IMG/VR virus record: IMGVR_UViG_3300032313_001109
Location: 1-39,010 of that record
DNA: 39,010 nt
Direction: 5' to 3' (one strand)
Origin: a virus
Below are positions 1 through 39,010 of the stretch, piece by piece. The stretch's first letter is position 1, and the number at the start of each line of letters is the position of its first letter. Made by a program: the position numbers and the translations under genes. The notes under the pieces are model-generated. The model was given only the letters and a program-made list of their open reading frames with translations. It was not told the DNA's origin and searched no databases.

Positions 1-720
1 AAATCAACTCTATTGACCTTGGTTGCAAACACAGCTTTCAATAATAACTATAATGTTTTGCATATCTTTTTTGAAGATAACCCAAAAATCATCCAGAGAA
101 AGCATATTACCCTTTGGACAAAAATATCTCCAGATGAATTACCAAATAATAAGGATATTGTCTATGAAACTGTTAATAATATAAAAGAGACCCACACAAA
201 CAAATTAATTTTAAAGAAATTACCATCTGATACTTTAACAATGAATCAGATTAAGAATCAAATTAGAAAGGTTATTGCTGATGGTATTAAACTTGATTTG
301 GTTGTTTTGGATTATATTGATTGTGTTGTACCTGATAGACAAGGTAATGATGAGTGGAAAAATGAGGGATCAGTTATACGCCATTTTGAGGCAATGTGCC
401 ATGAGTTAAATATTGCTGGATGGCTTGGTACGCAAGGAAATCGCTGTGTTTCATTAGATACAAAAGTTGATATTGAGGGTAAGGGTTTAATCGAGATAAA
501 GGATGTTATGGTTGGAGATAAAATTTTGACACATATTGGATATAAAAATATTAGTCATGTGTTTCCAATAGAAAAGCAACCAGTTTATCTTATAAAAACT
601 AAAAGCGGAAAATCAATTAAAGTATCATCAAAACACAAGTTTCCAATGCTAAACAAAGGTTTAGTATCTATAGGTAGTGGATTAACAGTTGGGGATAAAC
701 TTTTTCTTAAAAAGAATTGA
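1..720 (+). CDS. Replicative DNA helicase (DnaB/gp41 family), N-terminal fragment fused to split intein IntN; 5' partial
   Basis: The frame is open from base 1 and starts inside the Walker A motif (KSTLLTLVANTAF), so the true start lies upstream. A Walker B-like segment (LDLVVLDYIDCV) follows about 85 residues later. The helicase part ends at TQGNR, the motif that in DnaB-type helicases precedes the H3 region, and intein sequence begins at the next codon (Cys, base 445). The frame stops at 718-720, so this gene cannot make a whole helicase. The missing C-terminal part is at 2108-2428 behind a matching C-intein. In the cell the two products should associate and splice in trans to give the fork helicase that unwinds phage DNA. 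The family call is strong from the motifs. Trans-splicing is inferred from the layout. A short AAAAGAA/TTCTTTT inverted repeat (710-728) spans the stop codon and might attenuate transcription. Confidence 0.88.
   Translation, partial: KSTLLTLVANTAFNNNYNVLHIFFEDNPKIIQRKHITLWTKISPDELPNNKDIVYETVNNIKETHTNKLILKKLPSDTLTMNQIKNQIRKVIADGIKLDLVVLDYIDCVVPDRQGNDEWKNEGSVIRHFEAMCHELNIAGWLGTQGNRCVSLDTKVDIEGKGLIEIKDVMVGDKILTHIGYKNISHVFPIEKQPVYLIKTKSGKSIKVSSKHKFPMLNKGLVSIGSGLTVGDKLFLKKN
445..717 (+). other. Split intein N-terminal half (IntN, gp41-8-like), 91 residues
   Basis: It begins with the nucleophilic Cys of block A (CVSLDTKV), continues with the hydrophobic strand IEIKDVMVGDKIL, and has a block B-like segment around VSSKHKFPML containing the conserved His. 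It ends at a stop codon about 91 residues in, the usual size of an IntN. From memory it closely resembles the IntN of the gp41-8 split intein known from marine metagenomes, including the helicase insertion site after N-R. No endonuclease domain is present; that function is encoded separately downstream. Confidence 0.85.
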
Positions 721-740
721 GTTCTTTTCCAACTCCCCTT

Positions 741-749
741 ATATTTATA
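741..749 (+). promoter_or_regulatory. Candidate phage promoter element ATATTTATA upstream of the homing endonuclease
   Basis: ATATTTATA lies 14 bases before the ATG at 763 in an AT-only stretch that follows the IntN stop. The same box precedes several other first genes in this window (9149, 11537, 31358, 35957), which supports a promoter role. It would let the endonuclease be expressed separately from the helicase fragment. Confidence 0.45.
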
Positions 750-762
750 TATAAAAAATATT

Positions 763-1989
763 ATGGGAAAAATAACTGTTAATCAAATTATTAATTACAA
801 GAAAATAAAAGACATAAACCAGTTAATAACTGAAAAACAATTTATTGAATTAAATAAAATTACTTTATATTATGACTCTACAACTATTAAAAATAGATTA
901 CAAAACATTAGAGATTTTATCATTAATAATGTTGAAACCAAGTGGTTAGGCAGGTTAAGAATTATAACAAATAAATTAAAAAATGATGTTATAAGTGAAT
1001 ATGCTACAAAAATAAGATATGGCAATAATTGGGAAACCAAACGAAACAATTTAAGAGAGAAAGTTAGGGTCAATAAAGATAAATTTATTGAGAAATATGG
1101 GGAACAAATTGGAATAGAAAAATGGAAAGAACGAAACTCTAAAGTTATTTCATATGGTTTAAATGCTGCCATATCAAGGTATGGTGAGGAAGAAGGGGCA
1201 AAAAGATGGGAAGTAACATTAAAACAAAAAGTTAATACCATGTCTTTAAACAAAAAAATTAGACCATATAGAAATGGTAGAACTTTAAGTGAGTATCAAA
1301 ATAGATATGGTATTGAGTTAGGTTATGATAAATGGACATCTAGGAATAATAAACAATCATACAGATTTAGTTTGCAGTATTATTTAGATAAATATGGTGA
1401 AGAAAATGGGTTAGTAGAGTGGAATGAGTATTGTTTAAAAATGGAAAAAACCACTTTAAAATCATTCATATTAAGATATGGGGAAGAAGAAGGTACTATT
1501 AGATATAATAATTTTGTATCAAAAATAAAATATGCAAATACTGTTGATTTTTTTATTGAAAAACATGGTGAAGATATTGGGTTAATAAAATACAAAGAAC
1601 ATATAACTTCAAAAATATCTTATTTTAAAGATAAACATTCAAAAGTATCCCAAGATTTATTTTGGAATATTTTTTCAAAATTAAATAATAGTGATAGAAG
1701 TAAATGTTATTTTTATGAGTTAAATAATGAGTATTCTTTTTTTGTCTGGGAAAATAAAATGACAATAATTAATGTTGATTTTAAATTAGGTAATAAAATA
1801 ATAGAGTTTGATGGGGATTACTGGCATTCTAAACCTCAACAAAAAGAAATAGACAATAGAAGAGATGATTTTTTGGTTAAAAAAGGTTATATTGTGAAGA
1901 GAGTTACAGAAGGTGATTATAGAAGTAAAAAGGAAATTATTATTAATGAATGTTTAAATTTTTTAAAAAATGACACAAATTTTGAGTGA
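763..1989 (+). CDS. Free-standing homing endonuclease with YGEEEG repeats and a Vsr-like (EDxHD-type) nuclease domain
   Basis: This 408-residue protein lies inside the break of the split helicase gene. Residues about 105-285 hold six degenerate copies of a motif such as RYGEEEGAKRW or KYGEENGLVEW, spaced roughly 30 residues apart, probably DNA-binding. The C-terminal domain (residues about 335-400) has the signature IIEFDGDYWHSKP followed by a Lys/Arg-rich strand (KKGYIVKRV), as in Vsr/PD-(D/E)XK-like EDxHD homing endonucleases found in fractured genes with split inteins. The likely role is to cut helicase genes that lack the insertion and so spread the cassette. The gene has its own upstream ATATTTATA element, and its last 20 bases overlap the start of the C-terminal helicase gene in another frame. 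Target site and activity are not visible. Confidence 0.82.
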   Translation: MGKITVNQIINYKKIKDINQLITEKQFIELNKITLYYDSTTIKNRLQNIRDFIINNVETKWLGRLRIITNKLKNDVISEYATKIRYGNNWETKRNNLREKVRVNKDKFIEKYGEQIGIEKWKERNSKVISYGLNAAISRYGEEEGAKRWEVTLKQKVNTMSLNKKIRPYRNGRTLSEYQNRYGIELGYDKWTSRNNKQSYRFSLQYYLDKYGEENGLVEWNEYCLKMEKTTLKSFILRYGEEEGTIRYNNFVSKIKYANTVDFFIEKHGEDIGLIKYKEHITSKISYFKDKHSKVSQDLFWNIFSKLNNSDRSKCYFYELNNEYSFFVWENKMTIINVDFKLGNKIIEFDGDYWHSKPQQKEIDNRRDDFLVKKGYIVKRVTEGDYRSKKEIIINECLNFLKNDTNFE

Positions 1990-2107
1990 AAATGATTTTA
2001 TTTTAGATGAAATTGAATCAATAGAGTTGATTGGTGAAGAAGATACTATTGATATCACAGTTGATGATACCCATATGTTTTATGCTAATGATATTTACAC
2101 ACACAAT
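1970..2107 (+). other. Split intein C-terminal half (IntC, gp41-8-like), 46 residues
   Basis: It contains the block F strand (EDTIDITVDDTHMFYAND) and block G ending T-H-N, with the canonical penultimate His and terminal Asn, followed by Ser as the +1 residue. Length and sequence resemble the IntC of gp41-8, from memory. It pairs with the IntN at 445-717. Confidence 0.85.
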
Positions 2108-2428
2108 TCATCTATATCTGCAAATGTGGTAACAAATGACCAGATGGGGGGTTCAATAAAGAAAGCACAAGTAGGTCATGTTATTATTAGTATTGCAAAA
2201 AGCCTTCAGCAAAAGGAGATGAATTTGGCCACAGTTGCTATTACCAAATCAAGGATTGGGAAAGATGGTATAGTATTTGAGAATTGCAAGTTTGATAATG
2301 AAATGCTTGAAATTGATACAGATACAACCGCAACATTCCTTGGATTTGAAGAACAACAAGTTGAACGTAAGAAAGAAAGGATTAAGGAATTATTGGTTAA
2401 GAAAAATAGCAATGATAATTTTTTGTAA
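1970..2428 (+). CDS. Split intein IntC fused to the C-terminal fragment of the replicative DNA helicase
   Basis: The first 46 residues are an intein C-terminal half ending in YANDIYTHN, followed by Ser+1 and helicase sequence. The helicase part (residues 47-152) carries the RecA-like C-terminal core: SANVVTNDQMGGS resembles the DnaB segment just after the L-S-Q-x-N-R motif, and ITKSRIGKDGIVFE matches the arginine-finger/H4 region. Joined to the fragment ending TQGNR, it gives a continuous DnaB-type sequence (TQGNR-SSISANVV). The ATG at 1970 lies inside the end of the endonuclease gene, so translation may be coupled. Because both intein halves are intact and the fragment has its own start codon, this is better read as a working fractured gene than as a pseudogene. 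Confidence 0.85.
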   Translation: MTQILSENDFILDEIESIELIGEEDTIDITVDDTHMFYANDIYTHNSSISANVVTNDQMGGSIKKAQVGHVIISIAKSLQQKEMNLATVAITKSRIGKDGIVFENCKFDNEMLEIDTDTTATFLGFEEQQVERKKERIKELLVKKNSNDNFL

Positions 2429-2475
2429 AAATTTGATTTTATAATTAAAATTGAATACTTTTATTTTCTGGTTTT

Positions 2476-2484
2476 ATATTTATC
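2476..2484 (+). promoter_or_regulatory. Candidate promoter element ATATTTATC upstream of nrdB
   Basis: This is a one-mismatch copy of the window's recurring ATATTTATA box, 23 bases before the nrdB ATG. The leader then reads AAATAAAAAAAGGAAT, with AGGA only three bases from the ATG, too close to be a normal Shine-Dalgarno site. Confidence 0.35.
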
Positions 2485-2506
2485 TTAACCAAATAAAAAA
2501 AGGAAT

Positions 2507-4465
2507 ATGAAGAACATTTTTGAAAAGAGGGTAAATATTTTGCCTTATGAATATCCATCATTATTAGCATATAAAGATGCTATAAGACATGCTTACTGGC
2601 TTGCAAGTGAGTTTAACTTTACAAGTGATATTGATGACTATAGGACAAAAATAACAAATGAAGAACGTGAAGTTATTAAAAGAACTATGTTGGCTATTGC
2701 ACAAATTGAGGTCAATGTCAAAACATTCTGGGCTGACTTATACAAGAGAATGCCTATAACTGAAATTGGTGATGTTGGTATGACATTTGCCGAGTGTCAT
2801 GGTGAAGGTACAGAAATATTAACACCAAAAGGCTGGGTTAACTTTAAAGATATTGATATCAATACAGAAGTTATTCAATATGATTTAGAAACCAATACAA
2901 TGACATCTGTTTTACCAAGTAATGTTATAAATGAACCTTACAAGGGAAAAATGCACAGGATTGAGAACCAAACTTATAGTGCATTGCTTACCCCCAACCA
3001 TAACATTTACTACAAAACTAGGAGTGGTAATATTATAAAAAGGGCTATTAAAGATATTAATGCTTTTAGTAGTGATATGAAACTACCTTTTTCTGGTAAA
3101 TTTGTTAATGAGGGGGTTGATGAGTTAACAACCATTGAAAGATTGAGAATTGCCATTCAAGCTGATGGATCTGCTAGATTCTGGGATAAAAATGGTGAGA
3201 AAGTAAGAAGGGGTTCAGATTCAAATACTAATACATATGAAATTTCAGTAAAAAAAGAAAGGAAAAAAATTAGACTTAAAAACCTTATTTTAGAATCAGG
3301 ATTAACTTATAGAGAGTATAATACATCAAGACCTGAATATGTTAAATATGAGATAGACTTTCCTATTGATTATGATCTTAAACAATTTGATTGGGTTGAT
3401 TTATCTGATAAGTCTGAAAAGTGGTGTAATTCCTTTATTGAAGAATTGATTGAATGGGATGGGACTAGATTAGAAGGTAAGGGTAATGCCAAGAATTGTC
3501 TTATTAGATATTCAACCACTAATAAATCATGTGCTGATAAGGTTCAGGCAATAGGATTTTTAGCAGGATATAGGGCTAATATAGGGACTTCAGTAGATAA
3601 TAGGAAAGATTCTTATAAAGATGTTTATGCTATTAATTTTGTAAATGTAGAACCTTATTCCTCAATAACATACAGACCAACTATTGAGGATTATGATGGT
3701 AATATTTATTGTGTCACCGTTCCAACAGGGGTTATTATAACAAGATATAATAATAAAGTTTTAATATCAGGAAATTCGGAAGTAAGACATAAAGATGCTT
3801 ATGCGCAATTATTAAGAATTCTTGGGTTGGAAAATGAGTTTCAGACAGTTATTGAAATTCCTGCCATAAAGAATAGAATTCGTTATCTATCAAAATATTT
3901 GGATGGAACAAGGAGTAAGGGGAATAAAATGTACACAAAGTCTGTATTATTATTTTCATTGTTTATTGAGCATGTGAGTTTATTTAGCCAGTTCTTGATT
4001 ATGATGTCCTTTAATAAGGAGAAAAATCTATTCAAGGGTATTTCAAATGTGGTTGAGGCAACCTCAAAGGAAGAAGAAATTCATGGTAATTTTGGATCAG
4101 AACTTATTAATATTATTAAGGAAGAAAATCCAGAATGGTTTGATGATGAATTTGAGCAACTGATTGTTTCTGCTTGCCATAAAGCATATGCTGCGGAATG
4201 TGGAATACTAGATTGGATATTTGAGAATGGAGAGTTAAGTTTCTTATCAAAAGATACAATTAAACATTTCATTCAGAATAGATTTAACAACTCATTAAGT
4301 AGAATTGGAATGAAGCCAGTATTTGAGGTTGATTTTACAGAGATTGAGAAGACATTATGGTTTGATGTGGAGATTTTATCAACAAAGGAGGATGATTTTT
4401 TCTATAAGAAAAGTACTTCTTATAATAAGAAACAAAAGTCAATAACAGAAGATGATTTGTTTTAA
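2507..4465 (+). CDS. nrdB: Ribonucleotide reductase class I small subunit NrdB (R2), interrupted by an intein
   Basis: The precursor has 652 residues; removing the 327-residue intein leaves a 325-residue R2, normal for a compact NrdB/NrdF. R2 holds the metal site and radical that NrdA needs to reduce ribonucleotides. The exteins join as GMTFAE-SEVRHKDAY. In spliced numbering the visible ligands are Glu68 (AQIEVNV), Glu98 and His101 (EVRH), a later Glu in FIEHVSLFSQF, and the EEEIH pair. Tyr105 sits at the usual radical position, four residues after the His. Glu rather than Asp as first ligand, together with the overall sequence, recalls the dimanganese class Id enzymes of Flavobacteriia (inference). 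The C-terminus EDDLF resembles the R2 tail that docks to NrdA. There is no N-terminal ATP-cone. An HNH gene and nrdA follow. Confidence 0.93.
   Translation: MKNIFEKRVNILPYEYPSLLAYKDAIRHAYWLASEFNFTSDIDDYRTKITNEEREVIKRTMLAIAQIEVNVKTFWADLYKRMPITEIGDVGMTFAECHGEGTEILTPKGWVNFKDIDINTEVIQYDLETNTMTSVLPSNVINEPYKGKMHRIENQTYSALLTPNHNIYYKTRSGNIIKRAIKDINAFSSDMKLPFSGKFVNEGVDELTTIERLRIAIQADGSARFWDKNGEKVRRGSDSNTNTYEISVKKERKKIRLKNLILESGLTYREYNTSRPEYVKYEIDFPIDYDLKQFDWVDLSDKSEKWCNSFIEELIEWDGTRLEGKGNAKNCLIRYSTTNKSCADKVQAIGFLAGYRANIGTSVDNRKDSYKDVYAINFVNVEPYSSITYRPTIEDYDGNIYCVTVPTGVIITRYNNKVLISGNSEVRHKDAYAQLLRILGLENEFQTVIEIPAIKNRIRYLSKYLDGTRSKGNKMYTKSVLLFSLFIEHVSLFSQFLIMMSFNKEKNLFKGISNVVEATSKEEEIHGNFGSELINIIKEENPEWFDDEFEQLIVSACHKAYAAECGILDWIFENGELSFLSKDTIKHFIQNRFNNSLSRIGMKPVFEVDFTEIEKTLWFDVEILSTKEDDFFYKKSTSYNKKQKSITEDDLF
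2795..3775 (+). other. NrdB intein with LAGLIDADG endonuclease, 327 residues
   Basis: It starts at Cys97 (CHGEGTEILTPKGW) and ends VLISGN before Ser. Block B holds the TPNHNIYY motif. The two LAGLIDADG helices are at precursor residues about 209-221 (LRIAIQADGSA) and 307-320 (EELIEWDGT), both keeping the acidic catalytic residue, so the endonuclease looks intact. The penultimate residue is Gly (S-G-N), not the canonical His. The insertion lies one residue before the metal-ligand Glu of the EVRH motif. Confidence 0.9.
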
Positions 4466-4534
4466 AGAACACCTTCTTTTTATTGTTCAATTTATGTGAT
4501 TGTTACATATAAACTATAAAAATATAATAATCAT

Positions 4535-5386
4535 ATGAATTGGACAATAATTTACAAAAACTTAATAGATAAAGCAATCCTAGAACAAAGATGTAAAAGT
4601 ACTGAAATATATTATGAAAATCATCATATCATACCAAAACATATGGGAGGTGATAATTCAAAAGATAATTTAGTACTCTTAACATTTAGAGAACATATAT
4701 TAGCACATTACATATTGTGGAGGATTTATGGTCGTGAAGGTGATAAATTAATGTATTCTATTAGAAATCTTCAAACAGAAGAATCACAAAGATTAAGAGT
4801 TAAATTAGCAGTTGAAGCAAATAGAAATGGAGGTAAAGGTTTTCAAAATTGGAGTGGTGATAGAAACCCTATGAAAGATTCCTTAAAAGTTAAAAAAGCA
4901 CTAGAAAGTAAAAGACAAAAATACAATGGGAATATTATGTCACCTGATGTTAAGAAACAATGGCTTCCTAAAATTAAAAAGAGAATGCAAGAAATGTCAA
5001 AAGACCCTAATATACAAGAAAAAAGGTCTAAAACCATTAAAGAAATTAATTCAACTTTAACACCAAAAGAATTTGCACTAAAATATAATAATGCAGGTGA
5101 AAATAATGGAAATTATGGTTGGATTAAAGGGTATTATGAAGTAATTGATCCTGATGGTAATATTACAAAATATGAAAATCAAGAAGAAATTATAAAGCAA
5201 TTAAGGTTATCCCAATCTTTTTTAATTAGAAATAGAAACAAAGGAGTGTGTTATACAACACCAAAGAAAAACGCAGGTAAATGGAATGGATGGACATTTA
5301 ATTATTTTAAATTACCATGCCCAACTACTGGAAGGGTGCAAAAAGAGCATAAAAAACATAAATCAACTAAAAGGCAAAAAAAATGA
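4535..5386 (+). CDS. HNH homing endonuclease between nrdB and nrdA (position as T4 mobE)
   Basis: This 283-residue protein has an N-terminal HNH core at residues about 28-65: YENHHIIPKHMGGDN, then NLVLLTFREHILAHY, giving the paired His, Asn and final His of the zinc/metal finger fold. The middle (residues 110-185) is Lys-rich and probably helical. The C-terminal part, with GYYEVIDPDGNITKYENQE, resembles NUMOD-type DNA-binding modules of phage endonucleases. Its stop overlaps the nrdA start by four bases (ATGA), so translation is likely coupled. In T4, mobE also lies between nrdA and nrdB, so this is a recurrent landing site. The target is unknown; an nrd gene of a competing phage is likely. 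Confidence 0.82.
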   Translation: MNWTIIYKNLIDKAILEQRCKSTEIYYENHHIIPKHMGGDNSKDNLVLLTFREHILAHYILWRIYGREGDKLMYSIRNLQTEESQRLRVKLAVEANRNGGKGFQNWSGDRNPMKDSLKVKKALESKRQKYNGNIMSPDVKKQWLPKIKKRMQEMSKDPNIQEKRSKTIKEINSTLTPKEFALKYNNAGENNGNYGWIKGYYEVIDPDGNITKYENQEEIIKQLRLSQSFLIRNRNKGVCYTTPKKNAGKWNGWTFNYFKLPCPTTGRVQKEHKKHKSTKRQKK

Positions 5387-8136
5387 ATAAAGAAAAATAT
5401 TATTGGTTAAATGATGAGAGTAGGCTTTTCTTATCAAGGGGGTATATAAATGAGACCCCCGAGCAAAGGATTAAAGATATTGCAAATAAAGCAGAAGAGT
5501 ATTTAAAAATTGATGGGTTTGCTGTTAAGTTTGAGGATTATATGGCAAGGGGGTTTTATAGCCTTTCTACACCCGTATGGATTAATTTTGGTAAAGAAAA
5601 GGGATTGCCTATATCCTGCTATGGGTCCAACATTGACGATACTCTGGATAGTATTTTGAATGCTGGAAGAGAGATTGGTATGATGTCAAAATATGGTGGT
5701 GGGACAAGTGCTTATTTGGGTAATATTAGAGCAAGAGGTAGCAAAATATCAACAGGTGGGACAGCAGATGGCCCTGTGCATTATGCAAGGGTGTATGACA
5801 CAGTTGTTGATGTATGCAAACAATCAGAGGCAAGAAGGGGGGCATGTGCAGTTTGGTTGCCAGCTGAACATGAGGATATTATGGAGTTTCTTGATATTGG
5901 ATCAGAGGGCAATCCAATCCAGAATTTACAATATGGTGTTACTGTTTCAGATAATTGGATTAATGATATGAAGGGGGGTGATCCAAGTAAGAGAAAGATA
6001 TGGGCAAAGATTATTCAAAGGCGTAATGAGTTTGGTTTTCCATATATTATGTTTAAGGATAACTCAAACAACAATTCCCCCTACAAAGAGTTGGGTATGG
6101 AGATAACTGCTTCAAATTTATGCTTAACAGAAGACCAAAGAGTTGTTACAACAAAAGGGTATTTGACTGTGAAAGAGTTATATGAGAGTGGTGAGGAACT
6201 AGTTTTATTTAGTGGGAGTGAAGCTGTTAAATCATCTCCTATGTTATTGAGAAATGAGGATGCTGAAATTCTAAAAATAACATATTCAAATGGGATGACA
6301 CAAAAAGTGACATTTAATCATGGAATACCAGTTTTAAATGATACTACAAAAGATATTGTAAGAGTTGAAGCAAAGGATTTGAAAATTGGTGATTATGTTG
6401 CACTACAAACAAATAAAGGTTTGTTTGGTGAAATAGACATGCAGGATGAGGCTTATTTGTTGGGTTTATATCAATCAGATGGCACGCAGACCAAGGATGA
6501 GTTAATGATTGATGTTTGGGAGAATGATTTTGATTTGATTGATGATATTCAAGAAAAATTCAATAAAATACATTATAAGTATGGTTGTGATACATATGAT
6601 GTTAAAAATGCTTTTGGTAGGGAAAAAGTTGGATTAAGAAATAGAAAACCAGCAACATTTCATGATTGTAAAGTTAGCCAATCTCTTGTTAAGAAAAAAA
6701 GATTAACATCAAGAACACTTAAAAAAGCATTAAATTTTGAAAAAGGTTATGTTCCATCTTGGATTTGGGAATCAAATGAGGATACTATTTGGTCTTATTT
6801 AAAAGGTTTGTTATATGCAGATGGTACAGCATTTAAAAGTCCATCACATGGAGAACCATTACAAATAGCATATGCTGATATTAATAAAGGGTTTTTGAAA
6901 GAATTACAAATTTTATTTACAAATTTAGGATTAAGTTGTTCAATTGCTTTATTAAGAAAAGAGGGGTCACATTTAATGCCAGATGGTAAAGGTGGTCATA
7001 AATATTATACATCTAAAGATTGTTGGAGATTAATTTTTGGTAGTAAAAATGATGCCTTAATTATTGAAAATAAAACACAATTCTTGTCAAGAAAAAATAT
7101 AATTATTGAGGAAAGAGAATATAGAGATAATACCAAAAAAAGGGCAAAGGTTGTTGCAATTGAGCAATTAGATAATGAACCAGTTTATTGCCCAACTATT
7201 GATAATGATGAGCATATTTTTGTATCAAATGGTTTGAGGACTTTTAATTGTTCTGAAATTCAATTGCCGACAAATTCATTAAATTCATTTGTTTGTTGTT
7301 TGGGTTCATTGAATTTACTTCATTGGGATGAGATAGTTGAGACTGATGCAATTGAGGTTTATACAATGTTCTTAAATGCAGTTATGGATGAATTTATATT
7401 GAAGTCAGGTAAAATGGCTGGTATGAAAAGGGCTAATAGATTTGCGTCACAACATAGAGCAATTGGCTTGGGGGTTTTGGGTTATCATTCATTATTCCAA
7501 TCAAAATTAATTCAATTTGAATCTTTGATGGCAAAGCAATTAAATCATCAAATATTTAAAACAATTAAAGAAAAATCTGAATTGGCTTCAAAATATTTAT
7601 ATGATGAGAAGGGATATAAATGTTTAAGAGAGGGATATGCCAACACAACACTAATTGCTATTGCCCCAACCAAGTCAAGTTCGTTTATTTTAGGGCAAGT
7701 AAGTATGGGTATTGAGCCAATCAAATCAAATTATTTTATTAAAGATTTGGCAAAATCAAAAACAATTTATAAGAATCCATTTTTGGAAATTGAATTGGAT
7801 AAGTATGGTTTAAATACACCAGAAACTTGGGAGAGTATTTTGAAGAAAGATGGCTCAGTTCAGCATTTGGATTTTCCCACAAAAGAGGTGTTTAAATCAT
7901 TTATTGAAATATCACCAAAAGAATTGATATTACAAGCAGCACAGAGGCAAAAATTCATTGACCAATCACAGTCATTAAATTTGATGATACATCCATCAGT
8001 TCCAGCAAAGGATATAAATCAATTATATCTATATGCTCATGAAGAGGGGGTTAAGACGCTTTACTATCAGTTTAGCCAGAGTTCAGCACAATCATTTGCA
8101 AGGAATATTAATGAGTGTGTGAGTTGTGAATCGTAG
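5383..8136 (+). CDS. nrdA: Ribonucleotide reductase class I large subunit NrdA (R1), interrupted by an intein
   Basis: The precursor has 917 residues, and the spliced protein 541, against about 760 in E. coli, because there is no N-terminal ATP-cone or long N-terminal domain. It catalyses reduction of ribonucleotides to deoxyribonucleotides. Visible catalytic features are Cys79 in LPISCYGSN (redox Cys, equivalent to E. coli C225), the exteins joining as SNL-CSEIQLP around the thiyl-radical Cys (C439 equivalent), the CCLGSLNL segment with the partner Cys (C462 equivalent), a PTKSSSFILGQVSMGIEP nucleotide-binding segment, the radical-transfer pair Tyr894-Tyr895 (KTLYYQF), and the C-terminal redox pair Cys912/Cys915 (ECVSCES). 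All essential residues are present, so the enzyme should be active after splicing. It is expressed with nrdB and ends at a strong bidirectional terminator. Confidence 0.94.
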   Translation: MNKEKYYWLNDESRLFLSRGYINETPEQRIKDIANKAEEYLKIDGFAVKFEDYMARGFYSLSTPVWINFGKEKGLPISCYGSNIDDTLDSILNAGREIGMMSKYGGGTSAYLGNIRARGSKISTGGTADGPVHYARVYDTVVDVCKQSEARRGACAVWLPAEHEDIMEFLDIGSEGNPIQNLQYGVTVSDNWINDMKGGDPSKRKIWAKIIQRRNEFGFPYIMFKDNSNNNSPYKELGMEITASNLCLTEDQRVVTTKGYLTVKELYESGEELVLFSGSEAVKSSPMLLRNEDAEILKITYSNGMTQKVTFNHGIPVLNDTTKDIVRVEAKDLKIGDYVALQTNKGLFGEIDMQDEAYLLGLYQSDGTQTKDELMIDVWENDFDLIDDIQEKFNKIHYKYGCDTYDVKNAFGREKVGLRNRKPATFHDCKVSQSLVKKKRLTSRTLKKALNFEKGYVPSWIWESNEDTIWSYLKGLLYADGTAFKSPSHGEPLQIAYADINKGFLKELQILFTNLGLSCSIALLRKEGSHLMPDGKGGHKYYTSKDCWRLIFGSKNDALIIENKTQFLSRKNIIIEEREYRDNTKKRAKVVAIEQLDNEPVYCPTIDNDEHIFVSNGLRTFNCSEIQLPTNSLNSFVCCLGSLNLLHWDEIVETDAIEVYTMFLNAVMDEFILKSGKMAGMKRANRFASQHRAIGLGVLGYHSLFQSKLIQFESLMAKQLNHQIFKTIKEKSELASKYLYDEKGYKCLREGYANTTLIAIAPTKSSSFILGQVSMGIEPIKSNYFIKDLAKSKTIYKNPFLEIELDKYGLNTPETWESILKKDGSVQHLDFPTKEVFKSFIEISPKELILQAAQRQKFIDQSQSLNLMIHPSVPAKDINQLYLYAHEEGVKTLYYQFSQSSAQSFARNINECVSCES
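6121..7248 (+). other. NrdA intein with LAGLIDADG endonuclease, 376 residues
   Basis: It begins at Cys247 (CLTEDQRVVTTKGYL) and ends at Asn622 (SNGLRTFN) directly before the catalytic Cys, which also serves as the +1 residue. The block B His lies in VTFNHGIPVL. LAGLIDADG helices are at residues about 355-368 (LLGLYQSDGTQ) and 469-482 (LKGLLYADGTA), both with Asp intact. The penultimate residue is Phe rather than His. Confidence 0.9.
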
Positions 8137-8158
8137 ATTTGATACAATTTGTTAAGTG

Positions 8159-8197
8159 AAAAACCCCCAACCTATTAATTTAGAATTGGGGGTTTTT
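8159..8197. terminator. Bidirectional rho-independent terminator between nrdA and the minus-strand genes
   Basis: A perfect 12-bp inverted repeat, AAAAACCCCCAA / TTGGGGGTTTTT, has a 15-base loop. The A- and T-runs give a U-tract in either direction. It lies between the converging nrdA and 8219-8479 genes. Confidence 0.9.
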
Positions 8198-8218
8198 AAT
8201 AATAGTATTGATTTAAAC

Positions 8219-8479
8219 TTATTTGCCACTCAATGTATCATAAATACGTTCAAGTTTTGTTACATCAGCTTCACTAAATGCAAAATTACTATTATCAAAT
8301 TTATCTTTCATTGTTGAAAGTTTATCTGTGATTTTTTTAATCATAGATAGTGCTTTTTTGCCAGTTTTTGCTTTACCTTCTTTATGGTAGTCCATAAAAT
8401 GACCTTCACTTCCTTTTTCTTCAACAATTCTCTTTACTAGTTTAGTTAAACCAGCTTCTGTTAATCTTACTGTTTTCAT
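8219..8479 (-). CDS. Small protein with RLTEAG leader; possible internal head protein
   Basis: This is an 86-residue basic protein with no recognised family. Residues 1-20 (MKTVRLTEAGLTKLVKRIVE) are almost identical to the start of the neighbouring 8520-9089 protein, while the rest is unrelated. The body is charged and helical, with Lys-rich segments (GKAKTGKKALSMIKKI) and an Asp/Glu-rich end. The leader resembles in layout the T4 capsid-targeting sequence (MKTYQEFIAE followed by Ala), with a possible prohead-protease site after LTE, so packaging into the head is a reasonable but untested idea. It is transcribed opposite to the flanking operons, has its own AT-rich upstream region and ends at the shared terminator. 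Confidence 0.75.
   Translation of the reverse strand: MKTVRLTEAGLTKLVKRIVEEKGSEGHFMDYHKEGKAKTGKKALSMIKKITDKLSTMKDKFDNSNFAFSEADVTKLERIYDTLSGK
8420..8479 (-). repeat. Duplicated 60-base leader, copy 1
   Basis: It encodes the first 20 residues of the 8219-8479 protein and matches 9030-9089 at 57 of 60 positions by direct comparison. Similarity stops at its inner end. Confidence 0.9.
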
Positions 8480-8501
8480 ATTTTTTTTATTTAGAATTAC
8501 C

Positions 8502-8510
8502 TAAAAATAT
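8502..8510 (-). promoter_or_regulatory. Candidate promoter element for the 86-residue minus-strand gene
   Basis: On the minus strand it reads ATATTTTTA, one mismatch from ATATTTATA, 23 bases before the ATG at 8479. Confidence 0.3.
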
Positions 8511-8519
8511 CTTATGGTG

Positions 8520-9089
8520 TTAGGAGTTTGTTTTTTTTGATTCCCATTTAGGGACAGCATATCTAAAATAGTTAGCATAGGCTTGTCTATCACGTTGTGA
8601 TAAATATGCTAAACCAATGAACAATTTTTTAAAATTAATATCATCAACTGATAGAGTATCTGCCAATGCTTCAGGGCTTGAATTTCTAGGAATTATATTA
8701 TTACGTTGCATAATCTCTTTTGGTCCATCCCATCTTTCAACAACGCCTCTAAAGTATTTAAGGTGGGTTGATAAGTCGTTTTTTGCTAAACGGGCTAACC
8801 CAATAAATAGTTCTTGGAAGTCAATATCTTCAACTTTTAGGGTTGCTGCCAATTTCTCTGGGTCTGGACCATCTACACCACCACCAAATAAACCACCCTT
8901 ACGTTGGCGTAATTGTTCTGGGGTCATTTCATAATTTACTGAACCTGGACGAGATAGATTGCGTATTTCTTCTGGAGACATATTAGCATACTTTTTATGT
9001 CTTTCTCTGTCGCTGTCTGTTAATCCTTGTTCAACAATTCTTTTAACTAGTTTAGTTAAACCAGCTTCTGTTAATCTTATTGTTTTCAT
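8520..9089 (-). CDS. RLTEAG-leader protein with two tandem 46-residue repeats; possible internal head protein
   Basis: The protein has 189 residues from the ATG at 9087-9089. A longer in-frame TTG start at 9113 is rejected because that extension coincides with the promoter-like ATATTTATA, and the ATG aligns exactly with the 86-residue neighbour. Residues 1-20 are the shared leader. Residues 21-75 are polar, with a Gly-rich turn (KGGLFGGGVDG). Residues 76-121 and 139-183 are two copies of one domain: DPEKLAATLKVEDIDFQELF and SPEALADTLSVDDINFKKLF, each followed by I-G-L-A and a Tyr-Phe-Arg segment. No known family was recognised. A role as a packaged internal protein is inferred only from the leader. 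Confidence 0.8.
   Translation of the reverse strand: MKTIRLTEAGLTKLVKRIVEQGLTDSDRERHKKYANMSPEEIRNLSRPGSVNYEMTPEQLRQRKGGLFGGGVDGPDPEKLAATLKVEDIDFQELFIGLARLAKNDLSTHLKYFRGVVERWDGPKEIMQRNNIIPRNSSPEALADTLSVDDINFKKLFIGLAYLSQRDRQAYANYFRYAVPKWESKKTNS
9030..9089 (-). repeat. Duplicated 60-base leader, copy 2
   Basis: It encodes residues 1-20 of the 189-residue protein and differs from 8420-8479 at three positions. Two differences are silent and one gives Val/Ile at residue 4. Confidence 0.9.
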
Positions 9090-9100
9090 AATTTTTTTTA

Positions 9101-9109
9101 TATAAATAT
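9101..9109 (-). promoter_or_regulatory. Candidate promoter element ATATTTATA for the 189-residue minus-strand gene
   Basis: TATAAATAT on the plus strand reads ATATTTATA on the minus strand, 12 bases before the ATG at 9089. It faces away from the equivalent element at 9149, forming a divergent promoter pair. Confidence 0.45.
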
Positions 9110-9148
9110 ACAATAAATTAAAATAGTTTACAAATTTGCAAAAAAGAT

Positions 9149-9157
9149 ATATTTATA
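9149..9157 (+). promoter_or_regulatory. Candidate promoter element ATATTTATA for the baseplate operon
   Basis: An exact copy of the recurring box, 16 bases before the gp25 ATG. It is the first element of a plus-strand run of structural genes. Confidence 0.5.
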
Positions 9158-9172
9158 TTTAAATGAGTTATA

Positions 9173-9649
9173 ATGGCTGAAGGTTTTACATATGGTGTTG
9201 ATTTCCCCTTTGATACATCACTTAGAGGTGATGCCTTAAAGATGACAGAAACTGCTTCAGATGAGATTAGAGCATCTTTATTGCATTTGTTATTAACAAG
9301 AAAAGGTAGTAGATATTATTTACCAGATTTTGGGACAAGATTATATGAATTTCTATTTGAACCATTGGATGTTGTTTCATTTGATGTGATTGAAAATGAT
9401 ATTAGGGATTCTGTTGCAAAGTATATACCAAATTTGGTTATCAACAAGATAATTATTGAGCCTTTGGATCAGAATGAGGAGGTTCAAGGGAACAGATTGA
9501 GTGTGGATGATGTTGGGTTATCATCAAGGGATAAGGTTTATCGTTCGCCTGGTAATGGCACATATCAAAATACAGCAAAAATAAAAATAGAATACACTAC
9601 AAATAACAATAGTTTTTCAGGTAGTGAATTTGTCGTAATAAATATATAA
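9173..9649 (+). CDS. gp25: Baseplate wedge protein, gp25/GPW family
   Basis: This 158-residue protein belongs to the gp25/GPW family that nucleates the inner baseplate of contractile tails and contacts the first sheath ring. The diagnostic segment is at residues 42-64: TRKGSRYYLPDFGTRL followed by YEFLFEP, equivalent to the family's G-x-R-x-x-x-P-D-F-G pattern and acidic end. The C-terminal part (residues 100-158) is a polar extension ending in beta-like sequence. Length is slightly above the roughly 130 residues of T4 gp25. gp6 follows one base after the stop, the T4 order. Confidence 0.93.
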   Translation: MAEGFTYGVDFPFDTSLRGDALKMTETASDEIRASLLHLLLTRKGSRYYLPDFGTRLYEFLFEPLDVVSFDVIENDIRDSVAKYIPNLVINKIIIEPLDQNEEVQGNRLSVDDVGLSSRDKVYRSPGNGTYQNTAKIKIEYTTNNNSFSGSEFVVINI

Positions 9650-9650
9650 T

Positions 9651-11483
9651 ATGTCAGATAGAAAAATATCATATGGTGTTAGGGATTTTCAGAGTATAAG
9701 AACTGAATTATTAAATTATGTTAGGACATATTATCCTGACTTGATTAATGATTTTAATGATGCGTCCATATTTTCAGTATTCCTTGATTTGAATGCGGCA
9801 GTTGCTGACAATTTGCATTATCATATTGATAGGAGTTTGCAAGAAACAGTTTTGCAATATGCACAACAAAAATCATCCATATATAATATAGCAAGAACAT
9901 ATGGACTAAAAATACCAGGACAAAGACCTTCATTGACCTTATGTGATTTTTCAATAGTTGTCCCCCCATTTGGTGATAAGCCAGATGCAAGATATGCTGG
10001 TATCCTTGAGAGAGGTGCACAAGTCTTGGGTAATGGGGTTATTTTTGAAAGCATAAATGATATTGATTTTTCATCAGATTATGATGGTCAAGGTCTTCCA
10101 AATAGGACAGTTATACCAAACAAGTTAAATAATATAGTTATTAATTATACTTTAACAAAACGTGAGCCAGTTATCAATGGGGTTACAAAGGTATTTAAGA
10201 GAGTTATAACAGCATCTGATGTTAGACCATTTTTTGAATTATTTTTGCCAGATAAAAATGTTTTGGGTATTACAAGTGTTTTATTAAAAGATGGTCAGAT
10301 AAATACAATTCCCCCATCATCAGACTTTATTGGGGATGCAAATAAATGGTATGAGGTTGATTCATTGGCAGAGGACAGGGTTTTCATTATTGACCAAACA
10401 AAGGACACAGGTAATGCTGGTATAAAGGTTGGAAAGTATATTCAAACAGATAGTCGTTTTGTAAGTGAATTCACATCAGAAGGATTTAAGAAATTGACAT
10501 TTGGAAATGGGGTTAATACAGCATTAGAGCAATTAAACCAATTCACAACAACAGGTCAATTACCCACATTACAGAATTATTTGAATAATTTCTCATTGGG
10601 CAGGACATTAAAGCCAAATAGCACCTTATTTGTTCAATACAGAGTTGGGGGTGGTTTGAATACAAATTTAGGACCAAATACTATTAATCAAATTGGAATT
10701 AATTCTTTTAGAGTAAATGCTGGAAATCCAGCACAAGAATCTTCTGTTATTAATTCTTTGAGGGTTAATAATTTATTCCCTGCCATTGGTGGTGCTGGAT
10801 TACCAACAACAGAGGAGGTTAGAAATTTTGTATCATTTAATTTTGCTGCACAAAAGAGAGCAGTAACAATTAATGATTATGAGGCAATTATTAGAAATAT
10901 GCCTTCCCAATTTGGATCACCAGCAAAGGTTGCAGTTCAGGAAGTGGATAATAAGATACAAATTCTTGTATTATCATATGATTCAAATGGAAAATTAATT
11001 TCAGATAATTCAAAATTCTTAACAGATAATATTGCAAATTATTTATCAAATTATAGAATGATAAATGATTATATTGTTGTATCATCAGCAAAAGTTATTG
11101 ATGTTAGTGTTGAGGCTTCAATTACAATATATCCAGGCTTCACATCAAAAGATATTATAAATAATGTAATTTCAACAATTAATGGATATTTTATTCCACA
11201 AACCATTCAGTTGGGGAGTGACATTAATGTATCTGAAATAAAAAGTAGTATTCAAAAATTAAATGGTGTAATTTCAATATCTGATTTGGTTTTCACTAAC
11301 CAAGTTGGGGGTAATTACTCTGGGGGTGAAACATCAATGCCATATTCAAATGCTGCAAACAGAACTATTGCTGCAATTGATGAAACTATTTTTGCTGAAC
11401 CAAATGAAATATATCATATAAGGTATCCAGAAAAAGACATTAGAGTTAAAGTGAAGACAAATAATGGTTTAACAATTGGTTAA
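9651..11483 (+). CDS. gp6: Baseplate wedge protein, gp6/baseplate J family
   Basis: This 610-residue protein compares with about 660 residues in T4 gp6. gp6-type proteins (P2 gpJ, the Tri1 component of other contractile systems) build the inner ring of the baseplate. Its N-terminal region has DFQSIRTELLNYVRTYYPD and NDFNDASIFSVFLDLNAAVA, followed by YNIARTYGLKIPGQRPS, as in T4-like gp6. The central part contains a baseplate-J-like region (GNGVNTALEQL and AQKRAVTINDYEAIIRNMP), where the T-x-x-D-Y-E motif is typical. The C-terminal part has the small alpha/beta domain (DVSVEASITIYPGFTSKDI) usual for this family. Its position directly after gp25 confirms the call. Confidence 0.92.
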   Translation: MSDRKISYGVRDFQSIRTELLNYVRTYYPDLINDFNDASIFSVFLDLNAAVADNLHYHIDRSLQETVLQYAQQKSSIYNIARTYGLKIPGQRPSLTLCDFSIVVPPFGDKPDARYAGILERGAQVLGNGVIFESINDIDFSSDYDGQGLPNRTVIPNKLNNIVINYTLTKREPVINGVTKVFKRVITASDVRPFFELFLPDKNVLGITSVLLKDGQINTIPPSSDFIGDANKWYEVDSLAEDRVFIIDQTKDTGNAGIKVGKYIQTDSRFVSEFTSEGFKKLTFGNGVNTALEQLNQFTTTGQLPTLQNYLNNFSLGRTLKPNSTLFVQYRVGGGLNTNLGPNTINQIGINSFRVNAGNPAQESSVINSLRVNNLFPAIGGAGLPTTEEVRNFVSFNFAAQKRAVTINDYEAIIRNMPSQFGSPAKVAVQEVDNKIQILVLSYDSNGKLISDNSKFLTDNIANYLSNYRMINDYIVVSSAKVIDVSVEASITIYPGFTSKDIINNVISTINGYFIPQTIQLGSDINVSEIKSSIQKLNGVISISDLVFTNQVGGNYSGGETSMPYSNAANRTIAAIDETIFAEPNEIYHIRYPEKDIRVKVKTNNGLTIG

Positions 11484-11501
11484 TTTATTTATTTTATTGC
11501 A

Positions 11502-11560
11502 ATATTCTTTATAAGTTATAAATAATGTATAATAAAATATTTATAATCAATAAAGAATAT
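11502..11560. repeat. Inverted repeat flanking the promoter before the 1627-residue gene
   Basis: ATATTCTTTAT (11502-11512) and ATAAAGAATAT (11550-11560) are perfect 11-bp arms around a 37-base AT-rich loop that contains the ATATTTATA box. It could be a stem in RNA or an operator, or it may be chance in such AT-rich DNA. Confidence 0.35.
11537..11545 (+). promoter_or_regulatory. Candidate promoter element ATATTTATA
   Basis: An exact copy, 17 bases before the ATG at 11562. The 78-base gap after gp6 is one of the few real breaks in the structural region. Confidence 0.5.
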
Positions 11561-11561
11561 A

Positions 11562-14500
11562 ATGCAAAATAATTTTAGAATTAGAACTGAAATTGGTAAA
11601 GATAAAATTGTCAATTTTCAGTTGAATCAAAATATTGAATTCCTTGAAATTTTATCTTTTAAAATAAGACAATCTGATGTTTACACATTAGATTGTGCTA
11701 ATTATGGTGTTGTTGTTGGAAGGGTGACAGCAAATAATGGTTTTGGTATTCCAAACGCTAGAGTGTCAATTTTTATTCCATTAAGTGATGAAGATGCAGA
11801 TAATGAATTAATTACATCAATATATCCATATAAGGCTATAACAGAAAAGAATGAAGATGGTTATAGGTATAATTTATTACCATATCAACCATCATATCCT
11901 GGTCATGTAGCAACTGGGACATTCCCCTCACTAGATGATGTTATGTTTGATGGTCAAGCCATTGAGGTTTATGAAAAATATTACAAATATACAGTAAAGA
12001 CAAATTCAAGTGGGGATTATATGATATTTGGTGTCCCAGTTGGCAGTTATAGTATTTTAATGGATTTGGATTTATCAGATATGGGAGAATATTCATTAAC
12101 ACCCCAAGATTTGATAAGAATGGGTATGGCTACTGAAGGGCAATTTGATAATAATCAATATCAACAATCAACAGATTTGAGTTCTTTGCCCCAAATTGTG
12201 TCAATAACAAAAGGTATTAACATTTCTCCATTGTGGGGGGATCCTGAAACTTGTGATTCTTCTATTAATAGGTCTGATTTTGATTTAAGGGATGATGTAA
12301 ATATTGATATACAGCCAACTGCAATATTTATTGGGTCAATATTTAGTACAGCATCAAATAAAAGAATACGTTCAAATTGTAAACCAAAAGATGATTTTGG
12401 CAATTTATGTGGATTGGAAAGTGGCCCTGGTAGTATATTAGCAATAAGACAAACATTAAATAAAGATGAAAAAGGGTTGCCTATATTGGAAACATATAGA
12501 GTAGGTAATGTTATTGATTCAGATGGTTCTTGGGTTGTTGAATTACCTATGAATTTAGAATATGTTATTACAAATGAGAATGGAGATAAGATAATAACCA
12601 ATGACCCAACCATAGGAATACCAACAAAAGGTAAATATAGATTTAAGATTAAATGGGAGCAATCTACAAAGATAAGTGAACAAACAAAAAGAGCATATTT
12701 TCTTGTGCCAAATATTAAAGAATATGGATGGGATAATTCTGGCACTATTGACCCAATGAATTCTAATGATAATAATAAAAATCAACTTGCTGGTTCATAT
12801 TATTTTGGATTAGATTGGTCTGGTTATACAAATAGTGAGGCAGCAATTAAGTGTGATGATACTTTTTATGAATTTAAATCAAATAAAGTTTATACGGTAT
12901 CAAGTTTAATTGACCAATATAGGGGTGGTAATAGTAAAGGTAATTTTATTGGTATTAAAGAAATTGCAGATACATCATGTGATGCTACAATTAATAAATA
13001 CCCAGTTAATGATGGGGTTAGGAATTTTGATTTTCTATATTTTTTATTTTCAATATTATTTATTTTATTTTCTATACCAGGTAGAGTTCTTTTAATTGTA
13101 TTTCATTTTGTTAAATTTTTATGGAATTCATTTGCAACTATATTAGTATATGTGGTAGCACTTGCTTTACCTATTGTGACTGCATTTTTATTTGTTCAAG
13201 CTGCAACAACATTTCCAGCAGTTGGTTTAACCATTGGATTTACAGCATTAGGTTTATTAGCTACAAGAGCTAGTATTTGGTGGGTTAAAAATTTTACTGC
13301 TATTAGAAATTTTAAATTTGAAAAATTAAAATTACCTATGATTACATATCCAGATTGTGAGTTATGTGATTGTGATGAAGGGGAATTAGGGGCAACAGAG
13401 GGTAATATCCCAACAGCAGGATTGCTTACGCAATTAGCAAATCCTTCTGACTATGTTGAAAAGATAACAGAGTTTTTTTCAACTACAATAAAAAATACAG
13501 AAATTGACAATACTGTTAAAGAAGATATGTTCACTAATTTAGATATTGTTTCAAGTATAACAACACAAGCATTAATAGGACAAGTATATAAATCAAAAGA
13601 ACCTTATTATTTTAGGGGGTTATTTTCAGAAGTTCAAGTATTACCAACTAAAAATAAAGAAATTGCGGCAGTATCAGTTGGATTATCCCCAGCAGAAAAA
13701 GTAAATAAGTTTAATAGTAGGGAAAATTATTTTTTAGGGAACACAAAAATAGGGGTTACTTTTGCTTCAAATAATAATCAAAACAAACATTATGATAATG
13801 TTATAATAGTCATATCAAATGATAATAAAGACTCTGGAACATTGTTGAGTTTTTTAAATTTTGATAAATCCAAAGACATTAATTTCATATCTGGTTTTAC
13901 TGCTACAACAAAAATATCAGCAGAAACAAAAAATAGTAAAATAACAGTTAATTATGCTAATCCATATAAATCTATAGAATCAAAACAACAAGAGTACATT
14001 TTACCAAATGGTGTTGATATTAGTAATTATATATACCCTTCTGACATTGAATTTTATCAAGTTATAACTGGATTAACCATTAGTGATTTTAAAAAAATAG
14101 CAAACCCAAAAACTAGTTCTTTTTTGAATGAATGTTTAGTTTATGATGATCCATTATTATTTTATGATAGAAAGAATCGTGATAATGAAATAAATATATG
14201 GGAGGAAAAAGTTATTTCAAAATTGAAATCTACAATTTCTTATTTTGATAATATTGAAAACCAATATGTTTTAATATTACAAAGAGGTGTTGACCCATAC
14301 TCACCATTGTATGAAAATTCTTTTGAATTAGGAAATATTTTTGGGTATAAAAATACTAGTGATATTAAAATAAAAACAAAAACAAGACTAAATGTACCAA
14401 TACAAGCATTACCAACAACAAGCAAATATTCTGTACAAAGTGTTAATAATCCAATTGAAATATTATATAATTCTTATTTTTTACAACCAATAAATCCCAT

Positions 14501-16445
14501 AAGTTTTAAAACAAATACCATAGGGTATTATACAAATACAGAATATATACCTCGTAAAGAAGGTATAAATGGTTTTAAGGAAAAAAATATATTTAATAGT
14601 AAATTATTAGGTCTTGGGGTTAGGGGTAATAATATTTTAGAAAATGGGAAGTTTAGAAGATTTTTTCTTGCACTGAAAAGTTATAAAGTTTCAAATGGAT
14701 ATAATGCTACAGATAATTTAAAAAATCATTCATTTTCTTATTTAAATGATAGTATGATTAGTATAAATTTCATAAAAAAATTAATAAAAAAAGATGATTT
14801 ATATTATGATACATATTATTCAAAACCTTCATTTGATAATGGTCCAAACACTAATTTAAATGAATTATTTGTAAGTAATAAAACAATATTTAGGACTGAT
14901 AGATTACCAACCTCTGATTATCTTGATGGTGCATCATGGTATTCAACAGAAATAAATAACTACCCAATAAATGGAGGTATGGCAGCAGCTTTACAACAAA
15001 ATTTGGGTTTTGCTACTTATGTTATTGAGAATGGCGATCAATTTGCAGAAGGACCAATACCAGAAAGTGATACAGGGTATTCCCCCCAAGATTTCTCTGG
15101 ATTTACTATGACTGAAAATTTATTAACAACACTTAATACTTGTAATAATATGGTTAGTTTAGGTTGTTATACAGGTAGGGGGACAAGTTTTAAGGCTGAC
15201 CAAAAATGTGCTGAAAATGACCCAGTGACAAATGGTTGTTATACTTTTGTAGATAGACCCATATTAGATATACCAAAAGATTTAAGAACATATAATGAAT
15301 GGGTAAATAGATTCAGATATTTTTATGCTTTATGTAGGGGTGTTGTGTCAGAAGTTTTTGTTAATAATTGGGTGAATGGGTCATTATTTGCATTTCCAAT
15401 ACAAACCAAAATTAAATATAATAATAAAAACCAAGCAATTATTGATGATGAATCATATTGTAATGACTTGATATATTTTGATGCCAAAACAACTAATTTT
15501 TATTACCGTAGTTCACCTTTTTCTAAAAATAATAATAGTTTTGTTGGTAGGGCTATGAATAAAGAAAATATTAAAAATCTAATGTTCCCAACAACAATAA
15601 TGGATTTGGGTTATAAAAATTCATTATATGGTTATAATAGTGATAATTTTGAATATTATTCTTTTGTATTAGATAAGTTAGAACCAACAAGTTATGGAGA
15701 TAATTCAGATATTCTTAATTTATTTGCTATTAGCAGAATAACTAATGGTAATTTCATTAAAAATTTAAAAAATATTAATGATTTATTTTCAAGGCAGTAT
15801 AGAAAAACAGATGGTGATTATAGTCAATTATTATCAATAAATTCTGAATTTGGTGTTGATAAGTTTTCATCTGAATTTTATACAATGACTAATAGTGCTG
15901 ATTCAGAAATATCAATTCAATATGATAAGGAAAATAATCCAGTTATTGGAATATTTTATTCATCATCTCAAGACGATTTACAATTAAAAGATTATTTAAC
16001 CCCTGGTCGAGTTAATTTTAGAGCATTAAATAATGAGTTGAAGCCACAATATTTTGGCATTAAATCACAAATAGTGCCGTTTTATCAATGGGAGTTAAAG
16101 GGGGCTAAAGGGGGTGACCTTTTCTTTGGTAATCAAGATAACACTTGGTATACTAGCACTATAATCACAGATAATTATCAAAATTTAGATAGGATTAAAC
16201 CAGATTTGGCATCACTTAAAAACAGTTTAAATCCATATAATAAAGAAAGATATTTTTATAATAATGAAAATGTTTTAACATATAATAATGATAGGGGTTA
16301 TTTATATAATGACAAAAACCAAGCAACTAAATATAGCAATAAAAAGAATAGGTTTTTAGTTGGGGCACCATTTTATTTTTATTTTGGTATAAAGAAGGGG
16401 GCATCTGCTTTGGATAAGTTTAAAACAAAATATTTAAATGAATAA
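11562..16445 (+). CDS. Giant virion structural protein with carboxypeptidase-regulatory-like domain and a hydrophobic membrane-like region
   Basis: This 1627-residue protein lies directly after gp6. Residues about 48-74 (YGVVVGRVTANNGFGIPNAR, then a beta strand) and 149-170 (NSSGDYMIFGVPVGSYSI) match the pattern of a carboxypeptidase-regulatory-like beta sandwich. Residues about 487-585 are strongly hydrophobic, with three or four possible membrane helices (FLYFLFSILFILFSI, ILVYVVALALPIVTAFLF, then AVGLTIGFTALGLLA), which is unusual for a baseplate component. A Cys/acidic cluster (DCELCDCDEGE) follows at about 598-608. The remaining 1000 residues are Asn/Tyr-rich, beta-like and unrecognised, with scattered Cys. 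The location suggests a peripheral baseplate or tail-tip protein, possibly one that meets the host membrane. Its last eight bases overlap the next gene. Confidence 0.8.
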   Translation: MQNNFRIRTEIGKDKIVNFQLNQNIEFLEILSFKIRQSDVYTLDCANYGVVVGRVTANNGFGIPNARVSIFIPLSDEDADNELITSIYPYKAITEKNEDGYRYNLLPYQPSYPGHVATGTFPSLDDVMFDGQAIEVYEKYYKYTVKTNSSGDYMIFGVPVGSYSILMDLDLSDMGEYSLTPQDLIRMGMATEGQFDNNQYQQSTDLSSLPQIVSITKGINISPLWGDPETCDSSINRSDFDLRDDVNIDIQPTAIFIGSIFSTASNKRIRSNCKPKDDFGNLCGLESGPGSILAIRQTLNKDEKGLPILETYRVGNVIDSDGSWVVELPMNLEYVITNENGDKIITNDPTIGIPTKGKYRFKIKWEQSTKISEQTKRAYFLVPNIKEYGWDNSGTIDPMNSNDNNKNQLAGSYYFGLDWSGYTNSEAAIKCDDTFYEFKSNKVYTVSSLIDQYRGGNSKGNFIGIKEIADTSCDATINKYPVNDGVRNFDFLYFLFSILFILFSIPGRVLLIVFHFVKFLWNSFATILVYVVALALPIVTAFLFVQAATTFPAVGLTIGFTALGLLATRASIWWVKNFTAIRNFKFEKLKLPMITYPDCELCDCDEGELGATEGNIPTAGLLTQLANPSDYVEKITEFFSTTIKNTEIDNTVKEDMFTNLDIVSSITTQALIGQVYKSKEPYYFRGLFSEVQVLPTKNKEIAAVSVGLSPAEKVNKFNSRENYFLGNTKIGVTFASNNNQNKHYDNVIIVISNDNKDSGTLLSFLNFDKSKDINFISGFTATTKISAETKNSKITVNYANPYKSIESKQQEYILPNGVDISNYIYPSDIEFYQVITGLTISDFKKIANPKTSSFLNECLVYDDPLLFYDRKNRDNEINIWEEKVISKLKSTISYFDNIENQYVLILQRGVDPYSPLYENSFELGNIFGYKNTSDIKIKTKTRLNVPIQALPTTSKYSVQSVNNPIEILYNSYFLQPINPISFKTNTIGYYTNTEYIPRKEGINGFKEKNIFNSKLLGLGVRGNNILENGKFRRFFLALKSYKVSNGYNATDNLKNHSFSYLNDSMISINFIKKLIKKDDLYYDTYYSKPSFDNGPNTNLNELFVSNKTIFRTDRLPTSDYLDGASWYSTEINNYPINGGMAAALQQNLGFATYVIENGDQFAEGPIPESDTGYSPQDFSGFTMTENLLTTLNTCNNMVSLGCYTGRGTSFKADQKCAENDPVTNGCYTFVDRPILDIPKDLRTYNEWVNRFRYFYALCRGVVSEVFVNNWVNGSLFAFPIQTKIKYNNKNQAIIDDESYCNDLIYFDAKTTNFYYRSSPFSKNNNSFVGRAMNKENIKNLMFPTTIMDLGYKNSLYGYNSDNFEYYSFVLDKLEPTSYGDNSDILNLFAISRITNGNFIKNLKNINDLFSRQYRKTDGDYSQLLSINSEFGVDKFSSEFYTMTNSADSEISIQYDKENNPVIGIFYSSSQDDLQLKDYLTPGRVNFRALNNELKPQYFGIKSQIVPFYQWELKGAKGGDLFFGNQDNTWYTSTIITDNYQNLDRIKPDLASLKNSLNPYNKERYFYNNENVLTYNNDRGYLYNDKNQATKYSNKKNRFLVGAPFYFYFGIKKGASALDKFKTKYLNE

Positions 16446-18102
16446 ATTTAATATTGTTCCTAGTGTATATAAGAATAAAGTTGGTGATGAAACTAACTCA
16501 CAATTGGTTATTAACTTGGATAATACCCAGAAAGAGCTTATTCAGTTTGATAGAGATATTACTGTTGATTTAAAAGAATTATATAATAAAGAAAAAATAC
16601 AATCATATAATATTAGACCAACATTTAAAGTTAGTTACATATATGATAATTTTTATTCTGGCACAACTGATAGTAAATACAAGTCACAATTAATATATAA
16701 TATTAATAATAAAAACACCTCTTCAATATCAAATGTTGACAAAGGTTTCTTACCTGGGTATGAATTTGATTTTTTTAGACCAAATATCCCAAATTCTTTT
16801 GGGTATGAATCAATTAATGCTTTTAAATATAATTGGGAATATTATATAACTTATCCATTTAGTGGTGATAGTAAGCAAAATTTAAATATAAAGATAGATA
16901 ATAGATTTTACAATTGGGTGGCAGAAGAAGGAATACCATTTGTTACTGATGTCATTGTAGAAGATGGGTTTAATTTAACTAGAATTAGATGTTCATTACC
17001 CCACAATTTAACTGATACAGATGGTGTTGCAATTAAAATTGATTCAATTGTTAGATTGTATGAAATATTTTCATTTGGTGATGGATCATATGGTTCAGAT
17101 GAATATGTTTTAAATATTTTAAGAGTTAATAATGATATTTCTGATAATAAGTTGGGTACATTAAGGAGGGTTATATCTATTGAAAATAGTGGGGAAACAA
17201 TATCCAAATATTATGTTAGAAAACATAAAGTTATTAAGAATTCAAATGATATTGTGGCAACAAAGGCTGGATTTGAAACAGGTATATTTGACCAATCAAA
17301 AGTGTTAAGTTTTATTGGGGATAAATTTTCTTTTCTGAAAAAAGCATCAAATATTTCATATAATTTTATAGTAAATAATGATATAAATATTGAAACACTT
17401 GTTGATAACCAAAACAGACCATTAACTGAAATATACTTAACAATGGTATATAAGGGGTATTCTGGCTTTTTTGATGTTATTAAAAAAGGTTGGTTATTTA
17501 ATATAACAGATCCAGTTAATAGTTGGTGGGATGATTCAACATCAAATTCAAATACAAATATTAATGTTGAGACTTATTTTGATGATAAAAAAAATCAATT
17601 TAAATATTTTAAATTAAGTGATGATAACCTTGATGGTGATTTTTGTGAATATAATGAATATACCCAAGAGGAAATAGTCATTTCTGATTTATATCATAAA
17701 ATAAAACATTCTGATGAAGTTTTTAGAGTTTCAAATTATGATAATAATAAATCTGGATATTATTATAAGCCACATAATAAATTGGTTTTGAAAGTTTTTT
17801 CAGATTATATTGAAACTGTTGATTTTAAATTTGCTTATGATGTTCCAAATTATGCTTTCTATTCAAAAGTTGATGGACAATTTAGATGGAGGGATATTTA
17901 TGATGTTGGATTTTTTGATGAAAATAATAATGGGGTCAACTATCCTTTTATAAATAATTCTTTTTATCCATTTGTTAATAATATTTTTAAATTGTTTCCA
18001 GAGGGGTATGATTATTATACTCAAAAAGTAAATAAATCAGCAAATGTTGGGGGTACTTCTTCTTCATTAATTGTAAAACCATTGGTAGATGACTGTGAAT
18101 AA
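16438..18102 (+). CDS. Virion structural protein, unrecognised (554 residues)
   Basis: This 554-residue soluble protein is rich in Asn, Asp, Tyr and Phe and has no recognised domain. The sequence alternates short hydrophobic strands with polar turns, and near the end has several Phe/Tyr segments (FWRDIYDV-like and YPFINNSFYPFVNNIFKLF). The start overlaps the stop of the 1627-residue gene by eight bases and its end overlaps the next gene by 14, so all three are probably translated together. By position it should be a baseplate or fibre-attachment protein. There is no signal peptide or membrane segment. Confidence 0.75.
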   Translation: MNKFNIVPSVYKNKVGDETNSQLVINLDNTQKELIQFDRDITVDLKELYNKEKIQSYNIRPTFKVSYIYDNFYSGTTDSKYKSQLIYNINNKNTSSISNVDKGFLPGYEFDFFRPNIPNSFGYESINAFKYNWEYYITYPFSGDSKQNLNIKIDNRFYNWVAEEGIPFVTDVIVEDGFNLTRIRCSLPHNLTDTDGVAIKIDSIVRLYEIFSFGDGSYGSDEYVLNILRVNNDISDNKLGTLRRVISIENSGETISKYYVRKHKVIKNSNDIVATKAGFETGIFDQSKVLSFIGDKFSFLKKASNISYNFIVNNDINIETLVDNQNRPLTEIYLTMVYKGYSGFFDVIKKGWLFNITDPVNSWWDDSTSNSNTNINVETYFDDKKNQFKYFKLSDDNLDGDFCEYNEYTQEEIVISDLYHKIKHSDEVFRVSNYDNNKSGYYYKPHNKLVLKVFSDYIETVDFKFAYDVPNYAFYSKVDGQFRWRDIYDVGFFDENNNGVNYPFINNSFYPFVNNIFKLFPEGYDYYTQKVNKSANVGGTSSSLIVKPLVDDCE

Positions 18103-18634
18103 ATATAGATTACTCCAACCAAAACTTAATGATATAACAATAAGTTTCCCAATTAAGTTGGATTTTGATAATGTTGGACAACAAGATACAATAAATAGTT
18201 ATGGTGAAAATATATTAAGTAATTCTATTAATGCAGTAATTGATTATGAGGTAGTTAGATTTTCACATAGTGGATTACTAGAAGGTTTTCCCCTACCATC
18301 AAAAACTAGCACTCCAACTCCAACTCCAACTATGACAGTTACCCCAACTCCAACAAGAACTGCTACACCTATGGTTACACCAACTAGTACGGTTACACCA
18401 ACTATAACACCAACCAATACAAACACACCAACAGTAACATCAAGTAATACACCAACCCCATCAATATCACTAACCCCATCAGTAACACCATCTATAACAC
18501 CAACTGTAACACCAACAAGAACGGTTACACCTACCAATACTGCAACACCAACAGTGACACCAACACCATCAGTAACAGAATTAAGATATTATTTATCAAA
18601 TAATTTAATAGTATTTAATCAAAATTGTACATAA
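18089..18634 (+). CDS. Tail-associated protein with Thr-Pro stalk
   Basis: In this 181-residue protein, residues 1-70 form a folded N-terminal part (YRLLQPKLNDITISFPIKLD) that probably docks onto the baseplate. Residues 73-163 are almost entirely Thr, Pro, Ser and Val in a repeating T-P-T/T-P-S pattern, expected to be an extended stiff stalk and a possible glycosylation target. Only 18 residues follow (LRYYLSNNLIVFNQNCT), too short for an adhesin head, while the next gene, one base downstream, encodes a FISUMP domain. The two may once have been one stalk-plus-head protein, or they may assemble together. The start overlaps the upstream gene by 14 bases. Confidence 0.75.
   Translation: MTVNKYRLLQPKLNDITISFPIKLDFDNVGQQDTINSYGENILSNSINAVIDYEVVRFSHSGLLEGFPLPSKTSTPTPTPTMTVTPTPTRTATPMVTPTSTVTPTITPTNTNTPTVTSSNTPTPSISLTPSVTPSITPTVTPTRTVTPTNTATPTVTPTPSVTELRYYLSNNLIVFNQNCT
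18305..18577 (+). repeat. Thr-Pro-coding low-complexity repeat
   Basis: Degenerate repeats of ACACCAACN type encode the T-P stalk (residues 73-163). Similar repeats occur at 27501-27533 and 28014-28211, providing homology for recombination between fibre genes. Confidence 0.85.
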
Positions 18635-18635
18635 T

Positions 18636-19526
18636 ATGAGTGAATTTAATATATATGCACCAACACCTTCTTGTTCAAGTTGGTTTAATCATGCTACTAG
18701 TGGGGATGCTTGTTCATCAATATTTTGTATAACAACACCAACAACTTGTGTGGGGGATTGTGATAAGTTATATGTGTCAACACAAAGAACTCCCCAGACC
18801 ATTGAGATTGGTGATATTTTATATGATTCTAATAGGATTAAATTGGCAGCAGGTTGGTATGTTAGTAGTACAAAAGGGGTAGTATTTAATGTTAATTCTG
18901 GTGGGACATTAACAAGTGTTAATTTTTGTTCTGGTAGTACAGAAGTTAGGGATTATGATGGGAATTATTATGGCACAGCTACCATTGGGACACAAATTTG
19001 GCTTACAGAAAATTTAAGAACAACAAGGTATAATAATGGATCTGATATTCCAAATGTAACTAATAGTACAACCTGGAGTAATTTAACCATTGGGGCTTAT
19101 TGTTCTTATGGTAATAATAATATTGATAGTTGTTTTGGTTATTTGTATAATTTTTATGCAACAACAAATTTATGCCCAACTGGGTATAGAGTCCCCACAT
19201 TGGCTGACTACACAACTTTATCCACTTATCTGGGGGGTAATAGTGTTTCAGGTGGAAAGATGAAAACAGAAGGGATTGTATGGTGGGATAGTCCAAATGA
19301 TGGTGCAACAAATACTAGTGGATTTAGTGGTTATCCAGCAGGTAGAAGAGTGTATAATGGTAATTTTAATTTCTTTGGGGAAACAAGTACTTTTTGGACT
19401 AATACTACAACAGGATGTATTACTAATTTTGCTAAAATAATTCAATTAAAATATAATAATGATAATTTAGATTTCCAATGTGATGATAAAAATAATGGAT
19501 ATTCAGTTAGATGTATAAAAAATTAA
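18636..19526 (+). CDS. FISUMP-domain tail adhesin (Fibrobacter succinogenes major paralogous domain)
   Basis: In this 296-residue protein, residues 1-100 are a Cys-containing N-terminal part (APTPSCSSWFNHA and TCVGDCDKLY). Residues about 104-296 match the FISUMP domain: VRDYDGNYYGTATIGTQIW, LTENLRTTRYNNGSDIP, CPTGYRVPTLADYTTL, GGKMKTEGIVWWDSPN and the C-terminal GYSVRCIKN. This domain is common in surface proteins of Bacteroidetes and Fibrobacteres and is thought to adopt a formylglycine-enzyme/C-type-lectin-like fold, a fold also used by phage receptor-binding proteins. Its place among baseplate genes behind a Thr-Pro stalk gene suggests a host-recognition role. The family match is strong; the binding role is inferred. 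Confidence 0.85.
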   Translation: MSEFNIYAPTPSCSSWFNHATSGDACSSIFCITTPTTCVGDCDKLYVSTQRTPQTIEIGDILYDSNRIKLAAGWYVSSTKGVVFNVNSGGTLTSVNFCSGSTEVRDYDGNYYGTATIGTQIWLTENLRTTRYNNGSDIPNVTNSTTWSNLTIGAYCSYGNNNIDSCFGYLYNFYATTNLCPTGYRVPTLADYTTLSTYLGGNSVSGGKMKTEGIVWWDSPNDGATNTSGFSGYPAGRRVYNGNFNFFGETSTFWTNTTTGCITNFAKIIQLKYNNDNLDFQCDDKNNGYSVRCIKN

Positions 19527-19530
19527 TATA

Positions 19531-20121
19531 ATGGCAATAGATTATAGTTTAAATATAAATTTTAATTTTTACAATGGTGTTAATTTGGCATCCAAATTAA
19601 ACTGGAATTCAACATATTTAACCCCAAGTAATAATTTTTTGTCAGATGATATAAAATTTAATAAGAATAATTTCAATAATTCTTTTTTCAAATTGGATTA
19701 TTATGATTCACCTTTTAGTAAATCTCAAAAACTATATTTGACAACAATTTTACAAGCAAGTAATGGAGTTAAATCTGGGGATATAGTTATTCCAACATAT
19801 CTTTTAGATTATACAGAGAATACAGAGGGGTTTTTTATTTATTGGTTGAAGGATAGTGATATATTAAATATTGATACATTTTATGTTAGTGCAACATTTT
19901 TTAATGGTCAAACAGGTAAAATTAAAAGAATGTCAAATAGATGCCAAGCAGAATTACCTACAAATGATAAGTATAATTTAAATGAAATTTTTGATTTTTA
20001 TTACAAATTAAATCTAAATTATGGTACACATACTTATGAGTATTATGATATTAATAATGGTAGCCAAATTGGGGTAAAGAAAAACCCAATGAATTGGTTT
20101 GAGTATATAACTAAAAAGTAA
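19531..20121 (+). CDS. Virion structural protein, unrecognised (196 residues)
   Basis: This 196-residue protein starts MAIDYSLNINFNFYNGVNLA, is Asn/Tyr/Phe-rich and appears mainly beta-stranded. It has no signal peptide, membrane helix or recognised motif. It lies four bases after the FISUMP gene, and its stop overlaps the next start (TAATG). Given the operon position it is probably a small baseplate or fibre-connector protein. Confidence 0.7.
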   Translation: MAIDYSLNINFNFYNGVNLASKLNWNSTYLTPSNNFLSDDIKFNKNNFNNSFFKLDYYDSPFSKSQKLYLTTILQASNGVKSGDIVIPTYLLDYTENTEGFFIYWLKDSDILNIDTFYVSATFFNGQTGKIKRMSNRCQAELPTNDKYNLNEIFDFYYKLNLNYGTHTYEYYDINNGSQIGVKKNPMNWFEYITKK

Positions 20122-21167
20122 TGATATATAAAATTAAAATATCTCCAGAATCATTATCATCTATAGTTAAAGAAGTTACATATAGTGGTAATACTTTTGG
20201 TGTATATACTGGTATGACAAGTTTATTGACTGGTGGCATTGATGGTACATCAACTTTAACTGGATTGACCATACCCATATTATTGACACAAGATGTTGTT
20301 GATGCTGGATATTATTCAGAATTTGATGGTGCAATTTTGCAAAAAGATACAGTTTTAAATTTTGTTTTTTCTGGTAAAAGTGCTTATGAATATTGTATAT
20401 ATAATACATCAGTTAGGACAGCTTATACCAAAGATTCTGAATATAAGGTATATTGGGGGGATCAAAGTATTAGTGAAAGTATGAATACAGTTAGTAAATG
20501 CCATACCTATCAAAAGACAAGTGGTAGTTATGCAATAAAATTAACTCAAAAAAATAATTTTGGTACTAATATTATTAGCAAAACGATAACAATACCTTTT
20601 GATAAAAACAAGAAAGATGATAATCCAAGTGGTACTGCAACATTTACCCCTAGTGGTGGTGCATGGAAGAATACTCCTTTGAGTTATGATTATATTTTTA
20701 CTGGTGATACTAGTACTGATATTGATGATTATTTATATGAAGGTAATGTTAAAGTTACAGGTTATACAAAATCAAATTTATTAGAATTATCGTTATATGG
20801 TAATAAGAAATATTTGGTTGGGGTTGATATCTTTAAAGATGGGGTTGCTTATGGTAAGGTTACAAATATAAATAACAGTTTCACAGCCTATACAATACAA
20901 GATATTAAATATGTTGATTATCCATTAGGTGTAACAACTTTTGAGGCTAATAGTGAGGGGTTAACAGAATATTCAACGCAACTAAAACCAATAACAAAAA
21001 ATGAAGCATTGATGAAGTCAGTTTCAGATGTTCAGATTTTTTCAAATGTATTTGTGGAAAGGGGGAAAAATTCAGGCTATGAGAAAGTTCAGAGACTTGG
21101 GGAAGTTAAGACATTACAAGATATGGAAAAATATGGATATGGGTATTTCAAATTGACAAATAAATAA
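20121..21167 (+). CDS. Virion structural protein with a PKD-like domain
   Basis: In this 348-residue protein, residues about 107-160 (EYKVYWGDQS, KCHTYQKTSGSYAIKLT, NNFGTNIISKTI) follow the PKD pattern: a Y-x-V-x-W-G-D turn, H-T-Y, then G-x-Y-x-I-x-L-T. PKD domains are immunoglobulin-like binding modules common in Bacteroidetes surface proteins and phage tails. A second beta domain appears at about 180-270. The C-terminus (VFVERGKNSGYEKVQRLGEV, then KTLQDMEKYGYGYFKL) looks like a conserved attachment segment. The gene overlaps the previous stop by one base and ends the first block before a 34-base gap with a promoter-like box. Confidence 0.72.
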   Translation: MIYKIKISPESLSSIVKEVTYSGNTFGVYTGMTSLLTGGIDGTSTLTGLTIPILLTQDVVDAGYYSEFDGAILQKDTVLNFVFSGKSAYEYCIYNTSVRTAYTKDSEYKVYWGDQSISESMNTVSKCHTYQKTSGSYAIKLTQKNNFGTNIISKTITIPFDKNKKDDNPSGTATFTPSGGAWKNTPLSYDYIFTGDTSTDIDDYLYEGNVKVTGYTKSNLLELSLYGNKKYLVGVDIFKDGVAYGKVTNINNSFTAYTIQDIKYVDYPLGVTTFEANSEGLTEYSTQLKPITKNEALMKSVSDVQIFSNVFVERGKNSGYEKVQRLGEVKTLQDMEKYGYGYFKLTNK

Positions 21168-21177
21168 AGAAATAAAC

Positions 21178-21185
21178 TATTTATA
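21178..21185 (+). promoter_or_regulatory. Candidate promoter element TATTTATA
   Basis: It lies in the short gap before 21202, 17 bases from the ATG, as CTATTTATAAT. It overlaps the region just after the preceding stop, so it would restart transcription within the structural cluster. Confidence 0.42.
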
Positions 21186-21201
21186 ATAAAAATACAATAT
21201 T

Positions 21202-22095
21202 ATGGCAATTGGTACATATGGAACAGTTAGACCTAGTGATGTTAGCCCAGAAGATGTGGAGATAGTTATGGTATATGCACCAACTAGGGATCAGACTGAT
21301 TTGATTTCTCAAAAAAGATTGGATGCTACTACCATATTAAAACCTTATTTTGATAGTGAATATCCTACTGAAATTTTAGGTGGATTATATAATTTAACAT
21401 TACCAGCAGCTGAATTTACCTCACTTGGTTATTATACATTATATTTGAGACCTGCACAAATAAGAACAAAAATAAATGATTGTGGTGTTTTAAGTGCATT
21501 ACCAAATGTTAAAGGTATTGTAGTTAATTTAGATGATGTTCCAGATGATTTTAGGAATAAATTTGAAGTCCCCCAAGAATTGGTTGGGTATCGTGTAGAA
21601 TATTTAAATAATAGTCAAAAAGTTCCTAATTTTTTTAGAATAATCACATCATCATTTTTTTGTGAACCAATTGTTACAAATGAGGTTAACACTAGTCAAA
21701 AATCAATTCGTTATCGTTATGTTGATAATAATACAAACTTGGTTTTCCTAACTTTGAGTCCAAGCAGTTCACCTTCTAACAAGACAAATGCAACTCCATT
21801 TATTGGACAACCAAATCAAAGCATTATTATAAGTAATACTTATTTCAACCCAACAACTTTGGAGATTGAGATTGCTGAACATGACATTTCTACATTGGCA
21901 ATTGGTTTATTTGGCAACCAGACTAAATCTGTTGAGGATGGTGTTTATACATTATATGACCCAGCTAATAACATATATAGACAATATAATTTATTTGAGG
22001 TTAGAAATCAATTTAATGAATTATTATATGAGGTTAGGGAAGATAGAAATGATGATATTGATATAAGCAAAAACTTTGATAATATAATAGAATAA
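21202..22095 (+). CDS. Virion structural protein, unrecognised (297 residues)
   Basis: This 297-residue protein begins MAIGTYGTVRPSDVSPEDVE and has the patterned strands and turns of a baseplate protein (LYNLTLPAAEFTSLGYYTLY, LRPAQIRTKINDCGVL). Residues about 180-240 are Ser/Asn/Thr-rich. The C-terminus is acidic. No family was recognised. Its stop overlaps the start of the 991-residue wedge candidate by one base (TAATG), so they probably form one unit and may interact. Confidence 0.72.
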   Translation: MAIGTYGTVRPSDVSPEDVEIVMVYAPTRDQTDLISQKRLDATTILKPYFDSEYPTEILGGLYNLTLPAAEFTSLGYYTLYLRPAQIRTKINDCGVLSALPNVKGIVVNLDDVPDDFRNKFEVPQELVGYRVEYLNNSQKVPNFFRIITSSFFCEPIVTNEVNTSQKSIRYRYVDNNTNLVFLTLSPSSSPSNKTNATPFIGQPNQSIIISNTYFNPTTLEIEIAEHDISTLAIGLFGNQTKSVEDGVYTLYDPANNIYRQYNLFEVRNQFNELLYEVREDRNDDIDISKNFDNIIE

Positions 22096-25070
22096 TGCCA
22101 AAAATTTACATTAAAAATAGTCCTGGTAGTGGTGGTGGTGTATTTGATAATTTAGTTGGATATCAGCTTGTTACTGGTGGGGGATTAACTTCTAGTACTT
22201 TTGAATTTACCCCCAATATAAGTGAAAGAATTCCTCGTAACTATTATACAAACGTTTTTGATGCTGGTATTAATTTGGAGAATTTAGGTATAAGTGATAT
22301 TGGGGATGTGAGAACGGTTTTATCCAAGGAATTTGACGTTTATCCCAATTATGATATAACCCAGGTGATGAGTTTTGTTATGTATGGCTCATTATCTAAA
22401 AGATTATCTGTATCAATAACTAAAATTATAAATAATTTCCCAGCATCTATTGATGTTAATTTCTATGATAATGATTTAATTACAGGTTATACTGCAACAA
22501 ATATTATTTATGATTCAATAACAGATGATACGACTTTTGATATTGATATATCAAAAATACATAATCCACTTGGTGTTGATTTTAGTGTTAATTCTGACAC
22601 TAATTTAATGGCAAAAGAAATTAAGGTATCTGAATATAGGAATTTGACGCAATATTATGCTGATTATGTTTTATCCATAAGTGGTGTTTCATATCCTTTA
22701 GTTATTTTAAATCCAAGCAATAGTTTAAATGAGGGGACTTTAAACATAACAGTTTCTGGTTCACCATTTGGCACATCAAGTTCATTTAGTGTAGATTCCT
22801 ATATAATTAGACCTAGTGATTTCTTATATAATTTAATTTTAAAAAGTAATTTTGATGAATTAGAACAATATATTTTAAATACATTATCATCACCTATTTA
22901 CACAATGGTACTACAAGTTCCACAAGAAAATGATAATGGTAAATTCACTTTGGTTAATACAAATTTAACATTTCCCTTGGATGGGATTTGGAATATTGAT
23001 ATATTATCAGAACAATTCACAAAATATTTAAATGATGTTCAAGAAATTGCAACATATTTTGATAATGCAAGAACAAATTTAATATCAAGATTTTTTGTTT
23101 CAGATTCACTAAAAGAGTTTGATACATTTGATAGGAGGATTGAGAGTATGTTACAAATATATGGTAGAAGTTTTGATGAAGTTAAAAAGTTCATTGATTC
23201 TTTGACATATATGAATTCTATTAATTATACACCAAAGAATGATATACCATCTCAATTATTATTAAATTTGGGGCAAACATTGGGTTGGGAGGAAAACTTC
23301 CAATTCTTAACGGATCAGACATTAATTGAGTCCATTTTTGGGAATAATAGTGATTTCAAATATCCAGCATATAGTCGTTCACAAACACCTTTGGAATTAA
23401 ATTATTCTTTTTATAGGAATTTGGTTATTAATTCTTTTTATTTATTTAAATCAAAAGGTACTAGAAGGTCAATTGAATTTATTCTTAGATTATTTGGTGC
23501 ACCAGATGCTTTAATTGAATTAAACGAACATATATATTTGGCTGACCAGAAAATAAATTTAATAAAATTTAATACAGATTTAGCAAAATTACAAACTGGT
23601 ACATATATTGATATTGATCCAATTACAACGGTCAATACCTATAAGTATAATGGTATAACATATTCTTCTATAACTCAAAATACAAGTTTAATAAATGTAA
23701 ATTTCAATACAGAGAATTATCCATTAGATAGAGAAACTGGTTATCCCCAACCCAAAAAGAGTAGCCAATTATTTTTTCAAATGGGTGCTGGATGGTATCA
23801 ATTAACACCAAAACATAAGAGTTTAGAAATATCAACAAAAGTTGGCATTGGAGCAAGTGCTGAATATAGTACTGAATTTGAATCATTTACTTATGGGAAT
23901 AAGTATTTGGATATATTTAGAAAATTCCCCTACATTGATGAAGGTTTCACCTTATCCAAATATGTGGATAATAAAAAATCTTGGTCAAGAGATAATACAT
24001 TAATGAGGGTATCGGTTGATGGTAATTATAATGCTTATTATTTTGTAAGTGATGAAAGATTATTATTAAATGTAAAGAATGTTAGTCTATTCTTAAATCC
24101 AGCACAAGGGCTTCTGTATGATGTTTGGATTCAATCTAAGGATTATGATTATCCCATACCACAAAGTGGCTTAACGTTCCCGTATCCAACAATTGGGGGT
24201 ACTGATTCAACAATTATAAATCCACAACCAAAATCAAAATCATTTTTTGAATTTGCATCAACATTTGCAAAGAACATGATTAATGTTCGCAACAGAATGT
24301 ATATAACTGATGGCAAGACTGGGGGATATCCTACCTTACAATCAATATTTTGGAAATACATTGAAGCACCATATGCTGTTGGAATACCAACAAACAAATA
24401 TACATATGATAATTTAATTAAGTTTGTTGAAGGAATTAATCCTTATTGGATTAAAATGGTTGAACAAATGATACCAGCCACAACGCTTTGGATGGGTGGT
24501 ACTAAGTTTGAAAATTCTGTATTTCACAAACAAAAATATGCTTATAAGAGACTTATGCAAAATGTTTTTGGTGTAAAACCTAAAGCATTAAGTGATACAA
24601 CCAATTATAGTATAAGTTCTTTAACTCCAATAACAAGTGGGGATGATTACATTACTTCACCAATATTTTCTGATTTATGTATAAAAAATGGTATTAGTAT
24701 GATTGCTACCCCAAATGATTCATTTAGTGTTATTTTGGGTAATGCAATTAATGGTGCATTATCTGAATATAATTTATCTTGTGATGGTAGTAATGTATTG
24801 ACTAATTGGTATAGTGAAATAATTTTAGATTCTAAAATTGTTTCAAAATTTAAATTTTATGATGGTATTGGAAATAATGATGTACCTACAAATGCACAAT
24901 GGGATAGTGCGTTAATTAGTGCTTTATCTAACTTACAATATTATGATATAAATTATAATAACCCATCAAGTGGTGTGGTTAATTTTATTGATTTGGATTG
25001 TGTTGATGAAATTGCATCAAATAAGTTAATAACTATAAATGTTGGGGTTGATGTAAATATAATTTGTTAA
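22095..25070 (+). CDS. Large baseplate protein, possible gp7/tail protein I (Tri2)-like wedge component
   Basis: The protein has 991 residues. Residues 1-300 are beta-rich and start with a Gly-rich N-terminus. Residues about 320-400 are helical (FTKYLNDVQEIATYFDNART, EFDTFDRRIESMLQIYGR). Residues about 445-475 contain FYLFKSKGTRRSIEFILRLF followed by G-A-P, reminiscent of P2 gpI-type proteins, which share a K-G-T-x-x-x-I helix motif next to a short segment. The second half carries more beta sequence and a conserved-looking stretch (VEGINPYWIKMVEQMIPATT). In T4 the gp6 partner is gp7, about 1030 residues, so size and neighbourhood fit a wedge role. The gp7/Tri2 equivalence is my inference and needs a profile search. 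Confidence 0.7.
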   Translation: MPKIYIKNSPGSGGGVFDNLVGYQLVTGGGLTSSTFEFTPNISERIPRNYYTNVFDAGINLENLGISDIGDVRTVLSKEFDVYPNYDITQVMSFVMYGSLSKRLSVSITKIINNFPASIDVNFYDNDLITGYTATNIIYDSITDDTTFDIDISKIHNPLGVDFSVNSDTNLMAKEIKVSEYRNLTQYYADYVLSISGVSYPLVILNPSNSLNEGTLNITVSGSPFGTSSSFSVDSYIIRPSDFLYNLILKSNFDELEQYILNTLSSPIYTMVLQVPQENDNGKFTLVNTNLTFPLDGIWNIDILSEQFTKYLNDVQEIATYFDNARTNLISRFFVSDSLKEFDTFDRRIESMLQIYGRSFDEVKKFIDSLTYMNSINYTPKNDIPSQLLLNLGQTLGWEENFQFLTDQTLIESIFGNNSDFKYPAYSRSQTPLELNYSFYRNLVINSFYLFKSKGTRRSIEFILRLFGAPDALIELNEHIYLADQKINLIKFNTDLAKLQTGTYIDIDPITTVNTYKYNGITYSSITQNTSLINVNFNTENYPLDRETGYPQPKKSSQLFFQMGAGWYQLTPKHKSLEISTKVGIGASAEYSTEFESFTYGNKYLDIFRKFPYIDEGFTLSKYVDNKKSWSRDNTLMRVSVDGNYNAYYFVSDERLLLNVKNVSLFLNPAQGLLYDVWIQSKDYDYPIPQSGLTFPYPTIGGTDSTIINPQPKSKSFFEFASTFAKNMINVRNRMYITDGKTGGYPTLQSIFWKYIEAPYAVGIPTNKYTYDNLIKFVEGINPYWIKMVEQMIPATTLWMGGTKFENSVFHKQKYAYKRLMQNVFGVKPKALSDTTNYSISSLTPITSGDDYITSPIFSDLCIKNGISMIATPNDSFSVILGNAINGALSEYNLSCDGSNVLTNWYSEIILDSKIVSKFKFYDGIGNNDVPTNAQWDSALISALSNLQYYDINYNNPSSGVVNFIDLDCVDEIASNKLITINVGVDVNIIC

Positions 25071-25074
25071 AAAA

Positions 25075-27234
25075 ATGGCAGCATTTGATTATTTTTTAAG
25101 CGTAACTGGGGATTGTTCAAACACAAATGTTGGTGCTATATCTTTATCATTAACTGGTGGAACAGCACCATATACTATTGAATGGGTTGATCCACCTTTG
25201 GGTGTTGCTGTTACAACTGATATATTTCCAATATATAAAACAAGTTTATCTGCAACAACATATGGGGTTAGGGTTAATGATTCCACATTAGAACAGAATT
25301 TAGAATTTTATATAAACATACCAGTTTCTAGTGGTTGTTGTGCAACAATTGAATCAACAGTTAATACAAACAATGGGGAAAATAACGGGTCAGTTACAGT
25401 GGCAACAACCTCTGCATTTTCTTCAGTTGAATACAATCTTTATTCTACCAATGGTGATTTAATATATAATCAAACAAATAATTCAGATTTAGTTGAATTT
25501 GGTAGTTTGAGTGCTGGAACATATTATTTAACTGCTGATGATTTTGGTGGTTGTACAGCAAAGACAGAAAGTTTTATTATTAATACATCAAATGCTTTTG
25601 ATTTTGGTTTATATGTTGTAAATAATTCATCTTGTTATTCAACACCAACTGGGAAGATATTTGTAACAGGTCAAACAAATCCTGGGCCATATTCTTATCT
25701 TTGGGTTGACAATACAACAGGTAGTACATTAACTGGATTAACTGCTGGTATATATTCTGTACAAGTTACAGATGGACAAGGTAATTCAAAAATTAAAAAT
25801 ATTGAAGTTACTGATACTGCTTCATTGGGGGTTGTACAAATTACTTTAACACAACCAACTTGCTTTACTGCAACAGGGGCATTAAATATTACCATAAGTG
25901 GGGGTACAAGTCCATTTTATTATTCAGCCAATACTGGATATTATGATATAACTTATGATAGAAATTTTGTAATGACAGGATTGACTTCTGGTAATTATGA
26001 TATTTCAGTTATTGATGCTGGACTATGTACATTAGATTTTACTGCAACATTAAATAATGACAATGGGGTGACATCAGTTTCAATAGATGGAACCAATTCA
26101 ACTTGCTCAACATCAAATGGATTAATAAACATCAGTGTTGTTGGGGGGACTGGTCCATATAATTATGGTTTAATAACTCCAAGTGGTGATACAACAATTA
26201 TTAGTACAACAACAACTAATCATATTTTTGAGAATTTAAGTAGTGGAACATATACGGCATATATGGAGGATTCAACTGGATGTTATTTTGATGATGAAAT
26301 TGAAATACTTTCAGAAGATAAGTTTACATTAAATTATTCATTAAGTGGTACAACTTGTTCATCAAATAATGGTAGTTTATTTGCTTATATTAGTACAGGG
26401 GCAACACCCCCTTTTGATTATTATTTGAATACAACATCAATTATTGATACAAATTTAACTGGGGTAACATTCCAAAATTTAACAGAGGGTCAATATCTTT
26501 TAAGGGTTATTGATTCAACGGGTTGTGAACAGACAAAAAACATTCAAGTAACATCAAGCAATGGGGTTGACTTTTCATTATATCCAATATCATGTGTGAA
26601 TGGTAATGATGCATCAATTACAGCATTAATTACAGAAGGTGTTCCCCCATTTACATTTAACTGGTCAAGTAATGTGAGTGGCAACCCACAATCAATAATA
26701 GCAAGTGGCTTAACTAGTGGTAATTATAGTTTAACAATAGAAGATTCTAATGGTTGTACATTAACAAGGGAAACAACAATAAATTGCTTTACCGTTACCA
26801 CATCATACCAAACATATATAGTTAATTCACAGACATTTGCATTACAACCTTTAAATAATTTTGGGTTATTGGATTTTCTAAATGAGGGGTTTTCTGATTT
26901 AGTTAATGCTGAATTTAGTGGATCAACCACAATATTAAATCCAAAATGTTCATTAAATTCTGCAATATTTACTGTAGAATATACATTAGAACCAAGTGGA
27001 TTAACAGATAATAATTCATTTTATACTGGATATACAAGAACAGATGTGCCAACAGATTCAGTTTATGTTGAGGCAATAAAGTCATTGGTTGAGGTGATAC
27101 CTGGAATTGATAGTGTTTCTTATGATTTGGTTACAAATACCTTAAACATAATTGCTGAACCTGATAATAGTATAACATCACAAGTTTTAACCATAAACTT
27201 AAAAATAATATATGATATTAGCTGTTCAATATGA
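25075..27234 (+). CDS. SprB-repeat-like tail fibre/adhesin protein
   Basis: The 719-residue protein is built from seven beta-sandwich units at residues about 19-75, 104-165, 192-245, 266-325, 346-408, 429-492 and 509-568. Each unit follows the SprB repeat plan: G-x-(I/L)-x-(I/V) strand, G-G-T-x-P-(F/Y)-x-Y, L-(T/S)-x-G-x-Y, then V-x-D-x-x-G-C. Examples are ISGGTSPFYYSANTG, LTAGIYSVQVTDGQG and SGNYSLTIEDSNGCT. SprB repeats occur in gliding-motility adhesins and other secreted proteins of Flavobacteria. Residues 570-719 form a distinct C-terminal domain. There is no signal peptide, so this is a virion part rather than a secreted protein. It overlaps the next gene by four bases. Confidence 0.85.
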   Translation: MAAFDYFLSVTGDCSNTNVGAISLSLTGGTAPYTIEWVDPPLGVAVTTDIFPIYKTSLSATTYGVRVNDSTLEQNLEFYINIPVSSGCCATIESTVNTNNGENNGSVTVATTSAFSSVEYNLYSTNGDLIYNQTNNSDLVEFGSLSAGTYYLTADDFGGCTAKTESFIINTSNAFDFGLYVVNNSSCYSTPTGKIFVTGQTNPGPYSYLWVDNTTGSTLTGLTAGIYSVQVTDGQGNSKIKNIEVTDTASLGVVQITLTQPTCFTATGALNITISGGTSPFYYSANTGYYDITYDRNFVMTGLTSGNYDISVIDAGLCTLDFTATLNNDNGVTSVSIDGTNSTCSTSNGLINISVVGGTGPYNYGLITPSGDTTIISTTTTNHIFENLSSGTYTAYMEDSTGCYFDDEIEILSEDKFTLNYSLSGTTCSSNNGSLFAYISTGATPPFDYYLNTTSIIDTNLTGVTFQNLTEGQYLLRVIDSTGCEQTKNIQVTSSNGVDFSLYPISCVNGNDASITALITEGVPPFTFNWSSNVSGNPQSIIASGLTSGNYSLTIEDSNGCTLTRETTINCFTVTTSYQTYIVNSQTFALQPLNNFGLLDFLNEGFSDLVNAEFSGSTTILNPKCSLNSAIFTVEYTLEPSGLTDNNSFYTGYTRTDVPTDSVYVEAIKSLVEVIPGIDSVSYDLVTNTLNIIAEPDNSITSQVLTINLKIIYDISCSI

Positions 27235-27782
27235 CAAACATAATCATTAGTAGTATAAGTGGGATAACTCCTTTAAATATATATATATCCGATGCATTTG
27301 GGGGGAATGAAACCTATCTGGGTCAAGTAACAACATTACCTTTGGTGGGTAATATAACATATGATTTACCTATTATATTTAATTCATCCCCACAAGTTAC
27401 CATTATAATCCAAGATGGTGAGGGGTGCAGAACAACAAAGAAATTAAATTGTTATGTAGATTGTGATATTGTTTATAGTATAACAAATATAACATCAATA
27501 ACACCAACTCCAACACCAACTCCATCTCCAACACTAGGATATATTCCAGTTGCCACATCAAATAATAAAATAACAATAACATCTATAACAGGAACAACAC
27601 CATTTAGTATTTATATATCAGACATAAATGGGAATTATGAAACTTATGTTGCAACAATAACAAATACTGGAATATTACCTATTAGCATTGATGTACCTAG
27701 TAGGTTTTCTGGGTCAAATCAAGTTATTGTTACCATAAAAGATATTAACTCTTGTAGTTTTTTTAAAATAATAGATTGTTAA
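27231..27782 (+). CDS. Two-domain tail protein with Thr-Pro linker
   Basis: The 183-residue protein contains two copies of one beta domain joined by a T-P-T-P linker at residues 91-101. The first copy begins IIISSISGITPLNIYISDAF and ends near VTIIIQDGEGCRTTKKLNC; the second begins ITITSITGTTPFSIYISDIN and ends VIVTIKDINSCSFFKIIDC. Both end with a G/S-C-x-x-x-K-x-x-x-C pattern and look like shortened relatives of the SprB-like units upstream. The start overlaps the previous gene by four bases and the next gene begins immediately after the stop. It is probably a tail-tip or fibre component. Confidence 0.75.
   Translation: MTNIIISSISGITPLNIYISDAFGGNETYLGQVTTLPLVGNITYDLPIIFNSSPQVTIIIQDGEGCRTTKKLNCYVDCDIVYSITNITSITPTPTPTPSPTLGYIPVATSNNKITITSITGTTPFSIYISDINGNYETYVATITNTGILPISIDVPSRFSGSNQVIVTIKDINSCSFFKIIDC
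27501..27533 (+). repeat. Short Thr-Pro-coding linker repeat
   Basis: Eleven codons of alternating Thr and Pro/Ser separate the two duplicated domains of the 27231-27782 protein. Confidence 0.7.
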
Positions 27783-29051
27783 ATGGCAACATATAAATTA
27801 ATTGTAGTAAATACTGATCCAATATGTGAGAATAGTATAGAGAATGAGATAACGGGGGTTACGGCTTGTTCAAGGTATTATATACAATTAAATCCAACAT
27901 CTCATTCAAAGGGTCCATTTAATATATATTTAGACACAACAAATAGTGTTCCATTATATACCAATATAACAAGGAATGAATTTTTGGTTGGGATTACAGT
28001 TGAAATATTATGTACAACGCCAACTCCAACACCATCCATAACTCCAACCATAAGTATAACACAAACACCAACAAAAACGCCAACAAAAACACCAACTAAT
28101 ACACCAACTCTATCAATAACATCAACAAAAACTCCAACACCAACCATAACACCAACAAAGACAAATACCCCAACGCCAACCATAACACCAACAGTGACTC
28201 CAACAACACCAGAAGAATATGATGCTTATTTATTTATTGAGCCAGTTAGTTTGAATGTTGAATTTAATTCTTGGATGTCATCTGGGGGTAGTTTATTTAG
28301 GGGATTTTCAAATGGTATTGGTCCATCAATAAGTGCAACAACATTTAATGACCAGATTAATAGGTATATATCTTTTTCAGGTTGGGGTGTTAATGCACCA
28401 CAAGTAAGGACAACAAAGATAAGCCAAAATAGTGGTGGATTTGATGAATATGGTAATTTAATTCAATCCTATTTATTTAAGACACATGAAGTTCCAGCAT
28501 ATTTAACAACAGGGTATTCTTGGTATACTTGGGTGATACCAAATTTAAATACAAATAGAAATCTTGTTAGTAACATTGGTGTTAATGAATATGGTGACCC
28601 AGCAGCATTGATTCCAGTTAATACAAATTTATTATATGCTGGATTAACAGTTATATATAGTGGATTTACAATTCCACAAGATTATTATCATATATATACA
28701 ACATTTAGCAATACAAATTTCAGATTAAATAACAATAATAAAATATATTTTAAGGGAAATTCCTTAATTCCAGATACAAATGGTTGTAATTCTTTTGATG
28801 TTTATATGGATCCGTCAACACCATCAATATTGTCTTGTTATGAGGTTTGCATTAATGCACCAAATACCAGAATATATGGAAAGACAACAACATTTAATGG
28901 TACAAATGGGCAAAAATATTATATTGATTTTCAATCATGCCTAAACAATAATGATAGTGCTTGGAGTGAGGCAAAGAAATTTAGCATAAATGGATATTGT
29001 TATTCAACCAATTCAGTTGGGGTTATAACAGGGTCAACAATATGTAGTTAA
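27783..29051 (+). CDS. Tail fibre/adhesin with Thr-Pro stalk
   Basis: In this 422-residue protein, residues 1-77 form an N-terminal domain (MATYKLIVVNTDPICENSIE) likely to dock to the tail. Residues 78-143 are a Thr-Pro-Ser/Ile stalk. Residues 144-422 are a larger beta-rich head with aromatic strands (TGYSWYTWVIPNLN, DYYHIYTTFSNTNFRL) and Cys residues near the end, likely the receptor-facing part. No family was recognised for the head. The domain plan (dock, stalk, head) is complete here, unlike the 18089-18634 protein that ends soon after its stalk. It is the last gene before a 60-base gap. Confidence 0.77.
   Translation: MATYKLIVVNTDPICENSIENEITGVTACSRYYIQLNPTSHSKGPFNIYLDTTNSVPLYTNITRNEFLVGITVEILCTTPTPTPSITPTISITQTPTKTPTKTPTNTPTLSITSTKTPTPTITPTKTNTPTPTITPTVTPTTPEEYDAYLFIEPVSLNVEFNSWMSSGGSLFRGFSNGIGPSISATTFNDQINRYISFSGWGVNAPQVRTTKISQNSGGFDEYGNLIQSYLFKTHEVPAYLTTGYSWYTWVIPNLNTNRNLVSNIGVNEYGDPAALIPVNTNLLYAGLTVIYSGFTIPQDYYHIYTTFSNTNFRLNNNNKIYFKGNSLIPDTNGCNSFDVYMDPSTPSILSCYEVCINAPNTRIYGKTTTFNGTNGQKYYIDFQSCLNNNDSAWSEAKKFSINGYCYSTNSVGVITGSTICS
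28014..28211 (+). repeat. Thr-Pro-coding low-complexity repeat
   Basis: This AC/CA-rich repeat encodes stalk residues 78-143. It has the same composition and codon pattern as 18305-18577. Confidence 0.85.
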
Positions 29052-29111
29052 AAACTTAATCTTATTTTATAAAATAAAAAATCTTGTATATTATAATAAA
29101 TAAATAAATTA

Positions 29112-31319
29112 ATGAGTTTTGAATATAAAAATCCAAAATCTACTATTGTACTTTCTGGGCCAAATAGTGTTCCATTAGATTCAAATACAGGGTCAAATTT
29201 TAGTGCATTCCAAGTTGGGGGGTTTTACGAAGTTTTTAAATTAAGTGATTTAAATTTCAATATACCAAGTGGTGCAACTGGAACAATATTATATTCAGGA
29301 AATACAATACCAATTGACTTTAGTTATAACGCACCAAATGGTTCACCAAATGTGGTTAATCTATACTCAGATGGTGTTTCTTCTGGAAGAAGAAAAATAG
29401 GTATGATTGCCTATGTATATGAGAATAACAAGACATATCAATACCAAATACCAAATTATGAAACATTATTTAATAATGCTGTAAATGTTGGCTCAGTTGT
29501 TAATATTGATTTTGGTTATCAAGTATATGATAATACAAATGAAGGGCAATTATTATTAAATGCTTGGACAGGTTCAACAATTGAAGGAATATCAGGTATA
29601 ACAAGAAATAATGCAAGATGGGTTGAGTTTAATCCAGAGATTTATGTTACAGGTGGAACATATAGTTCAGGAGACACTACATTATATTTATATGATAATT
29701 CTGGTAATACCATAGCAGTATCAGGTTTTAGTGTTAGTGTTAGTGGATCAACTGGAACAAGTGGAACAAGCGGGGATTCAACTGGTACATCAGGTAGTTC
29801 TGGAACAAGGGGAACATCAGGTAGTTCTGGAACAAGTGCACAACCATTGACTGAATTATCAATATCAGGAGTTAAAAATGGAAATAATAGGACATTCACA
29901 ATTTCCCAAGAGATTGATGAAGCAGTTAGTTTATTTTTTGTCAATGGTCAATTGCAGCAATATGGTGTTGATTATACAATTGTTGGTAATCAGTTAATAA
30001 TTGATTCACAGAATCCAGCACCAACACCAAATTACATATTAAAAATATTTGGTGGTATTATTTTGGGTTTTAATGGAACAAGTGGTACATCAGGTACAAG
30101 TGGTTCATCAGGAACAACCGGAACTAGCGGCACATCAGGTTCATCTGGTGTAAATGGAATATCAGCAGGTCAAGTATATTATTTCAATGAAAGCCAGAAT
30201 TCTGATGTTAATGGTTATAAAACCTTATCAATTACTCCACTTGCAACTGCACAACAAAGTGTTGTTACATTAGTTCCAGGTCATTCAACAGGGACATTAG
30301 TTTCAGATTATATAACACCTGAATTGGGTTTCTCTGTAATACCTGGTGGTACACAAAAGTTTCATTTACACTTCTTAAAAACAAATCAAAATAATTTGAT
30401 GGATGCCTATGTTGAGATTCAATTGGCTAATTTTAGTGGGCAAACAATTGGACCAATAATAACATCAAATGTTAGTCTTATAAATTGGTTAGATGGCTCA
30501 ACACCAGTTGAAGTAAATGTTGATATAACATTACCAACAACAACAATTGATCCGACAAATAGAATGATTGTTAGAATATATTTGAACAATCAACAAGGTT
30601 CATCAAAAAATGTGACATTTTATACAGAAGGGAATGCCAATTATTCATTTGTGTTAACATCAGTTGGTGCAATAGCAGGTAGTTCTGGTGTGAGTGGAAG
30701 TAGTGGAACGTCAGGTACATCAGGAACAAGTGGAATGTCAGGTACATCTGGTACAAGTGGAATATCAGGCACAAGTGGTCAACCAGTTAATAAATTAAAT
30801 TTAAGTGGTGATATTGATGGTATTAATAAAACATTTATCATATCTGAAATAGTTTTAATAGATAATCATTTATTCTTTTGGAATGGACAATTACAAGAAT
30901 ATGGAACAACCTATGGCATAACTGGAACAACATTAGAAACAATATATGCGCCTCTAATTGGTGAGAATTTAGCCATATACGGTGGTGTAGTTATAGGTGT
31001 TAGTGGAACATCTGGAACAAGCGGTAGTTCGGGGAGTTCTGGAACAAGTGGTAGTAGCGGAACATCAGGTAGTTCTGGAACAAGTGGTTCATCAGGGATT
31101 AGTTTTTCATTTGAAATACAAGAATACCTAAATGAAAATAATACAAATTTGGTATTCACCGCTGGAACGTTATCAACCAATTATGGGAGAACTCATGTAT
31201 ATCAAAATGGTCAAAAATTATATACAAACCAATATACCATTGTATCATCAGCTGTAACAATAATTGACACTACCCATTTTGATGGATCAAATTATCAAAT
31301 ATTTGCAATTTTAATTTAA
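29112..31319 (+). CDS. Tail fibre with four collagen-like G-T-S stalk blocks
   Basis: In this 735-residue protein, residues 1-211 are an N-terminal attachment region. Gly-X-Y triplets, mostly G-T-S, G-S-S and G-T-R, form stalks at residues 212-242, 322-346, 523-556 and 632-662, consistent with a collagen-like trimer without Pro. Between them are beta modules. Those at 243-321 and 557-631 are copies of each other (LSISGVKNGNNRTFTIS and LNLSGDIDGINKTFIIS, then LFFVNGQLQQYG and LFFWNGQLQEYG). The C-terminal domain, 663-735, is a third relative (HVYQNGQKLYTNQYTIV). A degenerate TATATTATA upstream may be its promoter. It is followed by a 65-base gap and the signal-peptide cassette. Confidence 0.85.
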   Translation: MSFEYKNPKSTIVLSGPNSVPLDSNTGSNFSAFQVGGFYEVFKLSDLNFNIPSGATGTILYSGNTIPIDFSYNAPNGSPNVVNLYSDGVSSGRRKIGMIAYVYENNKTYQYQIPNYETLFNNAVNVGSVVNIDFGYQVYDNTNEGQLLLNAWTGSTIEGISGITRNNARWVEFNPEIYVTGGTYSSGDTTLYLYDNSGNTIAVSGFSVSVSGSTGTSGTSGDSTGTSGSSGTRGTSGSSGTSAQPLTELSISGVKNGNNRTFTISQEIDEAVSLFFVNGQLQQYGVDYTIVGNQLIIDSQNPAPTPNYILKIFGGIILGFNGTSGTSGTSGSSGTTGTSGTSGSSGVNGISAGQVYYFNESQNSDVNGYKTLSITPLATAQQSVVTLVPGHSTGTLVSDYITPELGFSVIPGGTQKFHLHFLKTNQNNLMDAYVEIQLANFSGQTIGPIITSNVSLINWLDGSTPVEVNVDITLPTTTIDPTNRMIVRIYLNNQQGSSKNVTFYTEGNANYSFVLTSVGAIAGSSGVSGSSGTSGTSGTSGMSGTSGTSGISGTSGQPVNKLNLSGDIDGINKTFIISEIVLIDNHLFFWNGQLQEYGTTYGITGTTLETIYAPLIGENLAIYGGVVIGVSGTSGTSGSSGSSGTSGSSGTSGSSGTSGSSGISFSFEIQEYLNENNTNLVFTAGTLSTNYGRTHVYQNGQKLYTNQYTIVSSAVTIIDTTHFDGSNYQIFAILI
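29745..29837 (+). repeat. G-T-S triplet (collagen-like) repeat block 1
   Basis: Nine-base units of the GGAACAAGT/GGTACATCA type, 31 codons, in frame with the fibre gene. Confidence 0.85.
30075..30149 (+). repeat. G-T-S triplet repeat block 2
   Basis: 25 codons of the same degenerate nine-base unit, between two beta modules. Confidence 0.85.
30678..30779 (+). repeat. G-T-S triplet repeat block 3
   Basis: 34 codons, including G-M-S and G-I-S triplets that also occur in the large block of the downstream fibre. Confidence 0.85.
31005..31097 (+). repeat. G-T-S triplet repeat block 4
   Basis: 31 codons dominated by alternating G-T-S and G-S-S before the C-terminal module. Confidence 0.85.
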
Positions 31320-31357
31320 TTTATTATTTATTTATTTAAAATATTTTATTATATCAT

Positions 31358-31366
31358 ATATTTATA
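31358..31366 (+). promoter_or_regulatory. Candidate promoter element ATATTTATA before the signal-peptide cassette
   Basis: An exact copy, 19 bases before the ATG at 31385, followed by an A-rich leader (AATAAAAAAAGCAC). It suggests that the cassette uses the same promoter type as the structural genes. Confidence 0.48.
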
Positions 31367-31384
31367 ATGAAATAAAAAAAGCAC

Positions 31385-34300
31385 ATGTTAAATAAATTTT
31401 TAAAATTTATTATTTTATTTATATTCCCAATATCTCTGTTTGCACAATATCCAAATTCTGGCAATAAATTACGCCTTGGATTTCAAACGACCGCAGATGG
31501 TCTTGTATGGAGGGGTGTGCTTGCTGACACAGGAATCATTAGTCCTATAAGTAATACAAGCGCATATATTATTCTTGACACGGTAAATAATAGATTTTTT
31601 AATTATAAAAGAAATACAAATGTTTGGAGCATTGCAGGTGGCAGCGATACAAGTTTAATTGCTTATGTTAATACCTATGGAACGCAAACGGTAAGAGGGG
31701 AAAAAACTTTTGTTGAAAATTTAAAATTATCTGGCACAGGCAATAAAACATTCATAATAGAAAGTATAGGTAGTGGTTTTCCGCTAATACAAATAAAAGG
31801 TAGTAATCCAGTCTCTTGGAATTTAGAAAATGGTCGAAGCACTGCAAATTTATTTGGTATTTATCAGAGTGGTGGCACAGGAGCAGGTACTATTTGGTTT
31901 TCCATTGCCGAAGGAGGAGCTGCTTCTTTTGCTAACACTTTGTCTGTAAGTGCAGCGGCTACCTTTTTATCCACTGTATCAACGCAAGCATTAACAGCTA
32001 CATCTTTAACCGCAAGTGGCGCTGGAAATTCAACTGTAAAAGCAACATCAACAGGCGCTTTTCCGTTGTTTCAATTAGTAGATAGCAGGTCTGGAGGCAG
32101 TACTTGGAATATTGAAGGAGGAAGAACATTAGCAAATTTGCAAATAAGACACAGTACTGGGCAAATAGCTGAACTAACACCATCTGCACAATTTGGAATA
32201 GGCGTGGCTGGACCAACCGCTGTTCTTCATTTAAAAGCAGGCACAGCCACAGCCTCAACCTCACCTTTGAAATTTACAACAGGACCACTTTTAGATGTAC
32301 CTGAAATGGGAGCAATGGAATTTTCAACAGGTAAATTATATTTTAGTCCAACAAGTGGTGTTGGAAATAGAGAAGAAATTGCTTATGCAAAAAACTTTGT
32401 AGATTTAACGACTACACAAACAGTGGCAGGTGAAAAAACATTGACTTCAAATTTAATATTAAAAAATAGTCAAGAGCCTTCAAGAAGTACATTTTTGGCA
32501 TCGCAAACTTTTAGTCCATCTGATACAATAGATTGGACACGAGGCACTGGCTGGACATTTAATGGCACACTTGCGGTAGCAACGGCAGCAACTGGAGATT
32601 TGACTTATACAACTTTGCCTGATACTATTATATCGGGAAGGGCTTATGAAATAACATATACGCAAAGTGGTTATTCATCGGGTACGGCAACCATAGCGTT
32701 GGGTAATGCTACTTTGGCTATTCCTCAATATAATGTTACTGGTAATATTATAATTAGATCACCAACTTTAGCAACGGGTGGATTTCGTATAACAACATCA
32801 ACATACACAGGTAATTTAGATAACATTTCAATCGTAGAAATTACAGGCACTGCACCTGTGATTTTTTCTGGACAAGATGATGGGTCAGTTACTCTATATA
32901 ATAGCCTAAGAATGCCAAATAGTACAACACTTGCGTTTGGCGGTGGTGGTGCAAGAACAACAGGAGCTAACAATAATTTTTTTGGAACAAATTCTGGTCA
33001 AAATAATACAACAGGACTTAGAAATAATTTCTTTGGAGTTCAATCTGGTCAAAATAATACAACAGGTATTAATAATAATTTTTTTGGAACAAGTGCTGGT
33101 GAAAATAATACAACGGGTAGTCAAAATAATTTTTTTGGAACAACTGCTGGTCAAAATAATATAACAGGATCAAGTAATAATTTCTTTGGAAACTCAGCAG
33201 GTATAAATAACACAACGGGTGTTCAAAATAATTTCTTTGGATTTCAAGCTGGTCGAAACAATAAAACGGGTGCTAACAATAATTTCTTTGGAACAAATGC
33301 TGGTGATAATAATACAACGGGTAGCTCAAATGTTGCTATTGGGACTTCTGCTCTATACAACACAACAACTGGAGATACATTGACTGGATCAAACAATATT
33401 GCAATAGGCACTAATGCAGGGGATAATATAAGATTTGCAGCTGCTGGTAACGTTGCTATAGGTAATTCCATTGACCTTCCCGATGCAGGAGGCTCAAATC
33501 AGGTAGTAATAAAAAACATAATCTTTGCCACGGGCGCAAGTGGCACGGGAACAACGATAGCAGGTAATGTTGGCATAGGTACAAATGCACCAACATCTCG
33601 TTTAGTTGTTAAAGGTATTGATGGTACAAGTACAAATTCAGCATTAAATGTTACTAACTCATCAGATGCTTCATTACTATCTGTTAGAAATGATGGTTTA
33701 GTTACAATAGGAACACCATTGCCTGTTGCAAGTGGGGGAACGGGAAGCGCAACCCAAAACTTTGTAGATTTAACAACAAATCAAAGCACCATTGCTGGAG
33801 AAAAAACATTTACAGGAAAATTAACAAGTTCAAATTTTCAATTCAACGGAGTTATAAGAGACAATTTAAATAATTCTGTTATAACACAATCGGCAAATAA
33901 TGTGTCGACTAATAGAACTTTTACTTTTGGAAATGCTACTTATGCTAATTATCACGTAAAATTTAAGCAATTTATTTTTAACACAGCAGATACATTACCA
34001 TCAACAACTTATTTATTTTATGTAAATGGCACAGGATTAGGAGGTGGTACAGATGGCAGTGATATTTATTTTAAAGGAATGACGCCAACTTCTGGCAGTA
34101 CAAGAGCAGGCAGTGATTTTATTATTGATTTGCCAGATGGCTTTGCAGGTGGTCGGCGTGGTAATGTTGGTATAGGTATTTTAAACCCTACATCTGCATT
34201 ACATTTATTAGCAGGCACATCAGCCGCATCAACAGCACCTTTGAAATTTACAAGTGGGACAAATCTTACAACTGCGGAGGCTGGAGCCATGGAGTTTAAC

Positions 34301-34606
34301 GGGACAAACCTTTTCTTCTCCCCATCCACAACAAGGCACACGGTAAACCACGGCTTAACAGGTTCAGCTACTCTTGATTTCCCTTCGACTTTAACAATGT
34401 TATCTGCTGATTTAACAATAACAGTAACAGGCGCAGCAGATGGTGACGTTGTTTCCCTTGGTGTTCCAAATGCTGCAGTGAATGCAAATACCTTTTATTC
34501 CGCATGGGTAAGTTCTGCTAACACGGTAACAGTACGATTTAATAATTATTCCGTTGGAACAGTTAACCCATCATCGGCATTATTCAAAGTTTTTGTAACT
34601 AAATAA
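31385..34606 (+). CDS. Fibre-like protein with an N-terminal signal peptide
   Basis: The 1073-residue protein starts with a type I signal peptide (KFIILFIFPISLFA, cleavage predicted at A20|Q21). The rest is typical phage-fibre material: three versions of a VDLTTTQTVAGEKT motif, two copies of a module beginning LHLKAGT and leading to AMEF, seven 17-residue NNFFGTNAGQNNTTG-type repeats (residues 528-646), a GTNAGDN/IAIG stretch as in trimeric fibre heads, and a C-terminal module (LDFPSTLTMLSADLTITVTG, ADGDVVSLGVPNAAVN) common at the ends of tail proteins. A signal peptide is unexpected for a virion part, which is assembled in the cytoplasm. GGC, GCG and ACG codons are visibly more frequent than in neighbours, suggesting recent acquisition. 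The gene after it starts eight bases downstream. Confidence 0.85.
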   Translation: MLNKFLKFIILFIFPISLFAQYPNSGNKLRLGFQTTADGLVWRGVLADTGIISPISNTSAYIILDTVNNRFFNYKRNTNVWSIAGGSDTSLIAYVNTYGTQTVRGEKTFVENLKLSGTGNKTFIIESIGSGFPLIQIKGSNPVSWNLENGRSTANLFGIYQSGGTGAGTIWFSIAEGGAASFANTLSVSAAATFLSTVSTQALTATSLTASGAGNSTVKATSTGAFPLFQLVDSRSGGSTWNIEGGRTLANLQIRHSTGQIAELTPSAQFGIGVAGPTAVLHLKAGTATASTSPLKFTTGPLLDVPEMGAMEFSTGKLYFSPTSGVGNREEIAYAKNFVDLTTTQTVAGEKTLTSNLILKNSQEPSRSTFLASQTFSPSDTIDWTRGTGWTFNGTLAVATAATGDLTYTTLPDTIISGRAYEITYTQSGYSSGTATIALGNATLAIPQYNVTGNIIIRSPTLATGGFRITTSTYTGNLDNISIVEITGTAPVIFSGQDDGSVTLYNSLRMPNSTTLAFGGGGARTTGANNNFFGTNSGQNNTTGLRNNFFGVQSGQNNTTGINNNFFGTSAGENNTTGSQNNFFGTTAGQNNITGSSNNFFGNSAGINNTTGVQNNFFGFQAGRNNKTGANNNFFGTNAGDNNTTGSSNVAIGTSALYNTTTGDTLTGSNNIAIGTNAGDNIRFAAAGNVAIGNSIDLPDAGGSNQVVIKNIIFATGASGTGTTIAGNVGIGTNAPTSRLVVKGIDGTSTNSALNVTNSSDASLLSVRNDGLVTIGTPLPVASGGTGSATQNFVDLTTNQSTIAGEKTFTGKLTSSNFQFNGVIRDNLNNSVITQSANNVSTNRTFTFGNATYANYHVKFKQFIFNTADTLPSTTYLFYVNGTGLGGGTDGSDIYFKGMTPTSGSTRAGSDFIIDLPDGFAGGRRGNVGIGILNPTSALHLLAGTSAASTAPLKFTSGTNLTTAEAGAMEFNGTNLFFSPSTTRHTVNHGLTGSATLDFPSTLTMLSADLTITVTGAADGDVVSLGVPNAAVNANTFYSAWVSSANTVTVRFNNYSVGTVNPSSALFKVFVTK
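32966..33322 (+). repeat. Seven tandem 51-base repeats (NNFFGTxAGxNNTTG)
   Basis: Seven contiguous 17-codon units fill this span exactly, each with N-N-F-F-G and N-N-x-T-G, followed by a diverged unit (SSNVAIGTSALYNTTTG). The period is clear at both DNA and protein level. Confidence 0.88.
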
Positions 34607-34614
34607 AAATAAAT

Positions 34615-35217
34615 ATGAAGAACCTATTAATGTTGTTATTACTAACAACCACATTATCTGCACAAACAGTTTTATCAGATACAGTATATCTTGAGAAGAT
34701 TGGAAACGTGTATTATGTTACAACTACAGTAACGTATGAAAATTTAACTCAAACTTCTAATAAACAATTATTAGGAGATTCAACAACTGCTGTATCAGCA
34801 TTATTAAACTTAGCTGACTTTCAAGTTAATGATGCAACGTATTTAGTTAGACAATTAATTACTACTGAAAATACTAGAAAGAGACTTAATTACTACAATA
34901 GTTTACATCAACAGTTAACTGATAAACCTCTTTATACTTCTAGTGCTAAAAGAGATTCATCACAACTATTAGGTGATTGGGTATTAACTATTGATGGAGA
35001 TGCTACTAATGGTGAGATTAAATTTAATGTTAATGAAAGACTTATATTTAATCCTAGTAATAATAAAGCATATCTTATTACACAAAATCTATTATTAGCT
35101 ACAGTTAATAATTATATTAGTTTCACATTTAATAATGTTAAATACGAACTATATAAAATAACTGACAATAAATATTTCTCAGTAGATAGTAATGTAAAAT
35201 TAGTTAAGAAAGAATAA
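34615..35217 (+). CDS. Secreted/exported protein, paralogue 1
   Basis: The 200-residue protein starts with a signal peptide (MKNLLMLLLLTTTLSAQ, cleavage A16|Q17). The mature part has D-T-V-Y-L-E-K, YYVTTTVTYENLTQTSN, LLGDST, and later LLGDWVLTIDG and a beta-rich end (KYELYKITDNKYFSVDS). The same landmarks appear in the same order in the protein encoded at 35268-35891, so the two are diverged paralogues. No family was recognised. It lies eight bases after the fibre-like gene and probably shares its transcript. Possible roles include modifying or blocking the host envelope, but nothing in the sequence proves this. Confidence 0.75.
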   Translation: MKNLLMLLLLTTTLSAQTVLSDTVYLEKIGNVYYVTTTVTYENLTQTSNKQLLGDSTTAVSALLNLADFQVNDATYLVRQLITTENTRKRLNYYNSLHQQLTDKPLYTSSAKRDSSQLLGDWVLTIDGDATNGEIKFNVNERLIFNPSNNKAYLITQNLLLATVNNYISFTFNNVKYELYKITDNKYFSVDSNVKLVKKE

Positions 35218-35239
35218 GTTATTATTAAAAGAATTGTAT

Positions 35240-35247
35240 TATATTTG
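35240..35247 (+). promoter_or_regulatory. Bacteroidetes-type -7 promoter box (TAnnTTTG)
   Basis: TATATTTG lies 21 bases before the ATG at 35268 in a 50-base gap. It fits the TAnnTTTG box used by the primary sigma factor of Bacteroidetes. No good TTG -33 box is seen at the expected distance, so the call is tentative. Confidence 0.4.
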
Positions 35248-35267
35248 TAACTAAAAAAACTAAAATT

Positions 35268-35891
35268 ATGTTATTACTATTAAGATGGATAATTATAATG
35301 GCATTCCTAATGCTATCAATAATTACTAATGCACAAAAGCAAGTTGTGAAAGACACTATTTATGTAACAAAGAATCCTACTAATGGAAATTATTTTGTTA
35401 CAAGAATTACAAACTATTCTGATGAATCATCTAATGTCACTAAAGATGTTATTGGAGATAGTACAGTAACAGCAAATACATTCATGACACAGATTGAACA
35501 AGAATCAGATAAGTTATCACAAGCAGCAATTCCTATTATCTTAAAGAATACTTCTGATAATGCTATGGCTGTTTATGCTAAAATGTTTGAAAAAGTTACT
35601 GGAAAAACCATATGGGTTGAATCAAATTCAAAATATGGTAGCAATTTATTGGGAAATTGGTTTGTTGTTATGGGTAAGAAGGTAACACCAGGAGTTATTG
35701 CCCAGAGCCAATCAAACTTGGCATTCACACCAAATAAGGATAAGGAATATCCAATTAAGGATAATTTAATTATTGCAACATTAAAGAATCAAATATTTAT
35801 GGTTATTGATGAAAAGCAATATGATTTATTTAAATTAAGTGATCAAGCATATTCAAGTTTGAATAATGAGATAACTATTATTAGACAATAA
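35268..35891 (+). CDS. Secreted/exported protein, paralogue 2
   Basis: The 207-residue protein begins with a signal peptide (LLRWIIIMAFLMLSIITNA, cleavage A22|Q23). An internal ATG at codon 11 could be the true start and would still leave a short hydrophobic leader. The mature part parallels paralogue 1: D-T-I-Y-V-T-K, NYFVTRITNYSDESSN, VIGDST, LLGNWFVVMG, NLIIATLKNQIF, YDLFKLSDQAYSSLNNE. No known family was recognised. It has its own host-like TAnnTTTG box and is followed by a strong terminator, so it may be expressed independently, including early in infection. With its neighbours it forms a three-gene exported cassette between two fibre genes. Confidence 0.78.
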   Translation: MLLLLRWIIIMAFLMLSIITNAQKQVVKDTIYVTKNPTNGNYFVTRITNYSDESSNVTKDVIGDSTVTANTFMTQIEQESDKLSQAAIPIILKNTSDNAMAVYAKMFEKVTGKTIWVESNSKYGSNLLGNWFVVMGKKVTPGVIAQSQSNLAFTPNKDKEYPIKDNLIIATLKNQIFMVIDEKQYDLFKLSDQAYSSLNNEITIIRQ

Positions 35892-35911
35892 TATTAAAAG
35901 ATATCTATATG

Positions 35912-35946
35912 AATGCCATTAATATAATATATTAATGGCATTTTTT
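35912..35946 (+). terminator. Rho-independent terminator closing the signal-peptide cassette
   Basis: A perfect palindrome has 15-base arms, AATGCCATTAATATA and its complement, with a one-base centre, so the effective loop will be larger. It is followed by six T residues (35941-35946). Confidence 0.85.
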
Positions 35947-35956
35947 GTTATATTGA

Positions 35957-35965
35957 ATATTTATA
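35957..35965 (+). promoter_or_regulatory. Candidate promoter element ATATTTATA for the second collagen-like fibre
   Basis: An exact copy, 14 bases before the ATG at 35979 and just downstream of the terminator, so it is well placed to start a new transcript. Its surroundings (ATATTTATATATAAAAAATA) closely match those at 741. Confidence 0.52.
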
Positions 35966-35978
35966 TATAAAAAATAAT

Positions 35979-38900
35979 ATGCCAACAAGATTAGATATAT
36001 ATGGGCAGAGCATATCAACAACATTAAAGAGACCATGCAAGGTTGCAACAACTGGAAGCATTGTATTATCAGGAGTTACAACACCAAGCACAATTGATGG
36101 AATTGGTTTAAATGTTGGAGATAGGGTATTGGTATGGCAACAATCATCAAATATTGAAAATGGGATATATAAGGTTCAGACATCACAACTTTTGGTTCGA
36201 GATTATGATTTGAATATTGATGAGGATGCTTATGCTGGGATTGAGGTTTTTATATTATCAGGTCAAACACATGCTAATAAAAGATTTTATTTGGAAACAA
36301 ATTCACCAATTAGCATTGGGTTAAGTGGTATGACATTTTTAGCACTTGCTGGCCAAGGTGGGGGGTCAGGGTCTAATGGGACATCTGGAATAAATGGGTC
36401 ATCTGGAACAAGTGCTACATCAGGTAGTTCAGGAACAAGTGGAACGTCAGGCACAAGTGGTACATCTGGCACAAGTGGAATGTCAGGCACAAGTGGTACA
36501 TCTGGAACGTCAGGCACAAGTGGTACATCTGGCACAAGTGGAATGTCAGGCACAAGTGGTACATCTGGAACGTCAGGCACAAGTGGAATGTCAGGTACGT
36601 CAGGCACAAGGGGTACATCTGGAACAACTGGTACAAGTGGAATGTCAGGAACAAGTGGTACATCTGGTACGTCAGGAACAAGTGGTACATCTGGTACAAG
36701 TGGAATGTCAGGCACAAGTGGAACATCAGGTAGAAGTGGAACAACAGGGACATCTGGTACATCCGGAACAAGTGGGACATCTGGTAGTTCTGGAACAAGA
36801 GGAACATCAGGAACAAGTGGGACATCTGGTAGTTCTGGAACAAGTGGAACATCAGGAACAAGTGGTACATCTGGAACATCAGGTAGTTCTGGGACAAGTT
36901 TTATATTTGATGGTGAAAGTTGTGACAACAATTATGAGTGGTTAAGATATAGCCCAATAAAATTTTATAGGACAGAAACAACATCACCAACATCACCAGT
37001 TTCTTCATATTCATTAGTTAGAACAACAGATAATACACAAGCAAATTGGTCAATATCTGGATCAAAAGTTTATGACATTGGATATACAACAGGTGGTACG
37101 GGTTCATTAATAGCAACATTAACCACACCTAATTTATGGTTGTATCCAACTGGTACACCAAGAATTGGACCTTTAAATAGAAGTGCTATATGGACAACAA
37201 ATAGTGTTACTAATACCTGGATTGGGTTTTCATTTTGTTTAAGTGGCATTTCTGAATCAAAAACATATTATGTTGGTGTTGCTGGGGATAATGAATTTAG
37301 ATTAGTTTTAGATGGTATTACAATTGTTGATTCAAGTTTAGGTTCATTAACAGCACAAGATAAATTTAGAAGTTGGCATATTTACCCAGTTACAATATAT
37401 GAAGGTAATCATACCTTAGAATTATATGGTTTAGACAATGGTGGTGAAGCTGGTTTTGGTTGTGAAATTTATAACAATACATTAAATCAAATATTAACCG
37501 CAGCAACATTAAATGATTTAAATATTATATTTAGCAGTAGTGGTCAAACAGTTGCAAATGTTGTTCAAAATTTAAGTGGACAATATTTAAGCAATGGATA
37601 TGTTTGTCCCACAAATTATGTATATTCTACTTGTGGTGGTGGTACAGGTGTTTGTACAAAATTAATTTATTGTGTTGCTGGTCAAGTTGGAACATCTGGT
37701 ACAAGTGGAACATCAGGTACAAGTGGCACATCTGGTACAAGTGGAACGTCAGGAACAAGTGGAACGTCAGGTACATCTGGTACAACGGGTACATCAGGCA
37801 CAAGGGGTACGTCAGGCACAACTGGAACATCAGGTACAACGGGTACATCAGGCACAAGGGGTACGTCAGGAACAAGTGGTACAACGGGTACGTCAGGAAC
37901 AACTGGAACATCAGGTACAAGTGGTACATCAGGCACAAGGGGTACGTCAGGAACAACTGGAACATCAGGTACATCAGGAACATCAGGTACAAGTGGTACA
38001 TCAGGTACAACGGGTACGTCAGGTACAACGGGAACATCTGGAACAAGGGGAACATCAGGTACATCTGGGACAAGTGGTACGTCAGGTACCGGTTTTAATG
38101 CAATAAATAGTCCACAAAATGATAGAATATTAACATCATTAGGTACAACAAATACTGCAAATGCTGAATCAAATTTAACATTTGATGGGACAATATTAAA
38201 TTTAAGTGGATATACTTCTTTTGGTAATGTAGATAATACTCATAGATTTACAAATACTTTATCTGGAAATCAAACTTGGACACCACCATCAGGGTTTATT
38301 ACATCTTTTTTTAATGAAACTGTTAGTGGTGGTTGGTATTTTAGTGGAAGTAATTCAGGATACCCAATATTATCAATATTATCAACAAGTAATGATAGAA
38401 AAAAATCAGGTATAACACTTAATTCTCAAGGAACAGCTAATGATACATATACTCCAGCTATAACATTTAGTTCTTTATCTAATAATAGTAATTATTATTC
38501 AGCATATGCAGCAATTATAGGAAAAAAAACAGGAACTGGTAATTCCTCTACTAGTGGTGCGGCAGATAATAATTGGAATTCTGGTCATATAGAATTTTAT
38601 GGAACAACTCAAGCAACAAGTAGTTTAGGTGGCATTATGCGTAATGCTAATATGGTCGTAGGTGTTGGTGTTGGTATTGGTTATACTTCGCCCCCCACAA
38701 TAAATGGAAGATTAACAGTGTTTGAAAGAATTGGTATAAATAATTCTGCACCAACTGTTGCTCTTGATGTTAGTGGTGCTGGGTTATTTAGTGATAATGT
38801 TACTGGTGGAACATTTTCACCAACAAGTATTCAGCCATCAAGGAATGGTATGTATTTACCATCAGCAGATACCCTTGGATTTTCAACTGCTGGTGGGGAA

Positions 38901-39010
38901 AAATTAAGAATATTAAATAATGGTAGTGTTGGTATAAATCAAATGAGTCCATCATATACACTTGATGTTGGTGGTACATTTAGAGCAACTAGTGATAGTT
39001 TAATAGGTGG
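35979..39010 (+). CDS. Large tail fibre with two collagen-like G-T-S stalks; 3' partial
   Basis: It is open from the ATG at 35979 to the window end (1010 codons seen, no stop). Residues 1-130 match a widespread tail-fibre N-terminal domain: [39 protein letters not shown], and [15 protein letters not shown]. Residues 134-307 and 571-705 are long G-T-S triplet stalks. Residues 310-570 form a beta-rich domain with Trp, Tyr and Cys ([32 protein letters not shown]), possibly carbohydrate-binding. Residues 706-1010 have fibre-shaft motifs ([48 protein letters not shown]) that commonly precede an intramolecular chaperone (peptidase S74) domain, which would lie beyond the window. It is probably the main long tail fibre. 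Confidence 0.87.
36378..36899 (+). repeat. Long G-T-S triplet repeat, stalk A of the second fibre
   Basis: 174 codons of degenerate nine-base units (such as GGTACATCTGGCACAAGT), with larger near-identical blocks containing GGAATGTCAGGCACAAGT. This tract is prone to slippage and recombination. Confidence 0.9.
37689..38093 (+). repeat. Long G-T-S triplet repeat, stalk B of the second fibre
   Basis: 135 codons with frequent G-T-T and G-T-R triplets. The DNA is related to stalk A and to the four blocks in the 29112-31319 gene. Confidence 0.9.

Follow-up and report, generated by a model that had tools for sequence, protein, structure and literature searches.

Among described head-loading systems, the closest to the one considered here is that of phage T4. 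The internal proteins of T4 carry N-terminal capsid-targeting sequences (CTS) of 10-19 residues, the prohead protease gp21 cleaves after L/I-X-E, and in gp21 itself LIE-9 lies close to the N-terminus (passages of PMC9026906). The internal proteins are described as highly diverse, with the CTS alone conserved (a passage of PMC3012670). The head propeptides of SPN3US and phiKZ are also N-terminal, and a gp21-like protease cleaves them behind a short x-x-E motif. Passages of PMC5694885 describe these cleavages from mass spectrometry and report that SPN3US gp53 and gp54, whose overall identity is only 34%, begin with the same 15 residues.

The window analysed here is the whole of a 39,010-base IMG/VR virus fragment. 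Between a ribonucleotide reductase gene and the T4-type baseplate genes gp25 and gp6 it contains two minus-strand ORFs, 8219-8479 (86 aa) and 8520-9089 (189 aa; ATG at 9089), which bear the only two copies in this record of a leader that we refer to as the tag (Table 1). The gp25-like gene places the window's phage among T4-type myoviruses. The earlier note had described the pair as two unrelated proteins sharing a nearly identical 60-base leader, and this feature proved to be real, with the leaders identical at 57/60 bases and the bodies assigned to different clusters at E<1e-3. The body of the 189-aa protein has a two-fold internal repeat seen in its sequence. Structure prediction gave poor models for both proteins (mean pLDDT 53 and 45), in both of which the leader, a basic stretch, is modelled as helical over residues 8 to 22.

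Table 1. Features of the tagged genes and the adjoining baseplate genes (window positions)
Feature	Position	Strand	Basis
Proposed cargo body of 86-aa protein, including stop codon	8219..8419	-	ORF; kept at the same locus in relatives
N-terminal tag of 86-aa protein (MKTVRLTEAGLTKLVKRIVE)	8420..8479	-	57/60 bases identical to tag 9030-9089; family consensus
I-V-E, proposed prohead-protease site at tag end of 86-aa protein	8420..8428	-	[ILV]xE tag ends; gp21 motif
L-T-E, proposed second site within tag of 86-aa protein	8456..8464	-	family conservation (pattern-selected segment)
Proposed cargo body of 189-aa protein	8520..9029	-	ORF; comparison with L003 relative
N-terminal tag of 189-aa protein (MKTIRLTEAGLTKLVKRIVE)	9030..9089	-	ORF; 57/60 base identity
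I-V-E, proposed prohead-protease site at tag end of 189-aa protein	9030..9038	-	[ILV]xE tag ends; gp21 motif
L-T-E, proposed second site within tag of 189-aa protein	9066..9074	-	family conservation (pattern-selected segment)
gp25-like baseplate wedge protein	9173..9649	+	PF04965 E=6.8e-11; PHROG 261
gp6-like baseplate wedge protein	9651..11483	+	PHROG 6/219; 58-96% identity to tagged records

Several other features of the window were recorded. A DnaB/gp41-like helicase gene (1-2428) is apparently split into ORFs 1-720 and 1970-2428, each with half an intein, and the ORF between the halves (763-1989) may be a homing endonuclease; a split intein is possible. Inteins seem to be present in both ribonucleotide reductase genes (2507-4465 and 5383-8136), and an HNH-endonuclease-like ORF (4535-5386) lies between these genes. 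A terminator-like inverted repeat at 8160-8198, AAAACCCCCAA...TTGGGGGTTTTT, separates the tagged genes from the ribonucleotide reductase gene and could serve both strands. Two large ORFs with long collagen-like repeats (29112-31319 and 35979-39008) are found among presumed tail-fibre genes, and ORFs 18089-18634 and 27783-29051 contain TPTPT repeats.

Tag loci were collected by two pattern searches of viral contigs, the broader of which matched at least 120 stretches, and by one search with the 189-aa protein. The tag had been expected to reveal more cargo, and it did: at least 165 non-identical proteins from viral contigs have an N-terminal leader of the MKKxIRLTESDLxxIVKRVIxE type, and the bodies behind it form at least about 121 unrelated clusters (blastp, E<1e-3). 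As in a CTS, the leader is a short N-terminal sequence common to otherwise unrelated proteins. A core profile built without the MKK start gave 217 matches of at least 15 bits, of which 209 lay within the first 12 residues, and six of the eight others directly followed an MKK in frames with the start set too early. The range of cargo clusters, this N-terminal placement and the independent recombination of tag and body described below all bear out the idea of a portable tag.

The consensus of the 165 proteins is MKK[IV][IV][RK]LTESDLx[RK][IL][VI]KR[VI]IxE. The conservation of LTE across the family concerns a segment that was selected by the search pattern; since that pattern stopped at +7 after the first Glu, it does not account for the conservation from +8 to +13. 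A Glu at +13, the end of the tag, is present in 159/165 proteins, and the information content, 4.06 bits at this Glu, drops to 1.47 one residue later and is below 1 from there on. The residue preceding the terminal Glu is variable, [ILV]xE closes 156/164 tags, and the residue that follows is mostly Q, E, S, N or D. When tags on unrelated bodies were compared by codon position, differences were most frequent at the third (0.45, against 0.30 and 0.20 at the others), indicating that conservation acts on the protein. A reading of the 60 bases as regulatory DNA was rejected on the same pattern.

The head clusters inspected in tagged phages run in the order portal, 238-aa protein, 155-aa protein, gp21, 71-aa protein, gp22 and gp23, with gp23 and gp21 identified through matches to solved T4 proteins. 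In these clusters, gp23 has a predicted maturation site, LI[NYS]E before [AS], shortly upstream of its conserved domain (15/15), and close to the gp21 N-terminus there is an [IL]xE before S, N, Q, G or D (16/16). The residue after the predicted cut is A or S in gp23 and Q or E in most tags, a difference that counts against reading the tag as a CTS. The tag likewise ends in a [LI]-x-E-type prohead-protease motif, as is characteristic of a CTS, and the proposed LTE- and IVE-type sites agree with the published gp21 motif as well as with those predicted in gp23 and gp21 of tagged phages. One tagged ORF stands immediately after gp21 (G011) and another immediately after gp23 (G006). The gp21 of G009 (L210:8940-10094) is 384 aa long and has a large intein-like insert after RRAYGE. 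The gp22 scaffold, considered as a source of the tag from a by-eye likeness to its N-terminus, was discarded, as gp22 gave no match to the tag-core profile.

The end of the tag also bears on a different function, in which the leader acts as a docking helix, bringing proteins to some part of the virion (core, neck or tail) or to each other, and is never cleaved. The basic leader drawn as a helix in both poor models would suit such a role, and core binding by itself would also yield a portable N-terminal leader. It is nevertheless unlikely, as it leaves unexplained both why conservation stops exactly at [ILV]-x-E, with a variable residue before the Glu, and why the same motif occurs in gp23 and gp21.

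The earlier note had called for a gp21-like protease to be sought. PF03420, the T4 prohead protease family of gp21, was present in all 12 tagged records of at least 149 kb, which carry 3 to 25 tags each, and in 17/27 tagged records overall. The gp23 capsid family was found in 15/17 of the PF03420-positive tagged records and in 11/12 of those of at least 149 kb. A gp21-type protease and a gp23-type capsid, as in a phage that uses a CTS, go together in 11 of these 12 records. Because a control search with ribonucleotide reductase yielded close relatives of the window, the control used was a sample of 50 viral records drawn with a neutral 15-base pattern. The tag occurred in 0/50 of these random records and PF03420 in 7/50; as leaders of the same kind recur in many related phage records, chance is excluded. 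Among records of at least 80 kb, PF03420 was present in 17/22 of the tagged and 3/10 of the random ones (p=0.018), and among those of at least 140 kb in 12/12 against 1/4 (p=0.007), a co-occurrence that in part reflects membership of one clade. More distant ribonucleotide reductase relatives (165-236 kb) had PF03420 matches and no tag of this class.

For the window's own phage a gp21-like protease is claimed by extension. Compared with the gp6 of two tagged fragments, that of the window is 96% and 77% identical, and its identity to the gp6 of records having gp21, gp23 and tags is 58-62%. As neither the window nor the contigs of its closest relatives extend to the head genes, we infer its gp21 from the more distant of these relatives.

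The same distribution weighs on a target outside the head, by which the leader would, early in infection, direct proteins to the host membrane, to the host polymerase or to some other complex of host or phage. Binding to membranes or nucleic acid is common among amphipathic basic helices, the tagged genes of the window are situated away from the head cluster, and a few tagged genes lie on chromosomal-looking Bacteroidales contigs, all of which would agree with such a target. However, it predicts neither the [IL]xE end nor the link to gp21 and the lack of tags in the random records, and we regard it as quite improbable.

Comparison of close relatives showed that tag and body have been exchanged between them. 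The 86-aa protein of the window and its counterpart in L454 are identical at 196/198 bases of the body and 50/60 of the tag, while the comparison with L013 gave the opposite pattern (182/198 and 58/60). In L003, the version of the 189-aa protein lacks residues 22-65, the body restarting right behind the tag, and both tags have an identical ACT to AAT change. Tags on unrelated cargo of the same contig had a DNA identity of 0.722 against 0.685 when shuffled (0/300), a small effect that may partly reflect base composition, and concerted evolution is thus only suggested. That the leader is functionless, left over from a gene start recently duplicated or copied by gene conversion, as the 57/60 identical bases in one genome and the change shared by both L003 tags might imply, is very hard to credit given the conservation of the protein through silent differences, the codon-position pattern across phages and the ~121 cargo clusters in many phages.

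The cargo itself is mostly orphan. Searches with 116 cluster representatives gave matches to seven Pfam families, namely peptidoglycan-binding in two members and LysM, UPF0227, alpha/beta hydrolase and others in one each, to which PHROGs added endolysin and tape-measure. Defence models gave scattered single weak matches, and the remaining representatives are without recognisable function. None of the 116 matched a T4 internal-protein family. Among 50,697 phage records, the 189-aa protein found no relative and the tag one non-significant match. Thus in the phage-record and cargo-family searches neither leader nor body was related in sequence to T4 IPI-IPIII.

IPI, IPII, IPIII and Alt, like the tagged proteins, are diverse proteins with a short N-terminal leader ending in [LI]-x-E, and T4, like the tagged phages, has gp21, gp22 and gp23. 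The tag, a candidate CTS, differs from the T4 CTS in sequence and is longer (about 21 against 10-19 residues); a single record may have as many as 25 copies, where T4 has a handful, and at least 120 cargo clusters bear it across phages. The propeptides of SPN3US and phiKZ differ further, being mostly longer than 100 residues, confined to a fixed set of head proteins and cut at A/S-x-E, and their cleavages were measured whereas that of the tag is predicted. By gp23, one of the nearest named relatives is the cultured Flavobacterium phage vB_FspM_immuto (about 41% identity), in which the annotated prohead protease adjoins gp23 and the start of gp23 has IVSE before A. Two immuto proteins with different bodies start MKKQILSEQF[RK]RMQxLAGIITES; this leader is another sequence, and no leader of the tag class was found in immuto. 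A literature search with tag strings returned nothing relevant, and the titles and abstracts listed for capsid-targeting work on T4, P1 and SPN3US do not report the tag. Judged against the libraries searched, the tag is new in sequence and much larger in cargo range than the T4 CTS.

Further leader classes were apparent at the same loci. In the other 1,681 ORFs, an [LIV][TS]E motif whose Glu falls at residues 7 to 10 was strongly over-represented, with counts of 89, 36, 18 and 10 at residues 7, 8, 9 and 10 and roughly 5 at most later positions. Such leaders include MK[YIF][LI]ITESQ and M(G)K.IITEEEK.RI; in 18/38 of the latter, against 21.5% expected, another [LIMF]xE follows, with Q or N after it in most. 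The recurrent leaders MKIIITENQYK and MKYLITESQ were seen on proteins within or close to the head cluster and in extended tandem arrays of genes (L203:2713-3159, L206:6105-7061, L046:6013-8551 and L056:1186-3547). A related leader, MKKxIRLTESDLHRIVKESVKRVLxE, begins single genes (L474:4619-5005, L480:1765-2145 and L481:6395-6958) on apparently chromosomal Bacteroidales and Prevotella contigs, possibly captured phage genes, and this location counts against a CTS; the body of the L481 gene weakly matches an ADP-ribosyltransferase family.

A tag on unrelated proteins that ends in the cutting motif of the head protease is probably an address label for particle loading, and we consider it likely that the leader is a CTS that functions as the one on T4 internal proteins does. 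In cells infected by a T4-like phage, the basic, probably helical leader of ~20 residues would bind the prohead core, and the core-bound proteins would become enclosed in the head. There gp21 would cut behind the [IL]-x-E that closes the tag, perhaps also after the internal LTE, and the bodies freed inside the head would be ejected with the DNA into the next host. The earlier note had proposed a head-packaging system delivering injected effectors, and its reading holds in part: the portable tag, the gp21-type protease, the matching sites and the extra cargo were all found, whereas we infer core binding, cleavage, packaging and injection from the motif, the company it keeps and T4, and an effector function, most cargo being orphan, is a guess from T4 precedent.

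Since the tag is interchangeable between bodies, phages could load varied sets of accessory proteins. We tentatively extend this to a general cargo-loading system, in which interchangeable tag classes might serve one prohead core and one protease, with many unrelated proteins in each virion and the cargo swapped by recombination. If cargo loading is the true function, its logic would be comparable to that of a bacterial secretion signal, with modular exchange of targeting signals among cargo genes, and the tags would list hundreds of candidate injected proteins. An N-terminal motif would then mark the head-loaded, and probably injected, proteins of a large uncultured group of giant phages, nearly all of them of unknown function, and the content delivered to the cell alongside the phage DNA would become directly testable.
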